Source: Rossellomorea marisflavi (GTDB taxonomy: Bacteria; Bacillota; Bacilli; Bacillales; Bacillaceae_B). From it: 64,000 bases of DNA. This document shows, piece after piece, positions 1 to 64,000 of the stretch. A model generated the notes under the pieces. That model was not told the DNA's origin, did not search any database, and was given only the letters and a program-made list of their open reading frames with translations. Each line of letters begins with the position of its first letter. The stretch's first letter is position 1. The stretch lies in contig NZ_CP081870.1 of assembly GCF_022170785.1 (NCBI RefSeq), positions 2,282,001 to 2,346,000 of the forward strand, in the 5' to 3' direction. The translations under genes were made by a program, and so were the position numbers.

Positions 1-46
1 GGTCCGGATCCCCTGGCCCGGCCCCAACTAAATATACTTTCCCCAT
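1..46 (-). CDS. sumT: Uroporphyrinogen-III C-methyltransferase, N-terminal fragment cut by the window edge
   Basis: Only the first 15 codons are inside the window. They read MGKVYLVGAGPGDPD, the characteristic start of SUMT/CobA enzymes, whose glycine-rich GAGPGDP loop binds S-adenosylmethionine. A strong ribosome binding site (AAGGAGG) sits just upstream of the ATG. The family methylates uroporphyrinogen III to precorrin-2, the first step toward siroheme, which is the cofactor of the sulfite reductase encoded upstream in the same operon. The context therefore fits siroheme supply for sulfate assimilation. The rest of the gene lies outside the window, so integrity cannot be judged. Confidence 0.85.
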   Translation of the reverse strand, partial: MGKVYLVGAGPGDPD

Positions 47-66
47 TGGATCTCCTCCTTCAGAGT

Positions 67-288
67 TTACTTTATGATGGTTTCCTTCTCATGGAGGACG
101 AATGCCGCTCCTCCTCCTCGCAATCTCCGTTTCTCATAAAGCGAAATATCCACGATCTCCGGTTTCTTAAGAAAATATTTCTCCAACTCGATCTCTACAA
201 GATCAAACGCTTTTTCATCAGAGTCTGCTGCGACAACGACAGGGGTGACAAATGTCGGAGTCGTTACTTCAAATCGGTAAAGATTCAT
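67..288 (-). CDS. DUF3906-like small protein of the sulfate assimilation operon
   Basis: This encodes a 73-residue soluble protein starting MNLYRFEV. The start was placed at this ATG because an AAAGGGG ribosome binding site lies 8 nt upstream, and an in-frame ATG 13 codons earlier has none. I recognise it as resembling the DUF3906 family of Bacillus. No catalytic motif is visible; it has an N-terminal beta-rich half, a central charged helix and a basic RGGG segment near residue 57. It sits between the ferredoxin-type sulfite reductase and sumT on the same strand with short gaps, so it is probably cotranscribed. A role in sulfite reduction or siroheme handling is inferred from position only. 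Confidence 0.7.
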   Translation of the reverse strand: MNLYRFEVTTPTFVTPVVVAADSDEKAFDLVEIELEKYFLKKPEIVDISLYEKRRLRGGGAAFVLHEKETIIK

Positions 289-301
289 CAATTCATCCCC
301 T

Positions 302-1912
302 TTATGCTTCCTGAAGCAACCCGTCAAGTGACTGCTGAAGATCGGCTGTGCCTACCCGATTTACGTAATCGAAGAAGGCTTCCCCTGGTTCCTTCGTATT
401 CTTGAAGTGGAGCAGGAGACCCTTCACCACATCGGATAGCTGTTCAGCTTCGACTTTCCCCTTCAGCTTTTCATTCAATGTCCCTCCATCTTGGAGTGTC
501 CCGCCTACATAAATTTCAAATGCCTCGATCATCTTTTTATCTTTTGTCCTCATCTTGATCCCCTGAAGACCGATATCGGCAATTTGTCTCTGCCCGCATG
601 AATTGGGACATCCGACCATATGCATGCGCACCGGCACATCAAGGCTCAGTTCACGATCCAGTTCATTGGCGATTCTTCTCATTCTCTCCTTCGTTTCGAC
701 GAGGGCAAGATTGCAATATTCGATTCCAGTGCAGGACACGGAATAGCCTATGAAGGATAACGGGCTTGTAGAGATCCTGTCGAATATTTTCTCTGCCAAC
801 AGGGCGTCCACATGCTCATCCGGGATGTTCGGGATGATGAGATTCTGTGAGTTGCAGTTTCGCATTTCACCGTTCCCGTACTTTTTCGATATCCTTGCAA
901 GCTCCAGCACTTCGTCGGAACTGAGTCTGCCCACCGGCACATTCAACCCCACGTAATTCAGCCCCTCTTGCTTTTGAGGCTTTACTCCGTAAAAGTAGCC
1001 TGCATTCCATCCCGTTACGGCATCTTCCCCACCATCAGGTAGCTCGACATACTCCAATAGTTTTTCCTTGAACTTTTCAGGTCCCCAGTCGGCAACGAGG
1101 AACTTCAAACGGGCGAGATGCCTCTTCTCCCTGTATCCAAAATCCCTGAAGATCGTGGTTACAGCAATCGTTACGTCCTTTACCTGATGAGGTTCGATGA
1201 ATACATCCAGCGTCTCGGCAAGGAATGGTCTGGCAGACAGTCCGCCACCAACCTTCAGGTGGAATCCTGCCACCTTCTTTCCATTAATGACCTTGGTGGC
1301 CGGAACGAAAGATGCACAGTTGATTTCAGCATTGGATGCATTGTTGATGTTCGAAGAGATGGAGAGCTTATATTTTCTCGGAAGATTTGAGAAATCTTCA
1401 TTGAGCTGGAAGAAGTCATACACTTCCTTCACGATTTCCCTTGTATCGAACAGTTCATCCGGATCGATACCTGTCAATGGATTACCGACGATATTCCTTG
1501 TAATGTCACCGCAAGCACCTGCGGAGGAAAGGCCGACTTTTTCAAGACGCTCGAAGATGTCGGGAATCTGTTCGATTTTCAGCCAGTGGAACTGGATTGC
1601 CTGTCGCGTCGTGATGTCATACACATCACGACCATACTCTTTACAGATGGCTGCAAGTTCGACGGCTTGATCATAGGTAAGGATGCCAGAAGGGACATTG
1701 ACCCTCATCATGAAATAACCATCTTCCTTTGGACGTTGCAAATACAATCCTGCCCATTTGAACTTATCCCACTCTTCCTTCGGGATCGAAGAAAATCCGT
1801 TTTTAGCATACTCAGGAATGTCCTCCAGTATGGTCAACCCATCGCGCTCAAGCTTCCATTGTTCGGTTTTGTTCAATTTCTCATTTTGTTCCCAGTGCTT
1901 CTGATAAGCCAT
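302..1912 (-). CDS. sir: Assimilatory sulfite reductase (ferredoxin-type siroheme enzyme)
   Basis: The 536-residue product belongs to the siroheme and [4Fe-4S] nitrite/sulfite reductase family, the single-subunit type that takes electrons from ferredoxin. The cluster-binding cysteines are visible as CTGIEYC around residue 395 and GCPNSCG around residue 437. The two-fold repeated ferrite-reductase half domains (LYLQRPKEDGYFMMRVN early, NVPVGRLSSDEVLELA later) are also present. The ATG was chosen because AAGGAG lies 8-9 nt upstream; a GTG three codons earlier is too close to that site. The operon context (cysH, sat, cysC) argues for sulfite rather than nitrite as substrate. B. subtilis uses the unrelated two-subunit CysJI for this step. 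Confidence 0.88.
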   Translation of the reverse strand: MAYQKHWEQNEKLNKTEQWKLERDGLTILEDIPEYAKNGFSSIPKEEWDKFKWAGLYLQRPKEDGYFMMRVNVPSGILTYDQAVELAAICKEYGRDVYDITTRQAIQFHWLKIEQIPDIFERLEKVGLSSAGACGDITRNIVGNPLTGIDPDELFDTREIVKEVYDFFQLNEDFSNLPRKYKLSISSNINNASNAEINCASFVPATKVINGKKVAGFHLKVGGGLSARPFLAETLDVFIEPHQVKDVTIAVTTIFRDFGYREKRHLARLKFLVADWGPEKFKEKLLEYVELPDGGEDAVTGWNAGYFYGVKPQKQEGLNYVGLNVPVGRLSSDEVLELARISKKYGNGEMRNCNSQNLIIPNIPDEHVDALLAEKIFDRISTSPLSFIGYSVSCTGIEYCNLALVETKERMRRIANELDRELSLDVPVRMHMVGCPNSCGQRQIADIGLQGIKMRTKDKKMIEAFEIYVGGTLQDGGTLNEKLKGKVEAEQLSDVVKGLLLHFKNTKEPGEAFFDYVNRVGTADLQQSLDGLLQEA

Positions 1913-1924
1913 GCTCTCCACTCC

Positions 1925-2515
1925 TTAGATCAATTGTTTTACTTGAAGATGATTCCAGATCTGTTCAACGCACTCGTCTATCGAATGTTCTTTTGTGTTC
2001 AACGTGATTTCAGGATTCTCCGGCTCCTCATAAGGGGCGCTGATCCCTGTGAAATTCGGGATCTCCTGATTCCTCGCTTTTTTGTATAACCCCTTTGGAT
2101 CTCTCTTTTCACACTCATCCAGTGGACAATGAACATAGACCTCGAGTAATTCTCCTTCTCCAACCAGGCTGCGGACCACTGCACGATCTTCCCTGTACGG
2201 TGATATGAAAGCCGTGAGGACAATTTGTCCGCTGTCCACGAATAGCTTCGACACTTCACCGATCCTGCGGATATTTTCTTTGCGGTCCTTTTCATTGAAG
2301 CCAAGATCTGCATTCAATCCATGGCGGACATTGTCCCCATCGAGTACATACACTTGCTTCCCTTCTTGGAATAGTCGATGGGACAGGGCGTTTGCAACCG
2401 ATGACTTCCCGGAGGCAGATAGCCCCGTGAACCAAAGGATGAAGCTGCCATGGCCATTTTTATTTCGGCGGTCTCCTTTTTTTACGGCACTTTCATGCCA
2501 GACGATATCAGACAT
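1925..2515 (-). CDS. cysC: Adenylylsulfate (APS) kinase
   Basis: The 196-residue protein phosphorylates adenosine 5'-phosphosulfate to PAPS using ATP. The P-loop GLSASGKS is at residues 31-38. It is followed by the family motifs [11 protein letters not shown] and FISPYREDR and by the substrate-binding segment [18 protein letters not shown]. Length is typical. It lies 12 nt upstream of the sulfite reductase start region and 12 nt downstream of sat, consistent with one transcript. Confidence 0.95.
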
Positions 2516-2527
2516 GATCTCTCCTCC

Positions 2528-3667
2528 TTACTGTGATCCTTCCTTCTTCAATCCTTCAATGAGCACGTTGATGACTTCCGGTCTTGAGAAGGTGCTTGGA
2601 GGGACTTCACCGGCCCTTAGCATACCGCGCACCTTCGTTCCCGACAGGATGACCCGGTCCTCTTTCCCGTGGGGACATGTTTTCGTCGTGGCCATTCCTT
2701 CACATTTCTGACAGTAGAAGCTGTGCTCGAATTTTAATGGTACGATGCCAATCTCATCCTCGTTAAACTGCTCAAAGATCTTCTGTGCATCATAGGTTCC
2801 GTAATAGTCCCCGACCCCGGCATGATCACGGCCCACGATGAAATGAGTGCAGCCATAGTTTTTCCTCACCAGCGCGTGGAAGATGGCTTCGCGAGGTCCT
2901 GCATACCGCATGGCTGCCGGGAATACCCCCAGGAACACACGGTCCTTAGGGTAATAGTTTTTGAGAAGGACTTCATAGCTTTCCATCCTGATCGAAGCCG
3001 AAATATCATCTGACTTCGTTTCTCCGACGAGGGGATTGAGGAATAAGGCATCCACTGTTTCTAGAGCCGTCTTTTGGATATATTCATGAGCTCTGTGAAC
3101 CGGGTTCCTGGTCTGGAATCCCACAATCGTCTTCCACCCTTTTTCATTGAATGCTGCTCTCGTCTCCACAGGATCGAATGTGTGAGCTTCGAAGGGTTTA
3201 TTCAAGCGCTTATGTAGGGTGATTTTCCCTCCCACATAGATGGGGCCACGGTGGAAAAGCTTTTTGACTCCGGGATGCTCAAGGTCTGTGGTTCCATAAA
3301 CGAGCAGCGCCTCTTTTTCTTTATCAGGGGTGAAGATTTCCTGTACATCGATCGATCCGTACGTTGTCCCGTCGTATACCAGCCTGCTTTTACTCCCGAT
3401 CGTTAAGCGATCTGCAACCTCCTGCTCCACCGGCAGGGTGATCGGGATGCTCCAGACGGTCCCATCGGCAAGTCTCAGATTCTCGACAACACTCTTATAA
3501 TCGGCTTCTTGCAGGAAGCCATTTATGGGACTGTATCCTCCTATCGCGATCAATTCGAGATCGCTCAATGAAATCTCATCGAGGGGAATCTCCGTCTTGA
3601 TGGTCTCCACTTCCTCTTCAGGTGCATATGATCGTACCAGTGTTCCTCCATGTGGTTCTAAACTCAT
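2528..3667 (-). CDS. sat: Sulfate adenylyltransferase (ATP sulfurylase)
   Basis: This 379-residue enzyme makes APS from ATP and sulfate, the activating step of assimilation. The nucleotide-binding motif [12 protein letters not shown] is near residue 186 and GRDHAGVG near residue 281, as in dissimilatory-type and Bacillus ATP sulfurylases. A cysteine set (CQKC followed by CPHG) near residues 319-334 resembles the zinc site of related enzymes. The start at MSLEPHGG has AGGAGG upstream; a longer reading frame begins 15 codons earlier without a ribosome site and would overlap the permease gene. Context is the cysH operon. Confidence 0.95.
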
Positions 3668-3689
3668 TATGTTTCCTCCTTCAATACAA

Positions 3690-4754
3690 TCAGATTCCTC
3701 CACCATCTTCATGAACGGCCCGTTTTTCTTTTCGGATCGCCTTCATCAAGGATAATGCCCCTATCGTCGCGATCATGACCGAAACGGGAATGATGATGGA
3801 ATAAATGTCATAATCAACCAACAGTTTTACAAGGAAATAAGAAATGCTCAATGACACAAGCGGTGAAACAATCCAAATTTTCACGATTTTCTTCACAATA
3901 TCACTCTGGATGACTTCCCTTCCATTCCTCGCGGTTCCGAGTCCTATAATGGAAGAAGACGTCACCTGGACCAGTGGAACGGGAAGCCCGAAAATCGAAC
4001 TGGTGATCACCAAGCCTGCACCGACGCTAGAAATGAGGATCCCTTCAGGCTTTGAAAACCTCGTAATCTTCTTTCCGTTCGTTTCGACTACTTTGGCACC
4101 CAACAGAAGCGCGCCTACTGCCACAAACGCTCCACCAAGCCAAACGGCCGGTCCCGCCTTCAGCATTCCGGCCCCCACCAGTGGCCCCACGGCATTGGCT
4201 ACATTGTTCATGCCTGCTGAGAAGGCCTCCAGGAAGCCCGCGAGTATCAAAACGTACCCGATCCATGTATGATTGAATGTCCATCCCCGCTTTTCTAGCC
4301 CATATAGCCCTTTGGCCAGCAACCATGTAAGAATGAACGCCGTGAACGGGACAATCACCCAGAACACCATGATGGTGAACAGGGATTTTATGAATAGAAC
4401 CTGATATGCTACACCCACTCCGACTACGGCACCGACTGTCACCTCACTTGTCGAAAGGGGAATGCCCATCAGGTTGGCGATGAAAAGCGAACAGGTAGCC
4501 GATATAAGAATGATGATCACTAACTTCGATGTCAGGATGCTCGATGGAATGATTCCCGACCCGATGGTCTTGACCACCTCACCACCTCCGAGGACTGCAC
4601 CGGCAAGGACCCCGATGGAACAGATGACAAGGGCAACTTTCATTTTCTTGATGGCACCCGATCCGTAAGCGACCCCCATTGTCGCAGCCGCACCGCTTGC
4701 CCCGATATTCATGGCAAAGAATAAGCTGATGATAATGGCGATGATTTCCAGCAT
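3690..4754 (-). CDS. cysP: Sulfate permease of the PiT family
   Basis: The 354-residue integral membrane protein has about ten hydrophobic segments. It also has the duplicated PiT signature, seen as the N-terminal [13 protein letters not shown] segment and its repeat [13 protein letters not shown] in the second half. PiT proteins usually carry phosphate, but the B. subtilis homologue CysP of the same length and operon position is a sulfate transporter. The placement between cysH and sat makes sulfate the likely substrate. The ATG is preceded by AGGAGGG. Confidence 0.88.
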
Positions 4755-4764
4755 GTCTGCCCTC

Positions 4765-5463
4765 CTAGTGTAGCCCGCATTCCGTCTTGCCTTTGCCTGT
4801 CCATCTGCCCGATCTCAAATCATTCATATCGTATGCAGGGGCCGTACAATGGAAGCATCCGATGCTCGGGTAGCCTTTATCATGCAGCTCATTATATGGA
4901 AGGGAGTGTTTATGGACATATCTCCATACATCCTTCCATGTCCAGTGGATCAGTGGACAGATCTTGACGGACTTGAACTTGTCATCTTTATTGATGAACT
5001 GTGTATCTTTCCGCGTCGGTGACTGCTCGCGCCTAAGACCTGAAATCCAGGCATCCCCTCCTGAAAGCACCTCTTTCAGCGGATCGAGCTTCCTGATCTG
5101 ACAACACTGATTCGGCTGTGTTTCCCATAATCGATCCCCGAATTGAGCTGCTTGTTCCTCAAGGGAGAGCGCGGGTTTTTTCATCTCGATTTGAAGGGAA
5201 GGGTACTTTTCTTGTACCTTTTTGATTGTTTCGTACGTCTCCTTGAAATGTACATCTGTATCCAGGAAGACGATGTTTGCATGGGGATTCACCTTGTAGA
5301 TGAGGTCGATCAGGACCATTCCCTCGACCCCGAAGCTGCATGCGTACACAATCCTGTCACCATAATGCTCATATGCCCACTCCAATACGTTTAGAGCCCC
5401 TTTATAGGTGGGATCAACCTCGAAGTCCTGATCATGTTCTTTCCAATTTTCGTGTGTCAACAC
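4765..5463 (-). CDS. cysH: Phosphoadenylyl/adenylyl-sulfate reductase (iron-sulfur type)
   Basis: The 232-residue product reduces PAPS or APS to sulfite with thioredoxin. It has the PP-loop start YACSFGVEG, the paired cysteines NQCCQIRKL around residue 120 and GCFHC around residue 205, and the C-terminal catalytic ECGLH. The CC and CxxC pairs are the ligands of the [4Fe-4S] cluster found in Bacillus CysH. I place the start at the GTG beginning VLTHENW because it aligns with the known B. subtilis N terminus and has GGTGATC just upstream. A longer frame from an upstream ATG would begin inside the terminator hairpin. Confidence 0.92.
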
Positions 5464-5489
5464 GTTGATCACCGCTTTCCTCATGCCCA

Positions 5490-5540
5490 AAAGAAAAAGG
5501 CATTCATGCACAGGAAAATAAATCCTGCAGATGAATGCCT
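5490..5540 (-). terminator. Intrinsic terminator or attenuator between yezD and cysH
   Basis: On the minus strand a 17-nt arm beginning AGGCATTCAT pairs with one ending ATGAATGCCT. This gives 10 perfect pairs, one mismatch and six more pairs including wobbles. A T-rich tract (TTTTTCTTTT) follows immediately. It lies about 25 nt before the cysH start, so transcripts reaching cysH must read through it. Confidence 0.8.
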
Positions 5541-5562
5541 CTAGTTTTTCTAGTCAGCATGA

Positions 5563-5715
5563 TTATTTGATTCGTACTTTCTCATTCCGCTCTAATTGAA
5601 TGACTTTACCATTTTGCACCACGATCGTGATGGAACCGAAGTCCATGTTTTCAAGCATTGAATTGATCGTATCCATCCATCCCGCCACATCTTCCTGTTT
5701 ATCCTTCTTGTTCAT
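5563..5715 (-). CDS. yezD: YezD family small protein (DUF2292)
   Basis: The 50-residue product contains the family core FGSITIVVQNGKVIQLERNEKVR, written here only as the pieces FGSITIVVQNG and QLERNEK. YezD proteins are tiny, of unknown biochemical function, and are commonly found first in S-box-controlled sulfur operons of Bacilli. The start was chosen because GGGGGAAG lies just upstream of MNKKDKQ. An earlier in-frame ATG would fall in the riboswitch terminator. It is the first gene after the SAM riboswitch and leads into cysH. Confidence 0.85.
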   Translation of the reverse strand: MNKKDKQEDVAGWMDTINSMLENMDFGSITIVVQNGKVIQLERNEKVRIK

Positions 5716-5750
5716 CGACTTCCCCCCGGTTTCAACATCTGGGTCCATGG

Positions 5751-5781
5751 AAAAACAGCCCCCCATTTCGGAAAGCTGTTC
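5751..5781 (-). terminator. Rho-independent terminator of the SAM riboswitch
   Basis: On the minus strand AACAGCTTTCC pairs with the following GGGGGGCTGTT across a short GAAAT loop, and a run of T residues follows. It sits directly downstream of the S-box aptamer, as expected for a transcription-terminating riboswitch. Confidence 0.8.
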
Positions 5782-5792
5782 AGGTATCGAAC

Positions 5793-5893
5793 CTTATCTT
5801 CCAAAATGAGTCCCATTTTGCTGGAGTTAGCACCTTACAATACGTAGGTTGCCGGGTTTCATCGGGCCAGTTCCCTCCACCGCTCTGGATAAG
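5793..5893 (-). ncRNA. SAM riboswitch (S-box) controlling the sulfate assimilation operon
   Basis: The minus-strand sequence matches the S-box consensus. The P1 arms CTTATC and GATAAG enclose the region, followed by AGAGCGGTGGAGGGA, then GGCCCGATGAAACCCGGCAA, then the P3/P4 region. S-box RNAs bind S-adenosylmethionine and terminate transcription when it is abundant. The terminator lies directly downstream and yezD-cysH follow. Expression of the whole sulfur operon should therefore rise when SAM (methionine) is scarce. Confidence 0.95.
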
Positions 5894-5916
5894 TGATATT
5901 CATTTGAATAATTAAA

Positions 5917-5944
5917 ATGATAACAGATAATTGAGATAAGTCAA
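5917..5944 (-). promoter_or_regulatory. Sigma-A-type promoter of the sulfur operon
   Basis: TTGACT and TATCAT hexamers are separated by 16 nt on the minus strand, about 25 nt before the S-box P1 helix. Spacing and position fit the start of the riboswitch transcript. Confidence 0.65.
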
Positions 5945-6109
5945 TCCGACTTTTTTGATAGGAATAATGAAATTGAACTATTTTTCACAAATTTGTTTCT
6001 TCCATGCCCTTAACTCAAGGTATTCACAGAATTTCGTTTCAACCACCTTTTTTTGTTGATGGGCTTATCCAAATTTATTCATCTTGAAGTATAAGTGTAC
6101 ACCCGTGAA

Positions 6110-6150
6110 CCACAAAAAAATCGCGATCATAGAATCACGATTTTTTGTGG
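6110..6150. terminator. Bidirectional intrinsic terminator
   Basis: CCACAAAAAAATCG is repeated inverted as CGATTTTTTGTGG around a short loop, so each strand has a stem with a U-rich side. It ends the SDR gene on the minus strand. Confidence 0.6.
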
Positions 6151-6160
6151 AGGAGGTTTT

Positions 6161-6913
6161 TCAGGAAGCCGGCCCACCTGATACATAAAGGATCTGTCCG
6201 TTCACGTATGATGAGCGCTCATCTGCAAAGAAGGCAACTGCATTGGCGACATCTTCTGGCTGACCGCTTCGCCTGGCCGGTATTTGTCTGATGCTCATGC
6301 TGACGAATTCTTCAAACGGCATCCCGATCCGCTTGGCGGTCTGTCGCGTCATATCGCTTTCAATGAATCCAGGAGCCACGGCATTCACGGTGATTCCGTA
6401 TGGACCCAGTTCAACGGCAAGCGTCTTCGTCAATCCCTGAAGACCAGCTTTGGCAGTCGAGTAATTCGCCTGCCCCCGGTTGCCCAATGCAGACGTGGAT
6501 GATAGGTTGATGATCCTCCCATGCTTTTGATGAACCATGAAGGTCTGGACCTCCCTCGACATCAGGAACGCCCCTTTCAGGTGAACGTCCATGACTGTAT
6601 CCCAGTCGCTGTCGGACATTTTAAAAAGGAGATTGTCCCGGATGACGCCTGCATTGTTCACAAGGATGTCGATCCGTCCGAAGCGCTCAACTGTCTCCTC
6701 CACAGCTTTCTTCACCTCCTCGGGTCGGGATATATCCGTGATCCTTGTAAACGGTTCATACCCTTGTGCCCCTTCAAGCATCAATCCTAGTGCTTCTTCA
6801 TCCGTATCTAGCACTGCGATCTGATGGCCCTCATGAGCAAGCCTTTCCACAACAGCCTTCCCGATCCCTTTAGCTCCACCGGTAACGACTGCCACCCTTT
6901 TTATATTCGTCAC
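6161..6913 (-). CDS. Short-chain dehydrogenase/reductase, FabG-like (3-oxoacyl reductase type)
   Basis: The 250-residue protein is a classical SDR. It has the NAD(P)-binding TGGAKGIG at residues 11-18, NNAG near residue 88, the catalytic serine in the NLSSTSA strand, and YSTAK near residue 153. Similarity is greatest to 3-oxoacyl-ACP/acetoacetyl-CoA reductases. It is a single-gene unit ending in a terminator. An 18-nt palindrome resembling the B. subtilis FadR operator overlaps the predicted transcription start, which points to beta-oxidation or another acyl-CoA role rather than core fatty acid synthesis. Exact substrate is unknown. Confidence 0.85.
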   Translation of the reverse strand: MTNIKRVAVVTGGAKGIGKAVVERLAHEGHQIAVLDTDEEALGLMLEGAQGYEPFTRITDISRPEEVKKAVEETVERFGRIDILVNNAGVIRDNLLFKMSDSDWDTVMDVHLKGAFLMSREVQTFMVHQKHGRIINLSSTSALGNRGQANYSTAKAGLQGLTKTLAVELGPYGITVNAVAPGFIESDMTRQTAKRIGMPFEEFVSMSIRQIPARRSGQPEDVANAVAFFADERSSYVNGQILYVSGGPAS

Positions 6914-6932
6914 GTTCTATTCACTCCTTACA

Positions 6933-6950
6933 TGAATGGTTGTTCATTCA
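6933..6950. promoter_or_regulatory. FadR-like operator palindrome
   Basis: TGAATG and CATTCA arms flank a six-base centre (GTTGTT). The B. subtilis FadR (YsiA) site is TGAATGANTANTCATTCA; both outer arms match exactly and the centre matches partly. It lies between the -10 hexamer and the ribosome binding site of the SDR gene. Confidence 0.6.
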
Positions 6951-6959
6951 GTAGGTTGC

Positions 6960-6987
6960 ATCGTACAACAACCTCTCCTAGTAACAA
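6960..6987 (-). promoter_or_regulatory. Probable promoter of the SDR gene
   Basis: TTGTTA and TACGAT are spaced 16 nt apart on the minus strand, with the FadR-like palindrome about ten bases downstream of the -10 hexamer. Confidence 0.5.
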
Positions 6988-7093
6988 TTCGGCAAACCAC
7001 GGAAAATTCCTGCCCATAACCGGTTGTAGACACACATGCTAAGGAGGTGTAAGAGTCACGAAGGTCCTTTTCAATCGATAGGTGAACACAACA

Positions 7094-7127
7094 AGAGCCC
7101 GGATCACCGCTGGGCTTTCCGGGCTCT
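7094..7127 (-). terminator. Stem-loop after ilvA
   Basis: AGAGCCCGG is inverted as CCGGGCTCT, with TTGTTGTGTT following on the minus strand. It is a GC-rich stem just past the ilvA stop, though its U-tract is poor. Confidence 0.55.
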
Positions 7128-7131
7128 GTTA

Positions 7132-8400
7132 TCACACCAATAATTGAAACAGCGTCTTATCCTGATTGACACATTGATAGGCAAATCCCTTTTGGTTCAT
7201 CCTGTCCAAGAGCCCAGGATAATCCTCACGATGCTTGAGTTCGATCCCTACAAGGGCGGGTCCGCTCTCTTTATTGTTCTTCTTCGTGTACTCAAAGCGG
7301 TTGATATCATCATGTGGACCAAGAACCTCATCCAAGAACTCCCTGAGTGCTCCGGCCCTTTGGGGAAAATGGACGATGAAATAATGCTGCAGTCCTTCAA
7401 AGATCATTGAACGCTCCTTGATTTCCTGCATCCGTCCGATGTCATTATTGCCACCACTCACGACACATACCACGTTTTTCCCCTTGATCTGATCGGCATA
7501 CTGATCGAGGGCTGCGAGGGAGAGGGAACCTGTAGGCTCCGCAACGATCGCATTGCGATTATAGAGTTCCAGAAGGGTGGAACATACCTTACCCTCAGGG
7601 ACCACCAGCAAATCATCGAGGACTTCCCGGCAAATTGTGTAGGTGATCTCCCCTACGTTTTTAACGGCTGCACCATCCACAAATGGATCGATCTCTGAAA
7701 GGGTGACATGCTTTCCTTGGGTCAGGCACTCATTCATTCCGGCAGCGCCCGATGGTTCAGCGCCGATCACCTTCGTATCAGGCGAAACGCTCTTCAGGAA
7801 CGTCCCCATTCCCGCAGCCAACCCACCTCCACCGACGGGAACGAAGAGATAGTCGATCTGTTCCTCACAGTCATTGAGGATTTCCACTGCCACAGTTCCT
7901 TGTCCGGCAATCACATCTTCATTATCGTAGGGATGAATGAACGTCCGGTTTTCTTCTTCGCTGCATAGAATGGCTTTTTCATAAGCATCATCGAATGTAT
8001 CACCTGTCAAGACGACTTCCACATACTCCCCTCCGAAGAACTTTACTTGGTCCACTTTTTGCTTCGGGGTCGTAGTCGGCATGAAGATCTTCCCGCGGCT
8101 TTGCAGCAGGTGACAGGAATGGGCGACACCCTGGGCATGGTTTCCTGCGCTCGCGCAGGCGATCCCGTTTTGAAGTTCCTTTTGGGTAAGTTTTTTGATT
8201 CGGTTATAGGCACCCCTGATTTTAAACGAACGTACGACTTGAAGATCTTCCCTCTTCAAATATACGTTACACCCGTACTTATCTGATAACAGGGGATTGA
8301 ACTGCAAAGGTGTGTGAAGCACTACGTCTTTGATGCGCTGATTGGCAATCATGATATCCTCCACCAATACGGTTCGGCTCTTTTCCTGTGTATGATCCAT
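7132..8400 (-). CDS. ilvA: Threonine ammonia-lyase (threonine dehydratase), biosynthetic
   Basis: The 422-residue enzyme deaminates threonine to 2-oxobutanoate, the committed step of isoleucine synthesis. The PLP lysine is K60 in SFKIRGAYN. SAGNHAQG is near residue 84 and the glycine-rich phosphate loop GGGGLAAG near residue 188. A single C-terminal ACT-like regulatory domain begins at about residue 335, which fits Bacillus IlvA in length and architecture. AAAGGAAGAG precedes the ATG. The gene stands alone behind an isoleucine-type T-box leader, so it should be induced when tRNA-Ile is uncharged. Confidence 0.95.
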   Translation of the reverse strand: MDHTQEKSRTVLVEDIMIANQRIKDVVLHTPLQFNPLLSDKYGCNVYLKREDLQVVRSFKIRGAYNRIKKLTQKELQNGIACASAGNHAQGVAHSCHLLQSRGKIFMPTTTPKQKVDQVKFFGGEYVEVVLTGDTFDDAYEKAILCSEEENRTFIHPYDNEDVIAGQGTVAVEILNDCEEQIDYLFVPVGGGGLAAGMGTFLKSVSPDTKVIGAEPSGAAGMNECLTQGKHVTLSEIDPFVDGAAVKNVGEITYTICREVLDDLLVVPEGKVCSTLLELYNRNAIVAEPTGSLSLAALDQYADQIKGKNVVCVVSGGNNDIGRMQEIKERSMIFEGLQHYFIVHFPQRAGALREFLDEVLGPHDDINRFEYTKKNNKESGPALVGIELKHREDYPGLLDRMNQKGFAYQCVNQDKTLFQLLV

Positions 8401-8431
8401 GCTTCTCTTCCTTTCTATTGCTTTTTAACAC

Positions 8432-8690
8432 AAAAAACCCGTCCCCTGAATAGGGACGAGTCTGATCGCGTTACCACCCTAGTTCCGGTCCTCACGGGTC
8501 CGGCACTCTATGAAACATTCTTCTTAACGGTGAAGACCGACAAAGCTTACTGCATCGTTTCAGCTTTGTTTCTCGGAGAGGATCTTCAGATCATGGCATC
8601 CACCGGTTCCCAGCAACCCGGCTCTCTTTGGGACACGCTATCACCTTACTGTTCTCGTCATTGAATATGATTCTTCAATTTTATAGATAA
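8432..8690 (-). ncRNA. T-box riboswitch, isoleucine type, upstream of ilvA
   Basis: The minus strand contains the T-box antiterminator element AGGGTGGTAACGCG at 8467-8480, whose UGGU bulge would pair with an ACCA tRNA end. The terminator hairpin (CGTCCC / GGGACG followed by TTTTTT) spans about 8432-8462. The stem I region has the usual AGTAAG and GAACCGGTGG elements. An ATC triplet followed by TGAAGA near 8587 lies where the specifier codon is expected, consistent with tRNA-Ile. Stem boundaries are approximate. Confidence 0.92.
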
Positions 8691-8704
8691 GATTAACAGG
8701 TAAT

Positions 8705-8733
8705 AAAATATGCGTCAATAAGTTTATTGTCAA
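8705..8733 (-). promoter_or_regulatory. Promoter of the ilvA T-box transcript
   Basis: A perfect TTGACA and a TATTTT hexamer are separated by 17 nt on the minus strand, immediately upstream of T-box stem I. Confidence 0.7.
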
Positions 8734-8822
8734 TTTTGAATATTCCATTAATGTAAACGCAATCATTTAAGTAGACCTCTTTGTCCGATCTAAAAACCCC
8801 AAAAAGGATACAACAAAACGGA

Positions 8823-9635
8823 TTATTCTATCGTTCTCGTAAATTTTCTGAAAGCTTGATGATTGGTCGGGCCATGACCATTTCCAAATTGAAGGGTGTG
8901 TTCGATTGCAGAAGAAATGAACTCCTTTGCCAGAGATACGGCCTCATGGACAGGTTGATCTTTGGAAAGTTGTGCGGTGACCGCTGCAGAAAACGTACAG
9001 CCTGTACCATGTGTATGAGGTGTATTGGACCGTCTGGAAGTAAAACGATGGAACCGATCCCCGTCATATAATAGGTCGGTCACTTGTTCCGAAGATGAGT
9101 CTATAAGGTGCCCTCCTTTAATGATGACATGATCCGCCCCCATGGAGTGGATGGATTTAGCCGCATTCTGTCGATCAATCTCTGTAATGATTTTGATTCC
9201 TGTCAGTTTTTCTGCTTCAGGGATATTGGGGGTGACCACAAAAGATAAGGGGATCAATTCGTTGATCAAGGTCTCCACGGCTTCTTCTTGAAGCAAAGAA
9301 GCCCCCCCTTTTGCCACCATGACCGGGTCCACTACTACGCGACTCCACCCCAGCGTCTTGATGGATGAAGCGACTTGGGAAATCATTTCAGCATCTACCA
9401 GCATTCCGGTCTTCACTGCGTCAGGAGACAAATCCGTTGCAATGGCCTCCATCTGTTCGCCCACAAAACACGGTGGTACAGGATGGATCCCGTGGACGCC
9501 CAATGTGTTTTGTGCCGTAACAGCAGTGATCGCACTCATTCCGAACACCCCGAGCTCCTGGAACGTCTTTAAATCCGCTTGGATCCCTGCGCCGCCACCG
9601 CTATCTGATCCTGCTATGGTCAATACTTTCTTCAT
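8823..9635 (-). CDS. thiD: Hydroxymethylpyrimidine/phosphomethylpyrimidine kinase
   Basis: The 270-residue ribokinase-fold enzyme phosphorylates HMP and HMP-P on the pyrimidine branch of thiamin synthesis. The N terminus [19 protein letters not shown] is diagnostic. The anion-hole/catalytic GTGCTFSAA lies toward the C terminus. I chose this ATG because AGGAGTG lies upstream and the length then matches B. subtilis ThiD; the open frame extends 24 codons further inside thiF. It is the last gene of the tenA-thiD operon and overlaps the thiF 3' end by 35 nt. Confidence 0.93.
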
Positions 9636-10665
9636 CTTGCACACACTCCTGTTCATCGATGTATTTACGGTAGATGGCCTCTGCTTGGGAAATGTCTGAA
9701 GTCCCATGAATCAATGCACGTCCATCTGAAAAAACGACCATCCGGTGCCCTTCGATGCTCACATTCACCAGGAAGCGATTCGCACTGAGGAGCTGTACCC
9801 CCTTCATCCTTTCAGTGAACGATTCAAAATGAAGATTGAGTGGGCTTGACGGTCTGATATGAACGGCATCCCTCCCGCAAAGGATGCTAGCTTTCACTCC
9901 AGTTACCCCTTTCAATGCAGGAAAGCTTGGATTGGGTCCGCATGTCGGGCAATCTTTTTTCCTTAAGCGTTGAATCAAAATCTCACTACGGCTGTTTTCC
10001 CACAGATCAAAGGACAAGAGGGTCTTTCTTAAAGCGCCGTTTGCGCCGGTAAGGATCTTCAACGCTTCTGTTGTCTGATAAGAGGTCACCATCGTGACGG
10101 CTGGAGAGATGATACCTTGCGTTTCACACGAATCTCCATTCATGGGGATCACGTCTTGTATGCAGCGAAGGCAGGGCCTTTCGTCAGGGAGAAACGTATG
10201 CGTGATCCCATAGGATCCAAGGCAGGCGCCGAAAATCCACGGAATGGCTCTCATCCGGGCGTGATCATTCACCATAAGTCTCACTTCGAAGTTATCGGTT
10301 GCATCAATCAAAAGATCCGCTTCCATCGAGGAAAGCATACCGGGAGTGACTTCGCCGACCCTCCCTTCGATTTCCACCTGTGAATTCACTTGCTTCAACC
10401 GGCGTTCGGCTGCCGCCGCCTTTGGAAGTGAATTCTCTGCATCATGCTCCGTATAGAGCTGTTGCCGCTGAAGATTGCTCCATTCCACATAATCACGGTC
10501 GATGATGGTGAGCTTCCCTACACCCGACCTTGCCAACATGTCGGCGACAGAAGATCCCAGCGCACCGGCACCGATAATGATGACGTGCTTCTCCCCCAGG
10601 GCATCCTGCCCCCGTTCCCCGATGGGAGAGAATAAAATCTGTCTGGAATACCTTTCTCTCTTCAC
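9601..10665 (-). CDS. thiF: Sulfur carrier protein ThiS adenylyltransferase
   Basis: The 354-residue E1-like enzyme adenylates the C terminus of ThiS. It has the nucleotide-binding GAGALGSS at residues 32-39, the following [14 protein letters not shown] segment, a zinc-binding pair of CxxC motifs (CLRC near 172 and CPTC near 240), and a cysteine in [10 protein letters not shown]-terminal extension of about 90 residues after the second CxxC is present. The start is a GTG overlapping the thiG stop (GTGA), with GGAGGG upstream. The operon context separates it from MoeB. Confidence 0.9.
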
Positions 10666-11426
10666 TTCATCAGTCCCTCCGAGGGGCTGCTTGCGGTAGC
10701 GTAGATCCTTTCTGGTATACGGCCCGCTTCGTATCCCAGTCGGCCAGATAACACCGCGTGCTTCATTGCCTCTGCCATTTTCACAGGGTCACCTGCTTGA
10801 GCAACGGCCGTGTTCAATAAAACGGCGTCTGCTCCAAGCTCCATCGCTTTGGCTGCATCTGCAGGTGAGCCGATACCTGCATCGACAATGACGGGTACAT
10901 GAGCCTGTTCGATGATGAAGGAAAGATTCAGCGGATTGATAATCCCCTGACCAGATCCGATCGGAGAAGCACCAGGCATGATGGCATGCACACCAAGCTC
11001 CTCTAGTCTTCTGGCAAGGACGACGTCATCCGACGTATAGGCAAGTACCGTGAACCCCTGATTCAGCAGTTCTTCAGATGCCTTCAAGGTTTCCAACGGA
11101 TCCGGTAGCAGGGTCTTTTCACATCCGATCACTTCCACTTTGACCATGTCACACAAACCGGATGCCTTGGCAAGCTGCGCATGGCGGACGGCTTCCGCGG
11201 CATCCTTCGCTCCGGCAGTATTGGGCAGTAAAGTAAAACGCCCGAGATCTGATTCTTCCAAGGCATTTTCTCCAGGGGGATCAAATACGTTCAAGCGCCG
11301 GACTGAAAAAGTGAGGATCTCTGCACCGGACGCTTCCACCGCCTGTCGCTGAATCTCTTGGTCCGGATATTTCCCCGTTCCGAGGAGCAATCTTGATTGA
11401 AATTCATACATCCCTATCTTCAACAT
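10662..11426 (-). CDS. thiG: Thiazole synthase
   Basis: The 254-residue TIM-barrel enzyme condenses DXP, dehydroglycine and ThiS thiocarboxylate into the thiazole phosphate. The family start [10 protein letters not shown], the Schiff-base lysine in MVKVEVIG near residue 96 and the phosphate-binding [11 protein letters not shown] are visible. It lies directly behind thiS and is translationally coupled to thiF. Confidence 0.95.
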
Positions 11427-11427
11427 G

Positions 11428-11631
11428 TCATCCGCCTCCTACAAAATGGACGATCTCTACCCGATCGCCAGCGTTCAATTTAATATCCTCATGCTCATCC
11501 TTCTTCAGTATCTGTTTGTTCCACTCCACAATCACCCTACGATCACCGATCGTAAGATGGATAAGAAGGTCATCGACCGAATTCACATGATGCGGAATCA
11601 TGGTCTCTATTCCATTGACAAGTATATTCAT
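11428..11631 (-). CDS. thiS: Sulfur carrier protein ThiS
   Basis: The 67-residue ubiquitin-like protein carries sulfur as a C-terminal thiocarboxylate. It ends in HFVGGG, supplying the obligatory Gly-Gly tail, and starts MNILVNG, typical of the family. Its first 62 nt overlap the end of thiO in another frame, so the two are probably translationally coupled. Its partners ThiG and ThiF are encoded directly downstream. Confidence 0.93.
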
Positions 11632-12709
11632 GACCCAAGCCCCTTTCAAAGTCCTTATCAATCAGTAAATCTGCCATCAGCACGCCAGTAATCGGGGCTA
11701 GAAGGATCCCATTCCGGTAGTGACCTGTCGCCAATGACAGTCCTTCCACATCCGGAACCCTACCGATGTATGGAAGCCGGGAAGATGTTTTCGGCCTGGT
11801 GCCTGCCCAGGCTTTTCTCCATACTGCGTCAGCAAGATCCGGTGCTATGGTGCATGCCTTGGCAAGTAAACTCGAAACACTTTCAGCAGATACATCCTCA
11901 TTGAATGATCCCTCTTGTTCGGTGGCCCCGATCGTCAAAGTGCCATCTGCTTTCGGTACCAAATACAGGTCATCTGTCACAATCGTCCTGTTCAGACATC
12001 CTTCCTTAGGAACCAAGGAAATGCATTCCCCTTTCACCGGGACCACGTCCAGGACGATTTCTAACCGTCGCAGGATGTGCTGGCTCCATGCCCCTCCCGC
12101 TACCACCACCTCATCACCGTAAAGACGACCCCTCGAAGTGTTGACCCCGAGGATTGTTCCACCTTCCATGATCAGGGATTCTACTTCGGTGCCTTCATGG
12201 AGTACCGCCCCCTTGCTTGCAGCCGATATAGACAGGGCCTCGGACAGTCGCGGTGCGAGAACGTTCCCGTCACGGGGAATAAAGAGACCACCAATGAACG
12301 AATGGGACAAGGATGGTTCCATTTCCCTTAACTCTCTTTCTTCCAGCCATCGTAAGTGCTCCATTACTCCTTCAGGACTATTCGCTTCCCCTCGGAGGAG
12401 GTGCTGTTCCCTGTTGGTCGTAGCCGGGATGATCATTCCATTTTGTTTTAAACCGATATCGACCCCTGAACAGTCCAGAAGTTCATCAGCAAGGTCAGGG
12501 AAGAGATTCCGACTTTCTTTGGCAAGGGATGTCATGGATGGGTTTCCCCTTGTTTCAGTATGAACCCCCAGCATTCCCGCTGCTGCACCTGTGGCTTTAC
12601 ATGCAAGCGTATCTTTTTCCAAAAGGGTGACGCTGCATCCCTTCTTCACAAGCTCGAAGGCGATGGATAGACCAATCACACCCCCACCGACAATAATGAT
12701 ACGCTTCAT
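11570..12709 (-). CDS. thiO: Glycine oxidase
   Basis: The 379-residue FAD enzyme oxidises glycine to the imine used for thiazole formation. The dinucleotide motif GGGVIGLS is at residues 8-15 and the FAD-contacting LATGHYRNGILLAP lies near the C terminus. The last 20 or so codons extend into thiS in a different frame. Length is close to the B. subtilis enzyme and the gene order matches. Confidence 0.92.
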   Translation of the reverse strand: MKRIIIVGGGVIGLSIAFELVKKGCSVTLLEKDTLACKATGAAAGMLGVHTETRGNPSMTSLAKESRNLFPDLADELLDCSGVDIGLKQNGMIIPATTNREQHLLRGEANSPEGVMEHLRWLEERELREMEPSLSHSFIGGLFIPRDGNVLAPRLSEALSISAASKGAVLHEGTEVESLIMEGGTILGVNTSRGRLYGDEVVVAGGAWSQHILRRLEIVLDVVPVKGECISLVPKEGCLNRTIVTDDLYLVPKADGTLTIGATEQEGSFNEDVSAESVSSLLAKACTIAPDLADAVWRKAWAGTRPKTSSRLPYIGRVPDVEGLSLATGHYRNGILLAPITGVLMADLLIDKDFERGLGHEYTCQWNRDHDSASCEFGR

Positions 12710-13323
12710 AGTACTTCAGCTCCCTTTATAGATAATCGATATTCCTCGGCCGCTCTCAGCGGATCCCGGCTGAGAAAGACACCAGACAACACGGCGATGC
12801 CCATTGCCCCTGCACGGATCACTTCAGCCGCGTTGTTCGGCGTAATTCCACCTATTCCAACCACGGGCAATCTATCCTTTACTGTGCTGATCGCACCCAC
12901 ACCGATACCGGCTTTTCCAGGTTTAGAATCAGTACGGTATACATTCCCCAGGATGACGGAGTCTGCCCCTGCTTTCCTTGCCGCTTCTACTTCGACCGGG
13001 GTATGAACGGAGACTCCGATTTTAATAGTCGGGAATGCCTTTTTGATTTGGGATGGCTTGACGCTCCGGGATCCCAGCTGAATTCTTTCAACCCCCGTCA
13101 ACAATGCTATGTCTACACGATCATTGACCACGAGCTTCCCCGCAGGCACCCCGGTTGAAAGCAGGGCGATAATGGTGTCATATAAACAGCGTGATGACCA
13201 ATTGATTTCCCTCAGGTGAATGGCATCCACCAGGTGATGCACACGAGTACAAATATGGATGACCTCTCGCGGAACCTGCTTTCCCGAAGTGATGATGTGA
13301 AACTCCGGATGGGGTCTCACCAT
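12706..13323 (-). CDS. tenI: Thiazole tautomerase TenI
   Basis: The 205-residue ThiE-fold protein aromatises the thiazole tautomer made by ThiG. Segments such as VNDRVDIALL, GVSVHTPVEVEAA and VVGIGGITPNN align with B. subtilis TenI. ThiE-type pyrophosphate-binding residues are only partly conserved, and the operon position between tenA and thiO supports TenI over thiamin-phosphate synthase. The ATG overlaps the tenA stop codon (TGATG), and length then equals that of B. subtilis TenI. Confidence 0.85.
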   Translation of the reverse strand: MVRPHPEFHIITSGKQVPREVIHICTRVHHLVDAIHLREINWSSRCLYDTIIALLSTGVPAGKLVVNDRVDIALLTGVERIQLGSRSVKPSQIKKAFPTIKIGVSVHTPVEVEAARKAGADSVILGNVYRTDSKPGKAGIGVGAISTVKDRLPVVGIGGITPNNAAEVIRAGAMGIAVLSGVFLSRDPLRAAEEYRLSIKGAEVL

Positions 13324-14024
13324 CAAGCTCCAGCTCCGGATCGGACGGTCGTCAGTAATTCCTGGAAGGGCCACCGCTCAAGGGTGAAAGCCATCTCCCA
13401 AAACTGCAGTTCATAGATGCTGCTCATGATGAACAGTTCCTTCATACGAGCACGCTGATCATAACTTGCGCGCTCTGCCAGTTCATCGAGCCGTTGGATC
13501 TGTTCCTCGACCAGCTCCCTGAACCATTCCCCTCCGTAGGTGGCGATCCACTCCTGGTAGATAGGCTCTTCCGGAGAGCTTCCTTTCAACTTTTCTCCCA
13601 CCTCGTAGTAAAGCCAGTAACAAGGAAGCAAGGCAGCCAAGATATCAGCCAAGTCACCGACCTGAGCAGACCGATACATGTGTGAAGCGTAAGCGTACGC
13701 AGTCGGAGATGGGACGAACCGCTCTTTTTCTTCTTCTGTGATTCCGAGTTTGTTAGAAAACCCTTCATGGAGAGAAAGCTCTGCTTCGAATGTTGCCTGT
13801 GCATGTGCAGCCAACCGGGCAGAAGTTTGAAGATCGGCCGCTTTTGAAGCTCCCAGTGCCTGCATTTTTGAAAAATGGGTCAGGTAATAGGAATCTTGCA
13901 AAACATAAAATTTAAAATTCTCAAGCGGCAGGGAACCATCTCCGATCCCCTGTACGAAAGGGTGTTGAAAACTCGCTTCCCAGCAATCATCTGCAGCCAG
14001 CCGTAATTCTTCTGAAAACTTCAT
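13323..14024 (-). CDS. tenA: Aminopyrimidine aminohydrolase (thiaminase II)
   Basis: The 233-residue helical protein hydrolyses aminopyrimidine breakdown products of thiamin so the pyrimidine can be salvaged. The catalytic cysteine lies in LLPCYWLYYEVG near residue 134. The C-terminal glutamate region YELQFWEMAF corresponds to the TenA acid residue. The ATG has GGAGGAGG upstream. It is the first gene of the thi operon, directly behind the TPP riboswitch terminator. Confidence 0.93.
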   Translation of the reverse strand: MKFSEELRLAADDCWEASFQHPFVQGIGDGSLPLENFKFYVLQDSYYLTHFSKMQALGASKAADLQTSARLAAHAQATFEAELSLHEGFSNKLGITEEEKERFVPSPTAYAYASHMYRSAQVGDLADILAALLPCYWLYYEVGEKLKGSSPEEPIYQEWIATYGGEWFRELVEEQIQRLDELAERASYDQRARMKELFIMSSIYELQFWEMAFTLERWPFQELLTTVRSGAGA

Positions 14025-14060
14025 TTCTTTTTCCTCCTCCTGACGATCCACTGAAACGAA

Positions 14061-14101
14061 AAAAAGCCATTTTCCACATAGTTGGTGGAAAATGGCTTTT
14101 T
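14061..14101 (-). terminator. Terminator of the TPP riboswitch
   Basis: On the minus strand AAAGCCATTTTCCAC pairs with GTGGAAAATGGCTTT across a short loop and is followed by a run of T residues. It separates the TPP aptamer from tenA. Confidence 0.85.
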
Positions 14102-14133
14102 GAGAATATAAAACGGATGGAAATACCCTCAAA

Positions 14134-14228
14134 GCGCCACTTCCCTACGCTGGTATCAACCAGATCAGGTTCAAAGGGTCTTGAAGTTTCACTTCAATCT
14201 CAGCCGCTATTAAGGGCCCCCCTAGTGG
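14134..14228 (-). ncRNA. TPP riboswitch (THI element)
   Basis: The minus strand shows the conserved TPP aptamer blocks: AGGGGGGCCC, GCGGCTGAGAT, ACCCTTTGAACCTGATCTGG and ACCAGCGTAGGGAA. With the terminator downstream it should shut off tenA-thiD when thiamin pyrophosphate is plentiful. Confidence 0.97.
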
Positions 14229-14257
14229 ATCGTCATATGTAAGTTGAGTTCGATGCT

Positions 14258-14285
14258 ATCTTATCATGAAGAGATGGATTGTCAA
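14258..14285 (-). promoter_or_regulatory. Promoter of the thi operon
   Basis: A perfect TTGACA with TAAGAT 16 nt downstream on the minus strand lies about 30 nt before the TPP aptamer. Confidence 0.6.
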
Positions 14286-14390
14286 GTCCATCCAAGGAAG
14301 AAACTGCTTTTATCCTATAAAATCGTTCAAAGGTGTGGCGTTATATAATTTCTATTAGTTTTTGGATTGGCATGTGATAAGTAGGAGTCC

Positions 14391-14500
14391 GTACTCTTCG
14401 CTGCGGCCAACCGCTTTCCACGGGATGTGCGGTGAGCCTCCTCATTCTTGCAGGGTTTCACCCTGCCCGCTTGGCACGTTGGAGTCAGTTGGCTTCCGCT
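14391..14500 (+). repeat. Dispersed repeat core, copy C
   Basis: The segment shares ordered blocks with other intergenic copies in this window: CTTCGCTGCGGCC, CCGCTTTCCA, GTGCGGTGAGCC, TTGCAGGGTTTCACCCTGCC and GGAGTC. The closest relative is the inverted copy near 37.3 kb. The flanking bases from 14290 to 14390 and from 14510 to 14684 show no gene. Confidence 0.7.
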
Positions 14501-14684
14501 TCTAACACTCTGTAGTGAAAAGTGGAAGTTACCGTAGAAAGAAAAGAAGGACTTTATATACGTTTGATTTTCTGATCATTGTTGTAAGCAGGTCAAGTTG
14601 TCTACCCGTTCCTTCGGTTCTACCCATGGTGAAGGGTGGTTTCAGGTCGGGGATCATCATTTTTGTTCAGTGCAAAAAAACAAC

Positions 14685-15284
14685 TCACTTGAACCAGCCT
14701 TTCTCCTTCGATTGGGTAATGGCTTCGATCCTATTTTTCACGCCTAGTTTTTCAAGGATGGTTGAGATATAATTGCGGACGGTCCCTGCCTTCAAACTGA
14801 GTTCATCGGCGATTTCCTGCGTGTTTTTCCCATCTGCGACGAGCCATAGGACCTCTTTCTCACGATCGGTCAATGGATTTTCTTCCCCATAGACATCATC
14901 CATGAGTTCTGGTGCAAACATCCTCTTACCGTCCATGACGAGACGTATGGATTGAGCCAGTTCTTCACTGGGACTATCTTTCAGAAGATATCCCTTCACC
15001 CCTGCCTTCAGGGCGCGTTGAAAATACCCTGATCGTGCAAAGGTGGTCAAGATGATGACCCTGCAGTCCGTGTCTTTCAGTCTTTCTGCTGCTTCCAGGC
15101 CGGTCATCTTGGGCATTTCGATATCCATCATGCATATATCAGGACGTAGTTCCCGAACGAGCGAGAGCGCTTCTTCCCCGTCTCCTGCCATCCCTACGAC
15201 TTCCATATCATCCTCGAGGTTCAAGAGGGAACCAAGGGCCCCCAGCATCATCCTCTGATCTTCTGCAATCACGATTGAAATCAA
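14685..15284 (-). CDS. desR: Membrane-fluidity response regulator DesR
   Basis: The 199-residue NarL/FixJ-type regulator matches B. subtilis DesR along its length. It has the receiver acidic pocket ED at 8-9, phospho-acceptor D54 in MMDIEMP, the SALGSLLNLEDD region near residue 20, and a C-terminal LuxR helix-turn-helix (LTDREKEVL, GTVRNYIS). In B. subtilis DesR activates the desaturase gene des when DesK senses rigid membranes. Here no desaturase is adjacent. It is translationally coupled to desK through an ATGA overlap. Confidence 0.92.
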   Translation of the reverse strand: MISIVIAEDQRMMLGALGSLLNLEDDMEVVGMAGDGEEALSLVRELRPDICMMDIEMPKMTGLEAAERLKDTDCRVIILTTFARSGYFQRALKAGVKGYLLKDSPSEELAQSIRLVMDGKRMFAPELMDDVYGEENPLTDREKEVLWLVADGKNTQEIADELSLKAGTVRNYISTILEKLGVKNRIEAITQSKEKGWFK

Positions 15285-16414
15285 TTGTAACCCTCCCTGT
15301 TTGTATCTTTTATTACTTTAGGCACGATCATTGTCAGAGTGGTGCCATCTTCTCCTTCGATTCCAAGCTCTCCGTTCACGAAGTCGAGCCGCTCACGGAT
15401 TCCAATCAATCCGCTCCCTTTTGATTTGCGGTAATCCTTAGGGATGCCTTTACCGTTATCAGAAAGAACGAATCTAAGGCTATCATGGCTTTCCACCACC
15501 CTGAGTGTACACTCTGTGGCGCCGCTATGCTTAACGATATTTGTAACGGCTTCCTTCAGGCACATACTGAGGATATTCTCAAGGAACAGCGATATATTGG
15601 GGAGCGGTTCCTCGTATTCAGGGATGAACCGGATGTCGGCAGCTGACAAGAGCTGACGGATCCGGATGAATTCATCCTCGAGCCGGATACCCCTCATCTG
15701 TGATACGAGTGTCCGGACTTCGCTCAACGCCGTCCGTGCCGTCTGCTGGACATCCATGAGCTCGCTCTTCGCCTGCTCCGGATTCTTTTCAACCAGCTTT
15801 CTGGCAAGATCACTTTTCAATCCGATCAATGATAATTTCTGACCCAGGGTGTCGTGGAGATCCCTTGCGATCCGCTGCCGTTCTTCCTGCTTCACCAATT
15901 CCGAGATCCGTTTATTGGCGTCCTCGAGTTGCTCTTCTAACTGCCCTTGTTTGTTTCGATTGAAAATATTGAAAGGAAGCAGAATCACACTGATCCAAAT
16001 GATCAGGATAAAAGGAAACTGAGAGAGGAAAACCTCATGCTGGAGGACGAATTTATAATTGATCGATGCCGTTGTGAGGACCAAATGCACCACATATAGC
16101 GTCAGGAACGCCGCCCGGTTCCGTATATTCCCATTGTAATAGGCGATATAAAAGGCAAAATAGATAAAATTGAATTGCACGGTCATCGTGATGGAAATGG
16201 CGATCAGGATCCCTGTCCACAAATACACCGGCCACCTGCTCGACAGGAAGGCAAACCGCAACGATATGAAAAACATGATCGTCAGGATGATACCGGTGAT
16301 GATTTCCATGGTGGAGGAAGATTGAAAAATGAAGTAAAACGGCAGAATCGACGCAATGGCCCACACATAAGGTGACGTGCCTGAACCTTTGAGCTTCCCT
16401 GTGGAAATGTTCAT
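15281..16414 (-). CDS. desK: Membrane thermosensor histidine kinase DesK
   Basis: The roughly 377-residue kinase has four or five hydrophobic segments within residues 15-150. A HisKA_3 dimerisation helix follows, with the phospho-histidine in ARDLHDTLGQ near residue 183. The HATPase part has LKEAVTNIVKHS, DNGKGIP and GSGLIGIRERL. Two adjacent ATG codons are possible and the second has better spacing from AGAGG. Architecture matches B. subtilis DesK. The upstream neighbour in the same direction is a small ribbon-helix-helix-like gene 34 nt away instead of des. Confidence 0.9.
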   Translation of the reverse strand: MNISTGKLKGSGTSPYVWAIASILPFYFIFQSSSTMEIITGIILTIMFFISLRFAFLSSRWPVYLWTGILIAISITMTVQFNFIYFAFYIAYYNGNIRNRAAFLTLYVVHLVLTTASINYKFVLQHEVFLSQFPFILIIWISVILLPFNIFNRNKQGQLEEQLEDANKRISELVKQEERQRIARDLHDTLGQKLSLIGLKSDLARKLVEKNPEQAKSELMDVQQTARTALSEVRTLVSQMRGIRLEDEFIRIRQLLSAADIRFIPEYEEPLPNISLFLENILSMCLKEAVTNIVKHSGATECTLRVVESHDSLRFVLSDNGKGIPKDYRKSKGSGLIGIRERLDFVNGELGIEGEDGTTLTMIVPKVIKDTNREGYN

Positions 16415-16448
16415 CATGATTCCTCTTTTCCTTTCAGACATAAAGCCC

Positions 16449-16649
16449 TTAATATTTCCTTTTTTGAATGGCTTTTTGTTTTTGCATCACGTCATACGAT
16501 TTATGTATGATATCGCTTAACACGTCACCTTTATAAACACGGCCGATTTTTGTGTTCTCTTGATAGTATTCGACAATCTCATCCAATTTCTCCGACGTTT
16601 CCGGGTCAATCCTTACATTAAGCTGCATCTTCCCTTGATTTGACAACAT
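16449..16649 (-). CDS. Small ribbon-helix-helix-like protein upstream of desKR
   Basis: The 66-residue protein has the pattern of a ribbon-helix-helix DNA-binding domain: a short strand (MQLNVRI, residues 8-14), a helix starting DPETSEKLDEIV, a turn near KIGRVYK and a second helix (DVLSDIIHKSYDVM). A lysine/arginine-rich tail follows. GGTGGAG precedes the ATG. It is 34 nt upstream of desK on the same strand and so is probably cotranscribed. I do not recognise a named family. DNA binding is inferred from the predicted fold only. Confidence 0.65.
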   Translation of the reverse strand: MLSNQGKMQLNVRIDPETSEKLDEIVEYYQENTKIGRVYKGDVLSDIIHKSYDVMQKQKAIQKRKY

Positions 16650-16801
16650 TTATCTCCACCTTTCATCAGAAGTATAGCAACTGCTAGCACTTAGATATCT
16701 TTATCATAGCACATGATATCAGGAAAAATCGACCAAAAATTACAACGTTTAAAAGAAATCCCAGGAGGAAATCCTCTCCATCCACACCCCCTTCTTATCA
16801 T

Positions 16802-16848
16802 AAAAAAAGAACACCCTTTTACCGCAGCCAGGGCCGTAAAGGGTGTTT
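16802..16848 (-). terminator. Intrinsic terminator after the DUF6509-like gene
   Basis: On the minus strand AACACCCTTTAC pairs with a downstream GTAAAAGGGTGTT and is followed by a run of T residues. Confidence 0.75.
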
Positions 16849-16853
16849 TCACA

Positions 16854-17132
16854 TCAGATATTTTCGTCACAATAAGCAACCAATGCCTGCTCTTCTTCTT
16901 CCTCAAGGGCAAAATCCAAGTAGGTTTCGGAACCCCGTTCGATGATAGAATACTGAGCGAGTTTGGAGGATGCTTCCTCCCTGACGTAAATGCCTTTTAT
17001 ATACATTCCGGATGGTGTATATAATTCATCATCTTCCGGAACTTCGATTTCAATCATGACTTCATACCGCTGTCCCGGAAGGATTCCGGTCGGGTCTTTC
17101 AACTCTTCTGCGTTCATTTGAATAATCTCCAT
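16854..17132 (-). CDS. Conserved small acidic protein, DUF6509-like
   Basis: The 92-residue soluble protein contains DPTGILPGQRYE, IEVPEDDELY and a very acidic C terminus (LDFALEEEEEQ). This pattern I associate with the DUF6509 family of Bacillus. No catalytic motif or membrane segment is visible. AAAGGAAG precedes the ATG. It is a single-gene unit with its own terminator. Function is unknown. Confidence 0.7.
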   Translation of the reverse strand: MEIIQMNAEELKDPTGILPGQRYEVMIEIEVPEDDELYTPSGMYIKGIYVREEASSKLAQYSIIERGSETYLDFALEEEEEQALVAYCDENI

Positions 17133-17254
17133 GCATAACTTCCTTTCATACCTTTTCCTAAACCCCTATTATACACGTAATCCCTCCCTTTCACACCATT
17201 CTCTTCTCAACCCCATGTTTTCTCGGTTATAATGGTGCTTTAAGGAGTGATCTC

Positions 17255-17545
17255 ATGGAACGAAATGAAATGGAAAAGAAAATCATTGAAAACTATCAAA
17301 AAGATGAAAATATGATGATGATGGTATTTGCCCAATGGTGCGTGAATCAGGATCTTGATCCCGTTGCCGTTTACCTCAAAGCGTATCCGGAGCAGAGAGA
17401 TAATCCTGTCCTGAAACAAATGATGGAGCTGACGGTCCCGAAAGAGGAATCCTCAGATATTCCCTACAGTACCCTTCTGGGCGTCCTCCAGTTGTTCGGA
17501 AACGAAGATTTGGCCATCGCCATTCAGGACATGCAAAAGAACTGA
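17255..17545 (+). CDS. Conserved hypothetical small protein
   Basis: The 96-residue soluble, largely helical protein is acidic. It starts MERNEMEKK, contains an unusual MMMM run near residue 20, and ends in a helical LLGVLQLFGNEDLA segment. AAGGAG lies 9 nt before the ATG and a TATAAT hexamer about 20 nt before that, so it is very likely expressed. A terminator follows. I do not recognise the family and assign no function. Confidence 0.7.
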   Translation: MERNEMEKKIIENYQKDENMMMMVFAQWCVNQDLDPVAVYLKAYPEQRDNPVLKQMMELTVPKEESSDIPYSTLLGVLQLFGNEDLAIAIQDMQKN

Positions 17546-17600
17546 AGGAAAATCGCCAACTAAATCCGTTATACACATCCATCGTTAACATTCTTAATCT

Positions 17601-17633
17601 AGAAGCCTGGATTCTCTTCCAAGCTTCTTTTTT
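17601..17633 (+). terminator. Intrinsic terminator after the 96-residue protein gene
   Basis: AGAAGC and GCTTCT arms with an inner TGGA/TCCA pairing and one mismatch are followed by TTTTTT. Confidence 0.65.
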
Positions 17634-18549
17634 ACATAAAATCAAAATAATAGCGGATGATGTGAAAGAAAATGGGTGCTGTATAAGCCAGACTGTCCAC
17701 CCGGTTCAAGTAGCTTTCCTTCAGGGAAGTGAACTTCGGCCGGTCTCCGATCAGAAGATCGCGTTTCAATACAGATACCGTAAGACTTCCGATAAAGGCA
17801 CCTGTCGCAATGATGACGCCTGACAAGAGGCCGAATGTTTCATTCAGTGGCGTCAGATATGGGTAGAGGCTAAAGGATAAGCCCGTTGTAACCAGTAAAG
17901 CCACCATATATCCTTCCCATGTGATGGCAGGATTCGCTGTAGGAACCACCTTTAAGCGGCCGGCATAGATGGAAACGAGATGTTGAACGATGTCACTCAC
18001 CTGCGTAAGGATGACAAGGTAAAGGACAAGATTGGCTCCGTATTCGGGACTCGCAACTTGGAAATAGGCCAGATGGCTAAGGCCGAACACCATAAGCATC
18101 AGGCCCCATTGAGTAGAACTGACCGACCTTAAGAACCCTACGGTGCCTTTCCCCAGGATCCTCGGTAGCGGCAGAAGTAAAAAAACGTACACAGGGATAA
18201 AGACGATGAACATTCCATACCAGCCAAGGTAGATCCAATAAAATTGGAGCGGGATCGATATGTATGCCCACAAGAAAATACGCCGGTCGGCCTTCCTTGT
18301 CTTCATCATGGAAAAATACTCTTTCAGAGAGAAGAAGCAAAGGAGCATTAATGAGAGCATGGATACAAGAGGGTTGAAAAGGGTGGCAACCGTAAAAACG
18401 ACAAACATCCCCCACCATGTTTTGATCCGCAGGGAAACACGGGAGAAATCCTTGTCCCCTTGGAACTTCCTTACTGAAAGGAATGCCAGATGACCGGCTG
18501 AAAGCGTCAGGAAAATGATGAATAACGTCCAATAAGCGCTAGTGGTCAA
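17632..18549 (-). CDS. Phosphatidate cytidylyltransferase-like membrane protein (CdsA family)
   Basis: The 305-residue protein has about eight hydrophobic segments and a C-terminal region resembling the CTP-transferase signature (TVSVLKRDLLIGDRPKF, later YLNRVDSLAYTAP). Aspartates expected for CTP and magnesium binding are partly present, but the signature is shorter and more degenerate than that of true CdsA. CdsA makes CDP-diacylglycerol. This may be a divergent paralogue acting on a related prenyl or lipid phosphate. No neighbour helps to decide. Confidence 0.72.
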   Translation of the reverse strand: MTTSAYWTLFIIFLTLSAGHLAFLSVRKFQGDKDFSRVSLRIKTWWGMFVVFTVATLFNPLVSMLSLMLLCFFSLKEYFSMMKTRKADRRIFLWAYISIPLQFYWIYLGWYGMFIVFIPVYVFLLLPLPRILGKGTVGFLRSVSSTQWGLMLMVFGLSHLAYFQVASPEYGANLVLYLVILTQVSDIVQHLVSIYAGRLKVVPTANPAITWEGYMVALLVTTGLSFSLYPYLTPLNETFGLLSGVIIATGAFIGSLTVSVLKRDLLIGDRPKFTSLKESYLNRVDSLAYTAPIFFHIIRYYFDFM

Positions 18550-18667
18550 AGATGTCCCCCCTATTGTTAAAATCCTTTAAAAGGATGGGTCATTGGTCAT
18601 ATTAACCCCTCAGGTTATTGTATAATGAAGAAGGTGGAACATCTACATTTTTTTAGGAGGTGCGCGG

Positions 18668-19228
18668 TTGGAAGACCACTTTATTTATATTTTATTGACG
18701 GATACGGGCACCCTGTTCACTAAATCGATTAAGAGCTATACGAAAGCCCCCTACAATCACGCGTCCATTTCATTTGATCGGGAACTCACGGACATGTACA
18801 GCTTCGGGAGGAAGCATCCATCCAATCCTTTGTCTGGTGGATTTGTAAAGGAAGATGTCCACAGTGGTACATACAGCAAATATCCGAAGACGACCTGTGT
18901 GATATACAGGCTGAAGGTGTCTCAGAGGGATACGCAAAAAATGCTCCGGGTTCTGAATGTATTCAAACGCAGCAGCAATAAGTATCTCTATAATCTTTTC
19001 GGGATCGTCGGCGTGACGATGAATGAGCCGGTGGAATTCAGCAACTCCTACTTTTGCTCCCAATTCGTCGCGGAAGTATTAAGCCGGTCGGGCGTCAAGC
19101 TCTGGGATAAGCTACCCGCCCTGGTTACCCCCGAGGATTTCAGAAGATCCCCATCGTTTGAGCTGATTTACGAAGGGACACTGTCAGATTATGAACCCGT
19201 TAAAAAGCAAAGGAACCTCCCGGAATGA
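18668..19228 (+). CDS. Permuted papain-like hydrolase (YiiX/NlpC-P60 type)
   Basis: The 186-residue protein has the permuted arrangement in which the catalytic histidine comes first (H31 in APYNHASIS) and the cysteine later (C130 in SYFCSQFVAEVL). This is typical of YiiX/LRAT-like members of the NlpC/P60 superfamily, which hydrolyse amide or ester bonds in cell wall or lipids. No signal peptide is seen. The start is TTG with AGGAGG 7 nt upstream. A TATAAT hexamer lies about 45 nt before the start. Substrate is unknown. Confidence 0.75.
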   Translation: MEDHFIYILLTDTGTLFTKSIKSYTKAPYNHASISFDRELTDMYSFGRKHPSNPLSGGFVKEDVHSGTYSKYPKTTCVIYRLKVSQRDTQKMLRVLNVFKRSSNKYLYNLFGIVGVTMNEPVEFSNSYFCSQFVAEVLSRSGVKLWDKLPALVTPEDFRRSPSFELIYEGTLSDYEPVKKQRNLPE

Positions 19229-19250
19229 ACAAATCCGGGAGGTTCCTTTT
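19209..19250. terminator. Bidirectional terminator between convergent genes
   Basis: AAGGAACCTCCCGGA is inverted as TCCGGGAGGTTCCTT with T runs on the plus side. It overlaps the end of the hydrolase gene and serves the convergent gene on the minus strand as well. Confidence 0.8.
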
Positions 19251-19255
19251 GGTTA

Positions 19256-19825
19256 TCATTCGATTGTAAAGCGAAGGAAGAAAATAAATTGATAAACCAT
19301 CTCATACGCTTCCAGAAGGGTAGCTTCTTCACTGAACCCCCTCATATCATTCAATGTCAGATTGAGGTCCCACAGACCATCCTCCCCGTTGAATAAAAGT
19401 TCGTAGGAGTCCTCTCCATTCGTCAGGGTCTCAGCCAGGATCTGCTTGATTTCAGGACCAAATTTCTTTTGGAGTTTCAGTCCAAGGAGAGCGCCGTAGG
19501 TTTGGAAGACGTCATTCATCTCAAGGGAGACTCCGTCAACTCCCACACGGTCAAAGCACTCCGCTTCCAGATAGACGAAGTGTTCCGGGTTTTCCTTCAG
19601 GTACCGGACAGGTTCGTCCAGTATCGCATGACCATCAGCAATCAATTCTTCCGTTTCCTTATCGCATCGCTCCACAACCGCTTGTGAAAGGGCGGTCTTA
19701 AAATCGATGATGGTGAGTCCTTCCGGGGACTTCAAGTCATTTTGAAGGAGATACTCCATTTCTTCAGGCAGGGCTTCAATGGTCCCCTCGACTCTGTCTG
19801 CCCACTCAGTCATTTTCTTTTTCAT
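19256..19825 (-). CDS. Conserved hypothetical acidic protein downstream of exoA
   Basis: The 189-residue soluble protein is strongly acidic and predicted helical, with no recognisable catalytic motif. Notable segments are ALPEEMEYLLQNDLK and LTLNDMRGFSEEATLLEAYEMVY (cited here in parts). The start at MKKKMTEW has AAGGAGG upstream and lies 14 nt after the exoA stop, so the two are likely cotranscribed. I do not recognise a family. Confidence 0.7.
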   Translation of the reverse strand: MKKKMTEWADRVEGTIEALPEEMEYLLQNDLKSPEGLTIIDFKTALSQAVVERCDKETEELIADGHAILDEPVRYLKENPEHFVYLEAECFDRVGVDGVSLEMNDVFQTYGALLGLKLQKKFGPEIKQILAETLTNGEDSYELLFNGEDGLWDLNLTLNDMRGFSEEATLLEAYEMVYQFIFFLRFTIE

Positions 19826-19838
19826 ATGTAGTTCCTCC

Positions 19839-20606
19839 TTATTCGGATAGTTCTTTGAATTCAGCGTATACGGGACAATGATCGCTGCCGAGCACCGCTG
19901 GTTCCATCCCGGCTGAAGCAAGTGAAGTCGCCAGGGAACGCGAAGCAATGACATAGTCGATGCGCCATCCGATATTCCGCTCTCTCACCTTGTTCATGTA
20001 AGACCACCAGGTGTACGCATCATCACGATCCGGATGAAGATATCTGAACGTGTCGATGAATCCGGCATCCAAGAGCTGCGTCATTTTCTCCCTTTCCTCA
20101 TCCGTAAACCCAGAATTCCCACGGTTTGAACGGTCATTCTTCAAATCGATGGGTTGATGGGCGACATTCAAATCCCCACATAGGACGACAGGTTTATGCT
20201 CGTCCAACTTCTTTATATATCCCCTTACCTTATCTTCCCAACGAAGGCGGTCGACTATTCGGGATAAATCCCGCTTTGAATTCGGGGTGTACATGGTCAC
20301 AAGATAGAAGGATTCGAATTCACATGTAATCAATCGCCCTTCTTCTTCAACCTCTCCCTCAACAAATCCGTAACTCACATGGAGTGGTTCCGTTTTTGTG
20401 AAGACGGCTGTCCCAGAGTATCCTTTTCTTTGGGCATAGTTCCAATACTGATGATATCCTGGCAGATCCAATTCGATTTGACCCGCCTGGAGCTTTGATT
20501 CCTGAATGCAGAAGATATCCGCATCACTATGTTTGAAGAAATCAAGAAAGCCCTTTTTGACACAGGCCCTGATTCCGTTCACATTCCAAGAAATTAGTTT
20601 GACCAT
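19839..20606 (-). CDS. exoA: Exodeoxyribonuclease III / AP endonuclease
   Basis: The 255-residue endonuclease/exonuclease/phosphatase-fold enzyme processes abasic sites and 3' ends in base excision repair. All motifs are present: SWNVNGIRA at residues 6-14, FCIQESKL, CGDLNVAH and the catalytic GSDHCPV near the C terminus. Length and sequence fit the B. subtilis ExoA group. Confidence 0.96.
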   Translation of the reverse strand: MVKLISWNVNGIRACVKKGFLDFFKHSDADIFCIQESKLQAGQIELDLPGYHQYWNYAQRKGYSGTAVFTKTEPLHVSYGFVEGEVEEEGRLITCEFESFYLVTMYTPNSKRDLSRIVDRLRWEDKVRGYIKKLDEHKPVVLCGDLNVAHQPIDLKNDRSNRGNSGFTDEEREKMTQLLDAGFIDTFRYLHPDRDDAYTWWSYMNKVRERNIGWRIDYVIASRSLATSLASAGMEPAVLGSDHCPVYAEFKELSE

Positions 20607-20774
20607 CTCTCATTTGCACCTCTGATTTCATGTTTCCGATCGTTGATCTCTGGTCGGAATCCCTGCTATTATTCTACCATATTTCATTCAGACGAACGAA
20701 ATTATACTAAGATAATATATGATATTGCCATTATTATATTTGAATAACATTAGCTCGCGTTGATTATTTTCCTA

Positions 20775-20808
20775 CAAAAATAAGGCGCGGGGATCATGCC
20801 CGCACCTT
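20775..20808 (-). terminator. Intrinsic terminator after the P-loop ATPase gene
   Basis: On the minus strand AAGGTGCGGG pairs with CCCGCGCCTT and is followed by ATTTTTG. Confidence 0.75.
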
Positions 20809-20817
20809 CATTCCTCA

Positions 20818-21891
20818 TCATTGGATTTCTGATTCTATCCGGTTGTAGAGATTTTCCGATATCCGCTCCACCTTATCGAAATCCATCAGACTGACATAGA
20901 TCCCTTTCATCTTGTCATGAAAATCCTTTGCTTCACTCAGCGTCTGGATCGCTTCCTTCATTTTATCTTTGTAGCCCTTCGTCGCCTCTTCAATCTCACG
21001 ACTGAATGTTTCATCGGTTCCTTCCGTGATACATCGATCATACATATCAACGATGTGATCCCCTTTCCGTGAAGGGAAATACTCGTGGGGAGCCGTACTG
21101 TCAAAAATGGCGATGCCCTGTTCCCTTAGGATGACCATATCCAGGCTATTGGGATCAAAACCGCAGTGGTAAACCTCCACACTGAACCCTTTATCCCTCC
21201 CGCTTGCTGCAATTTTTTTCAGCATCGTTGACTTACCGGATCCTGCCCTTCCCTTGATGAAAAACCTGTCCGTAAGACCATCGGTGAGGTTTTGGATGTA
21301 GTCGACTGCGCCGATCGGGGTTGCCGCACCAAGGAATCGACGCGTGATTCTCCCTTCTGTTCCCTGTTCCTCTCCTGCAAAGAAGCTGGCAATCAATTCC
21401 TCCGTCAGGGTATTGGCTTCTTCAAAATCCATATTGGAAATGTACACTTTTTCGATGTCATCATGTTCTCTCAAGGACGCTGCAAACGTATCATAGGCTT
21501 CCTGTCGTTTACCGATGAACTGATTGTGAAAAGATAACACGGCTTCCGTATGATCTGCTAGCCTCTCCATATCCAATGCCTTTGTAAGATCAATTCTTTC
21601 CACGACCGCCTGGGCTACATTGAACATTTCACTGCCATCGATTACACCAATCCCCTTCTCCGGAAGCAGGATGGCATCCAAGGCATCAGGTTGCAAAGCA
21701 CTATGAATGTAATCCAAGTCATATCCCGATTTCTCAAACCGTTTACCGAGCTCCTTCAAAAGGGTCGATTTCCCTGCCCCTGGCCCACCGTCGAGTATAT
21801 ACACTTTTTCCAATTCTTCAAAAGCGGAATCCGATAAACTGATCAATCCTTTTGCAGTATTCCCGCATGCAAAATAATGTTTAATCGTCAT
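20818..21891 (-). CDS. Duplicated P-loop ATPase (PRK06851-like)
   Basis: The 357-residue soluble protein contains two complete Walker A motifs, GGPGAGKST at residues 35-43 and GRAGSGKST near residue 215. Each is followed by similar material (YIHSALQPDALDAI and VYHCGFDPNSLDMVI; GIGVIDGS and GIAIFDST), showing internal duplication. This corresponds to the conserved but uncharacterised PRK06851 group. No membrane segment or partner domain is visible. It lies downstream of speD, separated by a terminator, so coexpression is uncertain. Confidence 0.78.
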   Translation of the reverse strand: MTIKHYFACGNTAKGLISLSDSAFEELEKVYILDGGPGAGKSTLLKELGKRFEKSGYDLDYIHSALQPDALDAILLPEKGIGVIDGSEMFNVAQAVVERIDLTKALDMERLADHTEAVLSFHNQFIGKRQEAYDTFAASLREHDDIEKVYISNMDFEEANTLTEELIASFFAGEEQGTEGRITRRFLGAATPIGAVDYIQNLTDGLTDRFFIKGRAGSGKSTMLKKIAASGRDKGFSVEVYHCGFDPNSLDMVILREQGIAIFDSTAPHEYFPSRKGDHIVDMYDRCITEGTDETFSREIEEATKGYKDKMKEAIQTLSEAKDFHDKMKGIYVSLMDFDKVERISENLYNRIESEIQ

Positions 21892-21983
21892 GGAATCATC
21901 CTCTCTTCACTCTTCCCTTAAGCAGGGAGGCGGTTCGCCCATAGTAAACCATATGTCTTACAGCCTGCCCCCGTGAATCTGAC

Positions 21984-22014
21984 AAAAAAAAGACGCCCTC
22001 TGACCCGGGCGCCT
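21984..22014 (-). terminator. Intrinsic terminator after speD
   Basis: On the minus strand GGCGCCC pairs with GGGCGTC across an eight-base loop and is followed by TTTTTTTT. Confidence 0.75.
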
Positions 22015-22017
22015 TCC

Positions 22018-22833
22018 CTATTCCCTTTTATCCATGTTCTTACCGTAAAAAATTTCATCCATCTCTTTTTTCAGCTTGCTTGTGATTTCCTTCGCCTCTC
22101 CTTCATCGAGGCGGTCTTCCGTATACCCGAACAGATAGTTGTTCAGATCGAATTCCTTCAGTTTGCACTTTGTATGGAAGATGTTCTGCGGATATACATT
22201 TACATCAATCATGTCGTATTCCTCTTTGATTGCTTCAGGTATATAATTCTGGATGGATTGAATATCATGATCTATAAATAGCTTGCGGCCATTGATATCC
22301 CGGGTGAACCCCCGTACTCGATAATCCATCGTCATGATGTCTGTATCAAAGGAATGGATGAGATAATTCAATGCCTTCAGTGGAGATATTTCACCGCAGG
22401 TGGATACATCGATATCCGCCCGAAATGTACTGATCCCTTCATGGGGGTGGTATTCCGGGTATGTGTGGACGGTAATATGGCTCTTATCCAGGTGCATGGC
22501 GGCGCTTGCCGGAAGTGGGCCTGGAGATTCATCGAAGTGTTCAGTGGGGACTTCAACGATCGGACCTTCCGATACCAAGATGGTGACACTTGCTCCCTGG
22601 GGGACATAATCCTGCTTGGACACATTCAAAACGTGAGCCCCGATGATGTCAGACACATGTGTCAATATGCCCGTTAGACGTTCCGCATTGTATTGTTCAT
22701 CAATATATTCGATGTACGCCTCCCGCTCTTCTCGCGTTTTCGTATAGCATACATCGTACATATTGAAGCTTAAGGACTTTGTCAGATTATTGAATTCATG
22801 GAGCTGAATGCGCTCTTGATGAGATAAATTCAT
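22018..22833 (-). CDS. speD: S-adenosylmethionine decarboxylase proenzyme, E. coli-type
   Basis: The 271-residue protein makes decarboxylated SAM, the aminopropyl donor for spermidine. It resembles E. coli SpeD almost end to end, for example [28 protein letters not shown] and [14 protein letters not shown]. Autocleavage should occur at K117-S118 in [10 protein letters not shown], giving the pyruvoyl group. This long form differs from the short (about 126 residue) SpeD of B. subtilis. The ATG at MNLSHQ has GAGGGGGAAG upstream. No spermidine synthase gene is adjacent. Confidence 0.93.
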
Positions 22834-22970
22834 GAAACACTTCCCCCTCATTACACGTATGTGTGTATGTTACCCGAACACCCCCAAGGTAAAACAAACT
22901 GGTAATAGCTTTTTCTTTTTACTTTGAGCTTGGATTGGTTAGAATGGAAGTAGGAATGGAGTTGTATATC

Positions 22971-24092
22971 GTGAAAAAACTACTACTGCTTATCGTACTT
23001 ATAGCAGCTGCATATATTACCAAGCCACTATGGATCGAACAGGTTGAGGCATCGAGTCTCGGCTCCATCATGGACAAATTCCAGAAATTCAAGGAACGGG
23101 ATGACGTACAGGGTGCGATAGACGGCCTAGATCAAGGCATGCAATCCCTGCTTACAAAGCTGGATGATTTAAAAGAGAGCAAAGATAGAGAGCCAAAAGA
23201 GCCACAAGCAGAAAAGCCGGCACTAACCACCCCAAGCAGTGACACCTTCTCTGTTCACAATATCGAACTTGGCGCTGACAAGAAAGAAGTAGAGAAGCAA
23301 GCAGGTGATGCCCAGAGGCATTCCATGAATGAGTATGGCGTAGAATGGTTCGCCTACCATGACCACTACCAAAACTTCTTCATGGCCTCTTATGACGACA
23401 ATGGCAAGGTGAACGGCCTGTACACGAATCAAGATCTCATCGCTTCAACGACAGGCATTAAAATCGGGGCCTCCAAAGAGGATGTACGTAATGAAATGGG
23501 CAAACCCCTCGAACATATCCGTAAGGGGATGACGCTTTTTCAACTTCAGACCGACGGGGAGCATGATGTTTTTGAAGTCGATGACTCCTATGTGACGATC
23601 TTTTATGATAAGCATGAGAATAATACTGTCACAGCCATCCAGGTGATCGATTCTGGGTTGGAGAACGAGAAGAAGGATTACTACACTAAAGCCTCTGCAT
23701 CCATGAAAGAAGGATTTGAGTATCAACTCTTCGACCTCACGAATGCCATCCGGGTCAGGATGGGTGAATCTGTCCTGACATGGGATGACCACGTCAGGGA
23801 AACGGCAAGGAAACATAGCGATGATATGGCAGAAAATAACTACTTCAGTCACACAAACCTCGACGGGGAATCGCCTTTCGACCGAATGGCCGATGATCAG
23901 GTAGCCTTCAGGACGGCGGGAGAAAACCTTGCCTATGGGCAGCTCAGCTCGATTTTTGCCCACGAAGGCCTCATGAACTCGATGGGTCACCGTGAAAATA
24001 TCCTTCAGTCCCATTATGAGTACCTCGGCGTAGGGGTTTCATTCAATGAAAAGGCCCAACCCTATTACACCGAGAACTTCTTTAGTGAATAA
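22971..24092 (+). CDS. CAP-domain (SCP-like) exported protein, YlbC-like
   Basis: The roughly 373-residue protein begins with a signal or anchor segment (VKKLLLLIVLIAAAYI). It continues through a charged linker rich in lysine and glutamate, then a CAP-associated domain in which VHNIELGADKKEVEK and its repeat TTGIKIGASKEDVRN are recognisable. It ends with a CAP domain containing ARKHSDDMAENNYFSH and GENLAYG and GHRENIL. Such proteins are wall-associated and of unknown activity in Bacilli. I favour the GTG start with GGAATGGAG upstream; an ATG five codons earlier remains possible. Confidence 0.82.
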   Translation: MKKLLLLIVLIAAAYITKPLWIEQVEASSLGSIMDKFQKFKERDDVQGAIDGLDQGMQSLLTKLDDLKESKDREPKEPQAEKPALTTPSSDTFSVHNIELGADKKEVEKQAGDAQRHSMNEYGVEWFAYHDHYQNFFMASYDDNGKVNGLYTNQDLIASTTGIKIGASKEDVRNEMGKPLEHIRKGMTLFQLQTDGEHDVFEVDDSYVTIFYDKHENNTVTAIQVIDSGLENEKKDYYTKASASMKEGFEYQLFDLTNAIRVRMGESVLTWDDHVRETARKHSDDMAENNYFSHTNLDGESPFDRMADDQVAFRTAGENLAYGQLSSIFAHEGLMNSMGHRENILQSHYEYLGVGVSFNEKAQPYYTENFFSE

Positions 24093-24121
24093 TCCTCATC
24101 CGTTCAAGCAGAGAGCAAGGA

Positions 24122-24429
24122 GGTTGGGACAAAACTAAAAAGGGATTATTTCACGACGAACAATATCAGTATGGCTTCGTTATACCGCTCATGATTTCCG
24201 TGCAAGACTACGCTTTCCGCGGGTAGCCCGTGAGCCTCCTCGGCATGCCTGCGGGGTCTCACATCAGCTACTCTTCCCGCTGGAGTCTTCGTCTTGCACT
24301 CCAATCAACCGCTGGAAACGAGTACATATAAATGGTCAAAGAACAATTTAATAACCCGGATGAACTTGCCTGAAAGTAGGGAAGTTCATCCGGGTTTTAC
24401 TGTGAGTAAGACACTTTTGTCCCAGCCCC
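24122..24429 (+). repeat. Complete dispersed repeat element A with inverted ends
   Basis: The element begins GGTTGGGACAAAA and ends TTTTGTCCCAGCCCC, an imperfect terminal inverted repeat. Inside are the shared core (GCTTTCCGCGGG, GTGAGCCTCCTCGG, TGCGGGGTCTCACATCAGCT, CGCTGGAGTC) and a 15-bp hairpin near the right end. The reverse complement of the element at 43.2-43.4 kb aligns with it throughout. No protein is encoded. The stretch from 24093 to 24121 is empty. Confidence 0.8.
24353..24398. terminator. Perfect hairpin inside repeat element A
   Basis: AACCCGGATGAACTT is inverted as AAGTTCATCCGGGTT, followed by TT on the plus strand. It has terminator-like form but is a conserved part of the repeat. 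Confidence 0.5.
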
Positions 24430-24458
24430 TTCCTATTCTCACCCCTATGACAAACAAG

Positions 24459-24485
24459 AAGACCGACTCGTGATGAGTCGGTCTT
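24459..24485 (-). terminator. Stem-loop after the DsbA/FrnE-like gene
   Basis: AAGACCGACTC is perfectly inverted as GAGTCGGTCTT around a five-base loop, with a moderately T-rich minus-strand tail (CTTGTTTGTC). Confidence 0.6.
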
Positions 24486-24526
24486 AGTGGTATAGAGGAA
24501 AAACATTCCAAACGCTGCTATATCAT

Positions 24527-25243
24527 TTACTTTTCTTCAGGTATCTCGCACCCATTTTCATCGCACGTCATCCCCTGGTCCGTATTTAGTGAAGTCAAAG
24601 GGGAACGGGATTCCTCTTCCCAAACTTTAGCCAGCGCATCACGGAAAACTTCAGGTGGTTGCGCGCCGGAAATGGCATATTTTCTGTTAATCACAAAAAA
24701 TGGTACGCCTTGTACCCCGATCTCGCGTGCTTCTGCTTCATCCATTCGGACTTCCTTCGCATAGGCTTCACCTTTAAGGACTTCAGTTGCCTCATTCCTG
24801 TCCAATCCGGCAGACTCCCCAAGGTCGAGAAGGGTGTCTTCGTCACCGACATGCTTAGAATCGGTAAAGTGAGCTTTCAAGAGCAACTCCGTCAACTCAG
24901 CCGCTTTTCCTTTGGTTTGTGCGAATTTAGTGAGTCGATGAGCATCGAATGTATTGGTCGGCACACTGGTATCAAAGCGGAAATCAAGACCAACGGCAGC
25001 CGCTTGTTGGGTGAGGCTTACGGAGTTATTCCTTGCTTGTTCTTCAGTGATCCCGTATTTGGAGGCAATCAGCTGATGGATGTTCTTATCTGTATCCTTA
25101 GGGAAGTTGGGATCAAGCTCGAAGCTCTTGAATTCGACTTCCACCTCATCTGCATGATCAAACTGCTCAAGTGCCTGCTCCAGGCGGCGTTTTCCTATAT
25201 AACAAAATGGACAAACATAATCAGACCATACTTCTATTTTCAT
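24527..25243 (-). CDS. DsbA-family oxidoreductase, FrnE-like
   Basis: The 238-residue thioredoxin-fold protein has the CPFC active site at residues 11-14 and the inserted helical domain of FrnE/2-hydroxychromene isomerase-like proteins. It has the cis-proline region GVQGVPFFVIN, and a C-terminal cysteine pair (CDENGCEIP) that could act as a second redox or metal site. There is no signal peptide, so it should be cytoplasmic. The ATG has AGAGGTG upstream; a GTG three codons earlier is inside that site. Confidence 0.85.
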   Translation of the reverse strand: MKIEVWSDYVCPFCYIGKRRLEQALEQFDHADEVEVEFKSFELDPNFPKDTDKNIHQLIASKYGITEEQARNNSVSLTQQAAAVGLDFRFDTSVPTNTFDAHRLTKFAQTKGKAAELTELLLKAHFTDSKHVGDEDTLLDLGESAGLDRNEATEVLKGEAYAKEVRMDEAEAREIGVQGVPFFVINRKYAISGAQPPEVFRDALAKVWEEESRSPLTSLNTDQGMTCDENGCEIPEEK

Positions 25244-25309
25244 CCCTTGCACCTCTTTACTGTTTAATCTAGGGGCATCGTACCATATTTTGAGTCATAA
25301 TACCCATCA

Positions 25310-27868
25310 TCAGCTCAGCCTTCTTCTTTTTCGTTTCGACCTATTGCCATGACAGCGGTCACAGATGGAAAAGCCGAATTCAGGCGGCAGCTTCTTCCCG
25401 CAGCTCCTGCACGTGCGGCTGTAGGATTGAACCTCGTCTGAAAGGGAATCATGCACGCCATCTGCTATCTCTTCCCTGACCCGCTCCCAATAGGCCGCTT
25501 CTGTCTGGCGGCCTAGACGATAGAGAAAGAGGAGGTGTAAGCCCACTGATTTATAGGATAGTTCCTGTTGTTCCAAATTTCGTGTCCTGATGACCGGTTC
25601 CGGGAGCTCCTCACCATCGATGATGGCATGCATGCATTGGAGCCACTGTGTGATCAGGCGATCCTCCTTTTTGCTGAAAGGAAGGTGAAGGAAACCGTAT
25701 AGGTCGTCCAGGGAAAGCCTTGCTTCAATGTCTGATCCCTCGATCCGCTCATACAGCTCTTTTTCCTCAATCAACGAAGCCTTCTCGGTTCCTTCAGGAG
25801 ACTTGAATCGATCCCAAAGCTCAAAAAAGGTCCCCAAGTGATTACTGTAGCGCTGGAACCGTTCAAAGACCGAAGAGGTGGGTGCAACGGCAAAACGATT
25901 GAGGGGGCGGTCTTCCTGATGAAGGAGTTTTTCCATCGCTTTGACGTGCCTGCTGAATGAAACCTTCCCTATCTCATAAAGCCCCTTCCGTCCTGCACGA
26001 CCGGCGATCTGTTTGACTTCCTGTGAAGACAGCCGTCTTCTCCTGGTCCCATCGAATTTCTCCGTTTCAAGGAACACGATCCTCCGGATGGGGAGATTGA
26101 GACCCATTCCGATGGCATCCGTTGAGACAATCAGATTCGTCTTCCCTTCTATGAATTGCATCATTTGCTTTTTGCGGGTTTCAGGCGGCATGCTTCCATA
26201 GATCATACTCACCTTATGTCCGCCGGACTGAAGCCTTGAGGCTGTCTCCAGAACCTTTTTCCTTGAAAAACAGACGATCGCATCTCCGTTCTTCGCGCTT
26301 CGAAGCTTGAATTCCTTTGGTTCCACCTGCAGGGGGATCTCGCGTTTATAATGGTGGACCGTGACATCCTCCTCACTGAGCAAACGGAACAGCAACTCTT
26401 CCACATTGGTGCTGCCAATGATATGGACTTCCTTCGCCCTGGATTTGGTAATGGCCCGATACCATGCGTAGCCCCTGTCCTGGTCGGAAATCATCTGGGC
26501 TTCATCGATCACAACCACATCATAGAAATCCTTCTCATGGAACATTTCCACGGTACTGGCACTATGAAGGGCACCAACAGTCACTTTCTCTTCTTCACCG
26601 GTTTTCAGATTACATGGGATTCCCTCACGATTTAGTTTATCGTAAACCTCCAGGGCAAGAAGACGCAAAGGTGCAAGATACATACCGCTCCGGGCTTTTT
26701 TCATACTTTCCAGTGCGGTATGGGTTTTGCCTGTATTCGTTTCACCGAGATGCAGGATATATCGGATATTGCTCTTACCAGGGGCACTGTACTCCCGTCC
26801 AAAAATGGACTCCATCATGGCCTCCTCTTCCCGCTGTTTCCTCTCCTGTTCCTCCCTTTCTTCCCGTTCACGCTTTTCTCTCTCTTCCATATCTGCTGTC
26901 AAGCTAATCAGCTGGACTTCAGGATCCCACGGTCCTTCCGCAATCTCAAGGAGGCGCGCTACCTTTTCTTCACCTAGCCATTTAAACCAGGTGTTCATCA
27001 TTGACAAGAAAAGCGGGTGATTCATCCTGCTCAGCCTTTCCATATTCAAAGGCTGACCAAAGGCTTCCAGGTAACGTTCGAGGTGATCTTCCGATAGGGC
27101 TTCAAGCAGTGAATTCACAATCAGCTGATCGGCATGATAGGAACTGAATCGCTCGTAAGGCGCCAGATATGTTTCATACTCCCAGGCATCCCGGTCCCAA
27201 TGCTCACTTTTTTTATTGAGGGATCCCGTGAATTCTCCCATGAAATCCTCCAGTAAAGGATAGTGTGAAGAATGGAATGCACCCTCTTCTCTTAGCTGGT
27301 CTTCCTCTAGGATGAATTTTTTCTTATTTCCGATGTCACCTACAACTTTCTGCGCCATGAGGTAGCGAAGCTCTGCGTACCATGCAAGCTCCTTTTTCCG
27401 AACCTGGTCCTCCACCCACTGAAGGATATCCCTTCTGATTTCCTTTTGAAGCGTGGAGCGCTTTATACGGGCATGATCTTCCTTCTGTTGATCTTTGACT
27501 GCATTGAAACGGTCCTTCCACTCCTGACCTGCCTTGACTGTCTCTTTTAACCAAGCTTCTCCATCGAATGGGTCTATCTCCCTTATCTCGTTCCTGAAAA
27601 GTTGATTCACCCATTTTTTCTCCATTCCGTTCAGTTCGATTCCCCGGCTACGGAGAAAGGCCTTTTTGTGGCTGATCATGAGGTCATTGGTTACCCTATT
27701 CAACCACGTATTGATCCACACCTGATGAAAGAAAGACCTTCTGTCTGTTACATAGTCATCGAATGACGGGCAGCTTTTTCTCTCCTGCATGTAGCGTATG
27801 ATGTCTTCATCTATTTTTTGTTTCGTTTCATTTATGGCTTCTTCCCTTACGTCCTGAAGCTTTTGCAT
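25310..27868 (-). CDS. Suv3-like superfamily 2 RNA helicase with C-terminal zinc ribbon
   Basis: The 852-residue protein has an N-terminal helical region of about 320 residues and then a highly charged linker rich in EER repeats (about 325-350). The helicase core has Walker A GETNTGKTHTAL near 374, DEAQMISD near 458 and motif VI QIAGRAGRKG near 621. GETNTGKT, VIDEAQM and the post-core region resemble mitochondrial degradosome helicase Suv3 rather than ordinary DEAD-box proteins. Four cysteines at the end (CRSC and CDRC) probably bind zinc, and a basic tail follows. An RNA-unwinding role is inferred. It is a single-gene unit. Confidence 0.82.
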   Translation of the reverse strand: MQKLQDVREEAINETKQKIDEDIIRYMQERKSCPSFDDYVTDRRSFFHQVWINTWLNRVTNDLMISHKKAFLRSRGIELNGMEKKWVNQLFRNEIREIDPFDGEAWLKETVKAGQEWKDRFNAVKDQQKEDHARIKRSTLQKEIRRDILQWVEDQVRKKELAWYAELRYLMAQKVVGDIGNKKKFILEEDQLREEGAFHSSHYPLLEDFMGEFTGSLNKKSEHWDRDAWEYETYLAPYERFSSYHADQLIVNSLLEALSEDHLERYLEAFGQPLNMERLSRMNHPLFLSMMNTWFKWLGEEKVARLLEIAEGPWDPEVQLISLTADMEEREKREREEREEQERKQREEEAMMESIFGREYSAPGKSNIRYILHLGETNTGKTHTALESMKKARSGMYLAPLRLLALEVYDKLNREGIPCNLKTGEEEKVTVGALHSASTVEMFHEKDFYDVVVIDEAQMISDQDRGYAWYRAITKSRAKEVHIIGSTNVEELLFRLLSEEDVTVHHYKREIPLQVEPKEFKLRSAKNGDAIVCFSRKKVLETASRLQSGGHKVSMIYGSMPPETRKKQMMQFIEGKTNLIVSTDAIGMGLNLPIRRIVFLETEKFDGTRRRRLSSQEVKQIAGRAGRKGLYEIGKVSFSRHVKAMEKLLHQEDRPLNRFAVAPTSSVFERFQRYSNHLGTFFELWDRFKSPEGTEKASLIEEKELYERIEGSDIEARLSLDDLYGFLHLPFSKKEDRLITQWLQCMHAIIDGEELPEPVIRTRNLEQQELSYKSVGLHLLFLYRLGRQTEAAYWERVREEIADGVHDSLSDEVQSYSRTCRSCGKKLPPEFGFSICDRCHGNRSKRKRRRLS

Positions 27869-27925
27869 GCTGTATTCCCCAATCTTATTATTCTAAGAAT
27901 CTTTAGTTTATCATAGTTGGATGCA

Positions 27926-27956
27926 ACACAAAAAGCCCGCAATCCAGCGGGCTTAG
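27926..27956 (-). terminator. Intrinsic terminator after the SRPBCC gene
   Basis: AAGCCCGC is inverted as GCGGGCTT across a six-base loop and the minus strand continues TTTTTGTG. It overlaps the stop codon. Confidence 0.75.
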
Positions 27957-28390
27957 TTTTGTTCCAACCTGATTTTGATGGCAGTTGACAACGACACGAT
28001 CATTTCCTCCATGATTCCTTCCAATATCCTGTCCGGGACCCACTTTCGGGAACCTTTCGGATTCATGGACAGCCATCCGTTCATGATGGTCCCGTCCCCG
28101 TCAGCTTTAGCCGTGAATTCACCACATCCCCCGAAAGATTTCTTCACATCTTCCATGGTGAAGCTGATTTTCTCCGGCGGGATCCATTCCGTCACCCTGA
28201 CTTCCGCCGCGACCGTTTTTTTAATGAGGCCATAAGGGATCTTCATCTTCCATTCTACGTGATCGCGTGCAAAACGCCTGTGTCCTATATACCCTGAGAC
28301 GAGGGGAGCCCATTCTTCCAACTCGGATATGAAATCCCATACGGCTTCGATGGGCGCATGAACAAGTAGGGAACAGCTACTTTTGACCAA
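27953..28390 (-). CDS. SRPBCC (START/Bet v1-like) family protein
   Basis: The 145-residue protein has the helix-grip pattern of the CoxG/polyketide-cyclase type: LLVHAPIEAVWDFISELEEW at the start (quoted in part), a central beta segment (KKTVAAEVRVTEWIPPEKISF) and a long C-terminal helix. These proteins bind hydrophobic ligands; none can be predicted here. The start is TTG with AAGGAGG 7 nt upstream. It lies 26 nt downstream of the HAD gene and may be cotranscribed with it. Confidence 0.75.
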   Translation of the reverse strand: MVKSSCSLLVHAPIEAVWDFISELEEWAPLVSGYIGHRRFARDHVEWKMKIPYGLIKKTVAAEVRVTEWIPPEKISFTMEDVKKSFGGCGEFTAKADGDGTIMNGWLSMNPKGSRKWVPDRILEGIMEEMIVSLSTAIKIRLEQN

Positions 28391-28415
28391 AACGCTACCT
28401 CCTTGCAGTGTCTAA

Positions 28416-29201
28416 TCAAAGACGATCGAGCAGTGGAATGAGACCGGCCAAACGATCAATCTCATAAGTAGGAGTAACCACTTCAGGCGTCTTTTGATGA
28501 TGATTGATCCAAACGGTCCTGATCCCACATTGATTGGCACCTTTTATATCTGTATTCAGATTATCGCCTACCATGATGGCTTCTTCCTTTTCTATCCCGA
28601 CTTTCTCGAGGGCAAGCTCAAACATCTCAGGCTCCGGCTTTCCTTTCCCTACTGCCCCCGAAACGATGATTTCCTTGAAGTATGGGACCAATTCAGGCGT
28701 CAGCTCAAGCTTGGTCTGCTGCAGATGGGGTGATCCGTTTGTCAAAAGGATCAGTTCATACGAACCTTTCACCTTCTCGAGTACATCAAATGTTTCATCG
28801 TATACAAAAGGATGCTTCTTGCGTTCTTCCCTAAAACGTTCGGCAAGTTCTTCTCCTAGACCCTCCACCCTTACACCTTCACGTTCTAGTCCGTTTTTCC
28901 AAGCTTCTTCACGATAGCCCGGTGCAATCCGGCTAAGCTTGGTGAAATTCTCGTCATGATTGTCGAAAAAATCCCCCCAAAGACCTTCGAATGGGTTGAT
29001 CCCGATCATTTGTGTGAATTCATATGTATCATACGAGGCATAAAGCTCCCTAGCAGAATCCCTCACAGAAGATTCCAGCTCATCAGCATCCACTTTCACC
29101 TGAGTGGCTGCATACCGGCATGTAGCACTGAATGCTTCGGAAATGCTTTTGGCATCCCATAATAACGTGTCATCCAAATCGAAAAAAATTGCTTTTAACA
29201 A
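28416..29201 (-). CDS. HAD-family hydrolase, YsaA-like
   Basis: The 261-residue phosphatase has the HAD motifs DLDDT at residues 8-12, LLTNGSPH, a lysine in GKGKPEPEMF and GDNLNTDIKGA. A helical cap sits between the first two motifs. It resembles B. subtilis YsaA, annotated as a putative phosphoserine or small-metabolite phosphatase, in length and sequence. Substrate cannot be decided from sequence. Confidence 0.82.
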   Translation of the reverse strand: MLKAIFFDLDDTLLWDAKSISEAFSATCRYAATQVKVDADELESSVRDSARELYASYDTYEFTQMIGINPFEGLWGDFFDNHDENFTKLSRIAPGYREEAWKNGLEREGVRVEGLGEELAERFREERKKHPFVYDETFDVLEKVKGSYELILLTNGSPHLQQTKLELTPELVPYFKEIIVSGAVGKGKPEPEMFELALEKVGIEKEEAIMVGDNLNTDIKGANQCGIRTVWINHHQKTPEVVTPTYEIDRLAGLIPLLDRL

Positions 29202-29285
29202 AACTCATCCCTTCTCTCCACTTTGTTTTATACTCTTAAGATTACAAGGAGACGCCACATTCGTCTATAATAATCACGAGCATGC

Positions 29286-29310
29286 GTTTTTTTAAGGTGA
29301 AAAAGGGAAC
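29286..29310 (+). promoter_or_regulatory. Possible sigma-B-type promoter before the DUF948 gene
   Basis: GTTTTT and GGGAAC are separated by 13 nt, resembling the GTTTAA-N13-GGGTAT general-stress consensus. Related ytxG genes of B. subtilis are in a general-stress operon. The match at -10 is imperfect. Confidence 0.35.
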
Positions 29311-29348
29311 ATAGTAAGTATACATATCCGTTAGAAGGAGGAATCGAC

Positions 29349-29645
29349 ATGTGGATTGTTTATATAAGCATCGCCATCGTGGTGATTGCCATCATCATGC
29401 TCGGCGTATCCATTGTCCGAACGTTAAAAACGACTAAACCGGTCATTAATCGTATGAATGAACAAGTGGAAAGCATCCAGGGAAGAATGAATAAACTGAC
29501 AGACGAATCGTCCCAGCTTAAGGCCACCCAACAGGAAATCCAGAAGGATATCGAGTTCAAGAAGGATAGCATCACGATGACAGTTGAAGAAGCAAAGGAT
29601 CTTCCACGCTCCATCAAATCATTGTTTAAAAATATGAAGGCTTGA
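29349..29645 (+). CDS. DUF948 domain small membrane protein (YtxG-like)
   Basis: The 98-residue protein has one N-terminal transmembrane segment (residues 3-23) followed by a long amphipathic coiled-coil-like region (MNEQVESIQGRMNKLTDES, in part) and a basic tail. That is the DUF948 layout. Related Bacillus proteins are stress-linked and of unknown function. AAGGAGGA precedes the ATG and a terminator follows. Confidence 0.78.
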   Translation: MWIVYISIAIVVIAIIMLGVSIVRTLKTTKPVINRMNEQVESIQGRMNKLTDESSQLKATQQEIQKDIEFKKDSITMTVEEAKDLPRSIKSLFKNMKA

Positions 29646-29675
29646 ATCCCTCCTCTAGTGAGGGATTTCGTTTTG
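29645..29675 (+). terminator. Intrinsic terminator after the DUF948 gene
   Basis: AATCCCTC is inverted as GAGGGATT and followed by TCGTTTTG. Confidence 0.65.
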
Positions 29676-29745
29676 ATTCGTTCGGGTTTACATAATATTA
29701 TTATGATATATTTGAACGATTGGTTTGCCTCTGATATAGTGGAGT

Positions 29746-29805
29746 TGCCCCTCCTGGACATTCGCTTGTTGCGGGACACTTAACCATGTACGGACAGGAG
29801 GGGCA
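29746..29805. repeat. Sixty-base inverted repeat with 11-bp perfect arms
   Basis: TGCCCCTCCTG recurs inverted as CAGGAGGGGCA with 38 bases between. There is no U-tract on either strand. It lies just past the stop codon of the metallophosphoesterase gene. Confidence 0.6.
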
Positions 29806-29808
29806 CCT

Positions 29809-30882
29809 TTACTTGAGTAACCCCTTGGGAATCCACCCCACCCTTCCCTCTTTTTTCACCAGATCGAATCCTGTACATCCTCCATCGACCAACTGCACTC
29901 TTTCACCTCTTGTTACACGAAGCAAGGTGCATGACACATCGTCCTTCACGTTATGACCATCTTCCTCTATGTACTCATTTTTAACCCAGAGCATTCTTTC
30001 CGTCTTTTTATGCATGCATAGGCTGAAATCCTCTGCCACTTCCAACCGTTCGATCTCATAATCCGGGAACGTGATGCCGGCCGCCTCTTGTTTGCGCGGC
30101 ATATAATCCCCTTTAACCTCAAAATCAGGAAGATGATCGACATACATGAAGGAGTATGCTCCTGATTTGATGATCAGTGCATTCAATTGTCCGGACGATT
30201 TCACGACACATCCATCATCGATGGAGATCATTTTCCTGTCGTGATTGATTAAAGGTGCATGGGAGAAGCCATTTTCGGGGTAATTGACCACGGGCCAATG
30301 TCCAACGATGACCTGTTTACCGGCACAGTGATACCCTTCCATGAACGTCCTCTTCGTCAATGCCTCCATCCGGTTTGTTTCCTGCCACTCTTCCCCTGGG
30401 TCAATCCCTGCATGTACAAACACATACCTTTCGCTTTCGATGGCGGTGGGAAGTCCTGAAAGCCACTCGATCTGCTTACTGAAGCTATTCACCAGGACAA
30501 TTTTCATTTCTTCTATTCCCATATCCTCTGAAAACGTCATTCCCTCTTTTTTCATCCACTCATGAAAGAGGGATTTCCCCCGTCGATTCAAGTACCCTAT
30601 AAGGTCTGGATTCAGGTCCATCAAATCGTCCACCAGCGTATCACAATTCCCCTCAAGTACGTGCACGTTCGGATTCCTAACTGAAAGTTCCATGATGTAA
30701 TCCACCACCCCACTGCTGTCAGGTCCCTTTTCGCACAAATCCCCGATGAACAACAACCGGTCGTCTCGATGAACCTTTGCCTTTTGCACTAATTCCTTCA
30801 AAAGTCCGAGTTCCCCGTGGATATCAGCAATAACGATCACTCTTGCCGTATCAGGGATACTGATTTTCTTTATTTTTTCCAT
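29809..30882 (-). CDS. Metallophosphoesterase (PPP-like) with C-terminal beta domain
   Basis: The 357-residue protein begins with a calcineurin-type phosphoesterase domain: DIHGE at residues 20-24, GDLCEKG near 46, GNCD near 79, then HAG and GHWP. The usual GDxVDRG and GNHE are altered to GDLCEKG and GNCD, though metal ligands D, H and N remain. A C-terminal portion of about 110 residues ends in an SH3-like segment (VQLVDGG, KEGRVGWIPKG). Phosphoprotein or dinucleotide phosphatase activity is possible. The ATG is preceded by GAAGGGTG. Confidence 0.78.
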   Translation of the reverse strand: MEKIKKISIPDTARVIVIADIHGELGLLKELVQKAKVHRDDRLLFIGDLCEKGPDSSGVVDYIMELSVRNPNVHVLEGNCDTLVDDLMDLNPDLIGYLNRRGKSLFHEWMKKEGMTFSEDMGIEEMKIVLVNSFSKQIEWLSGLPTAIESERYVFVHAGIDPGEEWQETNRMEALTKRTFMEGYHCAGKQVIVGHWPVVNYPENGFSHAPLINHDRKMISIDDGCVVKSSGQLNALIIKSGAYSFMYVDHLPDFEVKGDYMPRKQEAAGITFPDYEIERLEVAEDFSLCMHKKTERMLWVKNEYIEEDGHNVKDDVSCTLLRVTRGERVQLVDGGCTGFDLVKKEGRVGWIPKGLLK

Positions 30883-31003
30883 ACAGGACACCCTTCATAA
30901 GCCTTAATGGCAGCATTCCGACCGTGATTTCTATGGTCATATTACGAACGAAGATGCTTGAGTGCTAGTAAAGTCCGTGTTTGAAGGCAGTATGTGCAAA
31001 CAC

Positions 31004-31036
31004 ATAAAAAGCCAGCCTCCTGAGAGACTGGCTTCC
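31004..31036 (-). terminator. Intrinsic terminator of the unassigned RNA
   Basis: On the minus strand AAGCCAG pairs with CTGGCTT across a 12-base loop and is followed by TTTATG. The U-tract exists only in this direction, which fixes the strand of the RNA. Confidence 0.8.
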
Positions 31037-31232
31037 ATGTGTGTGTTAAGAGCCACAGTTGCCGTAACGGATTATAAGAAAGTTTTAAACCACCACTCCT
31101 CAAAGTGGGTGTTTGCAGAAGGTTTCCTGCCGTCCTCTATCGTGGAGGCATGGCATTCCGACTTCGATATAAAACTCCCTATTACAGCTTAAAGGTTAAA
31201 ACTTCGTTATGGTTACGTACAACGCAGCCTGT
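31004..31232 (-). ncRNA. Standalone structured noncoding RNA of unassigned family
   Basis: On the minus strand a consensus promoter is followed by about 220 nt without a usable reading frame and then a strong intrinsic terminator. The two ends pair with each other: ACAG with CTGT, GTTG with CAAC, CGTAAC with GTTACG, and an 11-base arm AAGTTTTAACC with GGTTTAAAACTT. A hairpin (CCACT/AGTGG) and an apical stem (CCTC/GAGG, TGCC/GGCA) lie inside. One long, interrupted rod with internal loops resembles 6S RNA in outline, but I cannot assign it to a known family. Confidence 0.7.
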
Positions 31233-31239
31233 AGATAGT

Positions 31240-31268
31240 ATGATACAACAACGCAGGATTTATTTCAA
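31240..31268 (-). promoter_or_regulatory. Promoter of the unassigned RNA
   Basis: TTGAAA and TATCAT hexamers lie exactly 17 nt apart on the minus strand, between the ppiB stop codon and the structured RNA. Confidence 0.7.
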
Positions 31269-31281
31269 CCCTTGTGCCTGA

Positions 31282-31719
31282 TTACGCGTCGAAGACTTCT
31301 ACTTTCTCCATTACGTCACCGTTTCTCATCGCTTTTGCGATTTCAAGTCCAGACGTTACTTTACCGAATACAGTGTGGACACCGTTCAGATGTGGTTGAG
31401 GCTCATGGACGATGAAGAATTGGCTTCCGCCTGTGTCTTTTCCAGCATGTGCCATAGAAAGAGATCCGGCCTCATGCTTATGAGGGTTGCCTTCAGTTTC
31501 GCATTTGATGGTATAGCCAGGACCACCGGTACCTGTGCCGTTCGGGCAGCCTCCTTGACTAACGAAACCAGGAATCACACGGTGGAAAGTCAAACCGTCA
31601 TAAAATCCTTCTTTCGCAAGCTTTTCGAAGTTCTCCACTGTGCCTGGTGCTTCATTCGGGAAAAGATCGAATTCGATTTTTTCACCTGTTTGAAATTGTA
31701 TGTATCCTTTTTTCGCCAT
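31282..31719 (-). CDS. ppiB: Peptidyl-prolyl cis-trans isomerase (cyclophilin)
   Basis: The 145-residue cytoplasmic cyclophilin has the family motifs [46 protein letters not shown] and VFGKV, including the active-site arginine of FHRV. It catalyses proline isomerisation in folding. AAGGAG lies before the ATG. Length matches B. subtilis PpiB. Confidence 0.96.
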
Positions 31720-31893
31720 TATTAACAGCTCCTTTTTTCAAGTGATCAAGCTATATCATACCATTCCGGGGAAGGCATGTCACTTCAAGTGTCCGGTGGA
31801 TTTTAAGAAACGTTCAGATAGTGGGCATGAATCTCAATGGTCGGTGAATATCCTTAGAAAAAAGGACAACTCTGATTGAGGGAGAGATGCTGG

Positions 31894-32187
31894 ATGATGG
31901 AGGAATTATTAAGGGGAATTTCGATTGACCCTCAGCTAACGATATTGGTGCCCGCCTTATGGGTTCTAGGATTTGCATTAAAAAAGACCCCGCATGTGGA
32001 GGACTGGTTGATCATCTGGATCCTCCTCTTATGCGGGGTGCTCGCCAGCGGCTGGAAGCTCGGGTTTGACTTCAACGGCATTGCCAACGGGTTCATTGCA
32101 ACTGGTGCAGCCATCACAACACATCAGTCATTCAAACAAACCTTTTTCTCCAGGGTCGCTGATCGCGGACGGAGAGAAAAGAAATGA
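31894..32187 (+). CDS. Phage-holin-like small membrane protein
   Basis: The 97-residue protein has two hydrophobic segments (LTILVPALWVLGFALKK and WLIIWILLLCGVLASGW) and an amphipathic third (NGIANGFIATGAAITTH). A charged basic C terminus follows. This resembles the small phage holin families found as isolated chromosomal genes in Bacilli. No endolysin gene is nearby, so it is not part of a lysis cassette here. GGGAGAG lies 7 nt before the chosen ATG; the next codon is also ATG. A terminator follows. Confidence 0.68.
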   Translation: MMEELLRGISIDPQLTILVPALWVLGFALKKTPHVEDWLIIWILLLCGVLASGWKLGFDFNGIANGFIATGAAITTHQSFKQTFFSRVADRGRREKK

Positions 32188-32192
32188 TTGTC

Positions 32193-32218
32193 AGAGTGCA
32201 TAGCACTCTATTTTTTTT
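32193..32218 (+). terminator. Intrinsic terminator after the holin-like gene
   Basis: AGAGTGC and GCACTCT flank a three-base loop, followed by A and eight T residues. It overlaps the end of the convergent PfpI-like gene. Confidence 0.85.
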
Positions 32219-32732
32219 GAAGGACCCCTATGAACTCCCTCATATAGTCGGGAAGATCCGGTGGACGTCTACTTGAGATGATGTGTCCATCAACGACCAC
32301 GGGCTCATCGAACCACTTGGCACCAGCATTCTCCATATCATCCTTGATTCCCGGGGTACTGGTGACGTTCACACCGTCCAGGATCTTAGCGGATATAAGG
32401 ACCCAACCAGCGTGACAGATCTGTCCGATCGGTTTCTTTGATTGATCCATTTCTTTAATCAGCGACAGGATGGAGTCGTATCTTCTCAGCTTATCAGGAG
32501 ACCAGCCTCCGGGGACAAGGATGGCGTCGTACTCATCAGCATCCACTTCATGGAAACTGTGGTCCGATGTGATAGGGACACCGTACTTACCCGTATACGT
32601 TTTGTTTTTTTCCTCTCCGGCAATATGGACGACTGCCCCTTCTTCCCTTAAACGAAGGACAGGATACCATAATTCCAGATCTTCAAAATCGTCGCTTACA
32701 AGTTGCAGCACTTGCTTACCTGTTAAACTCAT
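32208..32732 (-). CDS. DJ-1/PfpI-family protein
   Basis: The 174-residue protein has the flavodoxin-like fold of the PfpI group. The nucleophile-elbow cysteine lies in GQICHAGW near residue 105, the preceding ILVPGGWSPDKLR carries the conserved glycine-rich loop, and IISSRRPPDLPDYM matches the C-terminal segment. Members are glyoxalases, deglycase-like enzymes or proteases involved in stress. Exact activity is not predictable. Confidence 0.88.
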   Translation of the reverse strand: MSLTGKQVLQLVSDDFEDLELWYPVLRLREEGAVVHIAGEEKNKTYTGKYGVPITSDHSFHEVDADEYDAILVPGGWSPDKLRRYDSILSLIKEMDQSKKPIGQICHAGWVLISAKILDGVNVTSTPGIKDDMENAGAKWFDEPVVVDGHIISSRRPPDLPDYMREFIGVLQKK

Positions 32733-32795
32733 CGTAACACCTCACAAAAAATAGTTTCATGTACATTGTCGATCATTCCGTTCATTGTTGCAACT

Positions 32796-33665
32796 TCAGC
32801 GCTCAAGGACTTTGATCAAGGCCTGTGTCCCGCTCTCACCTTCATCAAGAGCAGCCAGTTCCTCATAAAGGCTTAGAGCAAGCTCCAGCCCCGGTGTGCG
32901 CATGTCCATTTCAGAAGCAGAATCAAGGGCTATCTTCAAATCCTTAATAAAATGCTTTACATAGAAGCCGGGTGCAAAGTCCCCCTTTATCATCCGGGGA
33001 ACAAGGTTGCTCAGAGACCAGCTTCCTGCTGCACCGGTCGTGATACTACTGAGGACCTTATCGGGGTCGAGTCCCGATTTTTTTGCGTACAACAATGCTT
33101 CGCTCACCCCGATCATATTCGAGGCGATGGTGATCTGGTTGCACATTTTCGTGTGCTGACCCGCACCAGCACTCCCTTGGAGGACCACATTCGATCCCAG
33201 GATTTCAAAGATCGCCCGTACGGATTCAAACGTGTCCTCATCTCCTCCCACCATGATGGATAAGCTACCGTTTTTGGCGCCGATATCACCTCCGGAAACG
33301 GGTGCGTCCAAACTATGTATTCCACGTGTTTTCGCTTCTATGAAAATGGTCTCCGCAAGCTTTGGTGAAGAGGTGGTAAAGTCGATGGCAATGGTTCCTT
33401 CCTTCATGTTATCAAGGATGGCTCCACTGCCGAGGTAAAGCTCCTCCACATCAGATGGATATCCTACCATCGTCATCACAATGTCGGCTTCCTTGGCGAC
33501 CCCTGCTGGATTGTCAGCCCAAATCGCTCCTTCTTCCAGGAGATCTTTCGCCTTGGAACGCGTTCTTGTATAAATGAGCACCTCATAGCCTTCATTCAAC
33601 AGATGGCGTGCCATGCTTTTTCCCATAACGCCTGTCCCGATGAACCCGATTTTTTGATTTTTCAT
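32796..33665 (-). CDS. ykwC: NAD(P)-dependent beta-hydroxyacid dehydrogenase, YkwC-like
   Basis: The 289-residue protein belongs to the 3-hydroxyisobutyrate dehydrogenase family. It has the dinucleotide motif GFIGTGVMGKSMA at residues 7-19, the substrate-binding DAPVSGGDIGAKNG, and the catalytic lysine in GAGQHTKMCNQ. The C-terminal FYVKHFIKDLKIAL helix is also typical. It matches B. subtilis YkwC in length and sequence. Substrate is a small beta-hydroxyacid, unidentified. Confidence 0.87.
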   Translation of the reverse strand: MKNQKIGFIGTGVMGKSMARHLLNEGYEVLIYTRTRSKAKDLLEEGAIWADNPAGVAKEADIVMTMVGYPSDVEELYLGSGAILDNMKEGTIAIDFTTSSPKLAETIFIEAKTRGIHSLDAPVSGGDIGAKNGSLSIMVGGDEDTFESVRAIFEILGSNVVLQGSAGAGQHTKMCNQITIASNMIGVSEALLYAKKSGLDPDKVLSSITTGAAGSWSLSNLVPRMIKGDFAPGFYVKHFIKDLKIALDSASEMDMRTPGLELALSLYEELAALDEGESGTQALIKVLER

Positions 33666-33734
33666 CTTCTATCTCTCCCTTCACTGTTCCTGCTAATATT
33701 TTCTTTCAAAACCATGCTTTTGTCCATTGCTGAC

Positions 33735-33759
33735 GTTTAACTTTATGAGTCAGGGGAAA
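33735..33759 (+). promoter_or_regulatory. Possible sigma-B-type promoter before the 85-residue protein gene
   Basis: A perfect GTTTAA is followed 13 nt later by GGGAAA, close to the GTTTAA-N13-GGGTAT consensus. It is suitably placed about 40 nt before the start codon. Confidence 0.45.
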
Positions 33760-33797
33760 AGATACCCCAAACAAGATAAACCCCAAGGAGGAGATCG

Positions 33798-34055
33798 ATG
33801 ATGAAAATCAACAAAACATTTCTCGTAGGAGCAACCGTGACGGCCGGATCCATCGGATGGCTGCTTTCATCCAAGGAAAAACGGAATCAACTTCATAATA
33901 TCAGGCACGGGATCGTTACAAAAATCAAGAAGAAGAGCCGCGACATCGTTGATAAGGGCGGGGTCCCCCACCCTCAGAATGTCGAAGACAACAAGATGGT
34001 GAGTGAGGGCGCGATGACGTCCGTACAGTATTTTAACGAAACCAAACAGGATTGA
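33798..34055 (+). CDS. Small membrane-anchored hypothetical protein
   Basis: The 85-residue protein has one short N-terminal hydrophobic segment (FLVGATVTAGSIGWLLS) and then a basic, lysine-rich region and a hydrophilic tail. The layout is reminiscent of YtxH-type stress proteins, but I do not claim family membership. AAGGAGGAG precedes tandem ATG codons. A possible sigma-B promoter lies upstream and a terminator downstream. Confidence 0.7.
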   Translation: MMKINKTFLVGATVTAGSIGWLLSSKEKRNQLHNIRHGIVTKIKKKSRDIVDKGGVPHPQNVEDNKMVSEGAMTSVQYFNETKQD

Positions 34056-34058
34056 TCC

Positions 34059-34089
34059 ATCCCCGGGGCAAACCCTCGGGGATTTTTTC
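34059..34089 (+). terminator. Intrinsic terminator
   Basis: ATCCCCGGGG pairs with the following CCCTCGGGGAT and runs into TTTTTT. Confidence 0.8.
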
Positions 34090-34173
34090 ATCTTTCAGCC
34101 CGATACACATAAAAGTTTCACCAATTTGTCTTATAATGGGTAAGTAGGAATGTGCTATAAGGAGAGATGTTTG

Positions 34174-34860
34174 ATGAAACGATGGAAGATCCTTATCGTG
34201 GACGATGAGGCACCGATGAGAAAACTGATTAAGCTTTATTTACATAAAGAACACTATGATTGCTTTGAAGCAGAAAACGGAATCGAGGCGCTTTCGCTTT
34301 TGAAGGAGAACCCGATCGATATGTTGATCGTCGACATCATGATGCCTTTTATGGACGGATATGAACTCCTTTCAGAGGTACGGAAGACGAGCGAAGTTCC
34401 TTTTATCTTCCTTTCTGCCAAAGGGGACGATATGGATAAAGTGAAGGGACTGAAGCTCGGCGGAGACGACTATATGGTCAAGCCCTTCCATGCAGAAGAA
34501 CTTCTGGCAAGGGTGGAAGGGATCCTCAGGAGGTCATACGGCCTGAAGGTGAACAATCATGCCATGTCGGAAACCTATGGTCCCGTCTCCTTCAATCTGG
34601 CATCCAGAACCGTCACGGTGGAAGAACTATCCCCCCGTCTCACTCTCAAAGAATATGAGCTCTTTTTGTACCTCGCCCGCAATGAAGGCCGCGTCTACAA
34701 ACGGGATCAGCTTCTCGACAAAATCTGGGGCAGTGATTATGAGGGGAGCGACAGGACCGTGGACACCCACATCAAGACACTGAGATTAAAGCTGAAGGAC
34801 CATGGAATGATGATCAAAACCGTTTGGGGACTTGGATATAAATTCGAGGCAAGACCTTGA
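34174..34860 (+). CDS. OmpR-family response regulator
   Basis: The 228-residue protein has a receiver domain (VDDE at residues 9-12, phospho-acceptor aspartate in MLIVDIMMP near 53, the LSAKGDD threonine/serine-lysine region). A winged-helix DNA-binding domain follows (LTLKEYELFLYLARNEG, DRTVDTHIKTLRLKL). The start with AAGGAGAG upstream is preferred to an ATG eight codons earlier. The stop codon overlaps the TTG start of the kinase gene, so the pair is translationally coupled. The stimulus is unknown. Confidence 0.92.
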   Translation: MKRWKILIVDDEAPMRKLIKLYLHKEHYDCFEAENGIEALSLLKENPIDMLIVDIMMPFMDGYELLSEVRKTSEVPFIFLSAKGDDMDKVKGLKLGGDDYMVKPFHAEELLARVEGILRRSYGLKVNNHAMSETYGPVSFNLASRTVTVEELSPRLTLKEYELFLYLARNEGRVYKRDQLLDKIWGSDYEGSDRTVDTHIKTLRLKLKDHGMMIKTVWGLGYKFEARP

Positions 34861-36260
34861 AAAAGCGCTCTTGGACACTGAATAAAAAGGTTTCCATGCT
34901 TCTCCTTCTTAGTCTCCTTTTCACCATTCTGTTTTCCTTCCTTTTCATGCATTTTCTTTATAAGGACCTGTATATCGGGACGATGAAGGAATCGATCCTC
35001 TATCAAGGGGAACGGACGACGGCTCATTATCACTACGGTGAAGTCAGTGGGGATATCAAAGATAAGATCCTCTGGTACAACGTCATCTCCCCCTATAAGG
35101 TGGATGTGGTGGACAACCTCCATGATTTAAAGGAGAACTTCCCCTACAAGGTGGATGGAAAGCCCCTTCTATCCAAGGAAGATACCGATCTTCTTGATCA
35201 GGGGCAACATGTCTTGAAAGAGGGGTACGTAAAGGAATTTGATCGGAATATCGTCGGGGCCGTTTTTCCCCTCATGAATGAAGAACGTCATATGGGCTAT
35301 ATCTACATCTACATCCCTTTGGCCGAGATGACTGAAGTGTTCCAAAAAGGGATCCCGATTCTCGTGTTGGCAGGAACAATGTTCTACTTCCTATTGTTTG
35401 TCATCATCCAGTCGACCCTCGGGTCGCTCTTCAAACCAGTCAAAGAGATGAAAGCATTCTCCAACAGAGTCGCAAACGGGGACTTCTCCCAAAGACTCGA
35501 TGTGTCGAGGAATGATGAAATGAGCGAACTCGGGCGGACCTTCAATCATATGGTCGACTCCCTTGAAAACCAAGAAGAGCGGAAAAGACAGTTCTTATCG
35601 AATGTCGCACACGAGCTCAGGACCCCCCTCACCTATATCGGAGGATACACAGCTGTTCTCATGGATAAAGTCCATACGGATCCGGACGATGCGGAGGAAA
35701 GCTTAAAATTGATACAGAAAGAAAGCATCCGGATGCAGAAGCTGATCAATGAACTTCTTGAACTCAATAAATTGGAGGATTCATCCTCTCACCTGGAATT
35801 CGAACCGATTGTCCTCTCAGAGCTGCTGTCCGACACACTTTCTCTCGTCCAGCCCCATGCACGCGAGAAGGATCTTGTGCTGGAGAGATCTTTGGACGAA
35901 GAAACGATCATCAATGGAGATCCCGATCGGATCCGCCAGGTTGTCTATAATGTATTGGATAATGCCATCAAGTACTCAAAGCCTCAAGGGAAAATCATCC
36001 TGCGCTCGTCAAGGCAAGGAGATGAAGCCCTCATCACCATACGTGATCATGGAATCGGCATCCCTTCATCCTCCATTCCGAGAATTGGGGAGCGATTCTA
36101 TCGTTCCGACCTCTCACGCACGCGAAACTCTGGCGGCTATGGTCTCGGCCTCTCGATTGCCAAAGAGATCCTTCACCGCCACGGCGGCTCTCTGCAAATA
36201 GAGAGTGAGGAAGGATCGGGAACGACGGTGACGGTAAGGATCCCTTTATTGAAGCTTTGA
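34857..36260 (+). CDS. Membrane sensor histidine kinase
   Basis: The 467-residue kinase has two transmembrane segments (residues about 10-32 and 165-188) enclosing an extracellular sensor of about 130 residues. A HAMP domain follows, then the H-box in SNVAHELRTPLTYIGG near residue 246. The catalytic motifs are NVLDNAIKYS, RDHGIGIP, RSGGYGLGLSIAK-like (here NSGGYGLGLSIAK) and GSGTTVTVRIP. The start is TTG, overlapping the stop of the response regulator gene. A strong terminator follows the gene. Confidence 0.92.
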   Translation: MKKRSWTLNKKVSMLLLLSLLFTILFSFLFMHFLYKDLYIGTMKESILYQGERTTAHYHYGEVSGDIKDKILWYNVISPYKVDVVDNLHDLKENFPYKVDGKPLLSKEDTDLLDQGQHVLKEGYVKEFDRNIVGAVFPLMNEERHMGYIYIYIPLAEMTEVFQKGIPILVLAGTMFYFLLFVIIQSTLGSLFKPVKEMKAFSNRVANGDFSQRLDVSRNDEMSELGRTFNHMVDSLENQEERKRQFLSNVAHELRTPLTYIGGYTAVLMDKVHTDPDDAEESLKLIQKESIRMQKLINELLELNKLEDSSSHLEFEPIVLSELLSDTLSLVQPHAREKDLVLERSLDEETIINGDPDRIRQVVYNVLDNAIKYSKPQGKIILRSSRQGDEALITIRDHGIGIPSSSIPRIGERFYRSDLSRTRNSGGYGLGLSIAKEILHRHGGSLQIESEEGSGTTVTVRIPLLKL

Positions 36261-36353
36261 ATTCAATGGCTCGCCATTGAACATGTTCCTTCGAAAAGGA
36301 TAGACTGATAAAATGCCTGGATTTAGCGGAAAAACACTATGTTTCTTAAATCC

Positions 36354-36387
36354 AACAAGCTGCCGGTATCCGGCAGCTTGTTTTTTG
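36354..36387 (+). terminator. Intrinsic terminator of the two-component operon
   Basis: CAAGCTGCCGG is perfectly inverted as CCGGCAGCTTG around a three-base loop and followed by TTTTTT. Confidence 0.9.
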
Positions 36388-36558
36388 AATTCTGTTCTAT
36401 GGTGTCCTTGGAGCTATAGTGTTTATAAACAGGGATTCAAACATGTCGATCGGTACGGTTGCGGCTTTTTTATGTCGGTATGTTAAAAAACAAATTCTGT
36501 TTCGAGTGATATTTTCTCTGTTTAAATGGTTTATTCTACACTAATATGTAAAGGTATA

Positions 36559-36644
36559 GGTCCGTTTCTTTCCGCTGCAGGCGCTTGCTTTCCTGCGGGG
36601 AGGGTGTCGAGCCCCTTCCGCTTCAATTCACTCTGTGGTTTTAA
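36559..36644 (+). repeat. Dispersed repeat core, copy D (short form)
   Basis: It shares TCGCTGCAGGCGCTTGCTTT-like sequence, CCTGCGGGGAGGG, GTCGAGCC and CTTCAATTCACTCTGTGG with copy E 200 bases downstream, but lacks the middle segment. Confidence 0.7.
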
Positions 36645-36770
36645 TGCCCTTATGAGTGGTAATTGATCAGGATTCGAATAATCACCATTCAAGGTGACCG
36701 GTTTTTTAAGATAGCACTAGTCTAATATGCCTGGCAGCAAAGATGCTTGTTCTTCACACGTGTGCAAAAG

Positions 36771-36889
36771 GCATAGGAGCGTTCCTTATCGCTGCAGGCG
36801 CTTGCTTTCCTGCGGGGAGGGCGTCGAGCCTCCTCCTTTTCCGCTGGAGTCAATCGCCTTACGCTTCAATTCACTCTGTGGTTTTAATC
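36771..36889 (+). repeat. Dispersed repeat core, copy E
   Basis: It contains GCTGCAGGCGCTTGCTTTCC, GCGGGGAGGGCGTCGAGCC, TCCGCTGGAGTC and TTCAATTCACTCTGTGG. It is the longer relative of copy D and related to copies A and C through GCTTTCC, GAGCCTCCTC and CGCTGGAGTC. Confidence 0.7.
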
Positions 36890-37026
36890 AAGGTGATATT
36901 CGATTTGACTATAGAGTCATTCATTTGAACTTTAGCCTGACCTGATAAACAGTATTGCTACCTCTACTCACCATCATAATGAAATGATCTTTCCCATTAA
37001 CATTAGCTACCACCTCTTGAAAAGCA

Positions 37027-37158
37027 CACAGTGCAGCAAAAACCTCACGACTCTTAAGGAATAATCCGCAGAGTGAAACCACGCAAGAGCAGCTGAAGCG
37101 GCTCACCGTCCCCCCCCCCGCTGGAAAGCGGTTGGCCAAAGCGGAACGGAACGACCCT
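37027..37158 (-). repeat. Dispersed repeat core, copy F (inverted)
   Basis: Reading the minus strand it shows CCGTTCCGCTTTGGCC, CCGCTTTCCAGCGG, GGTGAGCCGCTTC and then diverges. A run of ten C residues on the plus strand interrupts the core. It lies in direct repeat with copy G. Confidence 0.6.
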
Positions 37159-37210
37159 TTTCCCTCCAAACCTAATAAAGTGATAGATTACCAGATAGCA
37201 ATCACTCATC

Positions 37211-37352
37211 CTGATGCACTCAGTGCAGTGTAGCGGAGGCCACCCGACTCCTATGGGAAAGGCGGGCAGGGTGAGAGACCCTGCAGGCTTGCCGAAGCGG
37301 CTCACCGCACGCCCCATGGAAAGCGGGTGGCCGCAGCGAAACGGAACGACCC
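37211..37352 (-). repeat. Dispersed repeat core, copy G (inverted)
   Basis: On the minus strand it reads CGTTTCGCTGCGGCC, CCCGCTTTCCATGGGG, GTGCGGTGAGCCGCTTCGG, CCTGCAGGGTCTCTCACCC and AGGAGTCGGGTGG. It is the closest relative of copy C at 14.4 kb. Confidence 0.7.
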
Positions 37353-37444
37353 CTCCTCCCCTCCATCCCTAATCAAAAGGAAACAACATGCTTGATCCCC
37401 CACTTAAAAAATCCATACATTATGTTTACAAATAAGCAACGCAC

Positions 37445-37670
37445 TTACGACTTATTTCGAACTACACTTAATACAGCTTTAGCGAACTCTTCTTCAGACA
37501 ACGCACCCTTTCGAACCAGTCCTGAGTGCTGACCTTCTATAATCTAACCTTCCATTTGTTAAGAAGTCTTTGCCTGTTGCATGACCTTATTCATAGATTC
37601 CCCCATCAAATCTCACTCTACGTTTCCTAGGAACAGCCAGCCCTTTTTCTACATCCCTTGTCATTTCCAT
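37445..37670 (-). pseudogene. Frameshifted remnant of a small protein gene
   Basis: On the minus strand a good ribosome site (GGGGGAGG) precedes an ATG that opens MEMTRDVEKGLAVPRKRRV and stops after 27 codons. Shifting frame continues through GESMNKVMQQAKTS. The third frame ends coherently as HSGLVRKGALSEEEFAKAVL and VVRNKS before a stop. The pieces look like one gene of about 70 codons broken by at least two frameshifts and a stop. I do not recognise the family. Confidence 0.5.
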
Positions 37671-37761
37671 TCCTCCCCCTGCAAAAAGATTGCTATTGAA
37701 TAACATCTGCACATATCTTTTCCTAGGGGATCATGCATGAAACATTCATCAATGACAAATG

Positions 37762-37800
37762 AAAAAACATGGCCAAATCAAAAATCGATTTGGCCATGTT
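37762..37800 (-). terminator. Intrinsic terminator after the YpuA-like gene
   Basis: AACATGGCCAAATC is perfectly inverted as GATTTGGCCATGTT and the minus strand continues into TTTTTC. Confidence 0.85.
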
Positions 37801-37828
37801 CTTCATTCTTCTACAGGTGAGAAAAGGA

Positions 37829-38758
37829 TCAGCTGAACCAACCTTTTATGGACTTGAAGAAGTTCCCGATGGCTTCAATCAGTCCTGAGAAGAAGTCGGA
37901 TATCTTCTGCCCGAGTCCTTCATCCTGCACAATATCCTTGATCTTAGATTGGATGTCTTTCGTCAGATCCTCAAGCTGCTGCTGGACATTATCGAAGTTG
38001 ATATCAAGAGAACGCATCTTTTCAAACAAATCGATGAGAAGTTGACGATCCTCAGGAGATAACTCGATTTTCAATGTTTTCAGCTTTTCCTCGACAATCT
38101 GCTCCACTTCTTCTTTTGTCGCAGGGTTTTGTTCCGCGATTTCTTTTTTGATTTCAGTCAGGAGCTGACTGATTTCTTCTTTATCCACACCAGAATCCTT
38201 TGCGATTTCAGTTGCGACATTCAGTTCTTCGTTGGCTACTTCCATGCGGACGGTGTCCAGTTCTTCCCCGCTCTCGTCGTAGGCCTTATAAATACCTACC
38301 AGGGCAGAATGACCACTTACCTTCACTGGAGATGCAACTTCTACGACCGCATTTTCTACCCCAGCAGTTAACAGGGCGTTAGCGTACATCGTATCCGTCA
38401 CCTCGGTGATGTTGGACGGAGTGACAATTTCCACATTCAATCCTTCACCCTTTTCAACACGGGTGATCTTTGCAGAAGAAAACATTCGGGCATTGCGGTT
38501 TTCCCCTTCGATGTACTTGACAAGATCGTCTCCGTTGGCGACGAACTCCTCCACATCTGTGTCAGCATCGATCCCTAGTTCCCGTTGAACCTCTTTTTTC
38601 TGGTCGGCTGTCAGTGTTTCCCCGTACACAACGATCGGCACACCGAATTTCTCGTTAATACTATCTTTGTCCTTGGAATTATCGGAAGCAAATGCACTCG
38701 TCTGTACCGTAGTCATCATCAGGGCAGCTGTTACAAACATTATGAATTTCTTTTTCAT
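37829..38758 (-). CDS. Exported DUF1002 protein, YpuA-like
   Basis: The 309-residue protein has a signal peptide (MKKKFIMFVTAALMMTTVQT, cleavage probably after AFA). The DUF1002 core follows, including FGVPIVVYGETLTADQK and GVENAVVEVASPVKVSG. A C-terminal helical, acidic coiled-coil region with a final amphipathic FFKSIKGWF segment ends it. It resembles B. subtilis YpuA, which is exported and of unknown function. The start was chosen for AGAGGAG seven bases upstream. Confidence 0.83.
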   Translation of the reverse strand: MKKKFIMFVTAALMMTTVQTSAFASDNSKDKDSINEKFGVPIVVYGETLTADQKKEVQRELGIDADTDVEEFVANGDDLVKYIEGENRNARMFSSAKITRVEKGEGLNVEIVTPSNITEVTDTMYANALLTAGVENAVVEVASPVKVSGHSALVGIYKAYDESGEELDTVRMEVANEELNVATEIAKDSGVDKEEISQLLTEIKKEIAEQNPATKEEVEQIVEEKLKTLKIELSPEDRQLLIDLFEKMRSLDINFDNVQQQLEDLTKDIQSKIKDIVQDEGLGQKISDFFSGLIEAIGNFFKSIKGWFS

Positions 38759-38905
38759 GCTCATTCTCCTCTTATCATTTCGCTCCGTCACTCCATGCTT
38801 CCCCCTTGTGCATGGGTGACTCTTACTATAAGACGTGTTCCCCCTCCATGAGGTTACAGGAACTTTCAACATTATAGCATATCTGATCCGGAAGAATGAT
38901 GGCGA

Positions 38906-40147
38906 TTAGATTAAATAGAATCCCGTTTGTCTCTTTGCCATATACTCGGCCTTCCCGCGGATGACGCCAACGGGTTCTTCGAGATAGATCGGCACCTCCT
39001 GCCCCCACTCCGGGATATAGTCCCTGCAGTTGAATTCCAGTGCATACAGCGTCTGGTCGGTCACTGGGAGCTCTCCTTTGATCGGAACAGGTCCTTGGAG
39101 ATCGTATAGTCCAATCAAGGCACCGGCTTCATGACAGTGAACCCCTATAGGATGTGTGTAGATCATGCCGTTCAGTTCCTCTTCATCCATTCTTGCCATG
39201 GATCTCCGGAAGACGTCATTCCCTGGTACACCGGGTTTCAATTCTTCCATGATGATGTCTTCCATTCTCAGAGCCTTGTTGAAGGCAGAGATAAGTCCCT
39301 GGGGCGGCTGTTCTTCATCCGGGAATAAAACATATGCCAGCTGCTGCGTATCTGTGGCAAGGCCGAGATATTCGATTCCAAAATCGAGGTGGACGATATC
39401 TCCCGGCCTGATGATCTCACCTTCAATCCGGTCCATGGCAGCTCCCTTCCTCTGCAGATCCACCGTAGGATAAAAGGACGTCTTCAATCCGAGATCCAGC
39501 ACCTTTTGACGGATCCACTCCACCACATCATCGGTCGTTGTGATACCGGGATGGATGACACTTCTGGAAAGGGCGGATTCTGCGATTTCCCTCGCGGATT
39601 CTGCGATGAAAGGATAGGCAGTCAGTTCCTTTTGGGAACGGGTTGAATACCATTCGATCAAAAGAGGTTCCGCTGAGATGAATCGATCGGTAAATCCAGG
39701 AACCAGATATGCTAGCTTGGAGTGGAGGGTATGGGTGAGACCATCACATGATGCAAACCCCTCGGAAGTATTCAGAGCAATCGTCGCGGGATCTTTCTCC
39801 TTGATCAACCTGACCAGGCACTCCCATTGATCTTCGGTTGCAGGATTCCACACCCGCTCATAAAAAGGCTCAAATTCGGGATTGGTATGAATGACAGAAC
39901 GCTTCAGGATTCCACCTTCCAAAGTAAAGACCAGGATCGTCAACCTCCTGGAGCTATCGACGGCAGAAGGAAATAATGTGAGAAGGGCCGGATCTTCATG
40001 GTACTCCCTCCCGATTGTGATCCACATCCCGACACCATGCTTTTTCATCAAAGTGGGAAGCAGCGTATTCAAACGGTGGAAAAGCCATCTATTTGTGATT
40101 TCTTCCCTCTTTCTCAATGGAAGGAAATGTGAAGTCATTTCGTTCAT
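38906..40147 (-). CDS. M24-family (Xaa-Pro aminopeptidase-like) protein
   Basis: The 413-residue protein has an N-terminal creatinase-like domain (to about residue 170) and a pita-bread domain. Possible metal ligands are D in IVHLDFGIEYLG, D in ATDTQQLAY, H in THPIGVHCHEAG, and E in LYALEFNCRDY. The expected final glutamate region near VPIYLEEPV is also present. It could cleave X-Pro peptides or be a related hydrolase. It is a single gene, divergent from the RRNPP receptor gene. Confidence 0.8.
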   Translation of the reverse strand: MNEMTSHFLPLRKREEITNRWLFHRLNTLLPTLMKKHGVGMWITIGREYHEDPALLTLFPSAVDSSRRLTILVFTLEGGILKRSVIHTNPEFEPFYERVWNPATEDQWECLVRLIKEKDPATIALNTSEGFASCDGLTHTLHSKLAYLVPGFTDRFISAEPLLIEWYSTRSQKELTAYPFIAESAREIAESALSRSVIHPGITTTDDVVEWIRQKVLDLGLKTSFYPTVDLQRKGAAMDRIEGEIIRPGDIVHLDFGIEYLGLATDTQQLAYVLFPDEEQPPQGLISAFNKALRMEDIIMEELKPGVPGNDVFRRSMARMDEEELNGMIYTHPIGVHCHEAGALIGLYDLQGPVPIKGELPVTDQTLYALEFNCRDYIPEWGQEVPIYLEEPVGVIRGKAEYMAKRQTGFYLI

Positions 40148-40326
40148 CTATATCTCCCCTTTATCTTATGATTAAGTCTACATCGCATAGGATTCTACAC
40201 ATTTCGGCAAAATCCTCCTTTATGCCGTTCCAATCACCCAGAAAATAGGACGTCAATATAAAACTGACCACCCTCCCGGATCGAAATACCCAAGAAAAAA
40301 TATAATTATAGGAATATTCAAAACGT

Positions 40327-40355
40327 TTGTTCTCCATTTATGATACCATTCTAAT
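40327..40355 (+). promoter_or_regulatory. Promoter of the RRNPP receptor gene
   Basis: TTGTTC and TCTAAT lie 17 nt apart, about 45 nt before the start codon. The preceding 40148-40320 region is AT-rich and contains no gene. Confidence 0.5.
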
Positions 40356-40400
40356 ACATCACCAGAACCTGCATCATTGAGGGAAAGAGGAGCTGATCAA

Positions 40401-41657
40401 ATGACCATCGGTTCTAAAATCCGCTTTCATCGACAGAAGCGTCAACTGACCCAGGAAGAATTATCAAAGGGGATTTTATCCGTTTCCTATCTTTCGAAAA
40501 TCGAAAACAATTCCATTTCCCCTTCACAGGAAATCATCGAACTCCTTTGTGAACGACTGGGAATCTCCAATCTGATGGATGACCATCGCGTCGTCCTGAA
40601 CAAACTGGAGAAATGGAATCGTCTGCTTTTATGGAATTCATTAGCGGAAGCAGACGAAATGAAGGCGTCTATCAAATTACAATTGGAGAACGTAGACGAA
40701 CTCACACCCCATCTCTACTATCAGATCCTTTGTTTCCGAGCCGATCTGATCCATCTCGACCTTAAAGCAGCACTTGCCCGATTAAACGCGATCCATAAGA
40801 GCTATACGGATATGACGGACCTATTGAAATTCTACTTCCATAAGTATCGGGGAAACTACTATTATCTACTGAACGAATACAGCAAGGCGGAGAATGAACT
40901 GAAAGAAGCCGAAACCTTCTATGTTACAGGGAACGTGGTGAACGAAGAAGAAAGGGCCGATTTGTATTACCTGTCAAGCCTGGTCAAGACCCGCTTGAAT
41001 CACTTTCGCCTCGCCCTGTACTATGGTGAAAAAGCACTGAACATCTTTCAAAGCGTCTATTTCCAGAAACGATGCGCAGAGGTCCACCTGCTTCTCGGGA
41101 TATGCTACAGGCGGATTGGATCCCTGGATGAGGCCAATAAGCATTATGAATGGGCCGGATATATTTCTGAAACCATCCGCTATACCCGTCTAAGGTCCAA
41201 GGTGGAACAGAACCTTGGATATATGAAGTCCCTATCCGGTGATAGCCAAGAGGCCATCCGTCACTTTTTGAGGAGCATCGATCTGAAAGGGACAGATGCG
41301 GAAGGTCAGCTGTATTCCATCCTCTCCCTCGTTAAGGAATATCATAAATTGAATCAGCAAAGGGAAATGACAGAGTGGCTGGATCGCGGCCTGGGCCTCT
41401 GCGGACGGGATCATCATCCTGCTAAATATTACGAGCTATGTTATTACCGGTATGCGTCGGAGGGATTCAGGGATGGGTTCGAGCCATTTATGAGGGATCA
41501 AGCCCTTCCGTTTTTCCATCGCCACGATATGAAGATTTTATATGCGACGTATTCTACACTTCTTGGTCAATATTACCAAGGGATGAGGAAATATAAAAAT
41601 GCCGCCTTTTATTTCAAAGAAGCCAATGACATCTATGAACAGATGGTATCTTTTTAG
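40401..41657 (+). CDS. RRNPP-family quorum-sensing regulator, NprR-like (HTH plus TPR)
   Basis: The 418-residue protein has an N-terminal Cro/XRE helix-turn-helix (IGSKIRFHRQKRQLTQEEL, then ILSVSYLSKIENN, residues 3-38). Tandem TPR helices follow (for example YLLNEYSKAENELKEAETFY, LALYYGEKALNIFQ and LGICYRRIGSLDEANKHYEW), up to the C terminus (YYQGMRKYKNAAFYFKEAND). This is the architecture of PlcR/NprR regulators, and the first 60 residues resemble NprR most. AGAGGAG lies 9 nt before the ATG. A small exported-peptide gene starts 11 nt after the stop, as in receptor-pheromone cassettes. Regulatory target and peptide recognition are inferred. Confidence 0.88.
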   Translation: MTIGSKIRFHRQKRQLTQEELSKGILSVSYLSKIENNSISPSQEIIELLCERLGISNLMDDHRVVLNKLEKWNRLLLWNSLAEADEMKASIKLQLENVDELTPHLYYQILCFRADLIHLDLKAALARLNAIHKSYTDMTDLLKFYFHKYRGNYYYLLNEYSKAENELKEAETFYVTGNVVNEEERADLYYLSSLVKTRLNHFRLALYYGEKALNIFQSVYFQKRCAEVHLLLGICYRRIGSLDEANKHYEWAGYISETIRYTRLRSKVEQNLGYMKSLSGDSQEAIRHFLRSIDLKGTDAEGQLYSILSLVKEYHKLNQQREMTEWLDRGLGLCGRDHHPAKYYELCYYRYASEGFRDGFEPFMRDQALPFFHRHDMKILYATYSTLLGQYYQGMRKYKNAAFYFKEANDIYEQMVSF

Positions 41658-41668
41658 GAGGTGAGAAT

Positions 41669-41785
41669 ATGAAGAAAGTGACATCCACCATCATCGCGAT
41701 CTGTCTGACATCCATGGCATTGACTGCAGTGGTCATCAACCAGATCAACGAAGAGGAATTTCCACCATTCAGCGTCAAACAATAA
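41669..41785 (+). CDS. Putative signalling propeptide (NprX/PapR-like), 38 residues
   Basis: An AGGAGGTGAG site overlaps the end of the receptor gene and precedes an ATG opening a 38-codon frame. The product starts MKKVTSTIIAICLTSMALTA, a lysine-led hydrophobic secretion signal. It ends in a short polar tail, NQINEEEFPPFSVKQ. Size, export signal, short C-terminal tail and position directly behind an NprR-like receptor match RRNPP pheromone precursors. The mature peptide would be a 5-8 residue piece of the tail, for example within EEFPPFSVKQ. A terminator follows at once. No sequence identity to NprX or PapR is claimed. Confidence 0.75.
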   Translation: MKKVTSTIIAICLTSMALTAVVINQINEEEFPPFSVKQ

Positions 41786-41793
41786 ACGTTCAT

Positions 41794-41833
41794 GAAATCC
41801 GTACCGGTGGACCCGGTGCGGATTTTCATTTTT
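41794..41833 (+). terminator. Intrinsic terminator of the receptor-peptide cassette
   Basis: AAATCCGTACCGG pairs with CCGGTGCGGATTT (one wobble or mismatch) and is followed by TCATTTTT. Confidence 0.75.
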
Positions 41834-41894
41834 GATGAAATTTTCTGAAGAAAAAGATATAGTAAGGAGGAGACATACATAAGGGGGAATCAAC

Positions 41895-43130
41895 GTGAAT
41901 CAAGAATTTCAGCAAAAACTGGAGAACTATGCAGAGCTGCTCATCAAAGTAGGACTTAACCTGCAGAAAGGTCAACATTTGAGCATACAGGCACCGCTGT
42001 CCACGGCTTCTTTCGTGAAGATTGTCGCACGGAAAGCTTTTGAAGCGGGAGCGGCCATCGTCCTTCCCGATTTTTATGATGAAGAATTCAAAAAAATCCG
42101 GATTGAACATTCAAGTGAAGAGTACCTAGGTGTATATCCGGATTGGAAAGCAAAAGGGATGATTGAGTTTGCTGAACAAAACGGCGCCCTCCTCAACTTG
42201 ATTGCACCCAACCCGTCAATCTTAAAAGACAGTGACCCTGCCAAGGTGGCCGCATTGAATAAAGCGGCAGCCATTGCCACAAAAGATTTCTCGGCTTATA
42301 TAGGAGGAGGGAAAATCAACTGGCTCATCGCTGCCCACCCGTCCGATGAATGGGCAGAAAGTGTTTTCCCCGGGCTTGACAAAGAAGAGGCCTTGGATGA
42401 ATTATGGAAGAATATCTTCTACACGACACGGGCGGATCAAGATGATACCGTCGGCCTTTGGAAGGAGCATATCGCCTCTTTGAACACCCATGCCGACCGA
42501 TTGAACAGTCAAGATCTCAGACTGCTTCATTATAAAGGGCCGGGAACGGATCTAACAATCGAACTCCATCCGGAAACCCAGTGGCTCAGCGCAGAGTTTA
42601 CGAGCGACACAGGAACCAAGTTCGTGCCAAATCTACCGACTGAAGAGGTCTTTACCATTCCAGTGAAAGACGGCGTCAATGGTATCGTCTCGAGTACGAA
42701 GCCCCTGAACTATGGCGGGACGATCATCAAAGACTTCAGCTTAACGTTCAAGGATGGTAAAGTGGTGGACTTCTCAGCTGAAGAAGGGTATGAAACGCTC
42801 AAGAACCTTCTTGACCTAGATGATGGGGCCAGACACCTCGGTGAAGTCGCCTTGGTTCCCCATGACTCACCGATTTCAAATACAAACATTATTTTTAACA
42901 ATACCCTCTTTGATGAAAATGCTTCCTGCCATCTTGCGCTTGGCAGGGCCCTGCAGGTTTGCGTGAAAGACGGGAACGGCCGCTCCGAAGATGAGCTCGC
43001 TGACATCGGCTTCAATCAAAGCGGCACTCACGTCGATTTTATGATTGGTTCAAGTGAACTATCCATTGTAGGCACAATGGCTGACGGCACCCAAGTCAGC
43101 ATATTTGAAAAGGGAGATTGGGCAGAGTAA
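41895..43130 (+). CDS. M29-family aminopeptidase (AmpS-like)
   Basis: The 411-residue protein is a thermophilic-type M29 metallo-aminopeptidase. It has the N-terminal YAELLIKVGLNLQKGQ and GTDLTIELHP, and the metal-ligand segments FVPNLPTEEVFTIP, LGEVALVPHDSPI, ASCHLALG and GTHVDFMIGS that carry the conserved Glu, His and Asp residues. It removes N-terminal residues from peptides in the cytoplasm. The start is GTG with AAGGGGGA upstream. It lies 60 bases after the terminator of the peptide gene, so it may be a separate unit or a read-through target. Confidence 0.88.
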   Translation: MNQEFQQKLENYAELLIKVGLNLQKGQHLSIQAPLSTASFVKIVARKAFEAGAAIVLPDFYDEEFKKIRIEHSSEEYLGVYPDWKAKGMIEFAEQNGALLNLIAPNPSILKDSDPAKVAALNKAAAIATKDFSAYIGGGKINWLIAAHPSDEWAESVFPGLDKEEALDELWKNIFYTTRADQDDTVGLWKEHIASLNTHADRLNSQDLRLLHYKGPGTDLTIELHPETQWLSAEFTSDTGTKFVPNLPTEEVFTIPVKDGVNGIVSSTKPLNYGGTIIKDFSLTFKDGKVVDFSAEEGYETLKNLLDLDDGARHLGEVALVPHDSPISNTNIIFNNTLFDENASCHLALGRALQVCVKDGNGRSEDELADIGFNQSGTHVDFMIGSSELSIVGTMADGTQVSIFEKGDWAE

Positions 43131-43175
43131 GTCCTCAAGTTCTGTCCTGTACAGAAAACACTTCAAAAACCAAGA

Positions 43176-43440
43176 GTCTGGGACAAATGTGATTTAGTCA
43201 TAGCAAAACCCGAATTAAACTGCCAATGAAAAGGCAATTTAATTCGGGTTTTTAGTATGTACTTGTTCCAGCGATTGATTGAAGTTTAAAAGGCTCCTGC
43301 GGCAAGAGTAGCTGATGTAAGACCCCGCAGGCTTGAAGAAGACTCTTACGGGCTTCCCGCGAAAAGCGGAGTCATGCACGGAAATGCGGTAAAAAGGATT
43401 TTGTTACTCTTAAAATGGCCCCTTCTACCTTTGTCCCAAT
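43176..43440 (-). repeat. Complete dispersed repeat element B (inverted relative to element A)
   Basis: It begins GTCTGGGACAAA and ends TTTGTCCCAAT, the same inverted ends as element A. On the minus strand it reads GCTTTTCGCGGGAAGCCCGT, GCCTGCGGGGTCTTACATCA, GCTACTCTTGCCGCAGGAG and ATCGCTGGAACAAGTACATA, aligned with A base for base in most blocks. A hairpin at 43206-43253 occupies the same position as in A but with a different stem sequence. Confidence 0.8.
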
Positions 43441-43463
43441 CATATTGCTTTGTACCTACCGTC

Positions 43464-44144
43464 TTATTCTTCCACAAATGGATTGGTCACCTTCCATCCG
43501 ATTCCCTCGAATAATGATTTCAGCATCCATACATGGTCTCCACCTACCAGAAGCAACAGGCGGTCCCCATCCTTGTACACATCGATTACATTCTTGAAGA
43601 TCATCAGTTCCCTCTCGTTCCACTTTCGTAAGAAATCATAACCGATCTGATTTTCGCCCTCCTTCACCACGATGAATGATAAGTACATGTTTTCCATTTC
43701 GTTTACGATTTTTGCATCATTCAGATCTTTGTAGGACGTCATCAAAGGAATATCCGGACTAACTTCCGGGGAGCATTCACCGACTCTTTGCACGGTACGG
43801 ACAATATCCGGGTAGGAATCTTGAATCGTCGTATTGAGCGCCACCATATCTCCTTCTGTAATCCCTCCTGCCCAGTTCACAGCATATACTTTATCATGAC
43901 CGGCCTGCCTTGCCAGCCTGAAACCGATCTGTTGAATTTCATCCATGGAATCATTCCATCGACATTCTGAATATAGCTCATTTAGTTCAGGCTCCTTTGA
44001 GGCTTCCCATTCCAGCGCAATTTTCGTCGGTTTGAAATGAGACAGGTGCTCTACTAACTCGTTGATTTCCACTTCTTTTCGGGCGATTATAGCTGCATCT
44101 TGTTCAAAATGGAATGTTCCTACGAGGATGATTTCTTTTTCCAT
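43464..44144 (-). CDS. TraB/GumN-like (DUF5694) hydrolase-superfamily protein
   Basis: The 226-residue protein starts with VGTFHF, the histidine-containing first motif of the TraB/GumN/Tiki superfamily, followed by KIALEWEAS (glutamate motif). It ends with LLLLVGGDHVWML carrying the GxxH element. Members are membrane or exported metalloproteases or esterase-like proteins, but this one has no signal peptide. I associate it with the DUF5694 group. Activity is unproven. Confidence 0.7.
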   Translation of the reverse strand: MEKEIILVGTFHFEQDAAIIARKEVEINELVEHLSHFKPTKIALEWEASKEPELNELYSECRWNDSMDEIQQIGFRLARQAGHDKVYAVNWAGGITEGDMVALNTTIQDSYPDIVRTVQRVGECSPEVSPDIPLMTSYKDLNDAKIVNEMENMYLSFIVVKEGENQIGYDFLRKWNERELMIFKNVIDVYKDGDRLLLLVGGDHVWMLKSLFEGIGWKVTNPFVEE

Positions 44145-44362
44145 GCCCTCTCCCCCCTTCTTTTATATAGCACCGGCATCCAGTACGACTTCCAGCTTCA
44201 CCATTCTTCTCAAATGAAAACTGGAAAACGGATTCATTCCAATACTCCTCTATATTACCAATAATTACATCCATTATGACAAATAAATTTCTTTTATAAC
44301 ATATTCAAGACTTCTCATATGGCTTACAATAAGGATATACCTTTTAAAGGGAGAGAAATGAC

Positions 44363-45199
44363 ATGTCTTTTAAATCCAAGCGGGTCTACATATGGAGCAT
44401 CGCTCTCTGTTTTGTTTTCCTTATCGCATATACCCTTTTTGAATCTCAGGACGTTGAGTCCAGTGAACAGCCTCTCACGGTCGAACAACAATACCCCACC
44501 GTGTTTGTCCATGGCTATAAGGGCACCCATAATTCGTTCAGAACCATGCTTGAACGCTTCCAAGACGATCATGGATGGGGACAGAAATTCCTGGAGATCT
44601 ACGTGAGGCGGGACGGCAGTGTTGAACACACAGGAGAACTCCCCGATGACCCAATCTCCACACCATTCGTACAGGTAATCTTCGAAGATAACCGTGCCTC
44701 ATTGGAGAAGCAGGCAGTCTGGCTCGAAAACGCCATGAAGTTCCTGCATCATGAGTATGGCGTGGAGAAAATCAATATCGTCAGTCACTCCATGGGGGGG
44801 CTCGCTTCTACTGTGTACCTTGAACAGACAAGTGATAATCCCTTCGTGCCTCAGACAGAACGGTTCATCACGATTGCCACACCATTTCAGGGAGTTACAA
44901 AGTCATCTTATGCCCAAATCAACACCGGTGAGGCTGTGATCGATCTCAAACCGGGATCAGATGCCCTTCAGCATATGGTTCAAGATGCACACCAGCTTCC
45001 TGAAGGATTGAAGATCCTATCCATCGGAGGTAGTGGAGACGGAGTGGTCAACACCAAAAGTGCTACGTCCAGCAAAGAGATCTTCACAGGTCAAAATGTT
45101 CAAACCACCATCGTATACGATAACAGCATCACCCACAGCGGGATGCATGAAACGTTGAAAGTCGATAAGCTCATCGGGGAATTCCTTTGGGATCAGTGA
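44363..45199 (+). CDS. Membrane-anchored alpha/beta hydrolase (DUF915)
   Basis: The 278-residue protein has an N-terminal transmembrane or uncleaved signal segment (residues 8-25). An alpha/beta-hydrolase domain of the DUF915 type follows, with an oxyanion loop VFVHGYKG near 48, the nucleophile serine in IVSHSMGGLAS near 142, an acidic GSGDGVVN near 227 and histidine in ITHSGMHE near 258. It probably acts outside the membrane on an ester. AGGGAGAG precedes the ATG. Confidence 0.85.
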   Translation: MSFKSKRVYIWSIALCFVFLIAYTLFESQDVESSEQPLTVEQQYPTVFVHGYKGTHNSFRTMLERFQDDHGWGQKFLEIYVRRDGSVEHTGELPDDPISTPFVQVIFEDNRASLEKQAVWLENAMKFLHHEYGVEKINIVSHSMGGLASTVYLEQTSDNPFVPQTERFITIATPFQGVTKSSYAQINTGEAVIDLKPGSDALQHMVQDAHQLPEGLKILSIGGSGDGVVNTKSATSSKEIFTGQNVQTTIVYDNSITHSGMHETLKVDKLIGEFLWDQ

Positions 45200-45229
45200 C
45201 ATCCATCCATCGGTGGATGTCTTTTTTTA
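45198..45229 (+). terminator. Intrinsic terminator after the DUF915 hydrolase gene
   Basis: ACATCCA and TGGATGT flank a short loop and are followed by CTTTTTTT. Confidence 0.8.
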
Positions 45230-45316
45230 TACTCCTCCCCCTTCCCAATCCCTTGCACCACAAGAGATTAACCTCTATACTACACATGACAGAAATCATA
45301 GATTAGGATGAAGCAT

Positions 45317-46513
45317 ATGACGAACGAGATTACGATCCAGGCAAATCCCAAAAATGTAAAATCATTCAGGAAAGGATTCCCTCTTCTTCAAAAAGAGCAT
45401 CTCAATACCCGAATGAGTGATATAGAGGAAGGAACCATCATCAAACTGACGGACCATACACATTCCTTCATAGCACGAGGGTATTACGGGAAACAAAATA
45501 AAGGGCTTGGGTGGCTTTTGAGCTGGAAGGAAACCGAAGCGATCGATGAAGCTTTCATCAAGAGGAAGATCGAACTGGCAGTCAATCAGCGCCTTCACTT
45601 TTTCTACAACGAGGACACTACCGCATTCCGCGTTTTCAATGGAGAAGGCGACGGATTCGGTGGATTCACCATCGACCATTTCAATGGATACTACCTCATC
45701 CAATGGTACTCTCTTGGAGCTTACTCATTCCGTGATGAAGTCTACCGTGCCGTTAGAGACATTAAGGGATGGAAAGGGACTTATGAGAAGAAACGCTTTG
45801 CCCAGGACGGGCAGTATGTGGAAGATGATGACTACGTCGAAGGCGAGAAAGCGGCATTTCCCCTTCTGGTGAAAGAAAATGGCATCCAGTTCGCGGTTTA
45901 TTTGAACGATGGAGCCATGGTAGGAGTGTTCCTAGATCAGAGGGAAGTCAGAAAGCGGATCATGCACGCTTATTCTGAAGGGAAAACGGTCCTGAATACG
46001 TTCTCTTATACTGGAGCTTTTTCGGTTGCTGCTGCACTCGGAGGCGCTTCGGTGACGACCAGTATCGATCTTGCCAAGCGCAGCTTGAGTAAAACGATTG
46101 AGCAATTCAGCATCAACGGCATTGACTACGAAAGTCAGAACATCATTGTGGAAGATGTGTTCAACTTTTTCAAGTATGCGGTGAAAAAAGAACACTCATA
46201 TGACTTGGTCATCTTGGATCCACCAAGCTTTGCACGCTCGAAAAAGCACACATTCAGTGCACAAAAAGACTATCCATCCCTTTTGAAGGATGCCATCTCG
46301 ATCACGTCAGACGGTGGCGTCATAGTGGCGTCCACCAATTGCAGCACTTTCGATATGAAGAGATTCCACGAGTTCATTGATCGTGCATTCAAAGAAATGG
46401 GTGAAACATACACCGTCCTTGAACAGTACTCCCTGCCTGAAGACTTTAAAACAATGAGTCAGTACAGGCAGGGTGATTATCTGAAAGTGGCGTTTATCCA
46501 AAAAGGAAAATGA
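45317..46513 (+). CDS. 23S rRNA (cytosine) methyltransferase-like protein, RlmI/YwbD type
   Basis: The 398-residue protein has an N-terminal PUA-like domain (to about residue 80), an EEHE-like central strand region and a C-terminal Rossmann methyltransferase. The latter has the SAM motif VLNTFSYTGAFSVAA, the acidic SIDLAKRSL and the catalytic VILDPPSFARSKK. This corresponds to RlmI of E. coli and YwbD of B. subtilis, class I SAM-dependent rRNA m5C methyltransferases. The ATG with AGGATG six bases upstream was chosen over one three codons earlier. Confidence 0.88.
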   Translation: MTNEITIQANPKNVKSFRKGFPLLQKEHLNTRMSDIEEGTIIKLTDHTHSFIARGYYGKQNKGLGWLLSWKETEAIDEAFIKRKIELAVNQRLHFFYNEDTTAFRVFNGEGDGFGGFTIDHFNGYYLIQWYSLGAYSFRDEVYRAVRDIKGWKGTYEKKRFAQDGQYVEDDDYVEGEKAAFPLLVKENGIQFAVYLNDGAMVGVFLDQREVRKRIMHAYSEGKTVLNTFSYTGAFSVAAALGGASVTTSIDLAKRSLSKTIEQFSINGIDYESQNIIVEDVFNFFKYAVKKEHSYDLVILDPPSFARSKKHTFSAQKDYPSLLKDAISITSDGGVIVASTNCSTFDMKRFHEFIDRAFKEMGETYTVLEQYSLPEDFKTMSQYRQGDYLKVAFIQKGK

Positions 46514-46566
46514 TGACCTTTTGGCATCAGACTTAAGCATAAAGGATATGAATGTGGCCATCATGG

Positions 46567-46601
46567 AGGAAGGGGGTCTTTTAGATTCCCCCCTTTCCTT
46601 T
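46567..46601 (+). terminator. Weak stem-loop after the rRNA methyltransferase gene
   Basis: GGAAGGGGG pairs with CCCCCTTTCC with a bulged T, followed by TTTAAAA. Confidence 0.45.
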
Positions 46602-46715
46602 AAAACATGGCAAGTGAATATACAAAAGTAAAATACAGAATGTTCAGTTATTTCCCCGGAAAGCGCAAGATATGACAACATCCTGTTGAATGATAGCGAA
46701 CGAGGAGGATTATTG

Positions 46716-47267
46716 TTGAAAAAGGCGATTTTTTTGGACCGGGATGGCGTCATAAATGAAGTAAAAACAAGTCGTGTTAAATTTGTGAATCGTCCCGATC
46801 AATTTTTCTTCCTACCGAGGGTCCATGAAGCCATTAAGAGGTTGAGTAATGGAGGATATGAGCTGTTTGTGGTAACGAATCAAGGTGGAGTAGGTTTGGG
46901 TTTTCTGGAACCTGGACAATTAGAGGAAATCCATGCGTTCATGCTGAAAGAACTCTCTTCACTGGGAGCGATCATCAAAGAGGTGGCAGTATGTACCCAT
47001 GCCCCCCATTCTGGATGCTCATGCCGCAAGCCCGAAGCGGGTATGCTCCTGGATTTGTCCGAGCGTCACGGAATCGATCTTGCTTCTTCCTATATGGTGG
47101 GTGACCGGGAACCGGATATCCTTGCAGGAAGAAAAGCAGGTTGCATGACCATTTTGATCTCCGATGCACCACTCCCGGGGGTTAAGGCGGATCTCGTATT
47201 TCCCGACCTGTGGGGAGCTTCCCTCTTTCTGGTCGATGATGAACACCACACCCGTCTTGGGACATGA
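46716..47267 (+). CDS. HAD-IIIA phosphatase, GmhB-like (D,D-heptose bisphosphatase family)
   Basis: The 183-residue protein starts with the HAD nucleophile motif FLDRDGVINE. It has VVTNQGGVGLG, and the zinc loop CTHAPHSGCSCRKPEAGM that typifies GmhB, where four cysteines/histidines bind zinc. GDREPDILAGRKAG supplies the last acidic motif. The fold is used for heptose-1,7-bisphosphate or related sugar bisphosphates. No other heptose genes are nearby. The start is TTG with AGGAGG seven bases upstream. Confidence 0.85.
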   Translation: MKKAIFLDRDGVINEVKTSRVKFVNRPDQFFFLPRVHEAIKRLSNGGYELFVVTNQGGVGLGFLEPGQLEEIHAFMLKELSSLGAIIKEVAVCTHAPHSGCSCRKPEAGMLLDLSERHGIDLASSYMVGDREPDILAGRKAGCMTILISDAPLPGVKADLVFPDLWGASLFLVDDEHHTRLGT

Positions 47268-47287
47268 AAAACATGTTGATGCATGGA

Positions 47288-47316
47288 AAAGAGGCAGTCA
47301 ATGACTGCCTCTTTGG
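47288..47316. terminator. Bidirectional terminator between GmhB-like and proA genes
   Basis: AAAGAGGCAGTCA is inverted as TGACTGCCTCTTT around a single base or small loop, serving the convergent genes. Confidence 0.75.
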
Positions 47317-47325
47317 CTTGATCAA

Positions 47326-48588
47326 TTATCGGATCTGTCCATTACCATCCATAAGGTACTTGATGGTCGTGAGGGCCGGAAGCCCCATCGGGCCCCTCGC
47401 ATGAAGTTTTTGAGTGGAAATTCCGATTTCCGCACCAAACCCAAGCGCACCTCCATCGGTGAATCGTGTCGATGCATTGTGATAAAGGGCAGCTGCATCC
47501 ACAAGCATCATGAATCGTTTAGCCGTCTTTTCGTTTTCTGTCACGATGGCTTCTGAATGCTTCGTGCCATAACGGTCGATATGATCGGCGGCGGCGTCCA
47601 CATTCCCTACCACTTTTACCGCAACATCAAGACTAAGGTATTCATTGGCCCAATCGGATTCTCCTGCCGGAATGGCATCTGCCTTATGATTGAGCACTTC
47701 TTCATCTCCATGAACCGTTACACCATGCTGTTCAAGGGTATCAAAAAGAACTTCATGATACTTTTTAAACCACTTTTCGTGAATCAATAGCGTCTCTGCT
47801 GCATTACAAACAGCGGGACGATCAGTCTTGGCATTAATGATGATGTTCAGTGCCTTTTGCACATCGGCATCTTCATCAATATAAATATGACAATTTCCCA
47901 CGCCTGTTTCGAGTACAGGTACCGTTGCATTATCAACCACTGCTTGGATCAGTGCCCCGCCACCGCGTGGAATCAGGACATCGATATGCTCTTTCATCGT
48001 GAAGAGAGCATTGGTCGCTTCACGATCGGTAGAATTGATGAACTGTACGGCTTCACTTGGAACCGCAGAATTCTTTAAGGCGTCATGCATGACATCAACA
48101 ATTGCTTTATTTGACTGAATGGCATTGGAACCGCCTTTCAAGACGATGGCATTTCCAGATTTAAGGGCCAATCCCGTTGCATCTACCGTTACATTCGGGC
48201 GGGCTTCATAAATCATGCCGATGACCCCTAGGGGAACGGTCACTTTTTCAACCAGAAGCTCATTTTCCAATGTCCAGTCCGTGATGGTCTTCCCCGTTGG
48301 ATCCTCAAGCTCAGCCACTTCCCGAAGCCCTTCGGCAAAGTCCCTTATCCTTTGTTCGTCAAGGGATAGACGGTCCATGAGAGCCTCATCAAAGCCTTTT
48401 TGTTTACCGGCTTCCAGATCCTTGGAATTAGCTTCCAATATAGGTTCCATATGTTCTTCAAGGTGATCGGCGAGTTTATAGAGCACCTTGTTCTTTTCCT
48501 CGGTGGAAAGCATACGCAGTTTCTTGGATGCATCCTGCGCCAACTTCGCTTGCTTCTTCACATCAGTCTTTTCAATTGTTAAAGTCAT
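47326..48588 (-). CDS. proA: Gamma-glutamyl phosphate reductase
   Basis: The 420-residue aldehyde-dehydrogenase-fold enzyme reduces gamma-glutamyl phosphate to the semialdehyde in proline synthesis. Family motifs include IGMIYEARPNVTVDA, LKGGSNAIQSN, VGNCHIYID and the catalytic cysteine in RPAVCNAAETLL. It is the last gene of proC-proB-proA on the minus strand. Confidence 0.96.
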   Translation of the reverse strand: MTLTIEKTDVKKQAKLAQDASKKLRMLSTEEKNKVLYKLADHLEEHMEPILEANSKDLEAGKQKGFDEALMDRLSLDEQRIRDFAEGLREVAELEDPTGKTITDWTLENELLVEKVTVPLGVIGMIYEARPNVTVDATGLALKSGNAIVLKGGSNAIQSNKAIVDVMHDALKNSAVPSEAVQFINSTDREATNALFTMKEHIDVLIPRGGGALIQAVVDNATVPVLETGVGNCHIYIDEDADVQKALNIIINAKTDRPAVCNAAETLLIHEKWFKKYHEVLFDTLEQHGVTVHGDEEVLNHKADAIPAGESDWANEYLSLDVAVKVVGNVDAAADHIDRYGTKHSEAIVTENEKTAKRFMMLVDAAALYHNASTRFTDGGALGFGAEIGISTQKLHARGPMGLPALTTIKYLMDGNGQIR

Positions 48589-48662
48589 CGAATACCTCCT
48601 AAAGATTTTCCATGGCTAAAGTGTCGGGACACTATGATTCTACTGGTTTCTATTATTAGGGG

Positions 48663-49772
48663 TTATACTCCAATCGGAAGCGGTACTTCGATATGACAAA
48701 CCAGTGCGTCGGTTTCCACAACGATTTCATTCTCATCAATGTCAATCGGGTCTTTAAGCTTACCTGATCGATAATTGACAACACCTAGGGCGACCTGTTC
48801 ATTCCGTTGATCCAGGATTCTCACGACCGCCCCTTTCCTGAAGTGACCCTTGACCGTGTATACGTCTTCCATAGTCAGACTGCCTTGTTTTCCGATCAGT
48901 CTATCTTTTGCTGCAGCATCGATGGTGATTTCACCCTCTGGTCCTGAGTTGAATGCTATCCATTGTTTTTTGGAATTCAAGTTGATCGAGTTGTCATCGG
49001 CTTCGAAATAGGTTCCGTTTGCCGTATGCTGCACTGCGTCATAGATGATGTTATCGACACCGGACTTCCCGAGGAATGCCGGTATTCCTGAAGCCATCGT
49101 GATCTTGAAGGCATCGATCTTCGAACGCATTCCTCCTGTACCGACGGAACTGCCGGGTTCTCCAGCCATTTCTTCGATATCATCCGTGATTTCAGTAACG
49201 GAATCCAACAAGGTTGCTTCCGGATTTTTGCGTGGATCTGAATCATATAGTCCATCTATGTCCGAAAGGATGATAAGCTGATCCGCACCCGACAGTGCCG
49301 CCACTTTAGCTGAAAGGGTGTCGTTATCACCGAACTTGAGCCGATCGACGGTCACCGTATCATTTTCATTTACGATCGGGATGATGCCCCTTTCTAGTAG
49401 GACATTGATCGTATTGCGGACGTTATCATATCGATCCTCGTGTGAAAAATCACTGCGTGTGATCAAGATCTGTGATGCTACATAACCATGGGAAATGAAC
49501 AGGTCAGAATAAGCTTCAATCAACAGCCCCTGTCCGATCGATGCCGCCGCCTGTTTTTCAGGTAGAGAACTTGGACGTGTCAGACAACCGAGTTTGCGAT
49601 AGCCTGCTGCTACAGCCCCTGACGACACGAGGACCACTTCATGGCCATCGTCTTTCAACCTGACAACCTCATCGACGAGGCGCTCCAATTTCTTTCTGCT
49701 CATTTCACCGTGAAGACTTGTAAGGGAACTACTTCCGATTTTGATGACGACTCTTTTCTTATTAATGGACAT
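48663..49772 (-). CDS. proB: Glutamate 5-kinase with PUA domain
   Basis: The 369-residue protein has the amino-acid-kinase domain (KIGSSSLT at residues 11-18, VSSGAVAAGYRKLG, NENDTVTVDRLKFGDND, GTGGMRSKIDA). A C-terminal PUA domain begins around residue 275 (GEITIDAAAKDRL, HFRKGAVVRIL). It phosphorylates glutamate as the first step of proline synthesis. It lies between proC and proA with gaps of 25 and 75 bases. Confidence 0.95.
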   Translation of the reverse strand: MSINKKRVVIKIGSSSLTSLHGEMSRKKLERLVDEVVRLKDDGHEVVLVSSGAVAAGYRKLGCLTRPSSLPEKQAAASIGQGLLIEAYSDLFISHGYVASQILITRSDFSHEDRYDNVRNTINVLLERGIIPIVNENDTVTVDRLKFGDNDTLSAKVAALSGADQLIILSDIDGLYDSDPRKNPEATLLDSVTEITDDIEEMAGEPGSSVGTGGMRSKIDAFKITMASGIPAFLGKSGVDNIIYDAVQHTANGTYFEADDNSINLNSKKQWIAFNSGPEGEITIDAAAKDRLIGKQGSLTMEDVYTVKGHFRKGAVVRILDQRNEQVALGVVNYRSGKLKDPIDIDENEIVVETDALVCHIEVPLPIGV

Positions 49773-49797
49773 TCAATCACTCCTAGCTGATATTTCC

Positions 49798-50643
49798 TTA
49801 TTGACTGACCAGTTGTTTTTGTTTCAAAGATGAACTGATTTCTGCAGAACGCTTTTGCGCTCCTTTTACAGCAGCTGATATGGCTTTTCCCCCACCGTTT
49901 TCATCAAGTGCACGAAGACCCGCCGCCGTTGTTCCATTAGGAGAAGTGACGTTTTCTCTCAGTTCTGTAGGCGACTCATTTCTTTCAAGCATCATTTTTG
50001 CTGCACCATAAATGGTCTGTGCACCGATCTCTCTTGCCACTTCCGGGGACAATCCAGATTCTGTAGCCGTTTTTTCAATGTGTTCCATTAAATAATAGAA
50101 GTAAGCCGGGCCACTACCCGCTACACCTGTAAAAATATCCATTTGTTCTTCTTGTATGATGAAGACCTGGCCGATCGTACGTAATAGTTCTCGTGCTTCC
50201 TCCATCTCGCTCTCTGTCGTGAATCGCCCTGCTGAAATTGCTGTGGCTGATTCCTTCAGCATGCTGGATGTGTTCGGCATCACGCGGATCACGGACTGAC
50301 CGGCAGGAAGATTCTGCTCCATGTGGCTGGTAGTGATTCCTGCAAGTACAGACATGATGACGGTCTTATTGTTGACCTTGTACTTGATGGAATCGAGGAC
50401 CGTGTCGATATCTTTCGGCTTCATGGCGAGTATGAGGACATCGATTTCATCAAATGGGAGCTGCTCGCTCGCCATCGTCCTCACGCCATAGAGACGCTCG
50501 ATTTGTTCACGCTTTTGTTGATCGCTTCTGTTCGATACGATGATCTGATCACCCGAAAGCTTTCCGCTCTGCACGGTTCCTGATATCATGGCTTCTGCCA
50601 TATTGCCTGCTCCCATGAATGCGACTGTTTTATTTTTTAACAA
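49798..50643 (-). CDS. proC: Pyrroline-5-carboxylate reductase
   Basis: The 281-residue enzyme reduces P5C to proline. It has the nucleotide motif FMGAGNMAEAMISG at residues 9-22, the SVLAGITTSHMEQNL strand, the RVMPNTSSMLKE segment and the C-terminal signature with VTSPNGTTAAGL. The start is TTG with TTGGAGATG upstream. It is the first gene of the pro operon. The order reductase-kinase-phosphate reductase is that of the osmostress proHJ-AA operon rather than of anabolic proBA. Confidence 0.94.
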   Translation of the reverse strand: MLKNKTVAFMGAGNMAEAMISGTVQSGKLSGDQIIVSNRSDQQKREQIERLYGVRTMASEQLPFDEIDVLILAMKPKDIDTVLDSIKYKVNNKTVIMSVLAGITTSHMEQNLPAGQSVIRVMPNTSSMLKESATAISAGRFTTESEMEEARELLRTIGQVFIIQEEQMDIFTGVAGSGPAYFYYLMEHIEKTATESGLSPEVAREIGAQTIYGAAKMMLERNESPTELRENVTSPNGTTAAGLRALDENGGGKAISAAVKGAQKRSAEISSSLKQKQLVSQ

Positions 50644-50957
50644 AAAATCATCTCCAATCGATTGATTCGCGGATACTGTATGTGAATGTTCGTTAAATGT
50701 AAGTTGATTACCGTTTTCCGTGTTTGTATCACAACGCCAACTATCGTAACATGCTGACGGATGATATCAAGTGTAAAGCGGGAAGTAGTTAGGTATTGAT
50801 CGAATGCGTAAGTGTAAGCGTTATCATTTGTGGATATATGTTCCTGAAGCTGTCTCAAGCCATCAGATTCCCTCAGATAGCGCCTCATCCTGATCACGAA
50901 TGGGATCGGTGGATCCACCGGACATTTTTTAATCGTAATGGAAACTGATTTATTTCA
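50644..50957 (-). other. Leader and intergenic region upstream of proC, without a visible riboswitch
   Basis: I looked for a T-box (AGGGTGG block and terminator) on the minus strand and saw none. A promoter-like TTGATA with TACGAT 16 nt downstream lies about 100 nt before the proC start. An open frame through this region overlaps the promoter candidate and lacks a ribosome site. No other feature was seen. Confidence 0.5.
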
Positions 50958-50994
50958 TTTAAAAAGACCGAGGCAATCACCTGCCACGGTCTTG
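50958..50994 (-). terminator. Intrinsic terminator after the germination operon
   Basis: On the minus strand AAGACCG pairs with CGGTCTT, with an inner GGCAG/TTGCC pairing, and is followed by TTTAAAT. It lies about 60 bases after the gerC stop. Confidence 0.75.
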
Positions 50995-51056
50995 AGTCGT
51001 TTTTTGCGATATTCACTATTTCTAAGGAATTGTATGTCCGATCTGTCTGCAAGACC

Positions 51057-52208
51057 TCAATCAAACTTTTTCTCTTTTTCATAATTATACGTATTAAAAT
51101 TAGTGATCGTCACATCAACATCTGTTGCCTGTAGAGATTTGGCGTTCAGGAAAAAGGCATAGTGGTCCTTCAATTTTTTATATTGCTCAGGGTGACGACG
51201 ATAATACCCGTCTCCTATATGAAGAAGATCTGTTTCCTTCCCGATTCCAAACGTATACAGATCTTTTATATCTTTTTCAATGGACCTCTCGAGTGCTTCC
51301 TTCAATCCGTCATAAGAGGTACTCTTTATAATTTCCACAAGCTCCGCCTGCACATTCAGCGTAAGATCGAATACTGGATCTTTCCCCTTTCCATGGAAGG
51401 ATTTCTTCAGATTGCCTGCCGTCATATAAAACACGGCAACAAGTTCTCCATCCATGTACACATCATAGTTAATCTTACTTTTACTGCTGTTCAGCCAGTT
51501 CGTGAAGATGGCGTCTTCCCCTGAAACCTTTCCTTTATATGAACCGTGCTGGAAAAGATCCAATCCACTGATTAGCAGTGAAGCATTCGTATCGTCACCT
51601 TTCCATGCTTGCCTGTCGATGCTGATGATCGGAAGCATCGCAGCACCCATCGGTTCATTATACTCCCGCCTGAATCTCATCAAACTGGTACCACCGATTT
51701 CCTCCCTAAGGCTTTCGTGATTCTCTTCCGTCAGCAGAACCGTATAGATCGGAGGATAATCATACAGGCCTTTGGCTGCAAACACTTCATCAAGTTTCTC
51801 ATTTGTTGAGAAGAACAGCATATTCGGTCTCAAAGAACGATTACGCCCAAACACCTCCAGTACATCATCGAATGTGTGTTGAAGAACACTTTCCGTGACC
51901 ACCACGGATTTGATGTGTCCATAAAATAGCGTAGGCTTGGATTTTTTATACAGCTTGCCGACAGCAAGATTGATGGTTTTCCCTTTGGAAACCCCGATCA
52001 TGTTCGGGATCGGTTCAGAAGAACGGGTTCCTTCCTGTTTGGCTACGTTCGAGAAGTTCAGTCCTTGCAGATAGATGGTAAACTCCTCTTCTGCTTCATC
52101 ATAGTCCACTCCGATCGCCACGATATAGCTTAGATCCTGTATGTTTTTCAGGCCGGAACACCCGGTCAGGAGGACGAATGAGAAAAAGAGTATCAAGAGC
52201 TTCTTCAT
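51057..52208 (-). CDS. Spore germination lipoprotein, Ger(x)C family
   Basis: The 383-residue protein has a lipoprotein signal with lipobox LLTGC (cysteine 17). The GerC fold follows, recognisable in IVAIGVDYDEAEEEFTIYLQ (quoted up to 20 residues) and LFYGHIKSVVVTESVL and the C-terminal DVDVTITNFN strand. It forms the C subunit of a germinant receptor in the inner spore membrane. The start overlaps the gerA stop (ATGA). Confidence 0.92.
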   Translation of the reverse strand: MKKLLILFFSFVLLTGCSGLKNIQDLSYIVAIGVDYDEAEEEFTIYLQGLNFSNVAKQEGTRSSEPIPNMIGVSKGKTINLAVGKLYKKSKPTLFYGHIKSVVVTESVLQHTFDDVLEVFGRNRSLRPNMLFFSTNEKLDEVFAAKGLYDYPPIYTVLLTEENHESLREEIGGTSLMRFRREYNEPMGAAMLPIISIDRQAWKGDDTNASLLISGLDLFQHGSYKGKVSGEDAIFTNWLNSSKSKINYDVYMDGELVAVFYMTAGNLKKSFHGKGKDPVFDLTLNVQAELVEIIKSTSYDGLKEALERSIEKDIKDLYTFGIGKETDLLHIGDGYYRRHPEQYKKLKDHYAFFLNAKSLQATDVDVTITNFNTYNYEKEKKFD

Positions 52209-53641
52209 CGATCATCGCCCCTCTCTCTCGTCCTGTCATGAGGGCTCGTGGACTTCGTTCTCGTCCTATAAAATTGGATCGGGAGTCGGAGGAATGATTT
52301 GAGTGCTTCTGTTCCGCTGATCGGTGCCACTGACCCGAGATACAAAGATCCAAAAGAAGATTTGGATGCAAGGTAGAGGACGGTCAGGATATAGGAGAGC
52401 AGGATTCCGAGAACCCCGAACAACGTACTCATTAACAACACGATGAAACGGAGGGTGGTCAGACCGCTCTTTAACGATTGATTCACCACGGTGAAAGATG
52501 AGATATAGGTGATGGCACCTACCACGAGCATGGTTGGCGAGGTAAGTCCTGCCCTGATGGCCGCGTCCCCCACAATCAATCCTCCCAGTACCGAAACCGT
52601 CTGCCCAATGGCACGGGGCAGGCGAATACCGGCTTCGTTGAAAAACTCGAAAAGGAACAGAACAATGAACATTTCAAGTGGTGCCGAGAGCGGCAGACCG
52701 AATCGGGACGTAGAGATTGTCGCCACCAGCGGGTATGGGATCTGCTCGATGTTATAGGCGGAAAAAGCGACCCACACGCCTGGTAGAAAGGCAGAAATCA
52801 TCACGGCCAACATTCGCAACAAACGCTCCAGTGACACGAAAAAATAATTGATGTTCATATCTTCTGGTGATTTCACCTGAAGCAAAAGATTGACTGGTGC
52901 GATGGAAGCGGTCGGGCTTCCATCCACCATGAGGGCAAATCTGCCCTGGTTGAGGCTCTCCACGATATAGTCAGGCCTTCCCGTATAATCCAGAGTCGGA
53001 AAAATGGAATATGGATGATCCTCGATGAGTGACTCGAGCTCATGACTGCTTGCCAGTACATCGATGTCGATCCGGTCCAGACGTTCATGAAGCTCGTCCA
53101 AAATCCGCTGATCGAGTACATCCTTCAAGTAGAGGATCGCGATATTCGTCCTGCTTCGCTTCCCAAGAGTCCGTTTTTCCACGGAAAGCGCAGGTGAAGA
53201 AAGTCTTCTTCTCACCAATGAAATATTGGTATTCAAATCTTCGACAAATCCGTCTTTCGGTCCACGAATGGACGTCTCCAAAGCGGATTCCTCTGGAGCA
53301 CGCTTTGGTAGGTCCGCTGCATCAAGGGAAATGATCTCTTCTGAAAACAGAAACAATGCCTTCCCCTCCAACAGCAGATCCGCGAGCTGTTCACTGCTCC
53401 GATCCGTGCGGTCTTCCCCTTGAAATGCCTTTTTTAAATGTTCGATCGGAAATCCTGCTCCCGCCAGTTCAGGAAGGATGTATTGATCAAGATATTGCCG
53501 CTTCACCAAACTGTCAATATAGATCAATTCACACTTCGTCTCCTGAAAAAGGTGATCGACTGCTTGGAAATCATCACTGCTGTTGAATAGTTCTTTCAGC
53601 TCCGCCCGTTTGGAATCCACGGAGGCAATCGGTACTTTCAT
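52205..53641 (-). CDS. Spore germination protein, GerA family (A subunit)
   Basis: The 478-residue protein has a large cytoplasmic N-terminal domain (about 1-240). About five transmembrane segments follow, with the conserved GerA motifs FSAYNIEQIPYPLVATISTS (in part), FFNEAGIRLPRAIGQTVSVL (in part) and GGLIVGDAAI. GerA proteins form the A subunit and channel core of germinant receptors. The start was set at MKVPIAS, with GGAGG upstream, overlapping the gerB stop (ATGA); the open frame continues upstream inside gerB. Which germinant is sensed cannot be predicted. Confidence 0.93.
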   Translation of the reverse strand: MKVPIASVDSKRAELKELFNSSDDFQAVDHLFQETKCELIYIDSLVKRQYLDQYILPELAGAGFPIEHLKKAFQGEDRTDRSSEQLADLLLEGKALFLFSEEIISLDAADLPKRAPEESALETSIRGPKDGFVEDLNTNISLVRRRLSSPALSVEKRTLGKRSRTNIAILYLKDVLDQRILDELHERLDRIDIDVLASSHELESLIEDHPYSIFPTLDYTGRPDYIVESLNQGRFALMVDGSPTASIAPVNLLLQVKSPEDMNINYFFVSLERLLRMLAVMISAFLPGVWVAFSAYNIEQIPYPLVATISTSRFGLPLSAPLEMFIVLFLFEFFNEAGIRLPRAIGQTVSVLGGLIVGDAAIRAGLTSPTMLVVGAITYISSFTVVNQSLKSGLTTLRFIVLLMSTLFGVLGILLSYILTVLYLASKSSFGSLYLGSVAPISGTEALKSFLRLPIQFYRTRTKSTSPHDRTRERGDDR

Positions 53642-54744
53642 GATGCGCTCCCTCCTCCCTTTTTGTGCGCAAGGACCTTTGTGTACAGGGCAGTTGCCAT
53701 AATATAGAGACTGAAGAACGCTACCGTTGCAGGGAAAAACCAATGATACAACACGTAATAGAAATGATAGGTATCCACGTTGATCCACATCATTGATAGG
53801 AACAGGATGTAGATGGGTACAACCACTTTCCAGGACACCCTTGTGCTCCTCAGATTGCGGTTCAAGATACTCCCAAGCAAGAATAAAAAGAGACCGATAC
53901 GGACCAGGGCACCGCATAACCACTGATAAAGGGCGAAGAAATCCATGTGTGTGATGAATTCCCCAATGCCCATGATCCGCCATTGATCATATGCGGGATA
54001 CCTCATACTGGCTGCTTCAGATGGTCCGAATTCCATGATTGCAGCTGATAATGGACCCATGATGAGAATGATGAGGATGAGCCCAAGAACGAGCAGATGG
54101 TGCAGTTTGATCTCTCCTTCACTAAAAGGATGGAGTAGCAGGAACAAGTATAATTCCATAAAACCGCTCAACACATATATACTTCCCTTCAACACCGGCG
54201 ACCATCCTTCCGAGAGGATCGGGAGCAGCAATGAGGGATCCTTCATATCCGTATTGGTGATGGCAATGAAGATCCCGAGCAGCATGACCATCGGGAGGAG
54301 GAGACCTGCAGCCACCGCCATATATTTCACACCAGCCAAGGTGAAGATGAAGCAGGAAACGCCCATGAGGAGGATGATGAGCCATCTGGACACGTCAACC
54401 AAAAAATAAGCCTGAAGCCAAATGACAAGATCAACGAATGTGATGTAGGCGCTAAAGAACAGGAACAGACAGATCGGGATGAAAAACAGGATCCGGACAA
54501 CGGGTTTACTTTCAGTCAGGATGTGCCGCATGATTCCTCCCCTGGGGGACCTCTTAATCGTATACCTGACTGTAAGGATGATGAGGAAGAAGACCGGAAT
54601 GGCTGTGAGGACACTCACCCATCCGTCACGTCCTGCAGCCTGAAGGATATCGGGTATGAGCATCACGTGACTCAGCAAGCCGGTCGAGAGGATGATCAAT
54701 AAGCTTAATTGTCTGGGTATGAGTACGGGCTGTAGTTTGATCAT
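53638..54744 (-). CDS. Spore germination protein, GerB family (B subunit, amino-acid-permease-like)
   Basis: The 368-residue protein has ten hydrophobic segments and the APC-superfamily fold of GerB subunits, which bind the germinant. Typical segments are LIPRQLSLLIILSTGLLSH and the later PAYDQWRIMGIGEFITHMDF (each limited here to 20 residues). The start at MIKLQP has GGAGGC upstream; the frame is open for 40 further codons without a ribosome site. Gene order is B-A-C with coupled junctions. Confidence 0.92.
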   Translation of the reverse strand: MIKLQPVLIPRQLSLLIILSTGLLSHVMLIPDILQAAGRDGWVSVLTAIPVFFLIILTVRYTIKRSPRGGIMRHILTESKPVVRILFFIPICLFLFFSAYITFVDLVIWLQAYFLVDVSRWLIILLMGVSCFIFTLAGVKYMAVAAGLLLPMVMLLGIFIAITNTDMKDPSLLLPILSEGWSPVLKGSIYVLSGFMELYLFLLLHPFSEGEIKLHHLLVLGLILIILIMGPLSAAIMEFGPSEAASMRYPAYDQWRIMGIGEFITHMDFFALYQWLCGALVRIGLFLFLLGSILNRNLRSTRVSWKVVVPIYILFLSMMWINVDTYHFYYVLYHWFFPATVAFFSLYIMATALYTKVLAHKKGGGSAS

Positions 54745-54876
54745 GGCTGCCTCCGGAATCTTGGTTGTTTTATCAAGTTTCCCCGGCAGGTGAAAAACGA
54801 TTCCCTTAATCCACGAAAACCCGAATGAAATGATTCTGATTAGGGTTTTCCTATCGAATTGCATGTGGGCCTGAAC

Positions 54877-54912
54877 GACAAAAGGACCAGCCCTCAGGCT
54901 GGTCCTTTGTCA
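54877..54912 (-). terminator. Intrinsic terminator after the LCP gene
   Basis: On the minus strand AAAGGACCAGCC pairs with GGCTGGTCCTTT and is followed by TGTCGTT. The stem is strong but the U-tract is short. Confidence 0.75.
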
Positions 54913-55866
54913 TTATTGTACTTTCACTTCGTCAGAACTTTTCCCATTAAGGAAGTCTTGAAGTGCTTTAGAATTCGTTTCGAAATTGACCTCCATCACA
55001 TTCCCGACTCCGCTATAATCCGCGAACGTATAAGTGCCTTCGAGAGGAAGTGTGAGTTTGTCTATTTCTTTGTCACTGCCCATCACCACATCTTTGACAA
55101 TCGAAATCTGATCCATTTTGGACATATTCGTTTGGATATATGGCTGTACAGACCCAGCAAGTTTAGGAAGTTTGGTCACTCCCCCGACTGAAAGGACTTC
55201 ATCCTTCAGTGCTGAAATGACTTCCTGCTGACGCTCCACCCGTCCGAAATCCGATTTGGCATCATAGCGGAACCTGGCATAGCCCAGCAGTTCTTTGCCA
55301 TTCAATTTCTGGACGCCCGGTTCAAGTGACACACCGATGTTTTTGGACATGGCATGCTCGACATTCATCTCGATCCCATCTGGTGCAAGAATGTCAACCG
55401 ATTTCTCAAATCCTTTGAAATCTGCAACCATATAATATTGAACATCGATCCCGAAGTTTTCCTTTATGGTCTGGCGGAGAAGTTCAGGTCCACCAAGATA
55501 GAACGCTGTATTCAACTTGTACCCTTTATATCCAGGTATCTGTACGTACATATCCCTCATCAGGGACACGATTTTTGTTTCATTGGTTTTCGGATCGACT
55601 TGAGCGATCATCATGGAATCTGTGCGGGACTTTTCCTCACCCCTGCTGTCAACCCCGAGCAACAGGATATTGATCCGGCCATTCTCGTCTTTTACGCCAT
55701 TGAACTCGTAATTCTCGTCTATTTGATCTCCGCCGGCCGCTTTATATCCACTGTAGAACTGTACAGCGGAGTATCCAACGACAGCTAGGATGATGATCAG
55801 TAAAAATAATATGATCTTTCTTCCGCGTTTTTTCTTCTTCGTTTTGCGATTGATTCGCGAATCCAT
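54913..55866 (-). CDS. LytR-CpsA-Psr (LCP) family wall-polymer ligase
   Basis: The 317-residue protein has a basic cytoplasmic N terminus (KTKKKKRGRK) and one transmembrane helix (residues about 18-38). The LCP domain follows, with the conserved acidic/arginine residues LLGVDSRGEEKSRTDSMMI (19 residues), SLMRDMYVQIPG and ARFRYDAKSDFGRVERQQEV. These enzymes transfer teichoic acid or capsule polymers from undecaprenyl phosphate to peptidoglycan. The chosen ATG has AGGTGAGG upstream. No wall-polymer operon is adjacent. Confidence 0.92.
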   Translation of the reverse strand: MDSRINRKTKKKKRGRKIILFLLIIILAVVGYSAVQFYSGYKAAGGDQIDENYEFNGVKDENGRINILLLGVDSRGEEKSRTDSMMIAQVDPKTNETKIVSLMRDMYVQIPGYKGYKLNTAFYLGGPELLRQTIKENFGIDVQYYMVADFKGFEKSVDILAPDGIEMNVEHAMSKNIGVSLEPGVQKLNGKELLGYARFRYDAKSDFGRVERQQEVISALKDEVLSVGGVTKLPKLAGSVQPYIQTNMSKMDQISIVKDVVMGSDKEIDKLTLPLEGTYTFADYSGVGNVMEVNFETNSKALQDFLNGKSSDEVKVQ

Positions 55867-56139
55867 TTCCTCACCTACTTTTGTGACTTTCAATTACAGA
55901 TGCTGGATGTCTGAATGATAATATAGGAGATTCAAATCTACAATCCTTAGTTAATGGATACTATAGCAGATTTCCCCACCAAAATGTTCAGTCGAACTCC
56001 TATTCTATCATAAAGAATTGGAAAAGTAAGTATGATATTAGTACTTTTTATTCAGGAATTCATACCCTCCCAGCCGTCATTCTTTGTTTTGAAAGCGCGC
56101 ACGTTGGTTGTGTACAACTTGTGACAGAGGGCAGAAGGC

Positions 56140-56577
56140 TCATGATTTTCTTTTGAAGAAACCATACACAAAATGAGCGATGGTCAGATTGAGGATGGCG
56201 GATAGACAAAACGTCGCAAAAGAAGGGCTGCTTTTGATGGATTGCATGATCAACGGACAGAGTAAGCCGTAAACGCACAAGAAAACCACTGCTGCCCCTT
56301 CCGCTCTCCATTTGCTGAAGATTACCCCAAACAGCCATACGGCTCCTAATAAAAAGGCGATATGATTGAACGATGAAGGCAAAGGACCATTCACAGCCAG
56401 GAGGCTCATACCTCCAACGATTGCGACCAGGACTCCTCTGTATGTACCAAGGAAGGACGCAGCAAGGAGTGGCGGCAGACTGATGAGGGTCAAATGTATA
56501 CCGATAAGGTGGATATCCATTAGTCCTGCAGGAATTGCCAGCAGCACAAAGAAAATAAAGATGGCATGCTTATTCAT
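56140..56577 (-). CDS. Small polytopic membrane protein, possibly an ECF transporter S component
   Basis: The 145-residue protein has about five hydrophobic segments and contains LPPLLAASFLGTYRGVLVAI, a pattern reminiscent of S components of ECF vitamin transporters. It lies 48 nt downstream of the ATPase-CbiZ gene in the cobalamin-riboswitch operon, with GGAGGG upstream of its ATG. A role in corrinoid or precursor uptake is inferred from position. No ECF ATPase or EcfT gene is in the window, and it may be unrelated to transport. Confidence 0.5.
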   Translation of the reverse strand: MNKHAIFIFFVLLAIPAGLMDIHLIGIHLTLISLPPLLAASFLGTYRGVLVAIVGGMSLLAVNGPLPSSFNHIAFLLGAVWLFGVIFSKWRAEGAAVVFLCVYGLLCPLIMQSIKSSPSFATFCLSAILNLTIAHFVYGFFKRKS

Positions 56578-56624
56578 ACGAAGTCCCTCCAGTCAAATGG
56601 CGTGTCGACCACAGCAAATTCCAT

Positions 56625-58097
56625 TCACTTCTCTTCCCCTCTTTTATGGTTCTTATAGTTTTGGACTGCCTGCCTGGTCACCTCATGGACCCCCCGGCCA
56701 ATGAGTTTCCCGATTTTCGTTACAGGACCTGCGAACGGATCCTTCTCCCCGTTCTGGGTAGAAGCGATGAGGATGCTGTCCGTCGGTGTCCCCGTTGCGC
56801 TTCCACCTGTACGCGGATCCGTTATCCCTTCATCAAGGAGCGCTTTGACTTTTGCTTCAGTGGATGTTACCAACGCTTCAATAAACGCTTCATCCGTCAA
56901 ATTCCCTTCTATGAAAACCCACAGGTTGATGGTACCGGGAGCATGGTCGGACGGGTGGAGATAGCTGGTCGAAACATCAATGGCGTTACCCGTACCTGCC
57001 GTGACGACGACGAACACCGCCTTATCTCCATCTTCGTATCGTCCATGGGCTGCCAGTGACAAGTCCAATGCCGTCATCATGCCGACGGTACGTGACGGTT
57101 CGAGATCATGTTCTTGAATGAACCTGCGCATGTCCCCTGCATAATCAACATGGTCATAGGTCGGTGAGACCCTCCGATTGACAAAATCGGCATACCAACC
57201 GATACCTGCCCCGCTCACTCCTGAAGACATGCATTTCAAGTGGGCCGGGGCTGCATAATGAATCACATTTTCTCCTATGGAGAGATGATGCGCCCCCATC
57301 TTGGCATGGGCAGCTGCTTCTGCCTCGGGGATGATCATCATTTGAGGTTTGGCCACACTCGGGTGGGCTTGTTTTTGCACCTTCGTGCGGTATACGGATT
57401 CGATGTTTTCTTCTTTGAGCACTTCTTCAGGAAGATGGATGGTTTTCGTTTTACCGTCTTCAAGCAATAAAAGCCGGTCACAGTATAGACTGGCCAGATT
57501 AAGATCGTGGAAGATGGAGATCACCGTCAGACCATCTTCATGTGTTTGCTTCTTAATGAGGTCGAGTAGGGATTTCTGATAGGATAGATCAAGATGATTG
57601 GTGGGCTCATCCAGGAGCAATAATCTCGGCTCCTGAGCAAGGGCTTGTGCAAGGAAGACCCGCTGCCGTTCCCCCCCAGAGAGCTCATGAAGGTATTTGT
57701 CCTTGAACACCCCAACCCCTGTCTGATCCATGACGCGCCCCACCACTTCTTCGTCATATTCGGAAACCGTCTTGAGGAAGCCTTTTTGATGGGCATACCG
57801 GCCAAGCATGACGGTTTCCTTCACCTGGTAAGAAAAAGTGTCTCCCGAAAGCTGGGGAAGGACGGCTACCATACGGGCAAGCTCCTTGGCGTTGTATGCA
57901 TTGATGGATTTTCCGGCAATCTCGATTTTCCCGTCCAGCAACGGAAGAAGACCCGTCATGGCTTTCAATAGCGTCGTCTTACCGCTGCCATTAGGGCCGA
58001 GTATACCAAAGAATTCCGATTCCCCGATGGAGAAGCTGATATCGTCGACGACCTTCCTTCCTTCATATCCGACCGATACGCGGTCTGCCTCCATCAT
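56625..58097 (-). CDS. Cobalamin ABC transporter ATPase fused to adenosylcobinamide amidohydrolase (BtuD-CbiZ)
   Basis: The 490-residue protein has an N-terminal ABC ATPase of the FecE/BtuD type: Walker A GPNGSGKTT near residue 34, signature LSGGERQR near 138, Walker B LLLLDEPTNHLDL, switch histidine FHDLN. From about residue 265 comes a CbiZ domain (SSGVSGAGIGWYADFVNRRV, TAGTGNAIDV, ATGTPTDSILIAS). CbiZ removes the aminopropanol side chain of adenosyl-pseudocobinamide for remodelling. B. subtilis YvrA has the same fusion. The start overlaps the permease stop (ATATGATG). Confidence 0.93.
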   Translation of the reverse strand: MMEADRVSVGYEGRKVVDDISFSIGESEFFGILGPNGSGKTTLLKAMTGLLPLLDGKIEIAGKSINAYNAKELARMVAVLPQLSGDTFSYQVKETVMLGRYAHQKGFLKTVSEYDEEVVGRVMDQTGVGVFKDKYLHELSGGERQRVFLAQALAQEPRLLLLDEPTNHLDLSYQKSLLDLIKKQTHEDGLTVISIFHDLNLASLYCDRLLLLEDGKTKTIHLPEEVLKEENIESVYRTKVQKQAHPSVAKPQMMIIPEAEAAAHAKMGAHHLSIGENVIHYAAPAHLKCMSSGVSGAGIGWYADFVNRRVSPTYDHVDYAGDMRRFIQEHDLEPSRTVGMMTALDLSLAAHGRYEDGDKAVFVVVTAGTGNAIDVSTSYLHPSDHAPGTINLWVFIEGNLTDEAFIEALVTSTEAKVKALLDEGITDPRTGGSATGTPTDSILIASTQNGEKDPFAGPVTKIGKLIGRGVHEVTRQAVQNYKNHKRGEEK

Positions 58098-59152
58098 ATG
58101 GACGCCCTCCTTTTCTTCAGAAGAATATAAGCAAATATCGGGGCCCCCACTAGAGAAGTGATGACTCCGATCGGCAGCTCAGTCGGAGCGATGATGGTCC
58201 TCGATACAAGATCAGCCAGCACGAGGAAACCTCCACCCGTAAGCACTGATAATGGTAGGAGATGAACATGGTCATGACCGACAATCCTGCGAAGGAAATG
58301 AGGCACCACCAAGCCGACAAACCCGATCGTACCGGAAACGGCTACAGCCGCCCCTGTGAGGATGCTTCCGGAGATGAGGATCATGAGCTTCCTTTTCTGG
58401 ACCGATATCCCGATGTAGCGTGCCTGATCCTCCCCGAAACTCATCCCGTTCAACTCTTTGGCATTGAGCAGCAGCAAAAGGACGCCGACCACGAAGAATG
58501 GCAGAACGATCCCCACATACTCCCAGCCTCTCATGGACACGCTTCCGAGTAGCCATCCGATGATTTGTCTCAATTCCTCCCCTGTGAGTGCAATCATAAG
58601 GGAGATGAAAGATCCCAGGAACGAACTGAAGATGATGCCCGTGAGGATGATGGTCTCCACCTTCATCGTCCTTTCGACCTTTTGAGCAAACCACAGGACG
58701 ATAAAGATGGTCACGATGGAAAACAGGATGCTTAGAAATGGAAGGGTGAATGGGCCGATGAACGGGATTGTCAGATGGAAAAAGAGCGTCACCACTGCTC
58801 CCACTGATGCTCCGGAAGAAACGCCCAGCGTGTATGGATCGGCAAGGGGATTCCGCAAGAGACCTTGAAAAGAAGCTCCCGCAACAGCAAGGGAGCTTCC
58901 TACAATCATGGCCAACAGGACTCTTGGAAGCCTGATGGAATAAACGATATTAATGAACATCTGATCTACCTCTGGAGGAACATCTCTGCCAGTCATTTTC
59001 GCCCCGATGATCTGGATGATATCCAAGAACGGGACGCGGATTGTACCGACTGAGATGGCGACCAATATAGAAATGATAAGGAATGCAAATGACGCAGCGT
59101 AACTGATCCAAATTTTATTCGTTGAATAGCTCCGGATAGACCGCTTTGGCAA
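58094..59152 (-). CDS. btuC: Cobalamin ABC transporter permease (FecCD family)
   Basis: The 352-residue integral membrane protein has about ten segments and the FecCD motifs RLPRVLLAMIVGSSLAVAGA (20 residues), RNPLADPYTLGVSSGASVGA, and GFVGLVVPHFLRRIVGHDH, the loop that contacts the ATPase. The start is TTG with AAGGAG nine bases upstream, so the first 38 nt overlap the btuF 3' end. Iron-siderophore permeases share the family, but riboswitch and CbiZ context indicate cobalamin. Confidence 0.9.
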   Translation of the reverse strand: MPKRSIRSYSTNKIWISYAASFAFLIISILVAISVGTIRVPFLDIIQIIGAKMTGRDVPPEVDQMFINIVYSIRLPRVLLAMIVGSSLAVAGASFQGLLRNPLADPYTLGVSSGASVGAVVTLFFHLTIPFIGPFTLPFLSILFSIVTIFIVLWFAQKVERTMKVETIILTGIIFSSFLGSFISLMIALTGEELRQIIGWLLGSVSMRGWEYVGIVLPFFVVGVLLLLLNAKELNGMSFGEDQARYIGISVQKRKLMILISGSILTGAAVAVSGTIGFVGLVVPHFLRRIVGHDHVHLLPLSVLTGGGFLVLADLVSRTIIAPTELPIGVITSLVGAPIFAYILLKKRRASI

Positions 59153-60065
59153 TTTCCTCTACTCCTTCTACGATCCTCGGACCTGAACGGGTCACAAGAT
59201 CGGTGTTCACATCATGCACTTCTTTACCCTTGACGGCTTGTACGTCCTTCCATGCGCTGCGGTCTAGGACTTGTTGGACGGCTTGCTCACCGTAAGTCGT
59301 GATGATGAGGTCAGGATTTTTTGCGAGTACGTCTTCTTCACTCACTTTGATCCAGCCTTCTTGATCTCCCATTACATTATCGGCATTGATGGTCGCAAGC
59401 ATTTCATCCACAAAGGTATTCTTCCCGGTGGAATAGATTTCAGGCTCTCCGGACACTTCCACATATACGCTTTTCTTCTCTTTTACAGAAGCGGTTTTTT
59501 CTTTAATCGAGTCGATCCCGTCTTTCATGTCTGAAACGACCTTTTCCGCTTCTTCATTCTTCCCGACAAGCTTCCCGATATTCTCGATTGTTGTATAAAC
59601 TTTATCAAAGCTCGACGCATCACGTACGACATATACAGGAATACCAGAATCCCTGATTTGATCAAGACCGGCTTTTGCTGATACAGCCGTGGATTCATGG
59701 GCAAGGACCAGGTCCGGTTTCATCCCTACGATCTTCTCGACGTTGAATTCCATTCCACCGATCTTCTCGATATCTGCCGCTTCTTCCGGATAGTTATCAA
59801 AATCGGTCACTCCGACGACGCTGTCTCCGAGCCCCAATTCAAAAAGGATCTCCGTATTACTTGGGATCAGGGTGACAATCTTTTCGGGTGCTTTCTCAAG
59901 GGTGATATCATCCCCGAGTGCATCCTCTACCGTGACAGGTTTGGATGCTGATTCACTGCTTTTTTCAGAGGTTTTTTCCTCTGCTTTGTTGTCTGTCGTT
60001 CCACATGCTGTCAATAATCCAAGCGCTAGGAACAGGGCTAATACGATCTTGATTGAATGTTTCAA
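59115..60065 (-). CDS. btuF: Cobalamin-binding lipoprotein of an ABC transporter
   Basis: The 316-residue protein has a lipoprotein signal with lipobox LLTAC (cysteine 21), then an acidic linker and a helical-backbone class III binding-protein fold. Characteristic segments are KIVTLIPSNTEILFELGLG (19 residues), GMKPDLVLAHES and the C-terminal TRSGPRIVEGVEE. The start is TTG with AAGGAGG upstream. It is the first gene after the cobalamin riboswitch and corresponds to B. subtilis YvrC. Confidence 0.9.
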   Translation of the reverse strand: MKHSIKIVLALFLALGLLTACGTTDNKAEEKTSEKSSESASKPVTVEDALGDDITLEKAPEKIVTLIPSNTEILFELGLGDSVVGVTDFDNYPEEAADIEKIGGMEFNVEKIVGMKPDLVLAHESTAVSAKAGLDQIRDSGIPVYVVRDASSFDKVYTTIENIGKLVGKNEEAEKVVSDMKDGIDSIKEKTASVKEKKSVYVEVSGEPEIYSTGKNTFVDEMLATINADNVMGDQEGWIKVSEEDVLAKNPDLIITTYGEQAVQQVLDRSAWKDVQAVKGKEVHDVNTDLVTRSGPRIVEGVEEIAKAVYPELFNE

Positions 60066-60095
60066 TCGTTTCTCCTCCTTATTCGTTCCAGGCGA

Positions 60096-60124
60096 AAGAA
60101 AAACATCCCTGCAACAGGGATGTT
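60096..60124 (-). terminator. Terminator of the cobalamin riboswitch
   Basis: On the minus strand AACATCCCTG pairs with CAGGGATGTT across a three-base loop and is followed by TTTCTTTC, about 30 nt before btuF. Confidence 0.85.
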
Positions 60125-60177
60125 AGTGTAAAATGCATCAAGCACCGTACACCCTTCTATCCGCGTAGACGGTGTGA

Positions 60178-60345
60178 TCAGAACATGGGCAGGTCTCCTG
60201 GCTCATGAGTATGCGCTTCCTCGCCTTCCCATTTCTCAGAAACAGTGGCGTTGAAGGAGCAAACCCATTTACAGTGGCGGGACCGCGCCGGAGTTGAACC
60301 GGCTTCCCTATTATGAGGCGTCAAGCGCCTCACCCATGATCGTTA
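60178..60345 (-). ncRNA. Cobalamin riboswitch
   Basis: The minus strand shows the conserved core: GGGAAGCCGGTTCAACTCCG, then GCGGTCCCGCCACTGTAA (B12 box), then GAGCCAGGAGACCTGCCC near the 3' end. It sits before btuF with a terminator between, so transporter expression should fall when adenosylcobalamin is abundant. Confidence 0.97.
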
Positions 60346-60456
60346 TGTAAGATTATCCACTCAGAATTATACACAAGTTTACAAGGATAGTGAATCTTTT
60401 TTCACATCCAGCATGTCGAATGCCGTCTTCTAAGGGCTTTGAGAATCCATTCGTGA

Positions 60457-60462
60457 TATAAT
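60457..60462 (+). promoter_or_regulatory. Extended -10 promoter of padR
   Basis: TGATATAAT provides a TGn extended -10 with a perfect TATAAT; no good -35 hexamer is visible. It lies about 60 nt before the padR start. Confidence 0.5.
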
Positions 60463-60519
60463 GGACCATATTGAGAGATTCATCGGCCCAGCGCGTCAAC
60501 ATGATAAGGAGTTTTTTTT

Positions 60520-61074
60520 ATGTCAATTCGATATGCATTGCTCGGTTTATTGGCCAAGCAACCTCAGACGGGCTATGACCTGTTCCATACATTCAAAACA
60601 CAGCAAATCTACTATTGGAGCTCTACCCACTCCCAGGTTTACAAGGAACTCGGGAAGATGGAAGAAGAACATCTGACCACTCATAATATCGTCTATCAGG
60701 AAGGCAGCCCCAATAAGAAGGTATACACGATTACCCCTGATGGAGAACGCCACCTGATCGAATGGATGATCCATACCAAGAGCAAACCAGCCAAGATCAA
60801 GGATGAGTTCCTGATCAAGACTTCTGCCTTTCACGTTATTTCAAAAGAAGAAGCCATCTCTCTCCTTCATCGGATGAAGGCGCACAACGAAATGGTGGTC
60901 ACCGGGACCGGGCAGTGGAAGGAACAGACGTTTCAAGGCAAAAAACCCGGGTATGATCTGGTTGGAGAATATTTGACGGCGGAGTATGGAATCAGGTACG
61001 CGCAAATGTATGTCGATTGGTGTGACTGGGCGATCAAGGAGATTCAATCTCTTCCTGAAAATACGGAATCTTGA
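60520..61074 (+). CDS. PadR-family transcriptional regulator
   Basis: The 184-residue protein has the PadR winged helix (YALLGLLAKQPQTGYDLFHT, YKELGKMEEEHLT, and the wing around VYTITPDGERHL). It ends in the helical Vir_act_alpha_C dimerisation region (EAISLLHRMKAH to YVDWCDWAIKEI). Such repressors respond to small aromatic or cationic ligands. AAGGAG precedes the ATG. The msrA gene starts 28 nt after its stop, so the two probably form an operon. Confidence 0.92.
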   Translation: MSIRYALLGLLAKQPQTGYDLFHTFKTQQIYYWSSTHSQVYKELGKMEEEHLTTHNIVYQEGSPNKKVYTITPDGERHLIEWMIHTKSKPAKIKDEFLIKTSAFHVISKEEAISLLHRMKAHNEMVVTGTGQWKEQTFQGKKPGYDLVGEYLTAEYGIRYAQMYVDWCDWAIKEIQSLPENTES

Positions 61075-61102
61075 CAACTACTATGAATTGGAGGACGAAT
61101 TG

Positions 61103-61633
61103 ATGGGTGCACATACACATTTGGCAACATTCGCAGGAGGATGCTTCTGGTGCATGGTGAAGCCTTTTGATGAGCTTCCGGGTATACACGGAATCGTTTC
61201 CGGCTACACGGGGGGGCACGTCAAGGACCCGGCTTACAAAGAAGTGAAGGAAGGAAACAGCGGTCACTATGAAGCGGTTCAGATCACATATGATCCCGAC
61301 CTCTTCCCATACGAACGGCTGCTGGAGTTATATTGGCCACAAATCGATCCAACGGATGATGGCGGTCAATTCCAGGACCGTGGTGACCAATACCGCACGG
61401 CCATCTTTTATCATGATGAAGATCAGCGGATTGCAGCAGAAGCCACAAAAAAAGAGATCGAAGAAAGCGGCCGGTTTAAAAAACCCATCGTGACGGCGAT
61501 TCTCCCTGCTTCCACTTTTTATCCTGCTGAAGATTATCACCAGGACTTCTATAAAACAAATCCCGATGAATACAAGGAAGACCGAGCCAAGTCCGGAAGG
61601 GACGAATTCATCGAGGAAAACTGGAAAGAATGA
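61103..61633 (+). CDS. msrA: Peptide methionine sulfoxide reductase A
   Basis: The 176-residue enzyme reduces methionine-S-sulfoxide in proteins. The catalytic cysteine lies in FAGGCFWCM near residues 13-17. The other family segments VVSGYTGG-like (here IVSGYTGGHVKDPAY), GHYEAVQITYDP and AEDYHQDFY are present. The start has GGAGG upstream. No MsrB domain or gene is adjacent. Confidence 0.95.
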   Translation: MGAHTHLATFAGGCFWCMVKPFDELPGIHGIVSGYTGGHVKDPAYKEVKEGNSGHYEAVQITYDPDLFPYERLLELYWPQIDPTDDGGQFQDRGDQYRTAIFYHDEDQRIAAEATKKEIEESGRFKKPIVTAILPASTFYPAEDYHQDFYKTNPDEYKEDRAKSGRDEFIEENWKE

Positions 61634-61638
61634 TCACA

Positions 61639-61678
61639 AAAATGCCGCGTGGGTGTAAACATCCACGCGGCATTTTAT
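61639..61678. terminator. Bidirectional terminator between msrA and the carotenoid gene
   Basis: AAAATGCCGCGTGG is perfectly inverted as CCACGCGGCATTTT around a ten-base loop, giving U-rich sides on both strands of this convergent junction. Confidence 0.85.
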
Positions 61679-63183
61679 TATCCAGTGGCTCTTCCGGCTT
61701 TCGCTTGTTCCTCGAGGATCAGCTCTGCTGTCAGTTGTCCTGACAATGAAACCATCGGGACCCCTCCACCTGGATGGGTCGATCCCCCCACAAAATATAC
61801 ATTGGACAAGATCCGGCTTTTATTCGGAACCTTGAAGCCTCCATTTAATTTTCGATCCGTCACCGTTCCATAGATCGAACCGCCATTCGACCCGTAAAGC
61901 TTCTGAATATCATTCGGTGTAAAGGTGTATTCAAACTCGATATGCTCCCTGAGCCCTTCTACACCCATGCGCTCCAGCTTGTTCAGGATCACTTCCCTGT
62001 ATGCTTCTTCATGCCGGCTCCAGTCTTCTCCTTTTTTCAATGGAGGTACATGTGTGAGGATGAATAGATTCTCTTTTCCCACAGGTGCCTGAGAAGGATC
62101 TGTTTTTGAGGAAATCCCGATATAGACCGTAGGATCATCCGCCATTTTCTTTTCTTCAAAGATCTGATGAAATTCTTTCTTCGGGTCTTCACTGAAGAAG
62201 AAGTTATGATGAGAGAGATGGTCATACGTCTTGTCTACGCCAAGGAGCATCACTAGGCCGGATACGGATGGTGCATACTTGCTCAGCTCCTCCACTTCCG
62301 TTTTCGCTTCAGGCAGCTCACCGAGAAGTGACTGATAGGCTGGGATCGCCTCGAGATTGGATATGACGAGATCTGCAGGAATCACCTCACCAAGCTTCGT
62401 TCGTACACCCTCTGCGCGGCTACCCGTCGTCACGATATCCTCCACCTCACAACGAAGCCTCACATCGACACCAAGCTCACCGAGGAGTTTCTCCATCGCT
62501 TCTGCGATTTTATACATTCCGCCTTTGACGTAATGAACACCGATCCCCAGTTGAACGTGAGTCAATTGGGACATGATCGCAGGGGATTGATACGGAGATG
62601 ACCCTACATACATGATCAAGAAATTAAACAGCTGCCTCAGGTGTTTATCCTTGATGAACTTGCGGGTGGCGGCATCCATCGACTTCATGGGATCCATCTC
62701 GAGAAGTTCCTTCACCCCGTGCATCATCCGCAGATCCTGAAGACCACTGATGCTTTTTTTGTAGAAGCTTTTCATCGTCAACTCATACATCTTACTGCCA
62801 TAGGAGAGGTATTGAAACAGCTGCTCGGCATCATCAGGGGACTGCTTTTTGATCTCAGCAAGCAGGGTGGGCAGATCCGCTGACAAATCGATGACCTTCC
62901 CATCTTCAAAAAATGTCCTCCAGCCCGGATCGACCCTGACGATTTCAATATAATCATGCACATCACGATCCGCATGGGCAAACACCTTTTCCAAGACCCA
63001 CGGCATGGTGAGGATCGATGGACCCGTGTCAAAGGTGAATCCTTTCCCATTCCGCTGGTTAAGTTTCCCACCAAGTCTTTCCCCTTTCTCCAAGATGGTC
63101 ACCGCATGTCCTTCCGCCGCCAATCTGATGGCCGCAGACATCCCTGCAATGCCTCCACCGACAATGACTACTTTCCTCTTCAT
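61678..63183 (-). CDS. crtP: 4,4'-diaponeurosporene oxidase-like carotenoid enzyme (CrtP/CrtNb)
   Basis: The 501-residue flavoprotein of the phytoene desaturase family has the FAD motif GGGIAG at residues 9-14, DTGPSILTMPWVLEKVF near 52 and the C-terminal FVGGSTHPGGGVPMVSLSGQ. Segments such as YVGSSPYQSPAIMS, HHNFFFSED and DDPTVYIGISSKTDPSQAP resemble S. aureus CrtP more than CrtN. CrtP oxidises the terminal methyl of C30 carotenoids toward staphyloxanthin-like pigments. A glycosyltransferase gene of the same pathway starts divergently 137 nt away. Distinction from a CrtN desaturase is likely but not certain. Confidence 0.85.
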   Translation of the reverse strand: MKRKVVIVGGGIAGMSAAIRLAAEGHAVTILEKGERLGGKLNQRNGKGFTFDTGPSILTMPWVLEKVFAHADRDVHDYIEIVRVDPGWRTFFEDGKVIDLSADLPTLLAEIKKQSPDDAEQLFQYLSYGSKMYELTMKSFYKKSISGLQDLRMMHGVKELLEMDPMKSMDAATRKFIKDKHLRQLFNFLIMYVGSSPYQSPAIMSQLTHVQLGIGVHYVKGGMYKIAEAMEKLLGELGVDVRLRCEVEDIVTTGSRAEGVRTKLGEVIPADLVISNLEAIPAYQSLLGELPEAKTEVEELSKYAPSVSGLVMLLGVDKTYDHLSHHNFFFSEDPKKEFHQIFEEKKMADDPTVYIGISSKTDPSQAPVGKENLFILTHVPPLKKGEDWSRHEEAYREVILNKLERMGVEGLREHIEFEYTFTPNDIQKLYGSNGGSIYGTVTDRKLNGGFKVPNKSRILSNVYFVGGSTHPGGGVPMVSLSGQLTAELILEEQAKAGRATG

Positions 63184-63319
63184 ACTTCTTCCTCCTTCAA
63201 TATCAGGTTTATCCGCTATCCATTCTAGCCAGTTTTCACAGAATTTAATCGACTAAAGGTATGGAGACGAGCGTTCATGACTAAAATGGCAGTAAAAATG
63301 ACTGATAGAGGTGTATCAA

Positions 63320-64000
63320 ATGATACTTTGGATCACTGCCATTCTTCTGACGTTCGTCTTATTCCCAAAGGTTCACCGATTGAAGAAGGACATCCATGTC
63401 CAAAAAGCATTTCTTGTGAAAAAATGTTCTGTCATCATACCTGCACGGAACGAGGAACTCACCATAAGCAGGCTTCTTGAAAGCCTCTCGACACAGCTGG
63501 CCACCCCCTTAGAAGTGATCGTCGTGAATGATGGATCAACGGATAGGACGAAAGAGGTGGCAAGTTCTTATGGGGTACAGATCGTAGATGCACCCCCTCC
63601 ACCTGAAGGGTGGGCAGGTAAAACGTGGGCGTGTTGGAACGGGACAAAGGTCGCGCGTGGAGATACCCTGATATTTTTGGATAGCGATACATGGCTCGGG
63701 AGTTCGGGACTTCTCAAAGTTTGTGAGGCATATGAAGAACAACATTCCTCCGGCATCCTCACGATCCAGCCTTATCACGTGATGAAGCACAGTTATGAAC
63801 CGTTCTCCCTTTTCTTCCAGCTCATCATCATGGCCTCTGTTCATTTTCTGGGCAGGGCTCGTGGGGGCTACGGTCAGTGCATGATCTGTTCAAGGGAAAG
63901 CTATGAACGACTAGGTGGTCATGAAGCCATGCGACAGGAGGTGGTCGAGCATTACACGTTCGCCAAGAAGGCTTCAGGAAGCGGAGAGAGGGTACGTGCG
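63320..64000 (+). CDS. crtQ: Family 2 glycosyltransferase, CrtQ-like, cut by the window edge
   Basis: The first 227 codons are present and run off the right end. The protein opens with a hydrophobic anchor (MILWITAILLTFVLFP). A GT-A domain follows: CSVIIPARNEELTISRLLES, VIVVNDGSTDRT, GWAGKTWACWNG, and the DxD motif LIFLDSDTWL near residue 118. A hydrophobic stretch around LFFQLIIMASVHFLG and the GGYGQCMICSRESY acceptor region come next. This matches CrtQ-type 4,4'-diaponeurosporenoate glycosyltransferases. The ATG has AGAGGTG upstream. Confidence 0.82.
   Translation, partial: MILWITAILLTFVLFPKVHRLKKDIHVQKAFLVKKCSVIIPARNEELTISRLLESLSTQLATPLEVIVVNDGSTDRTKEVASSYGVQIVDAPPPPEGWAGKTWACWNGTKVARGDTLIFLDSDTWLGSSGLLKVCEAYEEQHSSGILTIQPYHVMKHSYEPFSLFFQLIIMASVHFLGRARGGYGQCMICSRESYERLGGHEAMRQEVVEHYTFAKKASGSGERVRA

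Follow-up and report, generated by a model that had tools for sequence, protein, structure and literature searches.

A likely NprR-type peptide quorum-sensing pair in Rossellomorea marisflavi, probably under PlcR-like control

In Rossellomorea marisflavi, a gene for an HTH-TPR regulator is directly followed by a gene of 38 codons. Do the two form a peptide signalling pair and, if so, of which kind is it and what controls it? We studied this locus in a window of 64,000 nucleotides, meaning the whole stretch of DNA that was analyzed (contig 1 of genome G000, positions 2282001–2346000, within a genome of 4.31 Mb). In our view, the two genes are likely to constitute an NprR-type pair for peptide quorum sensing, within the RRNPP superfamily, that is probably controlled by a PlcR-like regulator.

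A receptor gene and a small coding gene in one unit

The receptor gene occupies positions 40401–41657 of the forward strand (ATG start, stop codon included) and encodes a protein of 418 aa with an HTH and TPRs, which by the comparisons given below belongs with the NprR-type RRNPP receptors. An AGGAGG ribosome-binding site (41656–41661, forward strand) overlaps the TAG stop of the receptor gene, and the ATG of the small gene (41669–41785, forward strand) lies 11 nt after that stop. The product of its 38 codons, MKKVTSTIIAICLTSMALTAVVINQINEEEFPPFSVKQ, has a leader consisting, by eye, of Lys and a hydrophobic stretch, followed by the tail EEEFPPFSVKQ. The unit is closed by an intrinsic terminator on the same strand, a stem-loop of 14 pairs at 41794–41826; the folding energy of 41783–41840 is −23.4 kcal/mol (z −4.1 against 200 shuffles). 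The preliminary description had proposed this arrangement of regulator, 38-codon gene with its own AGGAGG site and terminator as a cassette at 40327–41833, and the arrangement holds, except that 40327 lies in the promoter region and the coding sequence of the regulator begins at 40401. Upstream of it is a promoter-like site (40317–40344, forward strand; TTCAAA at 40317–40322, 16 nt, TATGAT at 40339–40344) with 9/12 matches, a weak site given that the region scanned holds 5 such sites against 3.8 expected. A scan for promoters of the sigma-A type gave no separate promoter for the peptide gene. The flanks consist of a divergent M24-family peptidase gene and, 3′ of the terminator, an M29 aminopeptidase gene. 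Upstream of the latter, the stretch at 41839–41853 (AATTTTCTGAAGAAA) is similar to the CodY box.

Receptor orthologues were found in 34/36 genomes of the genus at 45–98% identity (G000 itself apart); the 34 include G016, in which the receptor is split across two contigs. The closest named record found, Rossellomorea marisflavi JCM 11544, has a receptor of 98% identity. In all 34, the small gene is intact behind the receptor, starts with ATG, GTG or TTG 8–15 nt after the receptor stop, and has a Shine-Dalgarno motif. Genome G030 has no orthologue (best match 31%), and in G022 the receptor gene is cut down to approximately its last 78 codons, with the small gene intact. This last locus (L057, G022:C22:99523-101523), where the receptor is gone except for its 3′ end, represents a natural signal-without-receptor genotype; the promoter box at its receptor site has decayed, a downstream gene starting like the M29 gene is still in place, and a stretch similar to AATTTTCTGAAGAAA at window positions 41839–41853 is present as well.

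Sequence variation among the copies points to translation of the small gene. In the clade-A set of 29 copies (from 27 genus genomes with the receptor, from G022 and from one plasmid record), stops are found in 0/29 copies in frame 0 and in 29/29 and 24/29 copies in the other two frames. The stops or frameshifts in relatives that would have refuted the small gene were thus not seen. The third codon position is the most variable (column entropy 0.58/0.34/1.30 by codon position), and the pooled pS is 0.67 against a pN of 0.19. The small gene is real, coding and under purifying selection. The tail columns E, E, E or D, F, P, P, F or Y, and S are fixed or conservative in 29/29 copies; they are followed by one of S, V, T or G, after which come K (28/29) and L (22) or Q (6). 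In the seven genomes of clade B, whose receptors are 45–48% identical to that of the window, the tail has EDLPP followed by variable residues and comes directly after a classical A-x-A-like cut motif (VSA/QEEDLPP, AFA/SDEDLPP), whereas in clade A the hydrophobic stretch extends beyond the A-M-A motif. Plasmid record L058 (NZ_CP089998.1, a linear 690-kb 'plasmid' of Cytobacillus spongiae) lists no gene at the place of the small gene in its incomplete gene table. Its receptor sits on a zero-length branch next to that of genus genome G018 and its gene order is housekeeping-like, and the record may be a piece of chromosome or bear the wrong genus name.

The receptor and its putative signal peptide

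Several lines of comparison place the receptor. It scores 42.5 bits for Pfam HTH_3 (cut-off 23) and exceeds the cut-offs for TPR_12, TPR_2 and TPR_1, while RapH_N stays below its own (20.4 against 27). RRNPP receptors are described as proteins of 250–500 aa with peptide-binding TPRs (PMC10075063), a range that includes the 418-aa TPR protein of the window, and the small gene fits the companion criterion of an adjacent propeptide gene of 10–100 aa with a good ribosome-binding site. The single receptor sequence matched RapH (3.3e-10) and NprR (3.4e-10) in the PDB equally well, and PlcR was absent from its 22 matches. A profile of 20 receptors searched against PDB sequences gave NprR at 7.2e-37 and 3e-35 over positions 55–407, followed by Raps (2.5e-26 and weaker) and then by unrelated TPR proteins. 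An AlphaFold model built from four sequences was mediocre (mean pLDDT 74.7, pTM 0.62, residues 1–38 below 50); the first 25 Foldseek matches of this model were Rap and NprR chains (TM 0.35–0.44, rmsd 15–20 Å), with eukaryotic TPR proteins from rank 26, in superpositions that are loose over 50 rows (TM 0.34–0.44 by query length, rmsd 12–20 Å). Judged by these matches, the receptor is nearer to NprR than to Rap and is an RRNPP receptor of NprR type in the wide sense, in line with what had been proposed for it. Relatives of the receptor also appeared in 28 plasmid records and in 13 phage records, the latter all aligned at residues 68–352, none covering 80%, and annotated as Rap-type or hypothetical or left unannotated.

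The residues that would meet the peptide tell the same protein apart from NprR proper. The groove Asn by which RNPP receptors are known to pin the backbone of their peptide (PMC3601957) corresponds to N271, which is present in 33/33 aligned genus-clade receptors, in 8/8 relatives, and in NprR, RapH and Rap3T. The NprR residues R126, W167, H201, N306 and D309, which contact NprX (PMC4970707), correspond to L119, Y160, R198, G302 and Y305 in the window receptor. The binding mode of NprR is therefore not transferable to the window receptor, and such changes would be expected if the peptide differs. Indeed, the window tail EEEFPPFSVKQ contains no SKPDIVG-type pheromone. Since neither the peptide nor the contact residues agree with NprR-NprX proper, the pair is, on sequence grounds, distinct from it and a member of the known class with its own putative signal peptide.

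How the pair relates to described systems can be stated more closely. NprR-NprX of the Bacillus cereus group resembles it in the HTH and Rap-like TPR receptor, in the propeptide gene directly behind, in being the best PDB match and, as we read the window promoter, in PlcR-type control of the operon; it differs in the signal and the peptide contacts, and the neighbor in the window is the M29 aminopeptidase gene behind the terminator rather than nprA. PlcR-PapR, in which a receptor gene is likewise followed by a peptide gene, shares the RRNPP logic, and the window promoter has a box like the PlcR box, but the PlcR chain in the PDB has 293 aa whereas the window receptor has 418 aa and matches NprR and Rap. 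PlcR has five TPRs (PMC3519770), and a five-TPR receptor of about 285–300 aa, the PlcR-PapR trait, is not what this protein is. Rap-Phr shares the Rap-like TPR domain, but Raps are described as lacking an HTH (PMC9765709) and the window receptor has HTH_3. On a plasmid of Priestia koreensis FS-1, the small gene product SEEEFPEPTVAQVLI is encoded right behind a receptor of approximately 30% identity and ends in EEEFPEPT, sharing EEFP with the window tail and differing in the rest of the tail and in its plasmid location. RRNPP_detector reported two plasmid NprR-NprX systems in this strain (PMC10075063), and the pair is probably one of the two. Also at approximately 30% receptor identity, a Mesobacillus foraminis plasmid encodes a propeptide of 137 aa (L060:3263-3676) behind the receptor relative, with six copies of EE[L/F]PPPLAP; NprR propeptides with repeated mature units are known (PMC9765709, section 7).

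Both of these relatives lend support to the tail being the signal, and EEFPPFSVKQ would contain the active peptide, the core of which would be EFPPFS. Tails of other families read DEHPPPT, DHPDPTG, AEHPDP and EHPDPN, and some receptor relatives have a tail lacking an EEFP-like core, or the scan picked up no small gene behind them. The suggested new specificity is borne out insofar as the tail is unlike SKPDIVG and LPFEF and the NprX contacts are not conserved, and is qualified by the EEFP core in Priestia koreensis and the EE[L/F]PPPLAP unit in Mesobacillus foraminis. Covariation of tail and receptor was considered and dropped: the tails track the phylogeny of the receptors (clade A has VKQ in its two earliest branches and xKL inside them; support of the two deciding forks 85/94 and 83/84), so that covariation is inseparable from shared descent. 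We found no paper naming this pair, which may be among the systems tabulated in the supplement of RRNPP_detector (PMC10075063).

How the pair would work as a pheromone system, from export and maturation of the peptide to control by a PlcR-like regulator, is what we infer from these data, in the following form. Receptor and small gene would be expressed as one operon, and the small protein would be exported by means of its hydrophobic leader and cut outside the cell to a short peptide containing EFPPFS. This peptide would be taken up again, probably by an oligopeptide permease, lie along the TPR groove pinned by the invariant N271, and switch DNA binding by the receptor. The peptide-free receptor could also act on Spo0F as a Rap does.

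Two other readings concern the products themselves. The small gene product might be a microprotein that stays in the membrane, or the gene might serve translational coupling with the receptor, with no secreted pheromone in either case, and the long hydrophobic stretch (approximately 18 residues by eye) and the lack of a clear cut site in clade A are in keeping with this; but conservation is highest beyond the hydrophobic stretch, clade B has the classical cut motif right before the tail, the relative in Mesobacillus foraminis repeats the tail unit six times, and the receptors retain the peptide-anchoring Asn, and we regard this reading as quite improbable. It is also very unlikely, in our judgment, that the receptor is mainly a Rap-like Spo0F inhibitor under peptide control for which DNA binding is secondary. 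NprR is bifunctional (PMC4970707), and 33/33 aligned genus-clade receptors have W at the position of W79 and Y at that of Y223, with D (26) or E (7) at the position of D107. In the window receptor, the Spo0F contacts D107, Y118, E188 and Y223 correspond to E100, C111, R185 and Y220. The picture is mixed: W72, E100 and Y220 agree with NprR and C111 and R185 disagree, with F112 and E184 one column off; across the receptors, Y118 is replaced by C, L, M, F or T, and E188 by R or K. In addition, the HTH is seen in the aligned receptors (L031 and L057, cut at the N-terminus, give no row).

A promoter box shared with a PlcR-like regulator gene

Just upstream of the receptor operon lies a 19-bp box, TATAATTATAGGAATATTC (40301–40319, forward strand), with a 16-bp core of PlcR-box-like spacing. 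It is near-invariant upstream of clade-A receptors, where most of the surroundings are not alignable, and occurs with 0–1 mismatch upstream of the receptor in 34/34 receptor-bearing genus genomes; at ≤2 mismatches it is found in 34/36 genus genomes. It overlaps the weak −35 hexamer of the receptor operon, which puts the box center near −42 of the inferred start. This is a position typical of activators. We discarded a reading of the box as a −10 element, since anything from 32 to 211 nt separates it from the downstream gene.

The same box is found just before the gene for an HTH protein of about 290–295 aa. The G000 copy of this protein (291 aa) matches PlcR over its full length (6.7e-19) as well as Pfam RNPP_C (1.4e-14). 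The PlcR-like gene is present in 35/36 genus genomes, and in 34/34 genomes examined a box with 0–2 mismatches lies about 32–39 nt before its start. Using the merged pattern TATAAYTHTAGGMATATTY, we counted 73 exact sites in 36 genus genomes and 0 for the reversed pattern as control; 33 of them lie 100–211 nt before the receptor, 30 lie 32–52 nt and 5 lie 402–429 nt before the PlcR-like gene, and 5 are at other places, all counts that describe rather than test, since known sites had gone into the merged pattern. The loci outside the genus are an independent test of the link between the box and the PlcR-like gene. In the wider order, the exact box is present in 34/249 genomes, 26 of them outside the genus; at 17 of the 22 loci fetched from these 26, a gene with a PlcR-like N-terminus starts 20–44 nt downstream (16 identified by script motif and L175 by reading), and 5 have no PlcR-like gene at the box.

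Some features of the PlcR-like loci deserve mention in their own right. Behind the PlcR-like gene, we found few short frames and none with an evident leader (10 loci in one scan, and 23 of 30 loci parsed in another). Five PlcR-like HTH regulator genes stand in tandem at G000:C1:3616397-3620960, and at G000:C1:3907421 and similar sites a second copy of the box is present approximately 400 bp before the PlcR-like gene. At L105–L107, a second box lies 98–128 nt before a divergent small gene of 106–118 aa, which may be under the same control as the PlcR-like gene.

Whose box is it? Its presence before the receptor throughout the receptor-bearing genomes of the genus would also be expected if it were the receptor's own operator, with the PlcR-like gene as a target and not the controller. 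We consider such autoregulation unlikely, as the box is kept where the receptor is missing or broken: G022 has an exact box before its PlcR-like gene, whereas nothing at its receptor site matches even with 2 mismatches allowed, and G030 has the box with 1 mismatch at its PlcR-like gene. In G045, a genome outside the genus, the sole exact box is before the PlcR-like gene and none is at its NprR-type receptor. Moreover, the window box resembles the PlcR box TATGNAN4TNCATA (PMC3519770) in layout, length and outer letters, and a review describes nprR-nprX of B. thuringiensis as activated by PlcR, without autoregulation of nprR (PMC4147580). The sites in G030, G022 and G045 lead us to assign the box to the PlcR-like regulator, of which it is probably the operator. 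The PlcR-like regulator would then turn on the receptor operon and also bind the corresponding box in front of the gene that encodes it, resulting in a two-tier cascade like PlcR to nprR in B. thuringiensis. Consequently, the term 'self-contained' used for the cassette in the preliminary description is probably wrong, given that a PlcR-like regulator gene at another place in the genome has the promoter box too.

A bipartite element near NprR-type receptors outside the genus

A side result concerns DNA that NprR-type receptors themselves might recognize. The half-site TTTCCCAA lies within 250 bp upstream of 5/7 clade-B, 0/27 clade-A and 4/17 distant receptors, against 1.7% in shuffles; these counts exclude L057 and L031, whose matches lie far beyond 250 bp and with which they become 6/8 for clade B and 1/28 for clade A. 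As an inverted pair at a spacing of 40–60, it was found in 8/61 relatives at 22 sites, 18 of them at 43–45, and the reversed control gave 6 genomes with one or two sites each. The pair with spacing 43–45 occurs in 54/249 genomes of the order, with up to 9 per genome, compared with single matches in 2 genomes for the control. This bipartite inverted element, TTGGGAAA-N43-45-TTTCCCAA, is seen beside NprR-type receptor genes and secreted proteases (L196–L199, L201–L211, L225–L251). At 27 of the 47 sites in 42 fetched loci, many of which come from the same few genera and are not independent, a gene with a subtilase motif (a motif tag, not a profile) starts within 350 bp, and at 14 an HTH gene of 413–432 aa with the recognition-helix motif of the receptor does (receptors L227–L229 added by reading); the union is 31/47, with 8 further sites by other leader-like genes and 8 by neither. 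Of the subtilase candidates submitted to Pfam, 10/10 were S8, and the L198 protein was an M4 protease of thermolysin type; two further proteins tested were a PhoX and a protein with no Pfam family.

The element would thus be a candidate operator bound by NprR-type receptors, and its half-sites, 52 bp or approximately five helical turns apart, would suit a peptide-bound NprR tetramer. For NprR of B. thuringiensis, a 2014 review describes the precise DNA site as still to be determined (PMC4147580), and among the few papers listed for each we came across neither TTTCCCAA nor an NprR operator consensus, both weak tests of absence. In G000 there are 0 exact matches to the element, a search that also returned no target genes for the window receptor; the 64-kb window holds 14 matches at 3 mismatches with free spacing and none with fewer. 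The element with spacing 43–45 is in 0/9 genus genomes, and 3 genus sites of the wider-spacing search are at 49–50. A looser pattern, TTRGGAAA...TTTCCYAA, was dropped for the genus, where it is without signal because the reversed control (21/36 genomes) exceeds it (12/36). A possible exception in clade B is TTAGGAAA-N55-TTTCCCAA before the receptor in G028 and G033.

Taken together, these observations suggest a wider picture to which we give an even chance. Within the genus, the PlcR-like regulator would directly activate the NprR-type cassette through the shared 19-bp box, as a separately wired counterpart of PlcR to nprR; elsewhere in the order, NprR-type regulators would read the 60-bp TTGGGAAA-N44-TTTCCCAA in front of the genes for secreted subtilases and for a thermolysin-type protease as well as those for themselves, and the window clade would have lost or changed this operator and been rewired. 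The pair in the window is itself real and very probably a quorum-sensing pair of a known kind. It adds a genus-wide putative pherotype with an EEFPPFS core and a conserved receptor, which allows comparisons of peptide-receptor specificity with NprX and with the relatives sharing EEFP. The shared box makes control of an NprR type by a PlcR type testable beyond the B. cereus group, and the bipartite element offers a concrete candidate DNA site for NprR-type regulators.
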